From assembly GCA_028873095.1 (NCBI GenBank), contig JAGWMU010000002.1:1-49392 (forward strand): a DNA stretch of 49,392 nt, given 5' to 3'. A model generated the notes under the pieces. The model was not told where the DNA came from, did no database searches, and saw only the letters and a list, made by a program, of their open reading frames with translations. This DNA comes from Pseudomonadota bacterium. Lineage in GTDB: Bacteria > Pseudomonadota > Gammaproteobacteria > Xanthomonadales > Rhodanobacteraceae. A program made the translations under genes and the position numbers. Every line of letters begins with the position of its first letter. The stretch's first letter is position 1. Of this stretch, positions 1-49,392 are shown one piece after another.

Positions 1-258
1 AAAGCGAGCAAACCCATTTGCTGCTTCGTCAAAAAGAGCGAGTGACCGCGACCTATATGGCGGATCTTGGTCCCAGCGGCTGATACGTTGCCGTTGCGCA
101 TCTTGGGCCGCGCGGACACGTGCTGCTGAATCTTTGGCCGCTTTGGTCCAGCAGGCACGCTCCGAGGCGTGGCTGGGGGCATTCCCGCACGTCGGTGCTG
201 CGACCGCCGGTGCTGACCAAGCGAAGACAATAAAGAAGGCGAGGATGCGTGTGCGCAT
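1..258 (-). CDS. Integron cassette ORF, secreted, LprI/DUF1311-like; C-terminus runs off the window edge
   Basis: ATG at 258 (minus) just after the attC; open to base 1: MRTRILAFFIVFAWSAPAVAAPTCGNAPSHASERACWTKAAKDSAARVRAAQDAQRQRISRWDQDPPYRSRSLALFDEAANGFARF. Signal peptide, then a CxxA...ERACW pattern resembling LprI N-terminal domains. Missing from the ORF track because no stop lies in the window. Confidence 0.6.
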   Translation of the reverse strand, partial: MRTRILAFFIVFAWSAPAVAAPTCGNAPSHASERACWTKAAKDSAARVRAAQDAQRQRISRWDQDPPYRSRSLALFDEAANGFARF

Positions 259-318
259 GGCTAACACCTGAGTTGAGCCGCGCCGCGAAGTGGCGCCGGC
301 TTGGACGAATTGTTAGGT
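259..318 (-). other. Integron attC recombination site (59-base element), aadA-like
   Basis: Minus strand reads ACCTAACAATTCGTCCAAGCCGGCGCCACTTCGCGGCGCGGCTCAACTCAGGTGTTAGCC: RYYYAAC-type box, imperfect inverted arms and GTTAG core, very close to the remembered aadA/Xanthomonas-type attC consensus. Confidence 0.88.
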
Positions 319-323
319 GCCGG

Positions 324-626
324 CTACAACTCCTGCCAGGACGCCGACACCCGATTGGCTGACAGCGACACCGTGAAGCCCAACGGAAACGCCTCGCTCG
401 CATCTGGACCGAAGTCTAGCTCTTCAGGTTCGAGAGCCGACTCCGCGGGTTGTGGCTTCCTTGCGAGGGCGGCCGCGATCGCCCGGGAATCGGAGGCCGA
501 CCAGTAGCGCGCCACGGCCCTGATGAGGTCGTTGGCTGTGAGCTTTGGGCCACGGCCTGCCGACCGCGACACGGATACTTCGGCTCCGAGATCGACACAG
601 CCACCAAAGCCGATGGACACCGACGT
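324..626 (-). CDS. Cassette ORF, 5' end interrupted by an IS element; unknown function
   Basis: 98 aa ORF SIGFGGCVDLGAEVSVSRSAGRGPKLTANDLIRAVARYWS...SANRVSASWQEL; stop is 5 nt before attC in cassette orientation; no convincing own start codon at the IS junction (only a GTG). Confidence 0.5.
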   Translation of the reverse strand, partial: TSVSIGFGGCVDLGAEVSVSRSAGRGPKLTANDLIRAVARYWSASDSRAIAAALARKPQPAESALEPEELDFGPDASEAFPLGFTVSLSANRVSASWQEL

Positions 627-665
627 CCCCCCGCCCTGAGTAGCGGGACTGTTTGGAGTCCGGGA

Positions 666-1460
666 TTACTTTAACTGCTTCGCATAGGCGGCTGGTGTCA
701 GCCCGCCCAACGCCTTCTTCGGTCGCTCCTCGTTGTATTCCCGACGCCAGCGTTCAATTTCGGTGCGGGCGTGCAGCAGGCTGGGAAACCAGTGTTCGTT
801 GAGGCATTCGTCGCGCAGTCGGCCATTGAACGATTCGATGTAGGCGTTCTGGTTCGGTTTGCCCGGTTCGATCAGGCGCAGCTGCACACCGTGCTCGTGC
901 GCCCAGGCGACCATCGCCTTGCCGCAGAACTCCTTGCCGTTGTCGGTGCGGATCGTCGTGGGCAGGCCGCGAATGAGTCCCAGGCGATCCAGCACACGCG
1001 TCACGCCGAGGCCGGAGATGGCTCGTTCGACCTCGATGCCGACCGATTCATGGGTGGCGTCGTCGACGATGGTCAGGCACTTGAGGACGCGGGCGTCGGC
1101 GGTGCGATCGAACACGAAGTCCATCGACCACACCTCGTTGGGCGCCGATGGACGACACAGCGGCTGCCGCTCGCTCACCGGCACCTTCTTCCGCTTGCGC
1201 CGGCGCACCTGCAGCCGCTCCTCCCGATACAACCGCTCCACACGCTTGTAGTTCACCGGCTCGCCGCCCTCCTGCCGAAGCTTCAGGTGGATCATCCCCA
1301 CGCCGTAGCGCTTGTGCCGCTGCGCCAGCTCCACGATCCGCCGTCGCAGCGCCACGTTGCGGTCTGGCTGCGCCTGATACCGGTACGCGCTGGCGCTCAT
1401 GCCAGCCACGCGCAACGCGCACCGCTCGCTCAACCCCTTGTCGATCATCTGGCGCACCAA
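666..1460 (-). CDS. IS3-family transposase OrfB (rve/DDE integrase core)
   Basis: [29 protein letters not shown]...[15 protein letters not shown]...[23 protein letters not shown]; typical IS3 OrfB. Confidence 0.95.
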
Positions 1461-1480
1461 CGCTCGCCGGGCCGGTGCGC

Positions 1481-1750
1481 CTACGGTTTTTTTCGCAGAA
1501 CGTCCTTGATCACCTCGTTCTCAAGCATCTGCTCAGCCAGCAGCTTCTTCAGCCGCGTGTTCTCCGTCTCCAGCTCCTTCAGGCGTTTGGCGTCCGGCAC
1601 GCTCATGCCGCCGAACTTGCTGCGCCACAGGTAGTAGGAGGCCTCGCTGAAGCCGTGCTTGCGGCACAGCTCCTTGATCGGCAGGCCGGCATCCGCCTCA
1701 CGCAGGAAGCCGATGATCTGTTCTTCGGAAAAGCGCTTCTTCACGTCCAA
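1481..1750 (-). CDS. IS3-family transposase OrfA (HTH)
   Basis: [87 protein letters not shown]7 slippery run near its end. Confidence 0.95.
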
Positions 1751-1792
1751 TCTCCTTCGGTTGGGGGATTGGACTCCAAACGGTCGTGCTAC

Positions 1793-4549
1793 TCAAAACC
1801 GGGGGGACGTCGGCACCAGCCTGAGTTTGCTCGGCGCATGCGGATGGGCGGGGCACAGCAGAAGCTTGATCTCGCCGGCCTCGATCGGATAGGCATACAG
1901 ATAGCCCTGCCCTTCGATGCAACCCTCGCGCAGCAGGAACTCATGCTGCCCCTCAGTTTCGATGCCTTCGGCGATCGTGCTCAAACCAAGGCTCTTCGCC
2001 ATCGCCAGCATCGCCTTGGCAATCGCCACATCGTTGGCACTGGCCGGCAACCCCGTCACGAAGGAACGGTCGATCTTCAGGTAGGACACGGCCGGCAGCT
2101 TGAGATAGGCCATGGAGGAATAGCCCGTGCCGAAGTCGTCGATCGCCACCTCGATGCCCAGCGCATGCAGCGCGCGCATGGTGCGTTCGGTCTCGTCGCC
2201 GAGCTTCAGCATGGCGCCCTCGGTGATTTCCAGCATCAACCGGCTCGCGGACAGCTGCGTCGAATGCAGCACCCGCTCCAGCCCCTCGACGAAGGCCGGA
2301 TGACCGAACCAGCGGGCGGAGACATTGACCGCCACGCGAATCGGCGGCACGCCCGCGCTGTCCCATGCCTCGATCTGCGCGCACGCCGTTTTCAGCACCC
2401 ACTCGTCGATGCGGCGAATCAGGCCGAGGCTTTCGGCCACCGGGATGAACTCCGCCGGCATCACCTCGCCGCGTCCCGGGTGTCGCCAGCGCAACAGCGC
2501 CTCGACCGCCACGATGCGGCCGGTGCGCAGATCGACGCTGGGTTGATAGACCAGGCGCAGCTGGTCGCTGGCCAGTGCATGGCGCAACTCGGTTGCCAGC
2601 AGCAGACGCCGGCTGGTGTTGGCATGCATCAGCGGCGTGTAGAAACGGAAGGTGTTGCGCTCTTCGGTTTTCGCCACGTACATGGCGGCATCGGCATTGG
2701 CGATCAGGGTGACCGCCGTGTCGCCGTCCAGCGGGTAGCCGGCGATGCCGATGCTGGCACTCATCACGATTTCGTACTCGTCCACCGAGAAAGGTTCGGA
2801 CAGGGCGGCAAGCAGGCGTCTGGCGACGGTGATGGCATCCTCGCGCAAGTTCATGCGGCCGATCAATACGGTGAATTCGTCGCCGCCGATGCGTCCGGCC
2901 ACATCGGTGCCGGACAACTGCCGCTGGATGCGCTCGCCCACCCTTACCAGCACGCGGTCGCCGATCGCATGGCTGTAGCTGTCGTTGACGAGCTTGAATG
3001 CGTCCAGATCGATGAACAGCACCGCGGCAGCCTGACGATCACGACCCACGCCGGCGATCGCCTCGTCGCACTGCCGCTCGAACTCCGCCCGGTTGACCAG
3101 GCCGGTCAGCGGATCGTGCCGTGCCAGGTACTCCAGCCGACGCTGATTGACCTTGCTGGCGAAAATGTTGGTGAACACCGCGACGTAGTAGAGCACCTGA
3201 TTTTCCGCGTCGCGGATGGCGCTGATGCTCAGGTGCTCCGGATAGCTGGTGCCGTCGCGACGCATACTGAGCACTTCACCGAGCCAGTTGCGGCCGGCGG
3301 CGATGTCATCCCAGATGGCTTGCGGCATCGGCGAGCCGTCCGACAGGCTGCGGGTATCGTCGATGCGCCTGTCACGCAGATCCTGTGCGCTGAACCCCGT
3401 GATCTCGGCATGCGCGGCATTGGTCGAAACCACCATCCGGTCGGCGTCGGCGATGATCACGCCTTCAGCAATGCTGGACAGCGCCTCGGCGGCAATCCGG
3501 CGCTCCTGCTCCATCTCCACCCGTTCGGTGATGTCGCGGATGATCGCCTGGCGCACCGGCCTGTCGGCCCAGGTGGCCAGGCTGCTGTGCGTCTCCACCG
3601 GCCGGGTGCCGCCTGCGGCGTCGAGCAGGGTGTTGCTGTCCGGGCGATCGGTCAGGTGCGAAACGCTGCGCATGAACAGTCGGTCGAACCGGTCGCCGAC
3701 CAGATCCCCCGCACTGCGCCCGGTCCACGCCGATGCCATGCGGTTGGCGTCGAGTATCCGCCCACTCGCGTCATCGACCATCACGATCGCATCGGCCGCG
3801 CTGTCGAACAGCAGGCGGTAGCGCTCTTCGGTGCCGCGAACGCTTGCAAAGATCCGCCGTGCCATGCGCAACCAGAGCAGGACGGCAATGCCGGCGGCTA
3901 AAAGTACCGCGTAGAACAGCATATGGCCGAGCCATACGGCACCAAGGGCTATTTCCAGCGAAAAAAGATCGGCCTGTGGCTGTATTGCACGATTGAGTTT
4001 GTCAATGCGCGCTCGCTGCGCGCCGATCTGGTCGCGCGTCACCGAACCGTCCACGTACGAATGCTGCAACTCCGTGGCTATGGCATGCAACTGATCGATC
4101 GACTGGTCGGTGGAGCGCCACGCTTGCATTGCCTTGTGCATGTGCGGCGACAGGTGAAAATACCGCAGCAGGAAGATCATGCCCGCTTTGGCCGTGGGCA
4201 TGACGTTTCCGCGAACAAAGGCTTGATTCACTTCGGCCTTGTCAAAGTGGCCACTTACAATGGCATCCCTGGCCATGCGATCGGACTCCAGCAGAGAGTA
4301 ATCGCGGGTGAAACTGGCGAATGATGCCGGATCGCCAGCAATCGCGTAATTATCGAGATCGATTACTGCCTGCTTCTGCGCCTTTGACCAGATGCTCTCG
4401 CTGTTGAGAAAGCCCGCGAGCGTAACCTGAACCTGCAGAGCCCCCCAGGTAAGCAGGAGAACCAGACCGATGATTGCAACCAGCGCGTAAGCGAGCGGCA
4501 TCAATCGATACTGCAGGGAGCTTTGCAAAGTGGTGTGTGTGCTACGCAT
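1793..4549 (-). CDS. Membrane-anchored PAS-GGDEF-EAL c-di-GMP turnover protein; last codons supplied by the IS end
   Basis: N-terminal TM segments, PAS-like regions, intact GGDEF (RIGGDEFTVLIG) and EAL (VAVEALLRWRHP) motifs. The stop lies inside the IS terminal repeat. Confidence 0.93.
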   Translation of the reverse strand: MRSTHTTLQSSLQYRLMPLAYALVAIIGLVLLLTWGALQVQVTLAGFLNSESIWSKAQKQAVIDLDNYAIAGDPASFASFTRDYSLLESDRMARDAIVSGHFDKAEVNQAFVRGNVMPTAKAGMIFLLRYFHLSPHMHKAMQAWRSTDQSIDQLHAIATELQHSYVDGSVTRDQIGAQRARIDKLNRAIQPQADLFSLEIALGAVWLGHMLFYAVLLAAGIAVLLWLRMARRIFASVRGTEERYRLLFDSAADAIVMVDDASGRILDANRMASAWTGRSAGDLVGDRFDRLFMRSVSHLTDRPDSNTLLDAAGGTRPVETHSSLATWADRPVRQAIIRDITERVEMEQERRIAAEALSSIAEGVIIADADRMVVSTNAAHAEITGFSAQDLRDRRIDDTRSLSDGSPMPQAIWDDIAAGRNWLGEVLSMRRDGTSYPEHLSISAIRDAENQVLYYVAVFTNIFASKVNQRRLEYLARHDPLTGLVNRAEFERQCDEAIAGVGRDRQAAAVLFIDLDAFKLVNDSYSHAIGDRVLVRVGERIQRQLSGTDVAGRIGGDEFTVLIGRMNLREDAITVARRLLAALSEPFSVDEYEIVMSASIGIAGYPLDGDTAVTLIANADAAMYVAKTEERNTFRFYTPLMHANTSRRLLLATELRHALASDQLRLVYQPSVDLRTGRIVAVEALLRWRHPGRGEVMPAEFIPVAESLGLIRRIDEWVLKTACAQIEAWDSAGVPPIRVAVNVSARWFGHPAFVEGLERVLHSTQLSASRLMLEITEGAMLKLGDETERTMRALHALGIEVAIDDFGTGYSSMAYLKLPAVSYLKIDRSFVTGLPASANDVAIAKAMLAMAKSLGLSTIAEGIETEGQHEFLLREGCIEGQGYLYAYPIEAGEIKLLLCPAHPHAPSKLRLVPTSPRF

Positions 4550-4638
4550 CGCTCCATTTGACTCGATACATTTGAACGGTCACGGCCCTGTCATTTGCCT
4601 GGCACTTCCACGCACTCTGCCGGACTAGAACCGGTCAG

Positions 4639-5415
4639 TCACGCAGCAACTTCACGCATCTCCGTCTGTTCCTGGCACGACTGCATGCACCGATCACCCA
4701 GCAGGCACATGCTCACATAGCTTCTCTTCACGCATTCCGCCAGGTGGGTGACTTCCTGCGATGCCGGCTGGGTGCCCAATAGAGTACAGATAATTTCCAG
4801 CGCTTCCCACGGGTGGGTGTCATCGTAGTCGGCATGGAGATGGAGCCAGCGCAGACTTGGAACCCTTACGGATTTCTCGAAGCTTTCCCTGTACTTTGTA
4901 CTCTCATAGACGAACTGCGACCACTCGCCCGTGACACCTTCGATTGCATAGTTGGTGGCAACCATACCTGCGGCCAAGGTGCCACGTGTGCTCACCTCTT
5001 CGCACCACGCGGCAAGGCCGCCCGTGCCATGCGGGGCGGCACCATGCAGAACCGTTTCGCGCGAGATGCCGGCGCCTTCCGCCCAGTTGATCCAGTATTC
5101 GGCGTGATTCTGTTCGACGCGGATATTTCGCACGAGCCAACGGCGCGCCATGTCGTCACCGGCACTGCGGCCATACTGCGTCTTGAGCAAATTGAGTGCC
5201 ATATACCCGGGAAAGCGCTCGATGAAAGGCCAGATTCCCACCATGAAATTCGTTGTGGCGATTTTGCCAAGCGTACATTCGCGCATCATTGCCCACAATT
5301 CATGACCCAGCACGACCTGCTTGGCTGCCTCGCAATCAGCCACCATGTCCTGCGCCCATTGCGGGTAGCTGGTCAGTTCTTTCAACGGACCGGTGCGTTC
5401 GAAACCTGCGTTCAT
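4639..5415 (-). CDS. TenA/PqqC-like heme-oxygenase-fold protein (possible diiron oxidase, HDO/CADD-like)
   Basis: MNAGFERTGPLKELTSYPQW... with VEQNHAEYW, NYAIEGVTGEW and HLHADYDDTHPWEALEII motifs; GGAG Shine-Dalgarno upstream of the ATG at 5415. Confidence 0.7.
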   Translation of the reverse strand: MNAGFERTGPLKELTSYPQWAQDMVADCEAAKQVVLGHELWAMMRECTLGKIATTNFMVGIWPFIERFPGYMALNLLKTQYGRSAGDDMARRWLVRNIRVEQNHAEYWINWAEGAGISRETVLHGAAPHGTGGLAAWCEEVSTRGTLAAGMVATNYAIEGVTGEWSQFVYESTKYRESFEKSVRVPSLRWLHLHADYDDTHPWEALEIICTLLGTQPASQEVTHLAECVKRSYVSMCLLGDRCMQSCQEQTEMREVAA

Positions 5416-5962
5416 GGCAATTCTCCAGTGGTTGGTGTCAAAACTTCGCCGGCCGCAAAGCGCCGCGACGAACCCGTCGTCAAAATAACGACGGGACACC
5501 ATAATTGCTCATCCATGGAAGCCGATGCGAACCGATGCGCTCCAAGGGATGCGCCATCCGCAAGATATTTCGCCAAGCGGCCTGCATGCGCCAGGCACCG
5601 GCCGCGTCGGGCAAGGCCGACTGCCGGCGGGATGGCTCCGCTGCGGACAGCGCCATTCCCGAAGTCGGTTTTTTGACGCCTGGCCCGCCATCCAACGCTG
5701 CCGCAAGGCGCGACGCGATGGGGCCCCCCCTCCGGCGAAATCGCGCCGCGCGCTCCATCGGATGCCGGCGCCACACGTAACCGGGGCCGCCTCTTCGGCG
5801 AAGAACAGGCGTAGGCAAGCCATGCCGGACGCAGACACGCAGGCGGTCGCGGGGCAGTACCCGGCCATTCCCATTCGCCGGCAATCGCATCCGGCCCTGC
5901 CGCACGAACGTAACTTGGCACGAAACCATTAGCTTTCCCATGAACCGCCAGCGAGGCATGCC

Positions 5963-6673
5963 ATGATCCGTCGAACCGCCATCCTTCCCGCTTCCATTGC
6001 CGCTTTGCTGATGCTGGCGGTGAGCGCCTGCCAGCCGGCATCTGCGGCCGGCGGTGCGGTAAGGCTGCCGGCACCGGGCGTGGACGCGCCGCGCGTCGCC
6101 GCGCAGACCGTGCAGACGGCCGTGCTGGCGGGCGGCTGCTTCTGGGGCGTCGAATCCGTGTTCGAACACGTGAAGGGCGTGCGCCGGGTGGTGGCCGGCT
6201 ACGCCGGCGGCAGCGCCCGTACCGCGCATTACGACCAGGTCAGCGAGGGCGACACCGGCCATGCCGAATCGGTCAGGGTGCGGTTCGATCCTGCGCAGAT
6301 CAGCTACGGCCAGTTGCTGCAGGTTTTCTTTTCGGTGGCGCTCGATCCGACCCAACTCGACCGGCAAGGACCGGACAGCGGCACGCAATACCGTTCGGCG
6401 ATCTTCTACGCCAACGACGAACAGAAGAAGGTCGCCGCCGCCTACATCGCGCAACTGACGGCGGCCAGATCCTTCGCGGCGCCGATCGTGACCCAAGTGG
6501 TGCCGCTGCAGGCGTTCTATCCGGCCGAGGCCTACCACCAGCACTATGCCCGGCGGCACCCGGACGATCCCTACATCGTCTACAACGACGCGCCCAAGGT
6601 GGCGCACCTCAAGCAGCTGTTTCCCGAGCTGTATCGGCCGGAGCGGCAAGTGGTGGAAGTCCGGCTGCATTGA
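5963..6673 (+). CDS. msrA: Peptide-methionine (S)-S-oxide reductase MsrA, exported/lipoprotein form
   Basis: [31 protein letters not shown]...[12 protein letters not shown]...[12 protein letters not shown]-terminal signal with a lipobox-like AVSAC. Confidence 0.93.
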
Positions 6674-6748
6674 GACACCCCTGGCTCCTGGCAGCCTGCC
6701 GGACTTGCACGAGGCGGCACGGTCCCCATCTCGGGACCACCGCGCCGG

Positions 6749-8626
<1,878 letters not shown>

Positions 8627-8728
8627 GGCGTGCCGGCAACCTTCGGGTCGCCCAGTCCGATCGGTTGGCTTGACCCTGCCCGCCGCTCACCCCATGCTTG
8701 GTCGTCTTTGTCCAGCCCAAACACACGC

Positions 8729-10618
8729 ATGAGCAGTCGCTACAACGCCGCCGACATCGAAGTCCTGTCCGGCCTGGATCCGGTCAAGCGCCGCCCCGGC
8801 ATGTATACCGACACCACCCGCCCGAACCACCTGGTGCAGGAGGTGGTGGACAACTCGGTGGACGAGGCGCTGGCCGGCCACGCCAGGTCGATCGAGGTGG
8901 TGGTGTTCGCCGACGGCTCGGTCGAGGTCAGCGACGACGGCCGCGGCATGCCGGTGGACATCCATCCCGAGGAAGGCGTCTCCGGCGTCGAGCTGATCAT
9001 GACCCGGCTGCACGCGGGCGGCAAATTCAGCGGCAAGAACTACAACTTCTCCGGCGGCCTGCACGGCGTCGGCGTGTCGGTGGTCAACGCGCTGTCCGAC
9101 CGGGTCGAGGTGACGATCCGCCGCGACGGCTCCGAATACCGCATGGCGTTCGCCCACGGCGACATGGTCAGTCCGCTGCAGGTCACCGGCAGCGTGGCGA
9201 AAAAGCGCAGCGGCACCACCCTGCGCTTCTGGCCGGAGGCGAAGTATTTCGACTCGCCGAAGATCTCGCTGGGCAAGCTCAAGCATCTGCTGCGCGCCAA
9301 GGCGGTGCTGTGCGCCGGCCTCAACGTGAAGCTGACCGACGAAGCCAGCGGCGAAGTGGTCGAATGGCATTACGAGGACGGCCTGCGCGACTACCTGCGC
9401 GGCGAACTCGACGGCGGCGAAGTGCTGCCGGGCGAATTGTTCGTGCACCACATGGCGCGCGACGTCGAGGGCCTGGAGGTGGCGCTGGCCTGGCTGCCCG
9501 AGGGCGACCTGGTGCAGGAGAGCTACGTCAACCTGATCCCGACCGCGCAGGGCGGCACCCACGTCAACGGCCTGCGCACCGGCCTGACCACCGCGGTCCG
9601 CGAATTCTGCGACATCCGCAACCTGCTGCCGCGCGGGGTGAAGCTGGCGCCGGAGGACGTGTGGGAGCGGCTCGCCTTCGTGCTGTCGGTGCGGCTGCAG
9701 GACCCGCAGTTCGCCGGCCAGACCAAGGAGCGGCTGTCCTCGCGGCAGACCGCCGGCATGGTCGAAAACGTCATCCACGACGCCTTCAGCCTGTGGCTCA
9801 ACCAGCATGTGGAGCTGGGCGAACGGATCGCGCAGCTGGCGATCGAACGCGCCAGCGCGCGGCTGAAGGCGGCCAAGCAGGTGGTGCGCAAGAAGATCAC
9901 CCAGGGCCCCGCGCTGCCCGGCAAGCTGGCCGACTGCACCGCCACCGACCTCAGCCGCACCGAACTGTTCCTGGTCGAGGGCGACTCCGCCGGCGGCAGC
10001 GCCAAGCAGGCGCGCGACAAGGAGTTCCAGGCGATCCTGCCGCTGCGCGGCAAGATCCTCAACACCTGGGAAGTGGAATCCACCTCGGTGCTGGCGTCGG
10101 AGGAAGTGCACAACCTGGCCATCGCGATCGGCTGCGATCCCGGCAAGGACGACCTGTCCGGGCTGCGCTACGGCAAGGTGATCATCCTGGCCGACGCCGA
10201 CTCGGACGGCCTGCACATCGCCACCCTGCTGTCGGCGCTGTTCCTGCGGCATTTCCCCCGGCTGGTCGGCGAAGGCCACGTGTTCGTGGCGATGCCGCCG
10301 CTGTTCCGCGTCGACGTCGGCAAGCAGGTGTTCTACTGCCTCGACGAGAGCGAGAAGCAGGCGATGCTGCAGCGGATCGAGCGCGAGAAGATGAAGGGCG
10401 CGGTGAGCACCACCCGCTTCAAGGGCCTGGGCGAGATGAACCCGCCGCAGCTGCGCGAATCCACCATCCACCCCGACACGCGGCGGCTGGTGCAGCTGAC
10501 CGTCGGCGACGACGACGGCACCGGCAAGCTGATGGACATGCTGCTGGCGAAGAAACGCGCCGGCGACCGCAAGGCCTGGCTGGAGGAAAAGGGCGACCTG
10601 GCGACGCTGGAAGTGTGA
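8729..10618 (+). CDS. parE: DNA topoisomerase IV subunit B
   Basis: MSSRYNAADIEVLSGLDPVKRRPGMYTDTTRPNHLVQEVVDNSVDEALAG...GGLHGVGVSVVNALS...LVEGDSAGGSAKQARDKEFQAILPLRGKILN. Confidence 0.96.
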   Translation: MSSRYNAADIEVLSGLDPVKRRPGMYTDTTRPNHLVQEVVDNSVDEALAGHARSIEVVVFADGSVEVSDDGRGMPVDIHPEEGVSGVELIMTRLHAGGKFSGKNYNFSGGLHGVGVSVVNALSDRVEVTIRRDGSEYRMAFAHGDMVSPLQVTGSVAKKRSGTTLRFWPEAKYFDSPKISLGKLKHLLRAKAVLCAGLNVKLTDEASGEVVEWHYEDGLRDYLRGELDGGEVLPGELFVHHMARDVEGLEVALAWLPEGDLVQESYVNLIPTAQGGTHVNGLRTGLTTAVREFCDIRNLLPRGVKLAPEDVWERLAFVLSVRLQDPQFAGQTKERLSSRQTAGMVENVIHDAFSLWLNQHVELGERIAQLAIERASARLKAAKQVVRKKITQGPALPGKLADCTATDLSRTELFLVEGDSAGGSAKQARDKEFQAILPLRGKILNTWEVESTSVLASEEVHNLAIAIGCDPGKDDLSGLRYGKVIILADADSDGLHIATLLSALFLRHFPRLVGEGHVFVAMPPLFRVDVGKQVFYCLDESEKQAMLQRIEREKMKGAVSTTRFKGLGEMNPPQLRESTIHPDTRRLVQLTVGDDDGTGKLMDMLLAKKRAGDRKAWLEEKGDLATLEV

Positions 10619-10626
10619 CCGTTTTG

Positions 10627-10663
10627 CTCCCCCTCCCCCTCGGGGAGAGGGCTGGGGTGAGGG
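10627..10663. repeat. Short dispersed intergenic repeat (CTCCCC...GGGGAGAGGGCTGGGGTGAGGGG type)
   Basis: CTCCCCCTCCCCCTCGGGGAGAGGGCTGGGGTGAGGGG; stem-forming motif common between proteobacterial genes. Confidence 0.5.
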
Positions 10664-10753
10664 GACGCTCTTGCGATAAGGTTGCACCAAGGCACCGCTT
10701 ATCTCGATCCTCTCCCTGGAGGGAAAGGAAAAAATCCGCCGGAGACACTGCGC

Positions 10754-11275
10754 ATGGCCCTGCTCCCACCCATCAATCTCAATCGCTGGATCGACGAGCA
10801 CCGTCACCTGCTGCAACCGCCGGTCGGCAACAAGTGCATCGTCGACGGCGACTTCATCATCATGATCGTCGGCGGCCCGAATGCGCGCACCGACTACCAC
10901 CTCGAAGAAGGTCCGGAATTCTTCCATCAGCTCGAAGGCGAGATGGTGCTGAAGGTGCAGGACGAGGGCCGCGCCCGCGACATCCCGATCCGCGCCGGCG
11001 AGCTCTTCTATCTGCCGCCGCGGGTGCCGCATTCACCGCAACGCCTGCCCGGTTCGGTCGGGCTGGTGATCGAGCGCCGCCGCCTGCCGCACGAAAAGGA
11101 CGGCCTGCTGTGGTTCTGCGAACGCTGCAACCACAAGCTGTACGAGGAATATTTCACGCTCGGCAGCATCGAACACGATTTCCCGCCGATCTTCGAGCGC
11201 TTCTACCGCTCGCGCGAATTGCGTACCTGCGGCCAATGCGGCCACCTGAATCCCGCGCCCCCGAAATACGCGTAG
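10754..11275 (+). CDS. nbaC: 3-hydroxyanthranilate 3,4-dioxygenase
   Basis: [30 protein letters not shown]...[20 protein letters not shown]...[15 protein letters not shown]...CGQCGHLN; cupin with C-terminal rubredoxin-like CxxC motifs. Confidence 0.93.
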
Positions 11276-11428
11276 GAGCGCACCCTGTGCGCGAAAAACC
11301 CTCTCATCCGCGCAGGAGCACACCCTGTGCGCGAAAAACCCTCTCATCCGCGCAGGAGCGCACCCTGTGCGCGAAAAGCTCTTTGCACAAACACCGCAAG
11401 AGCATTCGCGCACAGGGTGCGCTCCTAC
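11272..11428. repeat. REP/BIME cluster: three direct copies at 40 bp period plus one inverted copy
   Basis: GTAGGAGCGCACCCTGTGCGCGAA at 11272; G(C)AG-variant copies at 11312 and 11352; inverted copy 11405-11428. Confidence 0.9.
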
Positions 11429-11533
11429 GGCAGGCGGCCTGCCGCCAAGCGCCATCCCCGGCAATCCGCCGCCGCATGACGCATGACGCCGGGCGATCCG
11501 GATTGACCCGGATCGCCCGGCGTCGAGCCGGTT

Positions 11534-12829
<1,296 letters not shown>

Positions 12830-12868
12830 ACGTGGCTCCGTGGATGGCGATATGGTCGTGGACGGGTT

Positions 12869-14464
12869 TCAGGCGAGGCGGTCGTAGGCAGGCAGGGTCA
12901 GGAAATCCGTCAGCTGCTCGGCATGGGTCAGTGCGGAGAACAACGCGGCGGCGTCATCGACCCGCGCCGCCCCGGGAACGTCGCTTGCGCGCAAACGGTG
13001 GGCATGCGCGGCGAGTGCCTGGTCGAACAGCGCGAAGTCGATCGGCGCGTGGTCGCTGAACTCGAGCGCGCCGTGATGCAGCCACTGCCACAGCTGGGCA
13101 CGGGCGATCTCCGCGGTGGCCGCGTCTTCCATCAGGTTGTGGATCGGCACGCAGCCGAGCCCGTCGAGCCAGGCCGCGGTGTAGCGCAGCGCGACCTCCA
13201 CGTTGTTGTCGAATCCGGCACGGCTGATCGAGCCGCCGCACGGGGCGACCAGCTGGTCGCGCGTCACCCGGACATCCTCGCGCAGCACCTCCAGCTGGTT
13301 TGCCGCCGGCATGTGCTGGTCGAAGATTTCCCGCGCCACCGGCACCAGCGCCGGATGCGCGACCCAGGTACCGTCGTGGCCGGCCCGCACCTCGCGCAGC
13401 TTGTCGGCGCGCACCTTGGCCATCGCCGCCTCGTTCGCGGCGTCGTCGCCGCGGATCGGAATCTGCGCCGCCATGCCGCCCATCGCGAACGCGCCGCGGC
13501 GATGGCAGGTCTGGATCAGCAGTTCCGAATAGGCCTTCAGGAACGGCACCGTCATCGACACCTGGCCACGTTCCGGCAGCAGGCGGTCGCGATGGCCGCG
13601 CAGGGTCTTGATGTACGAAAAAATGTAATCCCAGCGGCCGCAGTTGAGGCCGACGGCACGGCGGCGCAGCGCATGCAGGATCTCGTGCATCTGGAACACC
13701 GCCGGCAGCGTCTCGATCAACACCGTGGCTTTCATGCAGCCGACCGGCAGGCCGAGCTCGCTTTCCGCCAGCGCCATCACCTCGTCCCACAGCGCTGCCT
13801 CTTCCATCGCCTCCAGTTTGGGCAGGTAGAAGAACGGCCCCCGCCCCTGCCGATGCAGGGCACGGGCGTTGTGGAAGACGAACAGGCCGAAGTCGACCAG
13901 GGCACCGGCCATCGTCTCGCCGTCGACGCTGACATGCCGCTCGGGCAGGTGCCAGCCGCGCGGGCGCACCACCAGCACCGCGGGGTTGTCGCCCACGCGG
14001 TAGTGCCTGCCCTCCGGCGAATGGAATTCGATGTTGCCGTTCACCGCATCGCGCAGGTTGATCTGGCCGTCGAGCTGGTTGGCGAAACTCGGCGCCGAGG
14101 AATCCTCGAAGTCGGCCATGAACACCTTGGCGCCGGAATTGAGCGCATTGATGATCATCTTGCGTTCGACCGGCCCGGTGATTTCCACGCGGCGATCCTG
14201 CAGCGCGGCCGGTATGGCGGCCACGCGCCAGTCGCCGCCGCGGATGGATGCGGTGTCGGCACGAAAATCCGGCAATGCGCCGGCGTCGAAGCGGGCCTGA
14301 CGGTCGCGCCTGGCCTGCAGCAGCTGCTGACGAACCGGCTCTGCAAACTGATGCAGCCGGGCCAGAAAGGCCAGTGCGTCCGGGGTCAGGATGCTTTCGT
14401 AACCGGCCCGTTGGGCACGGATCTCGACGTTGCCTGTGACGAATCGTTCTTGGGGGACTGCCAT
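12869..14464 (-). CDS. aceB: Malate synthase A
   Basis: MADFEDSSAPSFANQLDGQINLRDAV; YLPKLEAMEEAALWDEV; LNCGRWDYIFSYIK; typical MSA. Confidence 0.97.
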   Translation of the reverse strand: MAVPQERFVTGNVEIRAQRAGYESILTPDALAFLARLHQFAEPVRQQLLQARRDRQARFDAGALPDFRADTASIRGGDWRVAAIPAALQDRRVEITGPVERKMIINALNSGAKVFMADFEDSSAPSFANQLDGQINLRDAVNGNIEFHSPEGRHYRVGDNPAVLVVRPRGWHLPERHVSVDGETMAGALVDFGLFVFHNARALHRQGRGPFFYLPKLEAMEEAALWDEVMALAESELGLPVGCMKATVLIETLPAVFQMHEILHALRRRAVGLNCGRWDYIFSYIKTLRGHRDRLLPERGQVSMTVPFLKAYSELLIQTCHRRGAFAMGGMAAQIPIRGDDAANEAAMAKVRADKLREVRAGHDGTWVAHPALVPVAREIFDQHMPAANQLEVLREDVRVTRDQLVAPCGGSISRAGFDNNVEVALRYTAAWLDGLGCVPIHNLMEDAATAEIARAQLWQWLHHGALEFSDHAPIDFALFDQALAAHAHRLRASDVPGAARVDDAAALFSALTHAEQLTDFLTLPAYDRLA

Positions 14465-14524
14465 GAGCTTGCTCCGGTCTCGTGAGACTCGAAGCTAGGC
14501 AGAAAGAATGTATTTGACAATGTA

Positions 14525-14582
14525 AATGTTTCAATTATTGATATTGACTTTATCAATTTATATTTCAAGATACTGAAACATT
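14525..14582. promoter_or_regulatory. AT-rich divergent aceB/lysR control region with nested inverted repeats
   Basis: Outer AATGTTTCA (14525-14533)/TGAAACATT (14574-14582); inner ATTGATA (14537-14543)/TATCAAT (14551-14557). Confidence 0.6.
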
Positions 14583-14605
14583 GGATGAAAATTCGGGGAA
14601 AAAGC

Positions 14606-15625
14606 ATGAATGCGGCGAAAAAAAGTTCGCGTCCGGCGCCGAAAACTCGTGTCGGGAACAAGCCAGTCGAGGAAAAAGCCGGTCGCTACTACTACAAGGG
14701 CAACCGCCACAAGCAACTGCGGGCGTTTGTCACGGTGGTGAAACTGGGCAGCCTGACCCGTGCGGCCGAAGCGCTGTATCTGTCGCAACCGACAATCAGC
14801 CTGCAGTTGCAGGCGCTGGAGCGCGAACTGGGCCTGAGCCTGCTCGAACGCAGCCGCCGCCGCATCAACCTCACCGATGCCGGCGAGGCACTGTACGAGC
14901 TGACCCGCCCGCTGGTGGAGGGCTGGGAAACCCTGGACGGCGATTTTCAGGCCAAGGTGAAAGGCCTGCACGGCGGCCGGCTCACCATCGCCGCCGGCAC
15001 CTCGACGATCCAGTACCTGCTGCCGGAACTGGTGCGTCGTTTCCGCGAACGCTTTCCCGCGGTGAAACTGCAACTGGCGAATGTCACCGGCAAGGACGGC
15101 CTCGCCATGCTGCGCGAGGACCAGGCCGACTTCGCGGTCGGTTCGATGCTCGACGTACCCAATGACATCGCCTGGGCACCGGTGCATCACTACGACCCGA
15201 TGCTGATCATGCCGCCGGATCATCCGCTGGCAAGCAAGGAAGAGATCGCACTGGAGGATCTGTCGCCCTACGGGCTGATCCTGCCGCCACAACGATTGTC
15301 CACTTACCGGCTGGTCGATCTGGTGTTCCAGCAGCGCCAGGTGCCGTATCAGGTCGCCATCGAAGTCGGCGGGTGGGACGTGATCAAGGAATACGTCGCG
15401 ATGGGACTGGGCATTTCGATCGTCACCGGCATCTGCATCACCGGGGCCGATCGCGGCCGGCTGGCGGTGCGCAACCTGCGCCAGTATTTTCCCCAGCGGG
15501 CCTACGGCGTGGTCATGCGCAAGGGCAAGTTTCTCAGCGCCGAGGCGCGCGCGTTCATCGACCTGATCAATCCGGGCCTGCTGACCCATCGCGACTACGA
15601 CGAGTCGGGCCATTCGCAGCGCTAA
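14606..15625 (+). CDS. LysR-family regulator (CysB-like), divergent from aceBA
   Basis: RHKQLRAFVTVVKLGSLTRAAEALYLSQPTISLQLQALERELG HTH plus substrate-binding domain. ATG at 14606 preferred (GGGGA upstream); alternative 14585. Confidence 0.93.
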   Translation: MNAAKKSSRPAPKTRVGNKPVEEKAGRYYYKGNRHKQLRAFVTVVKLGSLTRAAEALYLSQPTISLQLQALERELGLSLLERSRRRINLTDAGEALYELTRPLVEGWETLDGDFQAKVKGLHGGRLTIAAGTSTIQYLLPELVRRFRERFPAVKLQLANVTGKDGLAMLREDQADFAVGSMLDVPNDIAWAPVHHYDPMLIMPPDHPLASKEEIALEDLSPYGLILPPQRLSTYRLVDLVFQQRQVPYQVAIEVGGWDVIKEYVAMGLGISIVTGICITGADRGRLAVRNLRQYFPQRAYGVVMRKGKFLSAEARAFIDLINPGLLTHRDYDESGHSQR

Positions 15626-15741
15626 TGTCGGGCCGCTGGTCGGCCGGTCCGAGCGCACCGTCCCGGAGCATCGGTCGCAGCGGTCGCCCACAGTCAAGCT
15701 GGCGAACGCGGCAGTTCGGTTTCGATGGATTGCGGTTCGAA

Positions 15742-16677
15742 TCAGTCCCGGTTCCGCCCGATCCAGTCCCGGTACGTGCGGTAATGGTGGATGGCGAAGC
15801 CGGCGAACGAGGGATCGTTGCGCAATGCCTGCTCCACGATGCTCACGGCCTGCTCGAACGCCTTCGGACCCGCCTTGTCGAAGGTGACCTTCTCCGGCTC
15901 GTCGGGCGACACCTCGAGGCCGATCACCACCTTCTTGCCGACGCGGTCGGCGTAGGCGATCGCGCTGGCGGCGTGCGAGAGGATGCTGTCGCTGCCTTCG
16001 GCCTTGTTCCGGTAGTCCATCAAGGCGACGTAGTCGAACAGGTCGATGACGTGCTCGCTCGCCGGGCGCCTGACGCCCTTCCATTCCACCTCGATGCCGT
16101 CCAGCCAGAACGGGATGGCGGGGCCCACGGCCAGGCTGGCGTGGTACTCGCGCTTGATCTTCATCAGCGCGTCGCCCATGTCGAGGAAATCGGCGAGCAG
16201 GCGCTCGCGGGTATTGTCGTTCCACTCGTCGAGGATGTGCGGCTCGATGTCAAGGTTGGCGCCGTCGAAGCGCGCCGCGGCCGGCGCGCCCACGTTGTAC
16301 AGCACCACCCGGCGGAACATGTCCTCGGCCTGCCGGCGATAGGCGGGCAGCACGTAACGTTCCGTGTGCAGGTAGGCCGAACCCAGCAGCGCGTACACCT
16401 TCATGTGCCGCCGGTGCAGCCGCTCGATGAAGGCGCGATACAGCTCGGGATGCTCGACGATCAGGTTGTGGCCCTGGTACGCATCGGCGTAGAGGTACAC
16501 GGTGTCGATGTGCTGCGACTGCAGGTAGGCCACAGCTTCCCGTGCGACGGCCGGATCCTTGACCATGGCGTAGGAGTCGGCCTCCCAGGTCCAGACGGCG
16601 CGACTGACCCGGGCCATCGCGCCGATCGGCAGCGCGCACAGCAGCATTGTCAGGCACAGGCGGGCGACGCGGCTCAT
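15742..16677 (-). CDS. Secreted GH18-like/TIM-barrel protein
   Basis: MSRVARLCLTMLLCALPIGAMARVSRAVWTWEADSYAM...FDGANLDIEPH...; signal peptide and DGxxxDxE-like motif. Confidence 0.7.
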   Translation of the reverse strand: MSRVARLCLTMLLCALPIGAMARVSRAVWTWEADSYAMVKDPAVAREAVAYLQSQHIDTVYLYADAYQGHNLIVEHPELYRAFIERLHRRHMKVYALLGSAYLHTERYVLPAYRRQAEDMFRRVVLYNVGAPAAARFDGANLDIEPHILDEWNDNTRERLLADFLDMGDALMKIKREYHASLAVGPAIPFWLDGIEVEWKGVRRPASEHVIDLFDYVALMDYRNKAEGSDSILSHAASAIAYADRVGKKVVIGLEVSPDEPEKVTFDKAGPKAFEQAVSIVEQALRNDPSFAGFAIHHYRTYRDWIGRNRD

Positions 16678-19061
16678 GGCGCGCCTCCGGTCGTGCTGCC
16701 GGCATCCACCGGTATGTGGTACTGCCCTTGCCCGACGGCCTTGCCGGATTGCGGATCGGACGGGAACACCGACAGGTAGCAGCGGCTGCTGCAGGCGCCG
16801 GGACGCTGCAAGGTCAGTTGCACCTGCCGGTGTCCGTTCGCGGGCAGCTGCAGGGCGTGGCCGGAGGTTTCCTGCAGCTCGTGGCCGTCCGCGGCGGTCA
16901 GCACGGCCAGCGGCACGAAGGCACGGCTTGGTCGCGCGTCGCCGTTGTCGAAGGTGGCCGTCAGCTGCACACCCTGGCCCACCAGCGTCACCTCGGTCGA
17001 TTCCGTCGACAGGCCGTGCACGACCGGCGCATTGCCGGCCGGCTGCAGCGCCGGCGCGGCGGCCTGGTAAGCCACCAGTTTCGGCGAGGCGCCAGCGGGA
17101 TCCAGCGCCAGTTTCTGCATGAAGATCGCATTGGCCTGTTCGTAGCGCTGCAGGCGGCGCGTCGCCCAGCCGAGCGCGGCGGCATCGTCGGCCGGGATGA
17201 GGTGCATGCCGTCCTGCAGCTCGAACAATCGCCCGTCGTGCAGCCACCAGCGGCCGGCCAGGTAATCCGGCGCGCTGGTCTTGGTCTGCTGCAGGGGCAG
17301 CTGGTGGATGTTGCGGAAGCTGTCGTCCAGGTCCAGGCCGGTGCCCAGCCACGGCGTCTGTGCCGGCCGCTTCAGCCCATAGGTATGCGACAGCAGCGCC
17401 AGCAGCGACGGCGTGACATCCAGCTGCGAGGACACGGCGCGGAAGTGCCGGGCCTGCTTGAGCAGCGGCGAGAAGATGATCAGCGGCACGTGGTAGCGGT
17501 CGATGTGCTCGCCCATCGGGATCTCCGGCAGGCGGTGATCGCCGGTGATCACGAAGATGGTGTCGGCGTACCACGGCTGCTTCGCCACCGTATCGAAATA
17601 GCGGCGCAGCTCGTCGTCGGTGTAGAGGATGCTGCTGTAGATGTCGGCGCTGGCCCGATAGGAAGCGAGCTGGTCGGCGGGAATGCGCAAGTCGCGCAGG
17701 CGTTGTTCGAAGCGTGCGAGGTAGGCGTCCTGGCCCGGGAACTTGTACACGGTGTGCATGGAGATGGTCTGCATCGCCAGCAGGAACGGGCTTTGCAGTT
17801 GCGCGCTGTCGGCCAGCACGCGCGACACCAGCTCCTGGTCCGGGTAGCCCCATTCGCTGAAGGGGTTGAGCTGATAGCCGGGGCCGAAGCTCTTCCTGTC
17901 CACCAGGTGCTGCACGCCCTGCAGCTGCATGAACGCGCGCTCGTCGTCGAAGGTGGTGTCGGTGCCGTTGTAGAACGCGGTGTGGTAGCCCTGCTGCTCC
18001 AGCAGGTTGAACAGGCCCGGGCTGGGCGGCATGCGCGCACCCAGCGAGGTGAAGCCCTCCCGGGCGAACGGCGCCGAGTTGAACAGGCTGGGCAGCACGC
18101 CGAAGGTGCGGCCCTGGTTGGACAGGAAGTTGTCGAAGTACAGGCTGCGCGCCGCCAGCGCGTCGAGGAAGGGCGTGAAGCTTCCCAGCGATGCCTGCGG
18201 ACCGGAGAACGAGCGCCCCAGTCCCTCGACCACGATCACCACCAGGTTGGGCGGGCGGCCGTCCGACGTGGGCGAGAAGTACGGACCGAGCGTATCCGGC
18301 GTCCGCTCCGGGTGCAGGAACGGAAACTGCGGGTCCAGCCGCGGCTCGCCGGCGCGGGCGGTGGCCGCCTTACCCGGCGTGGATACCGCTGCGGCATCGC
18401 TCATCGACCAGCGCCAGACATCGGCGCAGAACCATGCCAGCTTGTTGCTGGCCAGGTCGCGCGCCGCGTCGTCCGGCAGCGCCCGCGCACCCGCGGGCAG
18501 CGGCGGCAGCCATGCCAGCAGGCCCGCGATCAGCAGCAGGCTGGTCCAGCGCAGGGAGCCGCCGACCCGACGGCGCGCGCACAGGTACAGGCCGCCCCAG
18601 AGCAGCAGCAGCGGCAAGGCGTAGGCCAGCACGCTGCGCGGATCGAGCGGTATGTAGCCGGACACGGTGGTACGGATTTCCGCGACGCTGTAGCCGAACA
18701 GGTCCGCCCCCAGCGGCACGTGCGCCACCTGGAAGTACTGGTCGAGCCCGGTCTGCACCACGATGAACAGCGACCACAGCACGGCCAGGGCCACGACGCG
18801 CAGCCGCTCCCGCCGCAAGGCCAGCAACGGAAGCGACAACAGCAGCAGGATCGGCACCGCGCGCAGCAGCACCAGCGCCGCCTGCGCGAATGCGATGCCG
18901 GCGATGGCCCACTTCTGGCTGCCGCCCCAGGCGACGTCGGCGACGCCCTCGGCGACCGCGCACGCCACCAGCGCGAACTGTGCCGGCAACAATGCCGGGA
19001 ATGCAGCGGAAAAGCGCGACCAGGGGTTGCCGCGGCGCGCGGAGGCCGGCAACCGTGCCAT
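16674..19061 (-). CDS. Membrane LTA-synthase-like sulfatase (alkaline phosphatase superfamily; putative phosphoglycerol/phosphoethanolamine transferase)
   Basis: N-terminal TM helices; NLVVIVVEGLGRSFSG, SNQGRTFGVLPSLF (candidate catalytic Thr), FVITGDHRLPE metal-binding motif. Confidence 0.87.
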   Translation of the reverse strand: MARLPASARRGNPWSRFSAAFPALLPAQFALVACAVAEGVADVAWGGSQKWAIAGIAFAQAALVLLRAVPILLLLSLPLLALRRERLRVVALAVLWSLFIVVQTGLDQYFQVAHVPLGADLFGYSVAEIRTTVSGYIPLDPRSVLAYALPLLLLWGGLYLCARRRVGGSLRWTSLLLIAGLLAWLPPLPAGARALPDDAARDLASNKLAWFCADVWRWSMSDAAAVSTPGKAATARAGEPRLDPQFPFLHPERTPDTLGPYFSPTSDGRPPNLVVIVVEGLGRSFSGPQASLGSFTPFLDALAARSLYFDNFLSNQGRTFGVLPSLFNSAPFAREGFTSLGARMPPSPGLFNLLEQQGYHTAFYNGTDTTFDDERAFMQLQGVQHLVDRKSFGPGYQLNPFSEWGYPDQELVSRVLADSAQLQSPFLLAMQTISMHTVYKFPGQDAYLARFEQRLRDLRIPADQLASYRASADIYSSILYTDDELRRYFDTVAKQPWYADTIFVITGDHRLPEIPMGEHIDRYHVPLIIFSPLLKQARHFRAVSSQLDVTPSLLALLSHTYGLKRPAQTPWLGTGLDLDDSFRNIHQLPLQQTKTSAPDYLAGRWWLHDGRLFELQDGMHLIPADDAAALGWATRRLQRYEQANAIFMQKLALDPAGASPKLVAYQAAAPALQPAGNAPVVHGLSTESTEVTLVGQGVQLTATFDNGDARPSRAFVPLAVLTAADGHELQETSGHALQLPANGHRQVQLTLQRPGACSSRCYLSVFPSDPQSGKAVGQGQYHIPVDAGSTTGGAP

Positions 19062-20353
19062 CACCACAGCGCGTACAAGGTAGCCGACAGGATCTGCTCG
19101 TTGACGCCGGCTACGTCGCTGCCCTCGCCATAGCCGGCGCTGAGCTTGAAGCCCCAGCGCGGTGACAGGTAGTGGCTCCAGGCGACGCCGATGGCGGCAT
19201 GGTTGTTGAACACCTGGGTGCCGTAGCGATTCAGGTCGGTGCTGCGGCCGTTGCCGACGCTCAGCTCCAGGTAGTCGAAGGCATTGCCGCGGTAGTAGTT
19301 GCGCAGCAGGAAGCGGTTGCTCCAGCTGCCGGAACCCACGCCAGGCACGTATTGCAGCTTGTAGCGCGCGTACCAGTCGCCCCAGTAGCGGCCCACGCCG
19401 ACGCCGTAGAACTGGGTGTTGCTGGAGAAATGCAGGTGATCGACGCTGGCCGACAGCTCCCAGCCGCGGCCCACGCCCTGGAACACTTCCGCGCGCCATT
19501 CCTGCTGCGGCAGGATGCCGGAGCCGGGACCCTGCTGGTAGCGCAGGTTGGCGTAGGCGCGCGACCACAGCGGCACGTAGCCGTCCAGCGCCCAGGCCGT
19601 GTCGCTGGTACCGAAGTGGTCGGCGCGCAGCAGCTCCAGCGCCAGCGAGCCCTGACTGAAGTAGCGGCGCAGCGACAGGTCGACGTCGTTCCAGCCTTGC
19701 TGCCCGCCGGTGAAGCCGGTGTGGTCCCAGCTGAGGCTGGCGCCCCAGTCGTACCCGGTGCCGAAGGCGGTCGTGCGCGGCAGCAGGCTTTGCCGCAAGC
19801 CGTCTATTTCGGCCGGATTCGCCCCCAGCGTCGCGGCCGTATCGAAATCGGCGCGGGCGGCGGCGAGTTGTCCCATGTCGCGCTGGGCGCTACCGCGCGC
19901 GATGTACGCTTTCGGATCGCGCGGCGCCAGTTTCACCCAGTGCGAATAGGCGTCGACCGCCTCTTGCGGGCGACCGCTCCAGCGATAGACATCGCCCAGC
20001 GCCGACCATGCATCGGCGTAATCCGGACTGTGCTGCACCACCGTGTGCAGGTCGCTTTCGGCCGCGGCGTATTGCCCGTCCCAGGCATAGGTGCGTCCAC
20101 GCGCCAGCAGCAGATCGCCGTTGCCGGGGTGCTCGGCCAGCAGGGCCGTGTAGCGCTGGATGGCCAGCTTCTTCTGGCCGCTGGTGGCGAGCTGGCGTAT
20201 CTGCACCATCTGCGTCGCCAGCGCGTCGGGAGCTGCGGCCTGCGCCAGCAGGCAGGGCGAAAACGCCGTCAGGGCCAGCAGCAGCGGCCACCGGGCGCGG
20301 AACGTGCGGGAGGGATGCCTTGCCACGACCACGGAAGGGTTCCTGCGCTTCAT
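19061..20353 (-). CDS. TPR protein with C-terminal YaiO-type outer-membrane beta-barrel
   Basis: MKRRNPSVVVARHPSRTFRARWPLLLALTAF signal; TPRs (LLLARGRTYAWDGQYAAAESDL...DAWSALGDVYRWSGRPQEAVDAY); beta-barrel ending in ILSATLYALW with terminal aromatic. Confidence 0.85.
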   Translation of the reverse strand: MKRRNPSVVVARHPSRTFRARWPLLLALTAFSPCLLAQAAAPDALATQMVQIRQLATSGQKKLAIQRYTALLAEHPGNGDLLLARGRTYAWDGQYAAAESDLHTVVQHSPDYADAWSALGDVYRWSGRPQEAVDAYSHWVKLAPRDPKAYIARGSAQRDMGQLAAARADFDTAATLGANPAEIDGLRQSLLPRTTAFGTGYDWGASLSWDHTGFTGGQQGWNDVDLSLRRYFSQGSLALELLRADHFGTSDTAWALDGYVPLWSRAYANLRYQQGPGSGILPQQEWRAEVFQGVGRGWELSASVDHLHFSSNTQFYGVGVGRYWGDWYARYKLQYVPGVGSGSWSNRFLLRNYYRGNAFDYLELSVGNGRSTDLNRYGTQVFNNHAAIGVAWSHYLSPRWGFKLSAGYGEGSDVAGVNEQILSATLYALW

Positions 20354-21861
20354 GGATGGCTGCTCCTGTCGGCATGCTGGTCGGTCGGCATCGTTTCGTT
20401 CTCCGCCGGGTTGTGCTGCCAGGAACCGTCGCGATTGATATGGCCCCACCGATGGTGTTTGCGCAGTCCGAGCAGCCAGAGCAAGGTGCCGTAGAAGCGC
20501 CAGCAGGAATTCATCTGCCGGTAGCCGAAGTTTTCCAGCACCGCAACGACGAACAGGCGCAATTGCTGCGCCGGCCGTGCGTACAGGCCGAAGGACAGCT
20601 CTTCCAGCAGCATCGCGTTGACCGAAAGCAGCACGCCCATGCCTATCGCCGCCGCGAGGAAAACCAGGAATATCTTCAGCGGCACCAGGCCGGCCAAAGC
20701 CAGCACGATCATCGAGACGTAGCCGACCACCTCGATGATCGGGCCGAGGAACTCGAACACCAGCATGAACGGGAACGCCACCCAGCCCGCCGCGCCGCCG
20801 CGCCGGTTGAACATCAGGCCGATGTTCGACCACAGGCTTTCGGCCAGTCCGCGTTGCCAGCGCACGCGCTGGTGGCCCAGCGAGGCGATGTCCGTCGGCA
20901 CCTCGGTCCAGCACACCGGGTCCGGCACGAACACGATGCGATAGTCGCGCTTCTCCTTGCGCAGGTTGCGGTGCAACCGGACGATCAGGTCCATGTCCTC
21001 GCCCACCGTATCGTCGCGATAGCCGCCGATGGCGATCACCCGTTCCTTGTAGAACACGCCGAAGGCGCCGGAGATGATCAGCAGCGCGTTCATGGGCGAC
21101 CAGCCCATGCGCCCGAACAGGAACGCGCGCAGGTACTCGATCACCTGGAAGCTGGGCAGCCAGTGGTCGGGCAGGCCCACCTTGGACATCATGCCGTTGA
21201 CGACCTTGCAGCCGTTGAGCACGCGCACCACGCCGCCGCTGGCCACCACGCGCCCGTCCTCCAGGAACGGCCGCACCACCCGCGAGAGGCTTTCCGGCTG
21301 CAGGATGCAGTCGGCGTCCACCACGCAATACAGCGGATAACGCACGCAGTTGATGCCGGCGTTGATCGCATCGGACTTGCCGCCTTTGACCTTGTCCACC
21401 ATGCGCACCTGCGGATAGCGCGCCGAGGCGTAGACGCCCCTGACCTGCTCGGTTGGCAGTCGGGCACGATAGGCTTCGGGCACCATCACCAGGCCAAAGG
21501 CCTCGATCAGCGCCTCGCGGGTGAGGTCGCTGGAACCGTCGTTGACCACGACGACCTCGAATTCGGGGTAGTTGGTCTTGAGCAGCGAGTGCACCGAGGC
21601 CACCACCGATTTCACCTCGTTGTGCGCGGGCAACACGATGCTTACCGGGGGCTGGTATTCGCGCAGGCCGGGCGGCAGGTAGTTGGCCCGGTATTCGCGC
21701 ATGTAGCGCACGATCTGGTAGGCGGAGATGTAGTTGAGGATCAGGTAGGCCAGGTTGATCGCCACGAAATAGATCATGAAGATCCATTGCATCGACGCCA
21801 GCGCATGGGCCCAGGATCCTTGCTGGAGGCTGGCCACGAACACGTTCCAGTGAGTGTTCAT
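20350..21861 (-). CDS. Processive family-2 glycosyltransferase (polysaccharide synthase-like)
   Basis: SIVLPAHNEVKSV, VVVNDGSSD, YCVVDADCIL, VGEDMDLIVRL, GHQRVRWQRG (QxxRW); multiple TM segments. Confidence 0.93.
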   Translation of the reverse strand: MNTHWNVFVASLQQGSWAHALASMQWIFMIYFVAINLAYLILNYISAYQIVRYMREYRANYLPPGLREYQPPVSIVLPAHNEVKSVVASVHSLLKTNYPEFEVVVVNDGSSDLTREALIEAFGLVMVPEAYRARLPTEQVRGVYASARYPQVRMVDKVKGGKSDAINAGINCVRYPLYCVVDADCILQPESLSRVVRPFLEDGRVVASGGVVRVLNGCKVVNGMMSKVGLPDHWLPSFQVIEYLRAFLFGRMGWSPMNALLIISGAFGVFYKERVIAIGGYRDDTVGEDMDLIVRLHRNLRKEKRDYRIVFVPDPVCWTEVPTDIASLGHQRVRWQRGLAESLWSNIGLMFNRRGGAAGWVAFPFMLVFEFLGPIIEVVGYVSMIVLALAGLVPLKIFLVFLAAAIGMGVLLSVNAMLLEELSFGLYARPAQQLRLFVVAVLENFGYRQMNSCWRFYGTLLWLLGLRKHHRWGHINRDGSWQHNPAENETMPTDQHADRSSHP

Positions 21862-22922
21862 GCCACGGCTCCCATGTCGTGTTCGGAAAGCACCTGGTCG
21901 ATGATGTCCCGACCGTAGGCGTCGCTCTGCCGCTGTTGCATCTGGCGCAGCGCTGCCGCCCCCATGCCCGGCAGCGCCAACAGCGCCTGCGCGGCCCGGT
22001 AGCGCACCCACCACACCTGGTCGGCCAGCAGCGGCTCCAGGCGCTGGGCGTCGGCTGCCTCGCCGATGCGGCCCAGCGCCGACGCCGCATGCATGCGCAC
22101 GTGCCAGCGCGATGCGCCGAGGAAACCCGCCACCCGCTCGCGATCCTGCTTGTCGCTCACCAGCTGCAGGCAGACCGAGATGGCGTGGTCGTCGATCGAG
22201 CTGTCGAGCAGTTGCCGGATCACCCCTGCGGCATGTCCGGGATCGATGTCGGCCATGAAGCGCACCAGCTTCACCACCGTGCTGGTGTTGGCACGCAGCA
22301 GCGCGTTGTCGAGCTCGCGCACCGCGCTGCCGTCCTCGTTCCGGGCGAGGATGCGCGCCACGTTGCCCGACACCCAGTCGTCGCGTTCCAGGATCATCGG
22401 CACGAACATCGCCATCGCCTGGGGCGGATCCACCTGCCCCAGCGCGTGCGCCGCGCACAGCGAAACGATGGGGCTGCCGTCGTTGAGGAAGGGCACCAGT
22501 TCGTCGAACACGCCATGGTCGCGCAAGTGCCCGAGCGCGATGATCGCCATCGCGCGGTCGTGGTAATTGCCTCGCAACATCGGTCGCGCCGCATCCACCA
22601 GGCCCACGCGATGCCCCAGCGGCAACAGGCGCGCCGAGTCCGGCGGGGACAGCGATTCGTGGGTTGCGTTCCAGGCTTCGATGAAGCCGGCGACATCATC
22701 GCGTCCCAGGCGACGCACCCGCGCCTCTTCCCCTGCCAGCACATGTCGCATCACCTGCAGCCAGTGCTGTTGCGCGCGCTTGTCGCGCAGTTCGCGCCTT
22801 TGCGAACGCGCGCGCAGGAAAACGATGACCGTCAAGAGACTGAAGGCAAGCAACAGGGTGAGCACCGCCACCCAGTACGCCACGGTCAGCAGCATCGCCC
22901 CATTGGCAGGATTTTCCATCAC
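21858..22922 (-). CDS. Membrane-anchored HEAT-repeat protein
   Basis: N-terminal TM AYWVAVLTLLLAFSLLTVIVFL, then repeated helical pairs (LVPFLNDGSPIVSLCAAHALGQV; VRMHAASALGRIGEAADAQRLEPLLADQVWWVRYRAAQALLAL). Confidence 0.78.
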   Translation of the reverse strand: MMENPANGAMLLTVAYWVAVLTLLLAFSLLTVIVFLRARSQRRELRDKRAQQHWLQVMRHVLAGEEARVRRLGRDDVAGFIEAWNATHESLSPPDSARLLPLGHRVGLVDAARPMLRGNYHDRAMAIIALGHLRDHGVFDELVPFLNDGSPIVSLCAAHALGQVDPPQAMAMFVPMILERDDWVSGNVARILARNEDGSAVRELDNALLRANTSTVVKLVRFMADIDPGHAAGVIRQLLDSSIDDHAISVCLQLVSDKQDRERVAGFLGASRWHVRMHAASALGRIGEAADAQRLEPLLADQVWWVRYRAAQALLALPGMGAAALRQMQQRQSDAYGRDIIDQVLSEHDMGAVA

Positions 22923-23356
22923 GCCCCCCTTGTTTTGTCTTTACGGCACGAGCTCAGTCCACGCTCGATACATCCACAACTGGTTCCGGACGCAATGAAC
23001 GGCACCGCGCCCGCCCCCCGAGATCCGCGCGGATCTGCAGCGGCGCATGGCCGGCCATGACCCGATTCTGCACCCGCAAGGGATCGGGCGGGACAGGACA
23101 CGACCGAAAGGCGTCGTCATCGAGGCCCTGGAGCAGGTCCGGCGGGGTGCGCGCATATCCTGGCGCATGGCCGCGCAACGCGCAGCCGCGGTGTACCGCC
23201 CTGACACGGGGGCGCCGACCACGACGAAGGCTCGAGCGCAGCAGGCAGAAAACGGATGCGCCGAAATATGGAAACAAGGACCCTTTCCATGGAGGACACG
23301 TCAGCCGCCTTGTCGGCAATTTGCGAACTGGATCACATTACGTGCAGCAAGATCAC

Positions 23357-23383
23357 GATATAAGCAAGGGTTTGGTCTGTCAA
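23357..23383 (-). promoter_or_regulatory. Candidate sigma70-like promoter for the GT2/YaiO operon
   Basis: Minus strand TTGACA (23383-23378), 15 nt spacer, TATATC (23362-23357). Short spacer; weak call. Confidence 0.3.
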
Positions 23384-23544
23384 CACAGCCGTTTGACTGC
23401 GGTTTCGGGGTTGGGTATTGACTGCATGCGCTCCTCGCCGGACAGGCGCCGGAGCCCCTGCAGGGTCGCCCTCCAGTCATGCGCGCCGCACCAGCGCCGG
23501 CCCAGTCGCGGCTCGCTGGATACGCGGAACGGACCAGTGCATCC

Positions 23545-24141
23545 CTAGACGTTGCGGTGCTTGCCCTTGAAGGGAGCGTAGAACGCGCGCAGGCGGACCA
23601 GATCGGCTTCCATGTCGCCGCTGGTTTCGAACAAGGGTCCGATACCGATGGTCCGATCGGAATAATTGAAGTACGCGGTCACGATCGGTACGCCGGCACC
23701 GTGGGCGATGTGCCAGAACCCGGTTTTCCATCGGGCCACCTGCCGGCGGGTGCCTTCCGGTGCGATAGCCAGCCAGAAGGCGTCGCGTTGCCGGAACTGG
23801 TCGATCATCTGCTCGACCACGCCCTTGGCGACGCCGCGCTCGACGCCCATGCCGCCGAGCCGGCGCAGCAAGCTGCCGAGCGGCCCGCGAAACAATTCCT
23901 GCTTGCCCATGAAATGCACGTCGGCACCTATCGCTACTTTCAGCAGCAGCCCCCAGAAACCGTCCCACCAGGACGAGTGCGGCGCGGCGATCACTACCGC
24001 CCGGGAAACGTCCGGGAACGCGCCCGCGAAGCTCCAGCCGCACAGCCGCAACGCAACACGGCAGGCCTTGCGCCGCAGGCCATCGCGCAATTGCGGCATG
24101 CATGGCGGCAGTTCCGCCGGCGACGGAATGTATCGTTTCAT
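23545..24141 (-). CDS. PlsC-like 1-acyl-glycerol-3-phosphate acyltransferase family protein
   Basis: VVIAAPHSSWWDGFW (HxxxxD), FMGKQELFRGPLG, LAIAPEGTRR. Confidence 0.88.
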   Translation of the reverse strand: MKRYIPSPAELPPCMPQLRDGLRRKACRVALRLCGWSFAGAFPDVSRAVVIAAPHSSWWDGFWGLLLKVAIGADVHFMGKQELFRGPLGSLLRRLGGMGVERGVAKGVVEQMIDQFRQRDAFWLAIAPEGTRRQVARWKTGFWHIAHGAGVPIVTAYFNYSDRTIGIGPLFETSGDMEADLVRLRAFYAPFKGKHRNV

Positions 24142-24560
24142 TCCATGTCCGGTTTGCGCGAGCGGGTTTGCTTGATTTTTCCGCGCTGCAGCTTGCCGAC
24201 CAGCCGGCGCTCCTTCGAGGCACGGGTCGGCCGCGTGGCAAGCCTTTTCCGGGGCGGCACCAGCACGTCGCGAATGATCCCGGCCAGCCGTTCGCGTGCA
24301 TCGTCGCGGTTGCGGGCCTGTTCGCGGAAGCGACGCGACTGGATCACCAGCACGCCTTCGACGGTCAAGCGGCGATCGCGCCGCGCCAGCAGCCGCGTAC
24401 GCAGCTCCTCCGGCAGCGACGGCGAATTGATCACGTCGAAGCGCAGTTCCACCGCACTCTCGGTTCGGTTGACATGCTGCCCGCCCGGGCCATCGGCGCG
24501 CAGGAAGCGCTCGACCAGCTCCGACTCGGGCAGGAAGATGTCTTTGCTGACGGTCAACAT
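24138..24560 (-). CDS. arfB: ArfB-type ribosome rescue peptidyl-tRNA hydrolase
   Basis: FLRADGPGGQHVNRTESAVELRFDV (GGQ) with basic C-terminal tail RLVGKLQRGKIKQTRSRKP. Confidence 0.9.
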   Translation of the reverse strand: MLTVSKDIFLPESELVERFLRADGPGGQHVNRTESAVELRFDVINSPSLPEELRTRLLARRDRRLTVEGVLVIQSRRFREQARNRDDARERLAGIIRDVLVPPRKRLATRPTRASKERRLVGKLQRGKIKQTRSRKPDME

Positions 24561-24654
24561 GGACGGAAGTGTAGGGGGAGCGGCGAGAAGTGAGTAGATG
24601 GGGTGAGGAGCGAGAGGTGGGGGCGCCGCGCTCGTGGTTTTCTCTCGCTCCGCT

Positions 24655-25362
24655 TCACTCACTGCTCGCCTTCAGCGTCCAGCCGAAGCGTGCAAGCAGT
24701 TCCGCATACGCGGCGTCCAGTGGCGCCTCGATCTCCATCAGGGCACCCGTTGCCGGATGCGCGAAGCGCAGCCGCCACGCATGCAGCAGCATGCGGTGGC
24801 AACCGAAGTGCTGCTTGTAAAGCCGGTTGTGGTCGCCGCGGCCGTGCTGGCAGTCGCCGATGACCGGATGGTGGATATGCGCCAGATGCTTGCGGATCTG
24901 GCGGAAGCGGCCGCTCTCCGGCTCGGCCAGCAACAGGGCGTAGCGCTGCTGCGGGTAGCGGCCCAGCGCGATCGGCACCTCGACCGTGGCCAGCCGCTCG
25001 TAGTGGGTGCGCGCTTCACGGCGCGGGCCGGTTTCGCGCGAACCGGGCAGCGGATAGTCGACCAGGCCCTGCGCCGGCTCCGGCCAGCCACGCACCACGG
25101 CGAGATACTTCTTGCGCAGGTGGCGACCCATGAACTGCTCGCCCAGCCGCGCGGCGATATCGCGGCTGCGCGCCACCAACAGCACGCCGCTGGTGGCGCG
25201 GTCGAGCCGATGTGCCAGGTGCACGCTGCCGCCGAGCTGTTCGCGCAGCCGGTCGACCAGGAACTCCTCGGCATTGCCGACCATCCTCGAGCGATGCACG
25301 GCCAGGTTCGCCGGCTTGTTGACCGCGATCAGCGCGTCGTCCTGGTGGAGAATTTCAAGCAT
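24655..25362 (-). CDS. truC: RluA-family pseudouridine synthase (TruC-like)
   Basis: MLEILHQDDALIAVNKPANLAVHRS...HLAHRLDRATSGVLLVARS...HIHHPVIGDCQHGRGDHNR. Confidence 0.85.
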   Translation of the reverse strand: MLEILHQDDALIAVNKPANLAVHRSRMVGNAEEFLVDRLREQLGGSVHLAHRLDRATSGVLLVARSRDIAARLGEQFMGRHLRKKYLAVVRGWPEPAQGLVDYPLPGSRETGPRREARTHYERLATVEVPIALGRYPQQRYALLLAEPESGRFRQIRKHLAHIHHPVIGDCQHGRGDHNRLYKQHFGCHRMLLHAWRLRFAHPATGALMEIEAPLDAAYAELLARFGWTLKASSE

Positions 25363-25386
25363 GCCGGTTGCCGAATGATGACTGCC

Positions 25387-25463
25387 GTAGGAGCGCACCC
25401 TGTGCGCGAAAGCTCATTGCAGCGGCCGTGACGAGCGCTTTCGCGCACAGGGTGCGCTCCTAC
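25387..25463. repeat. REP/BIME: head-to-head inverted GTAG REP pair
   Basis: GTAGGAGCGCACCCTGTGCGCGAA (25387-25410) and TTCGCGCACAGGGTGCGCTCCTAC (25440-25463). Confidence 0.92.
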
Positions 25464-25479
25464 GGCAAGCCACCAGGCA

Positions 25480-27129
25480 TCAGCGCGAACGCGGCCAGCC
25501 GACCACGAATGCCAGCATGCCGGCGCCGGCGGCGAGCAGCGGCGGCCAGATCCCGTGCGGCGGCGCCAGCGTCCACAACAGCGCGGCGTCGATCAGCAGG
25601 GCGCCGCCGAGCAGGCCGCAGGCAAGCAGTTTGTGCTGGCGCCGGGCATCCTCGCGCTGCATCTGCAGCGCCTGCGGATCGCCGAGCGTGCGCAGTTCGC
25701 CGCGGCCGAGCTGGCGCAATGCCTCGCCGACCAGTTCGGGAAACTGCGGCGCATTGTGCAGCCATTCGGGCAGCCGCTTGCGCACGTCGCGCAGGGTGCG
25801 CAGCGGGCTGCAGCGTTCGCGCAGGATGCGTTTCAGCACCGGATGCGCAACCGCCCAGATGTCGATCTGCGGATCGAGCATGCGCCCGACGCCTTCGATG
25901 TTGAGCAGGGTCTTCTGCAGCAGGATCAGTTGCGGCTGCAGGGTCAGCTCGAAGCGGCGCGCGGTCTGGAACAGCTTCATCAGCAGTTCGGCCAGCGAGA
26001 TCTGCGACAGCGGGCGGGTGAAGTACGGTTCGCACACGGTGCGCACCGCCGCCTCGAGTTCGTCCAGCCGGACCGCGGCCGGCATCCATCCGGCGGCGAC
26101 GTGCAACTGCGCGATGCGGGCGTAGTCGCGCTCGAACAGCGCGATGAAGTTCTGCGCCAGCCAGTACTGGTCGGCCTGGGGCAGCGAACCCATGATGCCG
26201 AAATCGAGGGCGATGAAACGCGGCTCGGCGATTCGCGCCGGATCGACCCAGATATTGCCGGGATGCGCGTCGGCGTGGAAGAAATTGTCGCGGAACACCT
26301 GCTCGTAGAACACCCGCACGCCCTTGACGGCCAGCGCCTTGCGATCGATGCCGGCGGCGTCGATCGCGGCGATGTCGTCGCTGCTGATGCCGTACACGCG
26401 CTCCAGAGTCAGCACCCGCCGGGCGGTCAGTTCCCAGTACACGGCCGGCACGTAGAGGTCGACGCCGCTGGCGAAGTTGCGCTTGAGCAGGCTCGCGCTG
26501 GCGCCCTCGCGCTGCAGGTCCAGCTCGTTCTCCAGCATCTTCTCGACTTCGGCCACCACGTCGAGCGGGCGGATCTTGTCGGCCTTCGGATGCCAGCGTC
26601 GGGCCAGCTCGCCGAGCGAGCGCAGCAGCCGCACGTCGCGGTCGATCTGCGCGTCGATGCCCGGACGCAACACCTTGACCACCACTTCGCGGCCGTCGTG
26701 CAGCGTGGCCGCGTGGACCTGGGCGATCGAGGCGGAGGCGAGCGGAGTCTCGTCGAAGCGGGCGTAGAGGTGATCGATCGGAAATCTGAGTTCGCTCTCG
26801 ACGATGGCGCGCGCCTCGCTGCCGGCGAACGGGGCGACCTGGTCCTGCAGCAGCGACAGCTCGTCGGCGATGTCCCGCGGGATCAGGTCGCGCCGCGTCG
26901 ACAGCACCTGGCCGGCCTTGACGAAGATCGGCCCCAGTTCGGTCAGCGCCAGCCGCAGCCGCTCGCCGCGCGGCAGCTCGCGCACGTCGACGCGAGGCCG
27001 CGCCAGCAGGGGGCGCAGCAGTTTCAGCGGACGATACAGATGGGCGGCGTCGACCAGGTCGTCGAGACGGTACGCCAGCAGCACCGAGGCGACGCGCAGC
27101 AGCCGCGGCACGATTTTCAGCGGGGTCAC
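25480..27129 (-). CDS. ubiB: UbiB (ABC1/AarF atypical kinase), ubiquinone biosynthesis
   Basis: [75 protein letters not shown]. Confidence 0.95.
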
Positions 27130-27779
27130 GCGACGTTGCCCTGCAGCCGCCTGGCCAGTCGCTGCACGCGCGACTGCAACCGCTCGCTACGCTCGCGCAG
27201 GGCATCCACGCCATCGAGGAAGTCCTCGACCTCGCCCGGCGCGATCGCGACGCGGGCCTCGTCGCGCAGCCAGTCGGCACCGTCCTCGACGAGATGGGCG
27301 GCGGTTTCGCGTGCGTGGTCCAGCCCCTCGCGGACCGCCCTGGCCAGCGGCACGCCGATGACGTCGCCGAACGTGCGGGCGAACGCTTCCTCGAAATCCG
27401 GGGCGAACTTGCCGGCGAGCTTTGCCAACCGGCGCGCCAGCTCGGCGTCGCCGGCGATCTCCACCTTGCCCGGCGCGACGCCGTCGTCGTCGCGCTTGAA
27501 CAGCATCGCCAGCAAGCTGCCCGGCGTGGCGGCGACGCGCAGCTGGTTGTCTGGCTGTGGCGGCCCGACTTTCAGGCAGCCGTCATCGGCGACCGTCACC
27601 GCCAACGCGATTTCCGGTCCGCGCAGGTGCAGCTGCACGCTGCGTCCATTCAATACGCCGAGCTTCTGCCGGGTCTCGGGATCGAGCGACAGCGTGTGAT
27701 TGAGCGCGGTTTCCAGCGCGCGTCCGGCCAGCTTGCGCAGCGGTTGCGGCAACCAGGAGTTGGGGGCGACGACGTTCAT
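27126..27779 (-). CDS. ubiJ: UbiJ (SCP2-domain ubiquinone biosynthesis accessory factor)
   Basis: SCP2-like N-terminus with coiled-coil C-terminus, overlapping ubiB by 4 nt. Confidence 0.85.
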
Positions 27780-28106
27780 CCGCTCATTGTAGCCGCGCCG
27801 AACGTCATCCGGAGCGGACCACGCCGATGATCGTACGCGGCGCCGCCGTGCGTGCACGGGTCGCGATGCGTCGGCGGCTCCATCGATCGCGATAGCGCCG
27901 GAACACTTCGGTCCGGCCGGTTCGAAGACGTCGCACGGGATCCCTGTGCGAGCCTGCAAGCACGTCGTGGCGGGTCCCTGCGCAAGCTGAACGAAGCTTG
28001 TACTGACCGCACCGCTGGGCTATGTTGGCCCGCCGTCGCCGATGCCGTCCGCTACATCCGCTGCGCCGTTGAATAAGCGGGCGGCATCATTAACAAGGGG
28101 AACTTG

Positions 28107-29633
28107 ATGATACGGAATTTGTTTGCCACCCACACCATCGAGGCCATGCCTCATGTGGACGCCGGCGAGCCGGCCGAGGGCAGCCTGCAAGGCGAGGCCA
28201 CGCTGAAGCGGGTGCTGACCGCGCGACACCTGGTGATGCTCGGGATCGGCGCCGTGATCGGCGCCGGCATTTTCGTGCTCACCGGCACGGCTGCCGCGCA
28301 ATTCGCGGGTCCGGCGCTGGTCCTCAGCTTCGTGATGGCGGGCCTGGCATGCGGCCTCGCCGGATTGTGCTACGCCGAGTTTGCGGCGATGTTGCCGGTG
28401 TCGGGCAGTGCGTATTCGTATTCGTACGCGACGTTGGGCGAAGTGGTCGCATGGTTCGTCGGCTGGAACCTGGTGCTGGAATACCTGTTCGCGGCATCGA
28501 CGGTGGCGGTCGGCTGGTCGGGCTATTTCAACGAGCTGCTGAGCATGCTCGGTTCGTTGACCGGCTGGCACTTCGCATTGCCGCCCGAGCTGGCCTCGGC
28601 CCCCTTCACGTTCAACGATGCCGGCCATCTGGTCGCCACCGGCACAATGATCAACCTGCCGGCGATCCTGATCGTCGGTGCGATCAGCTGGCTCGTCTAC
28701 CGTGGCATCAGCCAGTCGGCAACGGTCAACGCGATCATCGTCGGCATCAAGGTGATCGTGATCCTGCTGTTTCTGGCGGTGACGTTCCAGTACATCCACC
28801 CGTCGTTCTGGCATCCGTTCGTGCCAGCCAATGAAGGCGGCTCCCGGTTCGGCTGGAGCGGCGTGGTCCGCGGGGCAACCCTGGTGTTCTTCGCCTATAT
28901 CGGTTTCGATGCCGTTTCCACCGCCGCCGGCGAAGCGAAGAACCCGCAGCGCGACATGCCTATCGGCATCCTCGGTTCGCTGTTCGTCTGCACGCTGCTG
29001 TATATCGCGATGGCGGCGACGATGACCGGCATCGCACCGTTCCGCATGCTCAACACGCCGGAGCCGGTGGCCACCGCGCTCAATTACGTGCTGGGCACGG
29101 TCGCCGCGGGCAGCACGGCAAGCCATGTGCTGGGTACGCTGAAGGTATTCGTGGTGTTTGCCGCCCTGGCGGGCCTGAGTTCGGTGGTGCTGGTGATGCT
29201 GATGGGGCAGCCGCGCATCTTCTACGCGATGTCGCGCGACGGGCTGCTGCCGAAGGCGCTGGGCCGCGTGCATCCGAAACACCGCACGCCCTATGTCGGC
29301 ACCATCATCGTCGGCCTGGTCGCGGCGACGCTGGCGGGCCTGTTCCCGGTCGACGTGCTCGGGGATCTGGTTTCGATGGGCACGCTGCTGGCGTTCGCGA
29401 CCGTGTGCATCGGGGTGCTGGTGCTGCGTCGCACGCGGCCGGAACTGCCGCGCGCATTCCGCGTACCCGTGCCGTGGCTGATCTGCCCGCTGGGTGCGGC
29501 CGCCTGCCTGTTCCTGTTCTGGCAGGCCTTCGAGACCCGCTGGTGGCTGATCCTCGGCTGGACCGCGATCGGCTTCCTGATCTACGGGTTCTACGGTTAC
29601 CGCAACAGCAAGCTGCGTCCGAACGCGCATTGA
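28107..29633 (+). CDS. APC-superfamily amino acid permease (CAT-like), copy 1
   Basis: LKRVLTARHLVMLGIGAVIGAGIFVLTGTAAAQFAGPALVLSFV...; 12+ TM. Confidence 0.93.
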   Translation: MIRNLFATHTIEAMPHVDAGEPAEGSLQGEATLKRVLTARHLVMLGIGAVIGAGIFVLTGTAAAQFAGPALVLSFVMAGLACGLAGLCYAEFAAMLPVSGSAYSYSYATLGEVVAWFVGWNLVLEYLFAASTVAVGWSGYFNELLSMLGSLTGWHFALPPELASAPFTFNDAGHLVATGTMINLPAILIVGAISWLVYRGISQSATVNAIIVGIKVIVILLFLAVTFQYIHPSFWHPFVPANEGGSRFGWSGVVRGATLVFFAYIGFDAVSTAAGEAKNPQRDMPIGILGSLFVCTLLYIAMAATMTGIAPFRMLNTPEPVATALNYVLGTVAAGSTASHVLGTLKVFVVFAALAGLSSVVLVMLMGQPRIFYAMSRDGLLPKALGRVHPKHRTPYVGTIIVGLVAATLAGLFPVDVLGDLVSMGTLLAFATVCIGVLVLRRTRPELPRAFRVPVPWLICPLGAAACLFLFWQAFETRWWLILGWTAIGFLIYGFYGYRNSKLRPNAH

Positions 29634-29724
29634 AAATGCGGGGGCCGGCATCCGCACCGCCGGCCGCTGTTCCACTGCGTCACTGCCCGAATCCGGCCAC
29701 ACCGCTTCCCTGCGACGAGATCCC

Positions 29725-31179
29725 ATGCTCAAGCAATTACTTGCCCGCAAGACCGATTTCACCGATGCCGACGACGCGCACGGCCCCACCTTGCGCCGCA
29801 CCCTGGGTCCGTGGGGACTGACCGCGCTCGGGATCGGCGCGGTGATCGGCGGCGGCATCTTCGTGATCACCGGCCAGGCGGCCGCCGACCACGCCGGCCC
29901 GGCCGTGATCCTGTCGTTCATATTGGCCGCGATCACCAGCACTTTCACCGCGCTGTGCTACGCCGAATTCGCCACCATGATCCCGGTCGCGGGCAGCGCC
30001 TACTCGTATGCCTATGCCACGCTCGGCGAACTGATGGCATGGTTCATCGGCTGGAACCTGGTCCTGGAATACGGCGTCTCCGCCTCGGCGGTGGCGGTGA
30101 GCTGGACCGGCTATTTCCAGAGCCTGCTCAGCCACGTCGGACAAACCTTCCACATGGATCTGAGCCTGCCCGCGTCGCTGACCAATGCGCCGCTGGCCTT
30201 CACCGCGGACCATCATCTGATTGTCACCGGCGCACTGTTCAACCTGCCGGCGGTCGTGCTGATCACCCTGCTGACGTGGATCTGCTATGTCGGCATCCGC
30301 GAATCGAGCCTGACCAATGCCGTGATGGTGGCGCTCAAGGTCAGCCTGATCGCGCTGGTCATCGTGGTCGGCTGGCGCTACGTCGACCCGTCCAACTGGC
30401 ATCCGTTCGTGCCCGCCCCGCAGGGCGACAAGTACGGCTGGGGCGGCGTGCTGCGCGGGGCGGCGATGGTGTTCTTCGCCTATATCGGTTTCGAAGCGAC
30501 CTCGACGGCGGCGCAGGAATCGCGCAACCCGCAACGGGATCTGCCCATCGCCATCCTGGCCTCGCTGGCCATCTGCACGGTGCTCTACATCGCGATGGCC
30601 GCGGTGATGACCGGCCTGACCTCGTACACCTTGCTGGGCACCGACGAACCGGTGGTGACCGCCCTGCAGGGGCACCCGACCCTGGGATGGCTGCGCTGGC
30701 TGGTGGAGATCGGCGCGATGCTCGGACTGGCGTCGGTCGTGCTGGTGATGATCATCGCCCAACCGCGCATCTTCATGATCATGGGACGCGACGGCATGCT
30801 GCCCAGGGTGTTCACGCGGATTCACCCGAAGCATCGCACGCCGTATCTGAACACGCTGATCACCGGCGCCGGCATCGGCCTGCTCGCCGCGATCTTCCCG
30901 CTGGACATCCTGGCCGATCTGGTTTCGATGGGCACGCTGATCGCGTTCATCGCCGTCTGCGGCGGCGTGTGGATATTGCGGCACACCCAGCCGGAGTTGC
31001 CACGCACGTTCCGCGTGCCGTGGGCGCCGGTGATCTGCACGCTGGGCATCCTCAGCTGCCTGGCCCTGTTGAGCACCATGGCCTGGTACAACTGGACCCT
31101 GATGGTGGTCTGGACCCTGATCGGGCTGGTGATCTATTTCGCCTACAGCTACCGGCACAGCCATCTGCGTTGCCCGTAG
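29725..31179 (+). CDS. APC-superfamily amino acid permease (CAT-like), copy 2
   Basis: LRRTLGPWGLTALGIGAVIGGGIFVITGQAAADHAGPAVILSFI; colinear paralog of the upstream gene. Confidence 0.93.
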   Translation: MLKQLLARKTDFTDADDAHGPTLRRTLGPWGLTALGIGAVIGGGIFVITGQAAADHAGPAVILSFILAAITSTFTALCYAEFATMIPVAGSAYSYAYATLGELMAWFIGWNLVLEYGVSASAVAVSWTGYFQSLLSHVGQTFHMDLSLPASLTNAPLAFTADHHLIVTGALFNLPAVVLITLLTWICYVGIRESSLTNAVMVALKVSLIALVIVVGWRYVDPSNWHPFVPAPQGDKYGWGGVLRGAAMVFFAYIGFEATSTAAQESRNPQRDLPIAILASLAICTVLYIAMAAVMTGLTSYTLLGTDEPVVTALQGHPTLGWLRWLVEIGAMLGLASVVLVMIIAQPRIFMIMGRDGMLPRVFTRIHPKHRTPYLNTLITGAGIGLLAAIFPLDILADLVSMGTLIAFIAVCGGVWILRHTQPELPRTFRVPWAPVICTLGILSCLALLSTMAWYNWTLMVVWTLIGLVIYFAYSYRHSHLRCP

Positions 31180-31603
31180 CGTCTCAGCGGCATCTTCTTC
31201 GAACGCCGCCTAAAAGTCGTTATTCACACCAAAATCCGTGCAACGAGTTTTTCTTTGCGCCTGACAGATCGGGCAGAAAATACCACGCAATTGCTATGCA
31301 AGACATTGATTTCAATTGACTTAACGAGATTTTCTCAAGAGAAATCATGCGGCCGATCGCCCATTCGGCCAAGGCGGGAGTATCATCCTCAGTCCGCGGG
31401 TTGATCACTTGGCAGTGGGCCCCGGATCGCCGCCCGGCGCGTCAGGTGGGTAAGCTCCTCAGCCTGACGCGTCGGGCAGCACTTTCAGGGCGACCCACTC
31501 GAGGCGCCCCACGCCGCTGGCGCAACCACCCCGCCGCCGCACCCGCAAACCTGCCGCACCCGGCATCCGGCACGCAGAAGCCGTCGTCGGGCTGCACATG
31601 CGA

Positions 31604-31627
31604 AAAGGCCGGCAGATGCCGGCCTTT
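31604..31627 (-). terminator. Rho-independent terminator downstream of the HiPIP gene
   Basis: AAAGGCCGGC-AGAT-GCCGGCCTTT perfect 10 bp stem; minus strand continues TTTTCG. Confidence 0.8.
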
Positions 31628-31648
31628 GGCTTCTCCGCACGAAGAAAA

Positions 31649-31981
31649 TCAAGCCTGCTTCGGGGTGTGCGAGATGCACCAGCCCTTCGCGTTCACCGAC
31701 TTGCCCGGGAACAGCCGGCATGGACCGCGACCCGTGCTGGCGCCAGTGTAGAACTGGCAATTGGCGCAGTCGGCGCCGGCGGTGTGCTTGGGATTGGTTG
31801 TTTTGCTGGCGTCCTCCACGTAGCCCAGCGCCTTGGCGGTCGGGTCGCTCTCGGACAACGGCGGCAAGTCGGCCGCTTCAGCAAAACGCGGCACACCGCC
31901 CATGACCGCGACAGCCACGGTGGTACCTGCCGCCACCTTGAGGAATCGGCGGCGTGATTCGATATCTTTCTGGTTCGACAT
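31649..31981 (-). CDS. High-potential iron-sulfur protein (HiPIP), Tat-exported
   Basis: RRRFLKVAAGTTVAVAVMGG Tat signal; CANCQFYTG...GPCRLFPGKSVNAKGWCISH. Confidence 0.92.
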   Translation of the reverse strand: MSNQKDIESRRRFLKVAAGTTVAVAVMGGVPRFAEAADLPPLSESDPTAKALGYVEDASKTTNPKHTAGADCANCQFYTGASTGRGPCRLFPGKSVNAKGWCISHTPKQA

Positions 31982-32131
31982 GATGGATGACTCTCCGGCG
32001 CTCAACTGTCCGGCGCACGCTGCGCGGGACAAAGCCGGATATTACGATAATCGGCAAAATCCCTGCTGACTTTCGAGAATGGCTCGCATTTGATCGGGAT
32101 GCCGTGCCGCCCCATACTATACCGCCGCTCA

Positions 32132-32145
32132 TTTGGACGTCCAAA
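32132..32145. promoter_or_regulatory. Perfect palindrome TTTGGACGTCCAAA upstream of mtnB, candidate operator
   Basis: TTTGGACGTCCAAA 4 nt before the mtnB ATG and downstream of a TATACC/TACTAT -10-like sequence. Confidence 0.5.
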
Positions 32146-32149
32146 CACC

Positions 32150-32797
32150 ATGGTACAAAGCCTGCCCGCCACCCTTCCCGCCGGCCTGTTCGAGTCGCGC
32201 GCGGACGCCATCGCAGACACGGCGCGCGAGCTGGCGATGCTCGGCTGGACACCGGCAACCAGCAGCAATTTCTCGATGCGGGTCGGTGCGGACCATGCCG
32301 CGATCACCGTTTCCGGGCGCCACAAGGGGTTGCTCGGACGCGACGACATCATGTTGATCGACCTGTACGGCAACGCCGTGGGCACGGATGCCCGGCCCAG
32401 CGCCGAAACCGCGTTGCACACCCAGATCTACCGGCGCTGGCCGGAGATGCAGGCGGTGTTGCACACCCACTCGCGCACGCAGAGCGTTGCCTCGCGACTG
32501 TACGCCAGGGACGGCGTGGTCCGGCTGCAGGGCTGGGAGCTGCAGAAGGCCATTACCGGCTACAGTACGCACGACAGCGAGCTGCAAATCCCGGTATTCC
32601 CGAACACCCAGCAGATGCCCGAGCTCGTCGCCCGGGTCGAGGCATGGCTGGATGCGGGCCGACCGTTGCATGCATACCTGATCGAAGGTCACGGCATCTA
32701 CACCTGGGGGCACGACATGGCCGAAACCGTTCGCCACCTGGAAGCACTGGAATTCCTGCTCGGCTGCGAACTGGACTTGAGGAAGCTGTCAACATGA
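32150..32797 (+). CDS. mtnB: Methylthioribulose-1-phosphate dehydratase
   Basis: Class II aldolase fold: [34 protein letters not shown]. Confidence 0.92.
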
Positions 32798-33348
32798 GTC
32801 GTCTGCGCATTTTCGAGGAAGACCAACCGCAATGGCCGCTGGCCGTGCATCACGAATACGCCGCCATTTCCTTCGAACTGGGCAAGGTTGGCGTCCGTTT
32901 CGAGCAGTGGCAGGCCAAGCAGCCGATCGCGCCAGGCGCCAGCCAGGAGGAAGTGATCGCAGCCTACCGCGACGATATCGATCGGCTGATGCTGTGCGAG
33001 GGCTACCGGTCGGTCGACGTGATCAGCCTGCAGCCCGACCACCCCGATCGCGCCGCGCTCCGGCAGAAATTTCTCAGTGAACACTCCCACAGCGAGGACG
33101 AGGTGCGCTTCTTCGTCGCCGGATCCGGCCAGTTCACCCTGCACCTTGACGGCAAGGTCTACGACATATTGTGCGAACAGGGCGACCTGATCGGCGTGCC
33201 CGACGGCACCCGCCACTGGTTCGACATGAGCGAGTCGCCGTACTTCGTGGCGATCCGCCTGTTCACCAACAAGGACGGCTGGGTGGCGCAATACACCGGC
33301 GACGACATCGCCCAGCGTTTCCCGCGGATGCAACCGCCCGCGCGCTGA
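32794..33348 (+). CDS. mtnD: Acireductone dioxygenase
   Basis: [25 protein letters not shown] cupin; ATGA overlap with mtnB. Confidence 0.94.
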
Positions 33349-33427
33349 CATCCCGGCCGCAGTGCGTTCCGCTGCGGACGGCCCTCCGGCTATGCTCGGG
33401 TTTCCCCATCGCCAGCGCACCATCGCC

Positions 33428-34114
33428 ATGATCGAAATCCGCGCCATCGTCACCGACATCGAAGGCACCACCAGCTCGATCAGCTTCGTCCGCGACGTGC
33501 TGTTTCCCTATGCGCGCAAGCGGTTGCCGGCATTCGTCGAGACCCATGGCGACAAGCCCGACGTGCAGCATTGGCTGCATGAAGCCGCCAGGGAAGCCGG
33601 CCTGATCGAGGCCAGCCGCCAGGAGGTCATCGATCTGCTGCTGGGCTGGATCGACGCGGATCGCAAATCCACCGCATTGAAAGCGCTGCAGGGCATGATC
33701 TGGAAGGACGGCTATGCGGCTGGCGATTACCGTGCGCATGTCTACCCTGAAGTCGCCGCGCGGCTGCGCGGCTGGCGCGCCGACGGACTGCGCCTGTTCG
33801 TGTACTCCTCCGGTTCGGTGCCCGCGCAGCAGCTGTTTTTCCGCTACAGCGTTGCGGGCGACCTGACCCCGCTGTTCGCCGGGTACTTCGATACCGAAAC
33901 CGGGCCGAAACGCGTGGCCGCATCCTACCGGCGCATCGCCGAAGCCATCGACGAGCAGCCCCGGCACATCCTGTTCCTGTCCGATATCGAGGAGGAGCTC
34001 GATGCCGCTCGAGCCGCCGGCCTGCATACCGGCTGGCTGCTGCGCCCGCCGCTGGAATCGCCGGCAGCGCCGCGCCACCGCGCGTACGCCGATTTCGACG
34101 CCATCGAACTCTGA
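33428..34114 (+). CDS. mtnC: Enolase-phosphatase E1
   Basis: AIVTDIEGTTSSISFVRDVLFPYA; VYSSGSVPAQQLFF; FLSDIEEELDAA. Confidence 0.95.
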   Translation: MIEIRAIVTDIEGTTSSISFVRDVLFPYARKRLPAFVETHGDKPDVQHWLHEAAREAGLIEASRQEVIDLLLGWIDADRKSTALKALQGMIWKDGYAAGDYRAHVYPEVAARLRGWRADGLRLFVYSSGSVPAQQLFFRYSVAGDLTPLFAGYFDTETGPKRVAASYRRIAEAIDEQPRHILFLSDIEEELDAARAAGLHTGWLLRPPLESPAAPRHRAYADFDAIEL

Positions 34115-34132
34115 ACCGCCGCGAATCACACC

Positions 34133-35155
34133 ATGCGCAGCATCCTGACCTCCCTTCTCGTCTTCGCCGCCGGCGCGCTGCTGGCGTTGGTGCTGTCCCG
34201 GCACGTTTTCCCGACATCGCCCGCCACCGCCACGACCGCGCCGACGACGCCGGCCAGCGTGCGGACGGCCCCTTCGCCGGCGGAAGGCCCCGCCCCCTTG
34301 AACGATGACTGGCCCGAGAACGCCCCGTCGCCGGAGCAGGTGCTCTACCTTCAACGGAACCTGGTCCGCGCCGCGCTGGGACAGCTGACTGCGCGCGTAG
34401 CCGGCAAGCCCAACCTCTATCTGGTGACGTTCGCCGGCGATGGCGGCGAGGATGTTTTCCGCAACGAAGCCGAATATGCGGCGCGACTGTTCGCCGAACG
34501 CTTCGGAGCCACCAGCCACAGCGTGGTGCTGGAAAACAATCCGGCGACACTGGGCACTCGCCCGCTGGCCAGCTGGAGCAATCTGGAAGAGGTACTCCAG
34601 GGCCTGCAAAAAATCATGAAGCCGGACCGGGACATCCTGATGCTCTATGTCACCAGTCACGGCGACGAGGATCACGACCTGCTGGTCGACATGGACCCGC
34701 TGCCGCTGGACCAGATCGGCGCCAGCGACCTGGCCGGCATCCTGGACCGGCAGCCGTTCAAATGGAAAGTGCTGGTGGTCAACGCCTGCTACTCCGGCGG
34801 GTTCATCCCGCCGCTGCACGGCCCCGGCACGCTGGTGTTGACCGCCGCCCGCACCGACCGCAGCTCGTTCGGCTGCGGCAGCGATTCGGACATCACCTAT
34901 TTCGGCAAGGCCTGGCTGGTCGATGCGCTGAACCGGACGCCGGATTTCATCCGGGCATTCAAGCTCGCCAGCATCGAGATCAGCCGGTGGGAAAAGCAGG
35001 ACAAGGTCACGCCGTCGGAACCGCAGATCGATGTCGGCGCCGGCATCGCCGGGCAGCTGGCGTTGTGGCGCAAGGGTTTCGTCCCAGGGCCGAAAGTGCC
35101 CTTCGTGCCGTCGGCCAAGCCGGCGCCGGCCGGCAGCACCGGCCTGCGGCAATGA
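34133..35155 (+). CDS. C13-family (legumain/caspase-like) peptidase, signal-anchored
   Basis: LYVTSHGDEDHDLLV (catalytic His) and LVVNACYSGGFIPPL (catalytic Cys); N-terminal signal/TM. Confidence 0.87.
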   Translation: MRSILTSLLVFAAGALLALVLSRHVFPTSPATATTAPTTPASVRTAPSPAEGPAPLNDDWPENAPSPEQVLYLQRNLVRAALGQLTARVAGKPNLYLVTFAGDGGEDVFRNEAEYAARLFAERFGATSHSVVLENNPATLGTRPLASWSNLEEVLQGLQKIMKPDRDILMLYVTSHGDEDHDLLVDMDPLPLDQIGASDLAGILDRQPFKWKVLVVNACYSGGFIPPLHGPGTLVLTAARTDRSSFGCGSDSDITYFGKAWLVDALNRTPDFIRAFKLASIEISRWEKQDKVTPSEPQIDVGAGIAGQLALWRKGFVPGPKVPFVPSAKPAPAGSTGLRQ

Positions 35156-35797
35156 TCAATGCGCGCTGCGCACCGCGTGCCGGGCGGCCAGCAGCACGGC
35201 CACATCCGCCAGCGACAACCCGCGCGCGCGCAGCGCCACGGTGAGGTGAAAGATCAGGTCCGCCGCCTCGCCCAGCAGCTCGGCATCGTCCTGCGCCACC
35301 GCCGCCAGCGCCGTCTCCACGCCTTCTTCGCCCACCTTCTGCGCGATACGGCGGATACCGCCGTCGAAAAGTCGGGTGGTGTAGCTGCCCTCGGGACGTT
35401 CGGCATGGCGCTGCGCGACCAGCGCATCGAGTTCCGCGAGAAATCCCAGCGGAGGACGCACGTCGGCGCTTTCGCCGAAGCAGCTGGAGCTGCCGGTGTG
35501 GCAGGTCGGGCCGTGCGGCGCCGCCTGCACCAGCAGGGTGTCGGCATCGCAGTCGACGCGGATCGATTTCAGCACCAGCACATGGCCCGAACTCTCGCCC
35601 TTGGTCCACAGGCGCCGCTTGCTGCGGCTGTAGAACGTGACACGAGCGCTCGCCTGCGTCTGCGCCAGCGCCTCGGCATTCATGTAGCCGAGCATCAGCA
35701 CCTCGCCGCTTTGCCAGTGCTGCACGATCGCCGGCAGCAGGCCGTCGCCCTTGGCCCAGTCGAGGCGGCCGACATCGGTATTGGAATCAGTGTTCAT
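35156..35797 (-). CDS. hisIE: Bifunctional phosphoribosyl-AMP cyclohydrolase/phosphoribosyl-ATP pyrophosphatase
   Basis: VLMLGYMNAEAL, RRLWTKGESSGH, VQAAPHGPTCHTGSSSCF, QKVGEEGVETALAA. Confidence 0.96.
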   Translation of the reverse strand: MNTDSNTDVGRLDWAKGDGLLPAIVQHWQSGEVLMLGYMNAEALAQTQASARVTFYSRSKRRLWTKGESSGHVLVLKSIRVDCDADTLLVQAAPHGPTCHTGSSSCFGESADVRPPLGFLAELDALVAQRHAERPEGSYTTRLFDGGIRRIAQKVGEEGVETALAAVAQDDAELLGEAADLIFHLTVALRARGLSLADVAVLLAARHAVRSAH

Positions 35798-35873
35798 CGT
35801 TGCTCCTGATGGGCATCGGGGTCGCGTTGCCCCGGAACGTTCGCCTCGAGCGCACCTCGCATGCCCTTGATCG

Positions 35874-35979
35874 GTAGGAGCGCACCCTGTGCGCGAATGC
35901 TCTTGTCACGTCTGGCAAAAAACTTTCGCGCACAGGGTGCGCTCCTACAAAAGCTTTCGCGCACAGGGTGCGCTCCTAC
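35874..35979. repeat. REP/BIME: one direct and two inverted GTAG REP copies inside the his operon
   Basis: Copies at 35874-35897 (+), 35925-35948 (-), 35956-35979 (-). Confidence 0.92.
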
Positions 35980-36017
35980 GGGTGCCGGGGACCAGGTTAT
36001 TCGGGATTTCCTGCCGT

Positions 36018-36788
36018 TCACAGGCGCACCACCACGCCGTGATCGCGCAGATGGCGCTTCAGGTCGGGTATCGCGATCGAGCCGGAATGAAACACGCTGG
36101 CCGCCAGCGCGCCGTCGACATCGGCCTCGGCGAAGGCATCGCGGAAATGCGCCATCGTACCGGCACCGCCGGATGCGATCAGCGGCACGTCGCAGACTGC
36201 CCGGGCCGCGCGCAACTGCTGCAGATCGTAGCCGGCGCGCACGCCGTCGCTGCCCATGCAGTTGAGCACGATCTCGCCGGCGCCGCGCCGCTGCACCTCG
36301 GCCATCCAGTCCAGCGTCCTGCGTGCCAGCGCCTGCGTCTTGGCGGGATCGCCGGTGTACTGGCGCACATGCCATTCGCCGTCGGCGTCGCGCAGCGAAT
36401 CGATGCCGACCACCACGCACTGCACGCCGAACGCCGCGGCCAGCTCGTCGATCAGCGCGGGCCGTTCCAGCGCCGGCGAATTGACCGAAATCTTGTCCGC
36501 GCCGGCATGCAGCACCGCGCGCGCCTCGTCCACGCCGCGGATGCCGCCGGCCACGCAGAACGGGATGTCGATCACCCGTGCCACCCGTTCGACCCAGCCG
36601 CGGTCCACGCTGCGTCCCTCGGGGCTGGCGGTGATGTCGTAGAACACCAGCTCGTCGGCACCTTCGTCGCGGTAGCGCAGCGCCAGATCCACGATCCCGC
36701 CCATCACCACGTGATCGCGGAAACGCACGCCCTTGACCACCTGCCCGTCGCGCACGTCGAGACAGGGAATGATGCGACGGCTCAGCAT
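36018..36788 (-). CDS. hisF: Imidazole glycerol phosphate synthase subunit HisF
   Basis: [26 protein letters not shown]. Confidence 0.97.
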
Positions 36789-37510
36789 GCGAGCGCTTCC
36801 TCCAGCGTGAAACGGGCTTCGAGCAAGGCACGCCCGAGAATCACGCCGCGCGCGCCGGCCGCGCGCGCCGCGCGGATGTCGTCCAGCGAACGCACGCCGC
36901 CGGAGGCCTGTACCGCCAGCTGCGGCACGCTGTCGGCGAGGTGCCGATACAACGCCAGGTTGAAGCCGGCCAGCATGCCGTCGCGCTCGATATCGGTGCA
37001 CAGCAGGTGGCGGGCGCCGTGGGCGGCGTACCAGGGCGCCAGTTCGTCCAGCGTGCGCGTCTCCGTCTCGGTCCAGCCCGCACTGGGCAATGCCCAGCGG
37101 TCGCCGATGCGGCGCGTATCGAGCGCGATGGTGATCCGCTCGCTGCCATAGGCCGCCAGCCAGCGTGCGACCTGCTCGGGATCGCGGATCGCCACGCTGC
37201 CCAGCACCACGCGCCGCACGCCGGCATCGAACAGGCGGCGAAGATCCTGCTCGTCGCGCACCCCGCCGCCGGACTGGACCTGCATGCCGTCGGCGGCGAT
37301 CGCCTCGATCACCGCGAGATTGTCGAGACTGCCGGAACGCGCGCCATCCAGGTCGACCAGGTGCAGCCAGTGCGCGCCGGCGCGCCGGTAGCGCCCGGCC
37401 AATTCGCGCGGATCGGACGCGTAGGTGGTCTGCTGCGCATAGTCGCCCTGCCGCAGGCGCACGACGCGGCCTTCGCGCAGGTCGATCGCGGGAATGACGT
37501 CGAAACTCAT
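36782..37510 (-). CDS. hisA: ProFAR isomerase HisA
   Basis: [24 protein letters not shown]. Confidence 0.96.
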
Positions 37511-38097
37511 AGGCTGAGGAAATTCTTCAGGAGCCTGGCGCCGGCAGCGGCGGAGCGCTCGGGATGGAACTGCATGCCGTGGAAGTTGCCGCGGGCCACT
37601 ACCGCCGAGAACTCGCCGGCATAATCGGCCGTGGCCAGCGTGTACTCGCCCACCGGCACGGCGTAGCTGTGCACGAAGTAGGCCCAGTCGTCGTCGCCCA
37701 TGCCGGCCAGCAGGCGATGCGGCCTTTTCGCCCGCAGCCGGTTCCAGCCCATGTGCGGAATGCGCAACCCGGGCGCCCCGGCGAAGCGGCCCACCGCGGC
37801 GGGAATCAGCCCCAGACAGGCGGTGTCGCCCTCTTCCGAGTGCGCGCACAGCAATTGCATCCCGAGGCACACGCCCAGCACCGGCTGGGTTAGCCCGCGC
37901 ATCAGCTCGACTAGCCCCAGTTCGCGCAGTCGCGCCATGCCGGGGCCGGCGGCGCCCACGCCGGGAAGGATCACCTTGTCGGCCGCGCGGATGCGCGCCG
38001 GATCGGCGGTCAGCGCCGCATCCACCCCCAGCCGCTGCAGCGCATAGCGCACCGAACCGATGTTGGTGCCGCCGGCATCGACCAGCACGACGGCCAT
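37507..38097 (-). CDS. hisH: Imidazole glycerol phosphate synthase subunit HisH
   Basis: Class I GATase: [24 protein letters not shown]. Confidence 0.95.
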
Positions 38098-39167
38098 TAC
38101 AGCGTGCCCTTGGTGCTGGGCAGCTCGCTGCCTTCGCGCCGGATCGCCTGGCGCAGCGTGCGCGCCACCACCTTGAAACAGGCTTCGACCATGTGGTGCG
38201 CATTGTCGCCGCGCACCGTCAGGTGCAGGTTCGCACCCAGCGTCTCGCACAGCGAGCGGAAGAAGTGCGGCACCAGTTCGGTCGGCACGTCGCCCACGCG
38301 TTCGCGCGGAAAGGCGCCCTCGAACACCAGGCACGGCCGGCCGGAAAGATCCAGCGCGGCGCTGGCCTGCGACTCGTCCATCGGCAGCGTGAAGCCGTAG
38401 CGGCCGATGCCGCGCTTGTCGCCCAGCGCCTGCTTCAGCGCCTGGCCCAGCGCCAGCGCGCAATCCTCGATGGTGTGGTGCTCGTCGATGTGGGTGTCGC
38501 CGTCGCAATGCAGCGCCAGCGCGAAGCCGCCGTGCTTGCCGATCTGCTCCAGCATGTGGTCGAAGAAACCCAGCCCGGTGCGCACGTCCGGCTCGGCCAC
38601 GCGGTCGAGATCCACGTCCACGGCGATGCGGGTTTCCTTCGTGTTGCGCACGACCGCCGCAGTGCGCGGCGCGTCCAGCAGTTGGTGCGCCACCGCGTCC
38701 CAGCGCAGGCCGCGCGGACCCACGCGCACGCCGCGCACGCCCAGGTTGGCGGCCAGCTGCAGATCGGTTTCGCGATCGCCGACCATCGCCGAGGCGGCGC
38801 GGCTCCAGCTGTCGTCCGCCAGGTAGTGGCGCAGCATGCCGGTGCCCGGCTTGCGGGTATCCAGGCCCTCGTGCGGGAAGCTGCGATCGATCAGCACCTC
38901 GCGGAAACCGATGCCCTGCGAAGCCAGGATGCGCAGCAGCAATTCGTGCGGACCGCTGAAATGCGGCTCGGGGAAACTGTCGGTGCCCAGGCCGTCCTGG
39001 TTGCTCACCATCACCAGCTCGTAACCCGCAGCCACGAAGCGCTGCAGCGCGGCGATCACGCCGGGCAGCAGGTCGAGCTTCTCGTAGCTGTCGATCTGTT
39101 CGTCGGCCGGCTCCTCGATCAGGCAGCCGTCGCGATCGAGAAACAGGATCTTGCGGCTCACGTGCAT
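38097..39167 (-). CDS. hisB: Bifunctional histidinol-phosphatase/IGP dehydratase
   Basis: [18 protein letters not shown] motif; [35 protein letters not shown]. Confidence 0.96.
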
Positions 39168-39213
39168 CTCCTCGGAGCGATTTCGCCCCCGCGGGGGCGG
39201 GAAATTCTGGAGC

Positions 39214-40281
39214 TTAGGGACATGGCGCCGTCTCCCGAAGGACGTCCAGCACGCGGCCGTTTTCCGCCGGCGTGCCGATGGTGATGCGCAACGCATCGCC
39301 GAGGTTCGGATAGCGCCGGACGTCGCGCACCACGATGCCGGCGGCGAGCAGGCGCTGGTAGGCCGTCCCCGCATCGGCGAAACGCACCGCGAGGAAGTTG
39401 GCTTCCGACGGCAGCACCGCGCGCACGCCGGGCAGCCGAAGCATGGCTTCGCGCATCGAACCACGCTGGGCCCGCACGATCGCCAGATGCTCGCGCGCCG
39501 CCGCCTGCCCCGCGGGCGACAACGCCGCCAGGGCGGCCGCCACGCACGGCAGCGGCAGCGGATACGGCGCCATGATCCGGCGCAGCAAGGCGATCACGCC
39601 GGGATTCGCCAGCAGGCAGCCGATGCGCGCGCCGGCCAGCGCCCAGGCCTTGGACATGGTGCGCAGCACCGCGAGGTTGTCGTGGCGGTCGATCAGCTCG
39701 GCCACGCTGCCGTCATCGGCAAATTCGACGTAGGCCTCGTCGACCACCAGCAGCGCCCGGCCGGCCAGCTCCCGCAGCAGGCGCTCGATGCGCGCGCGCG
39801 GCACGCACCGCCCGCTGGGGTTGTTCGGCGTGCACACGAACACCAGCTTCACCGCCGGCGTGACCGCGGCCAGCACCTCATCCACATCCAGCGTGAAATC
39901 GTCGGCCAGCGGCACTTCGATCACGGCGGCATTCTGGACCCGCGCGCACACCGCATACATGCCGAACGTCGGCGGCTGGATCAGGATCGCGTCCTCGCCG
40001 GCGCGGCAGAACGCGCGCACCAGCAGGTCGATCGCCTCGTCGCTGCCGCGGCCGACCAGAAGCTGCTCGCGACGCACGCCGTACAGCCCGGCCAGCGCCT
40101 CGACCAATGCCGCCGGCTGCGGTTCGGGATAGCGGTTGCAACCCATGCCTTCATCACCGACCGGCGTCCACGCCGATTCGTTGGCGTTGAGCAGGATCTG
40201 GCCGCCGCTGGCCTCCATGCGGGCCGAGGAATAAGGCTGCATGGCGCGGATTTCCGCACGGGCGAGATCGAGCACGCTCAT
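39214..40281 (-). CDS. hisC: Histidinol-phosphate aminotransferase
   Basis: [42 protein letters not shown]. Confidence 0.96.
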
Positions 40282-41585
40282 GTCCCTGCCTCCAATGCCG
40301 CCAGCCGCAGGGTCACCGCGCGACGGTGCGCCTCCAGCTGTTCGGCCGCCGCCAGCGTGGCCGTGCAGGGGCCGATCGCACGCAAGCCGCCGGCACTGAC
40401 TTCCTGCACGCTGATCTGTTTCTGGAAGCTCGCCACCGACACGCCGCTGTAGCTGCGCGCATGGCCGTAGGTCGGCAGCACGTGGTTGCTGCCGCTGCAA
40501 TAGTCGCCCACCGACTCCGGCGTCCAGGCACCGAGGAACACCGAGCCGGCGCTGGCGACGCCGTCCAGCAGCGCACGCGGCTCGGCCACCTGCAGGATCA
40601 GATGCTCGGGCGCATAGCGGTTGCTCACCTCGACCGCCTGCGCCAGCGAGTCGACCAGGACCAGCCGGCTCTGCGTCAGCGCACGTTCGGCAATCGTCCG
40701 GCGCGGCAACGCGGCGCACTGTCGGGAAACCTCCGCCGCCACGGCGTCCAGCAATTCCGGCGACGGGCTGAGCAGGATCACCTGCGAGTCCGCCCCGTGT
40801 TCGGCCTGCGACAGCAGATCGGCGGCGACGAAGACCGGGTTGGCCGCGGCATCGGCAATCACCAGCAGCTCCGAGGGGCCGGCCGGCATGTCGATCGCCG
40901 CGCCCTCGGGGTCGCCGGACACCTGCAGCTTGGCCTCGGTCACCCAGCTGTTGCCGGGGCCGAACAGCTTGTCGCACTTGGGCACGCTGGCCGTGCCGTA
41001 CGCCATCGCGGCGATCGCCTGGGCGCCGCCGAGCTTGAAGACCCGGTGCACCCCGCTGAGGCGCGCGACGTACAGCACCGCTTCGTCGCAGCGGCCATCC
41101 GTCCGCGCCGGCGAACACAGCACCACCTGCGGGCAGCCGGCCAGGCGCGCCGGGATGCCCAGCATCAGCGCCGTCGAGGGCAGCGGCGCGGTACCGGCCG
41201 GCACGTACAGGCCGACCCGGCCGATCGGCCGCAGCATGCGCTCCACCCGCACGCCGGGCGCGGTATCGATGCCCACCGGCTGCGGCGCGGCGGCTCGATG
41301 GAATGTCTCGATCCGGCCGGCGGCCTCGCGGATCGCCGCCTTCAGCGCGGGATCGAGCGCCGCTTCGGCGGCCACGAATTCGGCCTCGTCGACCTCGATC
41401 GCCGTCAGGGCGCAGCGGTCGTGTTTCGCGCTGAGCTCGAGCAGCGCCGTGTCGCCGCCCTCGCGCACGGTGGCGATGATCTGCTCCACGCCGCGACGCA
41501 ACTCGTCGGCACGCGCCTGCGCCGGACGCGCCAGCGCTTGCCGGCGCGCGATCTCGCTCGATCCGTTCCAATCCAGACGATTCAT
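40278..41585 (-). CDS. hisD: Histidinol dehydrogenase
   Basis: [43 protein letters not shown]. Confidence 0.97.
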
Positions 41586-41613
41586 GCCCAACGATCCTTC
41601 CTGCCCGCCCGCC

Positions 41614-42507
41614 TCATGCCAACATTTTCTCCACCGGCAACACGAACATCTCGCGCGCGCCGGCCTTCTTGATTTCCTCCAGCTGGCGCCAGCTCACCTC
41701 GCCTGCGCACAGCGCCTGCAGCATCAGCTGGTCCGGCTGGCCGAGCACCGGCAGCAGGGTGGGCTGCGGCCCGCCCGGCAGCAGGCGCGTCACCGCTTCC
41801 AGCGTAGCGCGCGAGGTCTGCAGCAGCAGCAGGCGCGACTCGCGCACCTGGATCACGCCATCGAGCCGCTTGAGCAGCAGATCGATCATGTCGCCGCGCT
41901 CGTCCGCCGGCAGCGCCACCGGACCGGCCAGCACCGCCTCGCTCTCCAGCAGGACTTCCGTTTCGCGCAGCTGGTTGGCCACCAGTGTGCCGCCGCTCTG
42001 CACCAGATCGCAGATGGCGTCGGCGGTACCCAGTTTCGGGGCGATCTCGACCGAACCGGAGAGCGTCACGGCGGTGGCGTCGACACCGTGCGTGCGCAGC
42101 CATTCGCCAAGGAGGCCGGGATAGGAGGTCGCGATGCGCTGCCCCGCCAGATCCTGCGGCCGGCGGTAGTCGAACTCCTGCGGCACCGCGATCGACAGCC
42201 GGCAGCGGCCGAAACCGAGCGGGCGCCATTCGCGCAAGGGCGCGCTGTCGCGGCCGGCGGCGAGCTGGAATTCGTTCATCACGTTGCGCCCGACGATGCC
42301 CAGCTCGCAGACGCCCTGCGCGATCAGCCCGGGGATGTCGTCGTCGCGCACCAGCAGCAGATCGACCGGCTCGCCATCGCCGAAGCAGAACAGTTTGTCG
42401 CGGCTTTGCCTGAAAGTCAGGCCGCAACGGTTGAGCAGCTCCAGCGCCGGCTCGGTCAGCCGGCCGGATTTCTGCATCGCGATGCGCAAACGGTCACGCG
42501 TCTTCAT
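41614..42507 (-). CDS. hisG: ATP phosphoribosyltransferase
   Basis: [51 protein letters not shown]. Confidence 0.96.
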
Positions 42508-42842
42508 GCCCCGGCCCTTTTTGCCGCCAGCGATTGGCGGCGCGCGGCGCGTGCCGCCGCCGCCAGGTAGCCGCCGCTGCCCTGATTGAGATAACGCGCC
42601 ACCCGCCCGATCGTCGTGATGCTGACGGCCGTGCGCTCATGGATCTCCCGATATGACACGCCTTCGAGCAGATACGGCACCACCCGCCAGCGATCCACCA
42701 GCACCTCCCGTTCCGCCGGGGTGCACAGGTCATTCAGGAACGCCCCCATTTCGTCGGTGTTCTTCAGCGACAGCAGCGCCTCGTAGAGGCTGAGCTCCGC
42801 TGAGGCGACCGGCGTTTCCGGGGCAAGCGATCGACGTTTCAT
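42504..42842 (-). CDS. YerC/YecD TrpR-like regulator, first gene of the his operon
   Basis: FLNDLCTPAEREVLVDRWRVVPYLLEGVSYREIHERTAVSITTIGRVARYLNQG; ATGA overlap with hisG. Confidence 0.9.
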   Translation of the reverse strand: MKRRSLAPETPVASAELSLYEALLSLKNTDEMGAFLNDLCTPAEREVLVDRWRVVPYLLEGVSYREIHERTAVSITTIGRVARYLNQGSGGYLAAAARAARRQSLAAKRAGA

Positions 42843-42866
42843 AGTGTACTAACGCATTAATATGTG

Positions 42867-42876
42867 AGTTCGAACT
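42867..42876. promoter_or_regulatory. Palindrome AGTTCGAACT upstream of the yerC-like gene, candidate operator
   Basis: Perfect 10 bp palindrome 25 nt upstream of the start codon in an AT-richer region. Confidence 0.35.
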
Positions 42877-42976
42877 ATACATGGTCCGCCGCTCGGCGGC
42901 AAACCCGTCGGCAACTGCGCTCGAGCGCACCGCCCAGGCTGCCCCGCAAGCGTCGATGATCTCCGCCAGCGGCGCA

Positions 42977-43603
42977 ATCGGGTAGGGAGCCGGAATACTC
43001 CGGCCCCCTCCCACACCACCGTACGTGCGGTTCCGCATACGGCGGTTCCCGTCTGCCATGTAGTTCATGCGAACTTCGAGGCCTTGAGCTTGTTTCGTTC
43101 GTCGTGTCGCCTGTCGTCCTATGGACACCCCAATCACCTTCCGGACTTCCGGCCCGTCCAGCTCTGACCAAGGCTCCCGGCTTGCACCGGAACTTCTGCC
43201 CAAGACGCGCAGAGAGCACGCGTGACTTACCACTCGTGACAGGTTCGGCCCTTCGGTCATACCGCACCTACTATGGCCTCTGCTGACTTCTCGCTCCGCC
43301 TTGCGGCGTTGCCCTTTCAGGCACGAGGCGAGATCTCCCCGGGTATGACGCACCTGCCTTCCCGCTTATGCCTGTCGGATATACGCCGTGTCGTTCCGTG
43401 CAAGTACTGGGCTTTGGCCTTCATGGCTGCCTCACCCCAACACGTCGCCTCGTATCCGCTTCTTGTTCATCAGGCCAGCGTTTTGCCTCGGGCTTCCTTC
43501 AGACGACCAGTCACCCGATCGCCCTTGCCTCTGGCTAATCCTTCCCCTTGCCGGGTGGATAGAGGACTTTCACCTCCAAGCAGGTGCGCCCTGCCGGGCG
43601 CAC
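42977..43603 (-). mobile_element. Group II intron lacking an intron-encoded protein (627 nt)
   Basis: 5' end GTGCGCCCGGCAGGGCGCAC...GGTGAAAGTCC...TTAGCCAGAGGCAAGGGC; domain V hairpin at 43015-43046 (ACCGCCGTATGCG-GAAC-CGCACGTACGGTGGT with 2-nt CG bulge); domain VI-like stem with bulged A ending CCCTACCCGAT. No RT ORF. Confidence 0.87.
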
Positions 43604-43607
43604 CACG

Positions 43608-43632
43608 AAAAAACCCGCACAGGGCGGGTTTT
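43608..43632 (-). terminator. Rho-independent terminator after tRNA-Cys
   Basis: Minus: AAAACCCGCCCTGTGCGGGTTTTTT. Confidence 0.82.
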
Positions 43633-43658
43633 CGGGGCCGGTGAAGGCCATTGCGCAA

Positions 43659-43732
43659 TGGAGGCCAAGGTCGGAATCGAACCGGCGTACGCGGCTTTGC
43701 AGGCCGCTGCATGACCACTCTGCCACCTGGCC
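43659..43732 (-). tRNA. tRNA-Cys (GCA)
   Basis: GGCCAGGTGGCAGAGTGGTCATGCAGCGGCCTGCAAAGCCGCGTACGCCGGTTCGATTCCGACCTTGGCCTCCA; anticodon loop CTGCAAA. Confidence 0.97.
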
Positions 43733-43813
43733 ATTGCTTGGCGCGTCACGACCGTGACGATCGCAACTTGCCTTGAAAAACAAAACCCCGGCAAACCGAG
43801 GCTTTGCGAAAAC

Positions 43814-43889
<76 letters not shown>

Positions 43890-44005
43890 ATCGGAGCCGC
43901 GAATCATAGCAGAACGCAATCGGATGTGAATAGCCGACGCGCCACGTGCCGAGCCGGCCCGGACACCATGCCGCGCAGGCGCGACCGGCCATGGGCCGAA
44001 ACGGC

Positions 44006-44030
44006 AAGGCCCCGGACGAGCCGGGGCCTT
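44006..44030. terminator. Strong GC hairpin between the two tRNA-Gly genes
   Basis: AAGGCCCCGG-ACGAG-CCGGGGCCTT perfect 10 bp stem; could be a terminator, attenuator or processing signal. Confidence 0.5.
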
Positions 44031-44040
44031 GAATGCAAAC

Positions 44041-44116
<76 letters not shown>

Positions 44117-44187
44117 ATCGGAGCCGCGCATTCTAATACGGGAATGCCAATGGTCAAGCCCGTATCGGGCAAATCGCGCCGCCGCCG

Positions 44188-44799
44188 TCACGCATCGCCG
44201 CTGCCATGCGGCTTCCGCGGCAGGTCGCCGCGCAGCATCGGCCATGCGGCGCGCAGGTAGTACAGGCCGGACCAGATCGTGAGCACGCCGGCGATCACCA
44301 GCAGGGCCTCGCCGATGTGGTACAGGCGCAGCGCCGAGGCGGCCTTCTCGTGCTGCACGATCAGCACCACCAGGGCAACCATCTGCATCACCGTCTTGAG
44401 CTTGCCGATCAGGGCAACCTTGACGGTGGCGCTCATGCCGATCTCGGCCATCCATTCGCGCAACGCCGACACGCTGATCTCGCGCCCGACGATCACCGCC
44501 GCGGTGATCGCCATCAACACGCCCGACCAGTTGCCGCTGGGGTGCGACTGCACCAGCAGGAACAGGGTCACGGTCACCATCAGCTTGTCCGCGACCGGGT
44601 CCAGAAACGCGCCGAACGCCGAAGTCAGGTTCATCCGCCGCGCCAGGTAACCGTCCAGCCAGTCGGTGAAGGCGGCCAGCACGAAAACGATCGCGGCCGT
44701 GATGTTGTGCCCCGGAAACGGCAGGTAGAACACCGCCACCATCACCGGCAGCAGCGCGACGCGGAACAGGGTCAGCCAGGTTGGCAGGTTGATGCGCAT
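44188..44799 (-). CDS. pgsA: CDP-diacylglycerol-glycerol-3-phosphate 3-phosphatidyltransferase
   Basis: FTDWLDGYLARRMNLTSAFGAFLDPVADK (DGx2ARx8Gx3Dx3D). Confidence 0.95.
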   Translation of the reverse strand: MRINLPTWLTLFRVALLPVMVAVFYLPFPGHNITAAIVFVLAAFTDWLDGYLARRMNLTSAFGAFLDPVADKLMVTVTLFLLVQSHPSGNWSGVLMAITAAVIVGREISVSALREWMAEIGMSATVKVALIGKLKTVMQMVALVVLIVQHEKAASALRLYHIGEALLVIAGVLTIWSGLYYLRAAWPMLRGDLPRKPHGSGDA

Positions 44800-44866
44800 G
44801 ATTCGATCCATCTGTTTGCCGCAGTGTCGCATGCCATGGCTCGAGGCATGCAGGTATGCCGGGGAG

Positions 44867-46708
44867 TCAGCCATGCAGGCTGGCATAGATCCGCAAGGCC
44901 AGCCCCCGATCGATGCCCTTGACCTGCATCAGTTCCTCGACGCCGGCGCTCTCCACCCCGGCCAGGCCGCCAAAAGCCTTGAGCAGCGCCGAGCGCCGGC
45001 GCGCACCGATGCCCGCCACCTCCTCCAGCACGCTGCGCTCGCGCGCCTTCTCGCGCCGCTTGCGATGCCCGCTGATGGCGAAGCGATGGGCTTCGTCGCG
45101 CACGGCGGCCACCAGATGCAACGCCGGCGACGACGAGCCCGGATGCAGCTCGCGCCCCGGGCTTCCCGGATCCACCCGCGCCAGCACCAGGGTTTCCTCG
45201 CCGGCACGGCGGCCCGGCCCTTTCGCCACGCCGACCACCACGATGCCGTCGGCGCCGAGTTCCTTCAGCACGTCCAGCGCCTGCGCCACCTGGCCGCTGC
45301 CGCCGTCGATCAGCAGCAGGTCGGGGCGCGCACCTTCGCCTGCGGCCACCTTGCGGAAGCGCCGGGTCAGCGCCTGATGCATCGCTGCGTAGTCGTCGCC
45401 GGGAGTGATGCCGGCAATGTTGAAGCGACGGTAATGCGATTTTTCCGGCCCTTCGGGCCCGAACGCCACGCACGAGGCGACGGTCGCCTCGCCCATCGTG
45501 TGACTGATGTCGAAGCACTCGATGCGACGCGGCGGCGCGGGCAGATCGAGCACTTTGCGCAAATCGTCGAAGCGCGCGCCGAGGGTTTGCCGGCTGGCCA
45601 GGCGCGCGGTCAACGATGCCTGCGCATTGCGTTCGGCCATCTGCAGGAATTGCGCGCGCTCACCGCGCACGCTGGCTTTCAACGCCACCGCGTGGCCGGC
45701 CTGCTGGGCCAGCACGTCGGCCAGGATCGCCTGATCGGCGATCGGTTCACCGAGGATCAGCTCGCGCGGCACCGGCCGCTCCAGGTAGTACTGCGCGACG
45801 AATTGCGCCAGCACGTCGGCCGGCTCGGCATCCAGCGGCAGGCGAGGAAAGAAGTCGCGCGTGCCCAGGCTGATGCCGTTGCGGAAAAACAGCACGCTGA
45901 CGCAGGCCATGCCCGATTCGATGCGGCAGGCGATCACGTCCATGTCGGCGCTGGCGCCCTGCACATGGTGCTGCGCCTGCAGCCGGCGCAGCGCGGCGAC
46001 CTGATCGCGCAGGATCGCCGCACGCTCGAACTGCAGCGCCTTGCTGGCCTGCTCCATCGCCTCGGCCAGCTCGTCGATGACCGCATCACTGCGCCCTTCG
46101 AGAAACATCTGCGCGTGGCGCACGTCGCGGCGGTAATCGTCCGCGCCGATCAGCTGCACGCACGGCGCCGTGCAGCGGCCGATCTGGTGCTGCAGGCAGG
46201 GCCGCGAGCGGTTGCGGAAATAGCTGTCCTCGCACTGGCGAACCTTGAACAGTTTCTGCATCAGGCTGAGGCTTTCGCGCACCGCCCAGGTACTCGGATA
46301 CGGCCCGAAATAGCGTCCCGGCAGATTGCGCGCGCCCCGGTGGAAGGCCAGCCGCGGATAGTCCTCGCCATCGGACAGGTAGATGTACGGATAGCTCTTG
46401 TCGTCGCGCAGCAGGATGTTGTAGCGCGGCTTGAGCGACTTGATCAGCTGCGACTCGAGCAGCAGCGCCTCGCCTTCGGTGCGCGTCACGGTGATCTCGA
46501 CGCGGGCGATCTGCGCCACCATCGCGGCGATGCGCGGCTCCATCCGCGGCTTCAGGAAGTAGCTGCCGACGCGCTTCCTGAGATTGCCGGCCTTGCCGAC
46601 GTAGAGCAACTCGCCGGCCGCGTCGAAATGCCGATAGACGCCGGGCGAAGATGTGAGCGTGCTGACGAACGCCTTGCCGTCGAAGGGTTGGGGTTGCGCG
46701 GGCTGCAT
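44867..46708 (-). CDS. uvrC: Excinuclease ABC subunit C
   Basis: SSPGVYRHFDAAGELLYVGKAGNLRKRVGSYF (GIY-YIG); RRIECFDISHTMGEATVASCVAF; C-terminal HhH. Confidence 0.97.
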   Translation of the reverse strand: MQPAQPQPFDGKAFVSTLTSSPGVYRHFDAAGELLYVGKAGNLRKRVGSYFLKPRMEPRIAAMVAQIARVEITVTRTEGEALLLESQLIKSLKPRYNILLRDDKSYPYIYLSDGEDYPRLAFHRGARNLPGRYFGPYPSTWAVRESLSLMQKLFKVRQCEDSYFRNRSRPCLQHQIGRCTAPCVQLIGADDYRRDVRHAQMFLEGRSDAVIDELAEAMEQASKALQFERAAILRDQVAALRRLQAQHHVQGASADMDVIACRIESGMACVSVLFFRNGISLGTRDFFPRLPLDAEPADVLAQFVAQYYLERPVPRELILGEPIADQAILADVLAQQAGHAVALKASVRGERAQFLQMAERNAQASLTARLASRQTLGARFDDLRKVLDLPAPPRRIECFDISHTMGEATVASCVAFGPEGPEKSHYRRFNIAGITPGDDYAAMHQALTRRFRKVAAGEGARPDLLLIDGGSGQVAQALDVLKELGADGIVVVGVAKGPGRRAGEETLVLARVDPGSPGRELHPGSSSPALHLVAAVRDEAHRFAISGHRKRREKARERSVLEEVAGIGARRRSALLKAFGGLAGVESAGVEELMQVKGIDRGLALRIYASLHG

Positions 46709-46769
46709 GCGGGCATTCTAGTGCAGCAGGCAACCGCCAGACGCCCCGGAGCGGATCCGGGCGGCGGCC

Positions 46770-47549
46770 TCACGCGTGCGTGCGCAACCATTGCTCGGCG
46801 CGTTCGAGATCGGCCGGGGTATCGATGCCGGGCGGGAACGGCTCGGGCGTGAGCCGCACGGCAATCGCGTGGCCGTGTTCCAGCACCCGCAGCTGTTCCA
46901 GCGACTCGGCCTGCTCCAGCGGGGTACGGCTGAGCGCGGTGTAGCGCGCCAGGAATCCGGCGCGGTACGCATAGATGCCGATGTGCCGCAGGAACGGCGT
47001 GCCGGCTGGCAGCGCATGCCGGTCGGCGGCGAACGCATCGCGCGCCCACGGCAGCGGCGCGCGGCTGAAATACAGTGCCCGCCCGTGCGCCGACCGCACC
47101 AGCTTCACCACATTCGGATCGAACAGTTCGGCGGCGTCGTGGATCGGCGTGGCCAGGGTCGCCACCGGCACGTCGTCATCGGCCAGTGCCTGCACCACGG
47201 CGCGGATGCCCGCCGCCGGGGCGAACGGCTCGTCGCCCTGCAGGTTCACCACGATGACGTCGTCGGCCCAGCGGTAATGCGCCGCGCATTCGGCCAGCCG
47301 GTCGCTGCCCGAGGCATGGTCGCCGCGCGTCATGCAGATTTGCACGCCGCGCTGCCCCGCCAATGCGTCGGCGATGCGCGGATCGTCCACCGCCACCACC
47401 ACCTGGCTGGCGCCGGCCTGCAGCGCGCGCTGCGCCACCCGCACCACCAGCGGCACGCCGCCGATCTCGCGCAGCGGCTTGGCCGGCAAACGGGTCGAAC
47501 CGTAGCGGGCGGGTATGGCGACGATGAAATCGGGTGCGGCGTTCGGCAT
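46770..47549 (-). CDS. kdsB: 3-deoxy-manno-octulosonate cytidylyltransferase
   Basis: [46 protein letters not shown]. Confidence 0.96.
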
Positions 47550-47612
47550 GGGCAACCTCGTGGCGGAGCAGCAAGCATGTGCTGCCGGGACGTGGTCGGG
47601 CAATCGATCGGT

Positions 47613-48920
47613 TCAGTCGACCGCCCGCAACGCGAAACCGCAGCCGTTGGCCAGCTCCAGGAAACCCGGGAACGAGGTCGCGACGTGCGAACAGTCATGG
47701 ATCCGAACCGGGCCGCCGGCGACCAGCCCGGCCACCGCGAAACTCATCGCGATGCGATGGTCCAGATGGCTTGCCACGCTGCCGGCGCCAAGCCGGCCGC
47801 CGCGGATGATCGCACCGTCCGGCGTTTCCTCGATGGCGGCGCCGAGCGCGCGCAGGCCGGCGGCCATGGTCGCGATGCGGTCGGACTCCTTCACCCGCAG
47901 CTCGGCGGCACCGCGGACGAGCGTGCTGCCGCTGGCCACGGCGGCGGCGATGAACAGGGCGGGAAACTCGTCGATCATGTCCGGCACCAGCGCTTCGGGC
48001 AGTTCGACGCCATGCAGCGGCGCATGGCGGACGACGAGATCGCCCACCGGCTCGCCGCCGCTTTCGCGCTGCCGCTCGACGGCGATGTCCGCGCCCATCA
48101 GGCGCAGCGCCTGCAGCAGTCCGGTGCGGCGCGGATTCAGGCCCACCGCCGGCAGGCGCAGTTCGGAACCGGGCACGATGCTGGCGGCGACCAGGAAGAA
48201 CGCCGCCGAGGAGAAGTCGGCCGGCACGTCCACATCCGTGGCATGCAGCACATGGCCGCCGTCGAGACTGGCGTGCCCCGGCTCGAAGCGGATCGGCCAG
48301 CCGAATGCGGCGAGCATGCGTTCGGTGTAATCGCGGGTCGGGTGCGGCTCGACGATCGCGGTTTCGCCCTGCGCATACAGGCCGGCCAGCAGCAGCGCCG
48401 ACTTCACCTGGGCGCTGGCCACCGGCAAGGCGTAGCGAATGCCGCGCAACGGCTGCCCCCCATGCACGTGCAGCGGCGGCAGGCCCTCGCGGGTATCGAT
48501 CCGCGCACCCATCTGCGCCAGCGGGTCGGTCACCCGGCGCATCGGCCGTTTCGACAGCGAGGCATCGCCGACCAGGGTGCTGTCGAAGGCCTGCCCGGCC
48601 AGCAGGCCGGCCAGCAGGCGCATGCCGGTACCGGCATTGCCGCAATCCAGCGGCTGCGACACGCCGCGCAGGCCATGCAGGCCGACGCCGTGCACCACGC
48701 GTTCGCCGGCGGCCGGGGTCTCGATACGCACACCCAGTTGCGCCAGCACGGCCGCCGTGGCGCGGGTGTCCTCGCCCTCCAGGAAACCGCGAATGCGCGA
48801 ATCCCCCTCGGCGATCGCGGCCAGCATCAGCGCACGGTGCGAGACGGATTTGTCTCCCGGCACCTGTACTGTGCCGCGCAGGGGCCGCCCTGGTTGGCTG
48901 CTCCAGTCGAGTCGGTTCAA
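47613..48920 (-). CDS. aroA: 3-phosphoshikimate 1-carboxyvinyltransferase
   Basis: VPGDKSVSHRALMLAAIAEG; LDCGNAGTGMRLLAGLLAG. Confidence 0.97.
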   Translation of the reverse strand: MNRLDWSSQPGRPLRGTVQVPGDKSVSHRALMLAAIAEGDSRIRGFLEGEDTRATAAVLAQLGVRIETPAAGERVVHGVGLHGLRGVSQPLDCGNAGTGMRLLAGLLAGQAFDSTLVGDASLSKRPMRRVTDPLAQMGARIDTREGLPPLHVHGGQPLRGIRYALPVASAQVKSALLLAGLYAQGETAIVEPHPTRDYTERMLAAFGWPIRFEPGHASLDGGHVLHATDVDVPADFSSAAFFLVAASIVPGSELRLPAVGLNPRRTGLLQALRLMGADIAVERQRESGGEPVGDLVVRHAPLHGVELPEALVPDMIDEFPALFIAAAVASGSTLVRGAAELRVKESDRIATMAAGLRALGAAIEETPDGAIIRGGRLGAGSVASHLDHRIAMSFAVAGLVAGGPVRIHDCSHVATSFPGFLELANGCGFALRAVD

Positions 48921-48983
48921 GCAGATTTCTCCCGGCAGAATTTCTTCAGGCGCGGCGATGCAACACGGCGGCCGCGCGCCACG

Positions 48984-49392
48984 TCAGGGCAACGCCACCG
49001 GATAGGAGCCCAGCACGCGCACCGTCGCGGCCGACTGGCCGATTTCCTGCACGGCGGCCTGCAACGGCGCCTGGTCGACATGCCCGGAGACATCGATGAA
49101 GAACGCGTATTGCCACTTGCCGGTATGCGCCGGCCGCGATTCGATCCGGTTCAGGCTGATGCCATGCTTGGCGAACGGGCTGAGCACGTCGTACAAGGCT
49201 CCCGGCTTGTCGTTCACGGTGATCAGCAGCGAGGTACGGTCGTTGCCGGACGGCGGAAACAGCGAGCGGCCGATCACCAGGAAGCGGGTGGTGTTGTCCG
49301 CGCGATCCTCGATGCCCTTGGCCACGGTCTTGAGGCGGTAGACTTTTCCGGCCGACTCGCCGGCGATCGCCGCGGCGTCGTCGGCATGCCGC
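48984..49392 (-). CDS. pheA: Prephenate dehydratase (P-protein) C-terminal ACT region, truncated at window edge
   Basis: VAKGIEDRADNTTRFLVIGR...GNDRTSLLITVNDKPGALYDVLSPFAKHGISLNRIESRP; open to the last base of the window. Confidence 0.9.
   Translation of the reverse strand, partial: RHADDAAAIAGESAGKVYRLKTVAKGIEDRADNTTRFLVIGRSLFPPSGNDRTSLLITVNDKPGALYDVLSPFAKHGISLNRIESRPAHTGKWQYAFFIDVSGHVDQAPLQAAVQEIGQSAATVRVLGSYPVALP

Follow-up and report, generated by a model that had tools for sequence, protein, structure and literature searches.

The five-gene operon on the minus strand of the window (the whole 49,392-nucleotide stretch of DNA analysed here) probably encodes a synthase-dependent cell-surface glycan machine, in which a HEAT-gated GT2 synthase would make a polymer for phospho-decoration, trimming and export via YaiO. 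The conserved core is a HEAT-repeat protein with the GT2 synthase, to which a response regulator consisting of a receiver alone is usually added, as is YaiO in diderms; the sulfatase and glycoside hydrolase (GH) genes are accessory modules of the HEAT-GT2 system.

Operon organization and conservation

The operon spanned positions 22922-15742 and consisted of the following genes:
21858..22922, minus strand: HEAT-repeat protein, 354 aa (PF13646, 74.5 bits)
20350..21861, minus strand: GT2 membrane glycan synthase, 503 aa (motifs, AlphaFold2, fold matches)
19061..20353, minus strand: TPR and YaiO outer-membrane beta-barrel protein, 430 aa (PF19413, TIGR04390)
16674..19061, minus strand: LtaS-like phosphotransferase of the alkaline-phosphatase fold, 795 aa (PF00884, 119 bits; alignment with LtaS relatives)
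15742..16677, minus strand: secreted GH-like TIM-barrel protein, 311 aa (alignment, AlphaFold2, Foldseek)

Read on the plus strand, the junctions were TCAT at 21858-21861, 20350-20353 and 16674-16677, and CATCA at 19059-19063. All five minus-strand reading frames and the four overlapping junctions given in the preliminary description were recovered, and its domain labels HEAT, GT2, TPR/YaiO and sulfatase were matched by Pfam/NCBIfam profiles.

The same five-gene order was repeated in three genomes of the same genus, in G071 (another family of the same taxonomic order) and in an uncultured proteobacterium (locus L014), indicating that the arrangement did not arise by chance. The HEAT/GT2, GT2/YaiO and sulfatase/GH overlaps were kept in all four relatives compared (the three genus members and G071). 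The YaiO/sulfatase overlap was kept only in G071 and was not conserved within the genus. Each of the five genes had a dN/dS of approximately 0.2-0.45, showing purifying selection. The GT2 and GH-like genes occurred in an identical set of 5 of 100 related genomes, one of them the window's own, and in none of the others, indicating that the operon is patchily distributed and is inherited or lost in one piece. The full set was rare, with six loci among those examined. Joint conservation of the five genes in other genomes, the lack of which the preliminary description would have taken as a refutation, was thus seen in five genomes carrying the set in order; however, the set is not a generally conserved unit. 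Its rarity would suit the view that the five genes are mere neighbours with no shared product, but that view is extremely improbable given the overlaps retained in four relatives, the selection on every gene, the co-occurrence in the same 5 of 100 genomes and the gene fusions found across phyla (see below).

No near match to the operon was found in the plasmid collection, and no nucleotide-sugar genes were found in the operon or, in Pfam scans of the larger ORFs, elsewhere in the window. Isocitrate lyase and malate synthase genes (minus strand) and a LysR-type regulator gene (plus strand) occupied positions 11534-15625, the regulator gene ending approximately 115 bp from the operon end. Group II intron RNA matches (RF02001, RF01998 and RF00029) were located at 42977-43520 on the minus strand, with three clustered tRNA genes (Cys, Gly, Gly) beside them. 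A protein of the Peptidase C13 (legumain-like) family, which has a mainly eukaryotic association, was encoded at 34133-35155 on the plus strand.

The GT2 synthase is a discrete family

Residues D108, D184 (DAD), D289 (GED) and Q331xxRW335 were invariant across 45 homologues. The AlphaFold2 model (45 sequences) had a mean pLDDT of 90.9, and its top PDB folds were hyaluronan synthases (E 6e-17), followed by cellulose and chitin synthases; BcsA-BcsG structures were also among the matches. The GT2 proteins form a family of their own, sharing a fold like that of hyaluronan synthases and a conserved D,D,D,QxxRW motif. The invariant motif and the predicted HAS/BcsA/Chs-like fold bear out the earlier assignment as a putative processive-type membrane GT2.

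The family was also separable by profile. Its members scored approximately 420 bits or more against the family profile (one frameshifted fragment scored 350), whereas true PgaC proteins scored 119-153 bits. Among NCBIfam models, PgaC/IcaA was the best match to the window GT2, with 117 bits against a cut-off of 422; the CelA equivalog gave 31 bits against a cut-off of 699. These scores agree with the earlier placement of the operon outside the bcs and pga families. No Pfam match to a PilZ domain was found in the operon, and none of the five genes matched a polysaccharide deacetylase (PgaB/IcaB) in Pfam or NCBIfam.

A divergent PNAG system of the pga/ica type would account for PgaC/IcaA being the best curated GT2 model, for the weak match (31 bits) of the PgaA model to the TPR part of the exporter and for GH18-like residues in the fifth protein. 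However, this reading is very unlikely when the GT2 score is set against the PgaC cut-off and the gap is seen in both directions; moreover, the operon lacks a deacetylase, and G071 carries a true PgaC in addition to the five-gene operon.

HEAT accompanies GT2 across phyla

GTDB representatives were searched with the GT2 alignment, yielding 80 loci, and HEAT neighbours were called on six-frame ORFs in view of the long antisense ORFs in high-GC loci. According to record titles, the 80 loci belonged to Pseudomonadota, Bacteroidota, Bacillota, Gemmatimonadota, Acidobacteriota, Elusimicrobiota, Bdellovibrionota, Myxococcota, Nitrospirota, actinobacterial bins, Neomarinimicrobiota and Archaea. A HEAT protein was encoded directly upstream of GT2 in 73 of them, drawn from more than a dozen phyla, Archaea among them. 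In the remaining seven, the contig stopped shortly upstream in two (L049, L077), the GT2 gene was broken in one (L092), an extra transmembrane gene separated HEAT from GT2 in two (L078, L084) and no reason was evident in two (L082, L089). The extra gene of the Bacteroidota loci L078 and L084 encoded a multi-TM protein of approximately 490 aa.

In four further whole-genome samples, HEAT adjoined or was fused to GT2 in 74/74 loci (13/13, 30/30, 22/22 and 9/9), a set that includes the window and three loci (L136, L149 and L168) from genomes already among the 80. By contrast, none of 17 true PgaC synthases from Pseudomonadota, used as a control, had a HEAT gene within approximately 1.5 kb, and the YaiO, sulfatase and response-regulator families seen at the GT2 loci were likewise absent over that distance. 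Sampled genomes carrying the GT2 family numbered 65/247 in Bacteroidota, 22/249 in the phylum to which Paenibacillus belongs, 9/197 in the haloarchaeal phylum sample and 13/397 in Pseudomonadota. The HEAT and GT2 pairing was also present in the plasmid collection, by annotation in Haloarcula, Mesorhizobium, Erythrobacter, Deinococcus, Legionella and Bacteroides and by profile in Emticicia and Paenibacillus.

HEAT and GT2 shared one open frame in two Bacillota genomes (L162, 1381 codons; L165), and GT2 and the LtaS-like enzyme shared one frame in four Bacteroidota loci (L135, L139, L143 and L145), with HEAT upstream. These natural fusions support physical complexes between the proteins. Distance matrices correlated with that of GT2 for HEAT (r 0.68), the LtaS-like enzyme (0.70) and YaiO (0.61), with 0/2000 permutations reaching each value, although shared descent, which the permutation test does not remove, contributes part of these correlations. 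Comparative genomics supports HEAT as an apparently near-obligatory partner of the GT2 synthase.

In the window HEAT protein, basic residues came after a single membrane segment at the N-terminus. An N-terminal hydrophobic segment was found in 65/69 HEAT homologues, with basic residues next in most of the examples printed, which by the positive-inside rule would place the HEAT solenoid in the cytosol.

In Paenibacillus (L008:528-5841), with relatives in L025 and L162, large secreted-looking proteins of 733 and 1033 aa sat between the GH-like gene and the HEAT-GT2 genes. Neither had Pfam or PDB relatives; for the 733-aa protein, sequence comparison gave no relative of solved structure. In L162, the HEAT-GT2 protein was seemingly fused to an extracytoplasmic domain like these large proteins.

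The putative YaiO exporter is confined to diderms

The third protein scored above cut-off with both PF19413 (84.4 bits; cut-off 23.9) and TIGR04390 (117.4; cut-off 32). YaiO-type matches were present in 53/80 loci, an upper estimate as the profile was iterated, and in 0/13 Bacillota and 0/2 archaeal loci, an absence expected of an outer-membrane exporter. The two domain scores and the confinement of YaiO to diderms strengthen the earlier proposal of a TPR/YaiO module with a putative role in export. Downstream of GT2 in Bacteroidota (L010, L061, L076, L080, L087, L088 and others), a DUF4838 protein made up 7/42 neighbours, often coming after GT2 and a YaiO/TPR protein that was large, at approximately 950-1000 aa.

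The LtaS-like enzyme and the GH-like protein are accessory

Alignment with solved LtaS relatives and residue counts in 27 sequences showed that E279, T319, H436, D508 and H509 were conserved in the fourth protein, the nucleophile being Thr as in LtaS and not the Cys/Ser motif of sulfatases. The preliminary label of an LTA-synthase-like sulfatase was therefore correct as to the LtaS type, and the fusion to GT2 in Bacteroidota favors it; however, the catalytic Thr is of the phosphotransferase type. Equivalog scores were low for LtaS (37 bits; cut-off 970) and OpgB/MdoB (25 bits; cut-off 574), and the MdoB and PRK12363 phosphoglycerol transferase models matched weakly (25-42 bits; PRK12363 cut-off 572). 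The gene was present in 15/80 loci.

Two other products were considered in the light of this enzyme. One is a glucan like the osmoregulated periplasmic glucans, made by an OpgH-type GT2, kept in the periplasm and given phosphoglycerol by an OpgB-like enzyme. A GT2 beside a sulfatase-fold phosphotransferase follows the OpgH/OpgB logic, and the weak MdoB and PRK12363 matches agree with it. However, neither cut-off was approached, the operon has a YaiO barrel and no OpgG, and the HEAT-GT2 pair occurs in Bacillota and Archaea, which lack such a periplasm; we regard this product as unlikely. The other is teichoic-acid-like: a non-processive GT2 would make a glycolipid anchor or lipid-linked sugar that serves the LtaS-like enzyme as a base for building or attaching polyglycerol-phosphate. 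The LtaS-type active site with its Thr, the GT2-LtaS-like fusion and the similarity of some lipid-acting GT2s (dolichol- and undecaprenyl-phosphate transferases) would fit, but the best folds are those of processive synthases (HAS, BcsA, Chs), QxxRW and DxD/GED are invariant, and the LtaS-like gene is found in far fewer loci than the barrel exporter (15 against 53 of 80), which makes it quite unlikely. We favor an exported, synthase-dependent glycan over both.

The fifth protein had no Pfam or NCBIfam family match on its own. Its AlphaFold2 model (mean pLDDT 91.7) was an eight-stranded TIM barrel, with D143 and E145 after strand 4 and M220xY222 at strand 6 invariant in 10 homologues. Of the GH18 motifs DxxDxDxE at strand 4 and MxY at strand 6, D143xE145 and M220xY222 were present, and the middle Asp was replaced by N, S, H or Q. 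Foldseek matches were spread over Cwp19, GH53, GH18, GH191 and PslG at TM values of approximately 0.5-0.6, and the PDB relative 10yv, labelled 'putative GH97' and matched at E 1e-28, gave no pointer to an activity. The GH18 profile PF00704 did not match the window protein and matched 1 of 10 homologues weakly (E 1e-4). Hence the earlier term 'GH18-like' was apt for a secreted TIM barrel with GH18-like residues, but on the criteria applied here it could not be assigned to GH18. The GH-like gene was found in 10/80 loci, monoderm Bacillota included. The gene-neighbourhood survey that had been proposed for YaiO, GT2, HEAT and sulfatase thus gave a divided result: the HEAT-GT2 pairing was widespread, but the frequencies of the sulfatase (15/80) and GH (10/80) genes indicated that neither is essential to the system.

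Regulation

A receiver-type response regulator match was found within 5 kb of GT2 in 61/80 loci. Among small upstream proteins, 30/31 were PF00072, and neighbours included Hpt and histidine-kinase domains. A profile search of the window found no response regulator of this neighbouring-receiver kind. The window contained the following candidate element:
23322..23337, no strand assigned: CRP/Clp-type palindrome TGTGA-N6-TCACA, one mismatch, approximately 400 bp upstream of HEAT

CRP and Clp bind the consensus TGTGA-N6-TCACA. Neither the window nor any of the three genus loci had a second match with one mismatch or fewer; in the genus loci the palindrome was perfect and lay 240-255 bp upstream of HEAT, and it was not found in G071. 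Chance would be expected to give 0.86 matches of this quality in the window alone, so the case rests on the conserved position within the genus. A CRP/Clp-type operator, instead of a response regulator, may control transcription of the operon here. When the incomplete genome was searched with PF00325 for the regulator, the sole match was Fnr-like, with N-terminal cysteines, so no regulator is named; several HTH_Crp_2 proteins were encoded in the genus. No riboswitch or other known RNA was found in the gap upstream of the operon, and scans for sigma-70 promoters and terminators gave numbers near chance. A PAS-GGDEF-EAL protein (c-di-GMP enzyme) was encoded at 1793-4549 on the minus strand, approximately 11 kb from the operon.

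Proposed mechanism

Judging from its fold, motifs and relatives, GT2 would polymerise a nucleotide sugar and push the chain through its own membrane channel. HEAT, associated with it by comparative genomics, would be a permanent subunit of the synthase, held by one TM anchor with its solenoid in the cytosol, and may carry the on/off signal; as the preliminary description proposed, it could stand in for the usual copolymerase/PilZ parts. In most genomes that signal would come from the receiver-only response regulator; in the window, the candidate CRP/Clp-type operator may control transcription instead. The TPR-YaiO protein would guide the chain across the periplasm and the outer membrane, and the LtaS-like enzyme could use Thr319 to transfer glycerol-phosphate or ethanolamine-phosphate, the presumed substrates, from phospholipid onto the emerging chain. 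The GH-like TIM barrel may trim or release the chain, a role that BcsZ, PgaB and PslG fill in other systems.

A hexosamine-containing polymer is the leading but weak guess, based on the likeness to hyaluronan and chitin synthases, PgaC and GH18. Three UDP-sugar dehydrogenases were found among the downstream neighbours of GT2 across loci, and in Legionella adelaidensis a nucleotide-sugar dehydrogenase and epimerases lay beside the HEAT-GT2 pair, suggesting that some lineages may use uronic acids.

We tentatively propose a wider reading, which falls a little short of even odds: HEAT-GT2 would be an undescribed glycan-synthase holoenzyme of bacteria and archaea, in which a phosphorylated single-domain response regulator, not c-di-GMP/PilZ, gates polymer synthesis via an obligatory cytosolic HEAT solenoid adaptor. 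Further parts would be lineage-specific additions: YaiO to export the chain across the outer membrane, an LtaS-type enzyme to phospho-decorate it and a GH to trim it, with the window showing the system in its fully equipped form.

Comparison with known systems

The known synthase-dependent systems (cellulose, PNAG, alginate and Pel) form a short list and are mostly controlled by c-di-GMP. If a polymer is made, current lists lack both a common surface glycan and a control route that is independent of c-di-GMP; the natural fusions would then offer single-chain forms amenable to biochemical and structural study. No description of the HEAT-GT2 module was found in the open-access literature when HEAT repeat or YaiO was combined with glycan terms, and one may exist elsewhere; open-access papers pairing HEAT repeat with glycosyltransferase were unrelated to the module where the text was inspected. 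A text on the classification of biofilm operons mentioned neither HEAT nor YaiO (PMC7112194). A precedent for such a switch comes from Myxococcus xanthus, in which the single-domain response regulator EpsW activates the membrane glycan enzyme EpsZ by direct contact; however, its target is a phosphoglycosyl transferase of a Wzx/Wzy pathway and no HEAT adaptor is involved (PMC12802240).

The E. coli-type Bcs system (BcsA, BcsC and BcsZ) and the operon share a membrane GT2, a TPR and barrel exporter and a glycosidase (periplasmic in Bcs), and E. coli BcsG, which adds phosphoethanolamine, resembles the operon enzyme in having an alkaline-phosphatase fold beside the synthase. However, the operon lacks PilZ, BcsB and c-di-GMP parts, and has a HEAT partner and a YaiO-family barrel. 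PgaABCD/IcaADBC provides the closest curated GT2 model and likewise combines a TPR and barrel protein with a GH-type domain, but the operon has neither a deacetylase nor PgaD, its GT2 falls under the PgaC cut-off, no PgaC locus of the 17 had a HEAT gene, and both systems coexist in G071. E. coli YaiP/YaiO and NfrB/NfrA resemble the operon in that the GT2 has an outer-membrane partner of the YaiO or TPR type; neither pair is known to be associated with a HEAT protein, a response regulator or an LtaS-like gene. LtaS/LtaP and OpgB resemble the operon enzyme in fold and in catalytic residues, including the Thr nucleophile, whereas the operon enzyme scores far under their equivalog cut-offs and is found beside, or fused to, a GT2 synthase.
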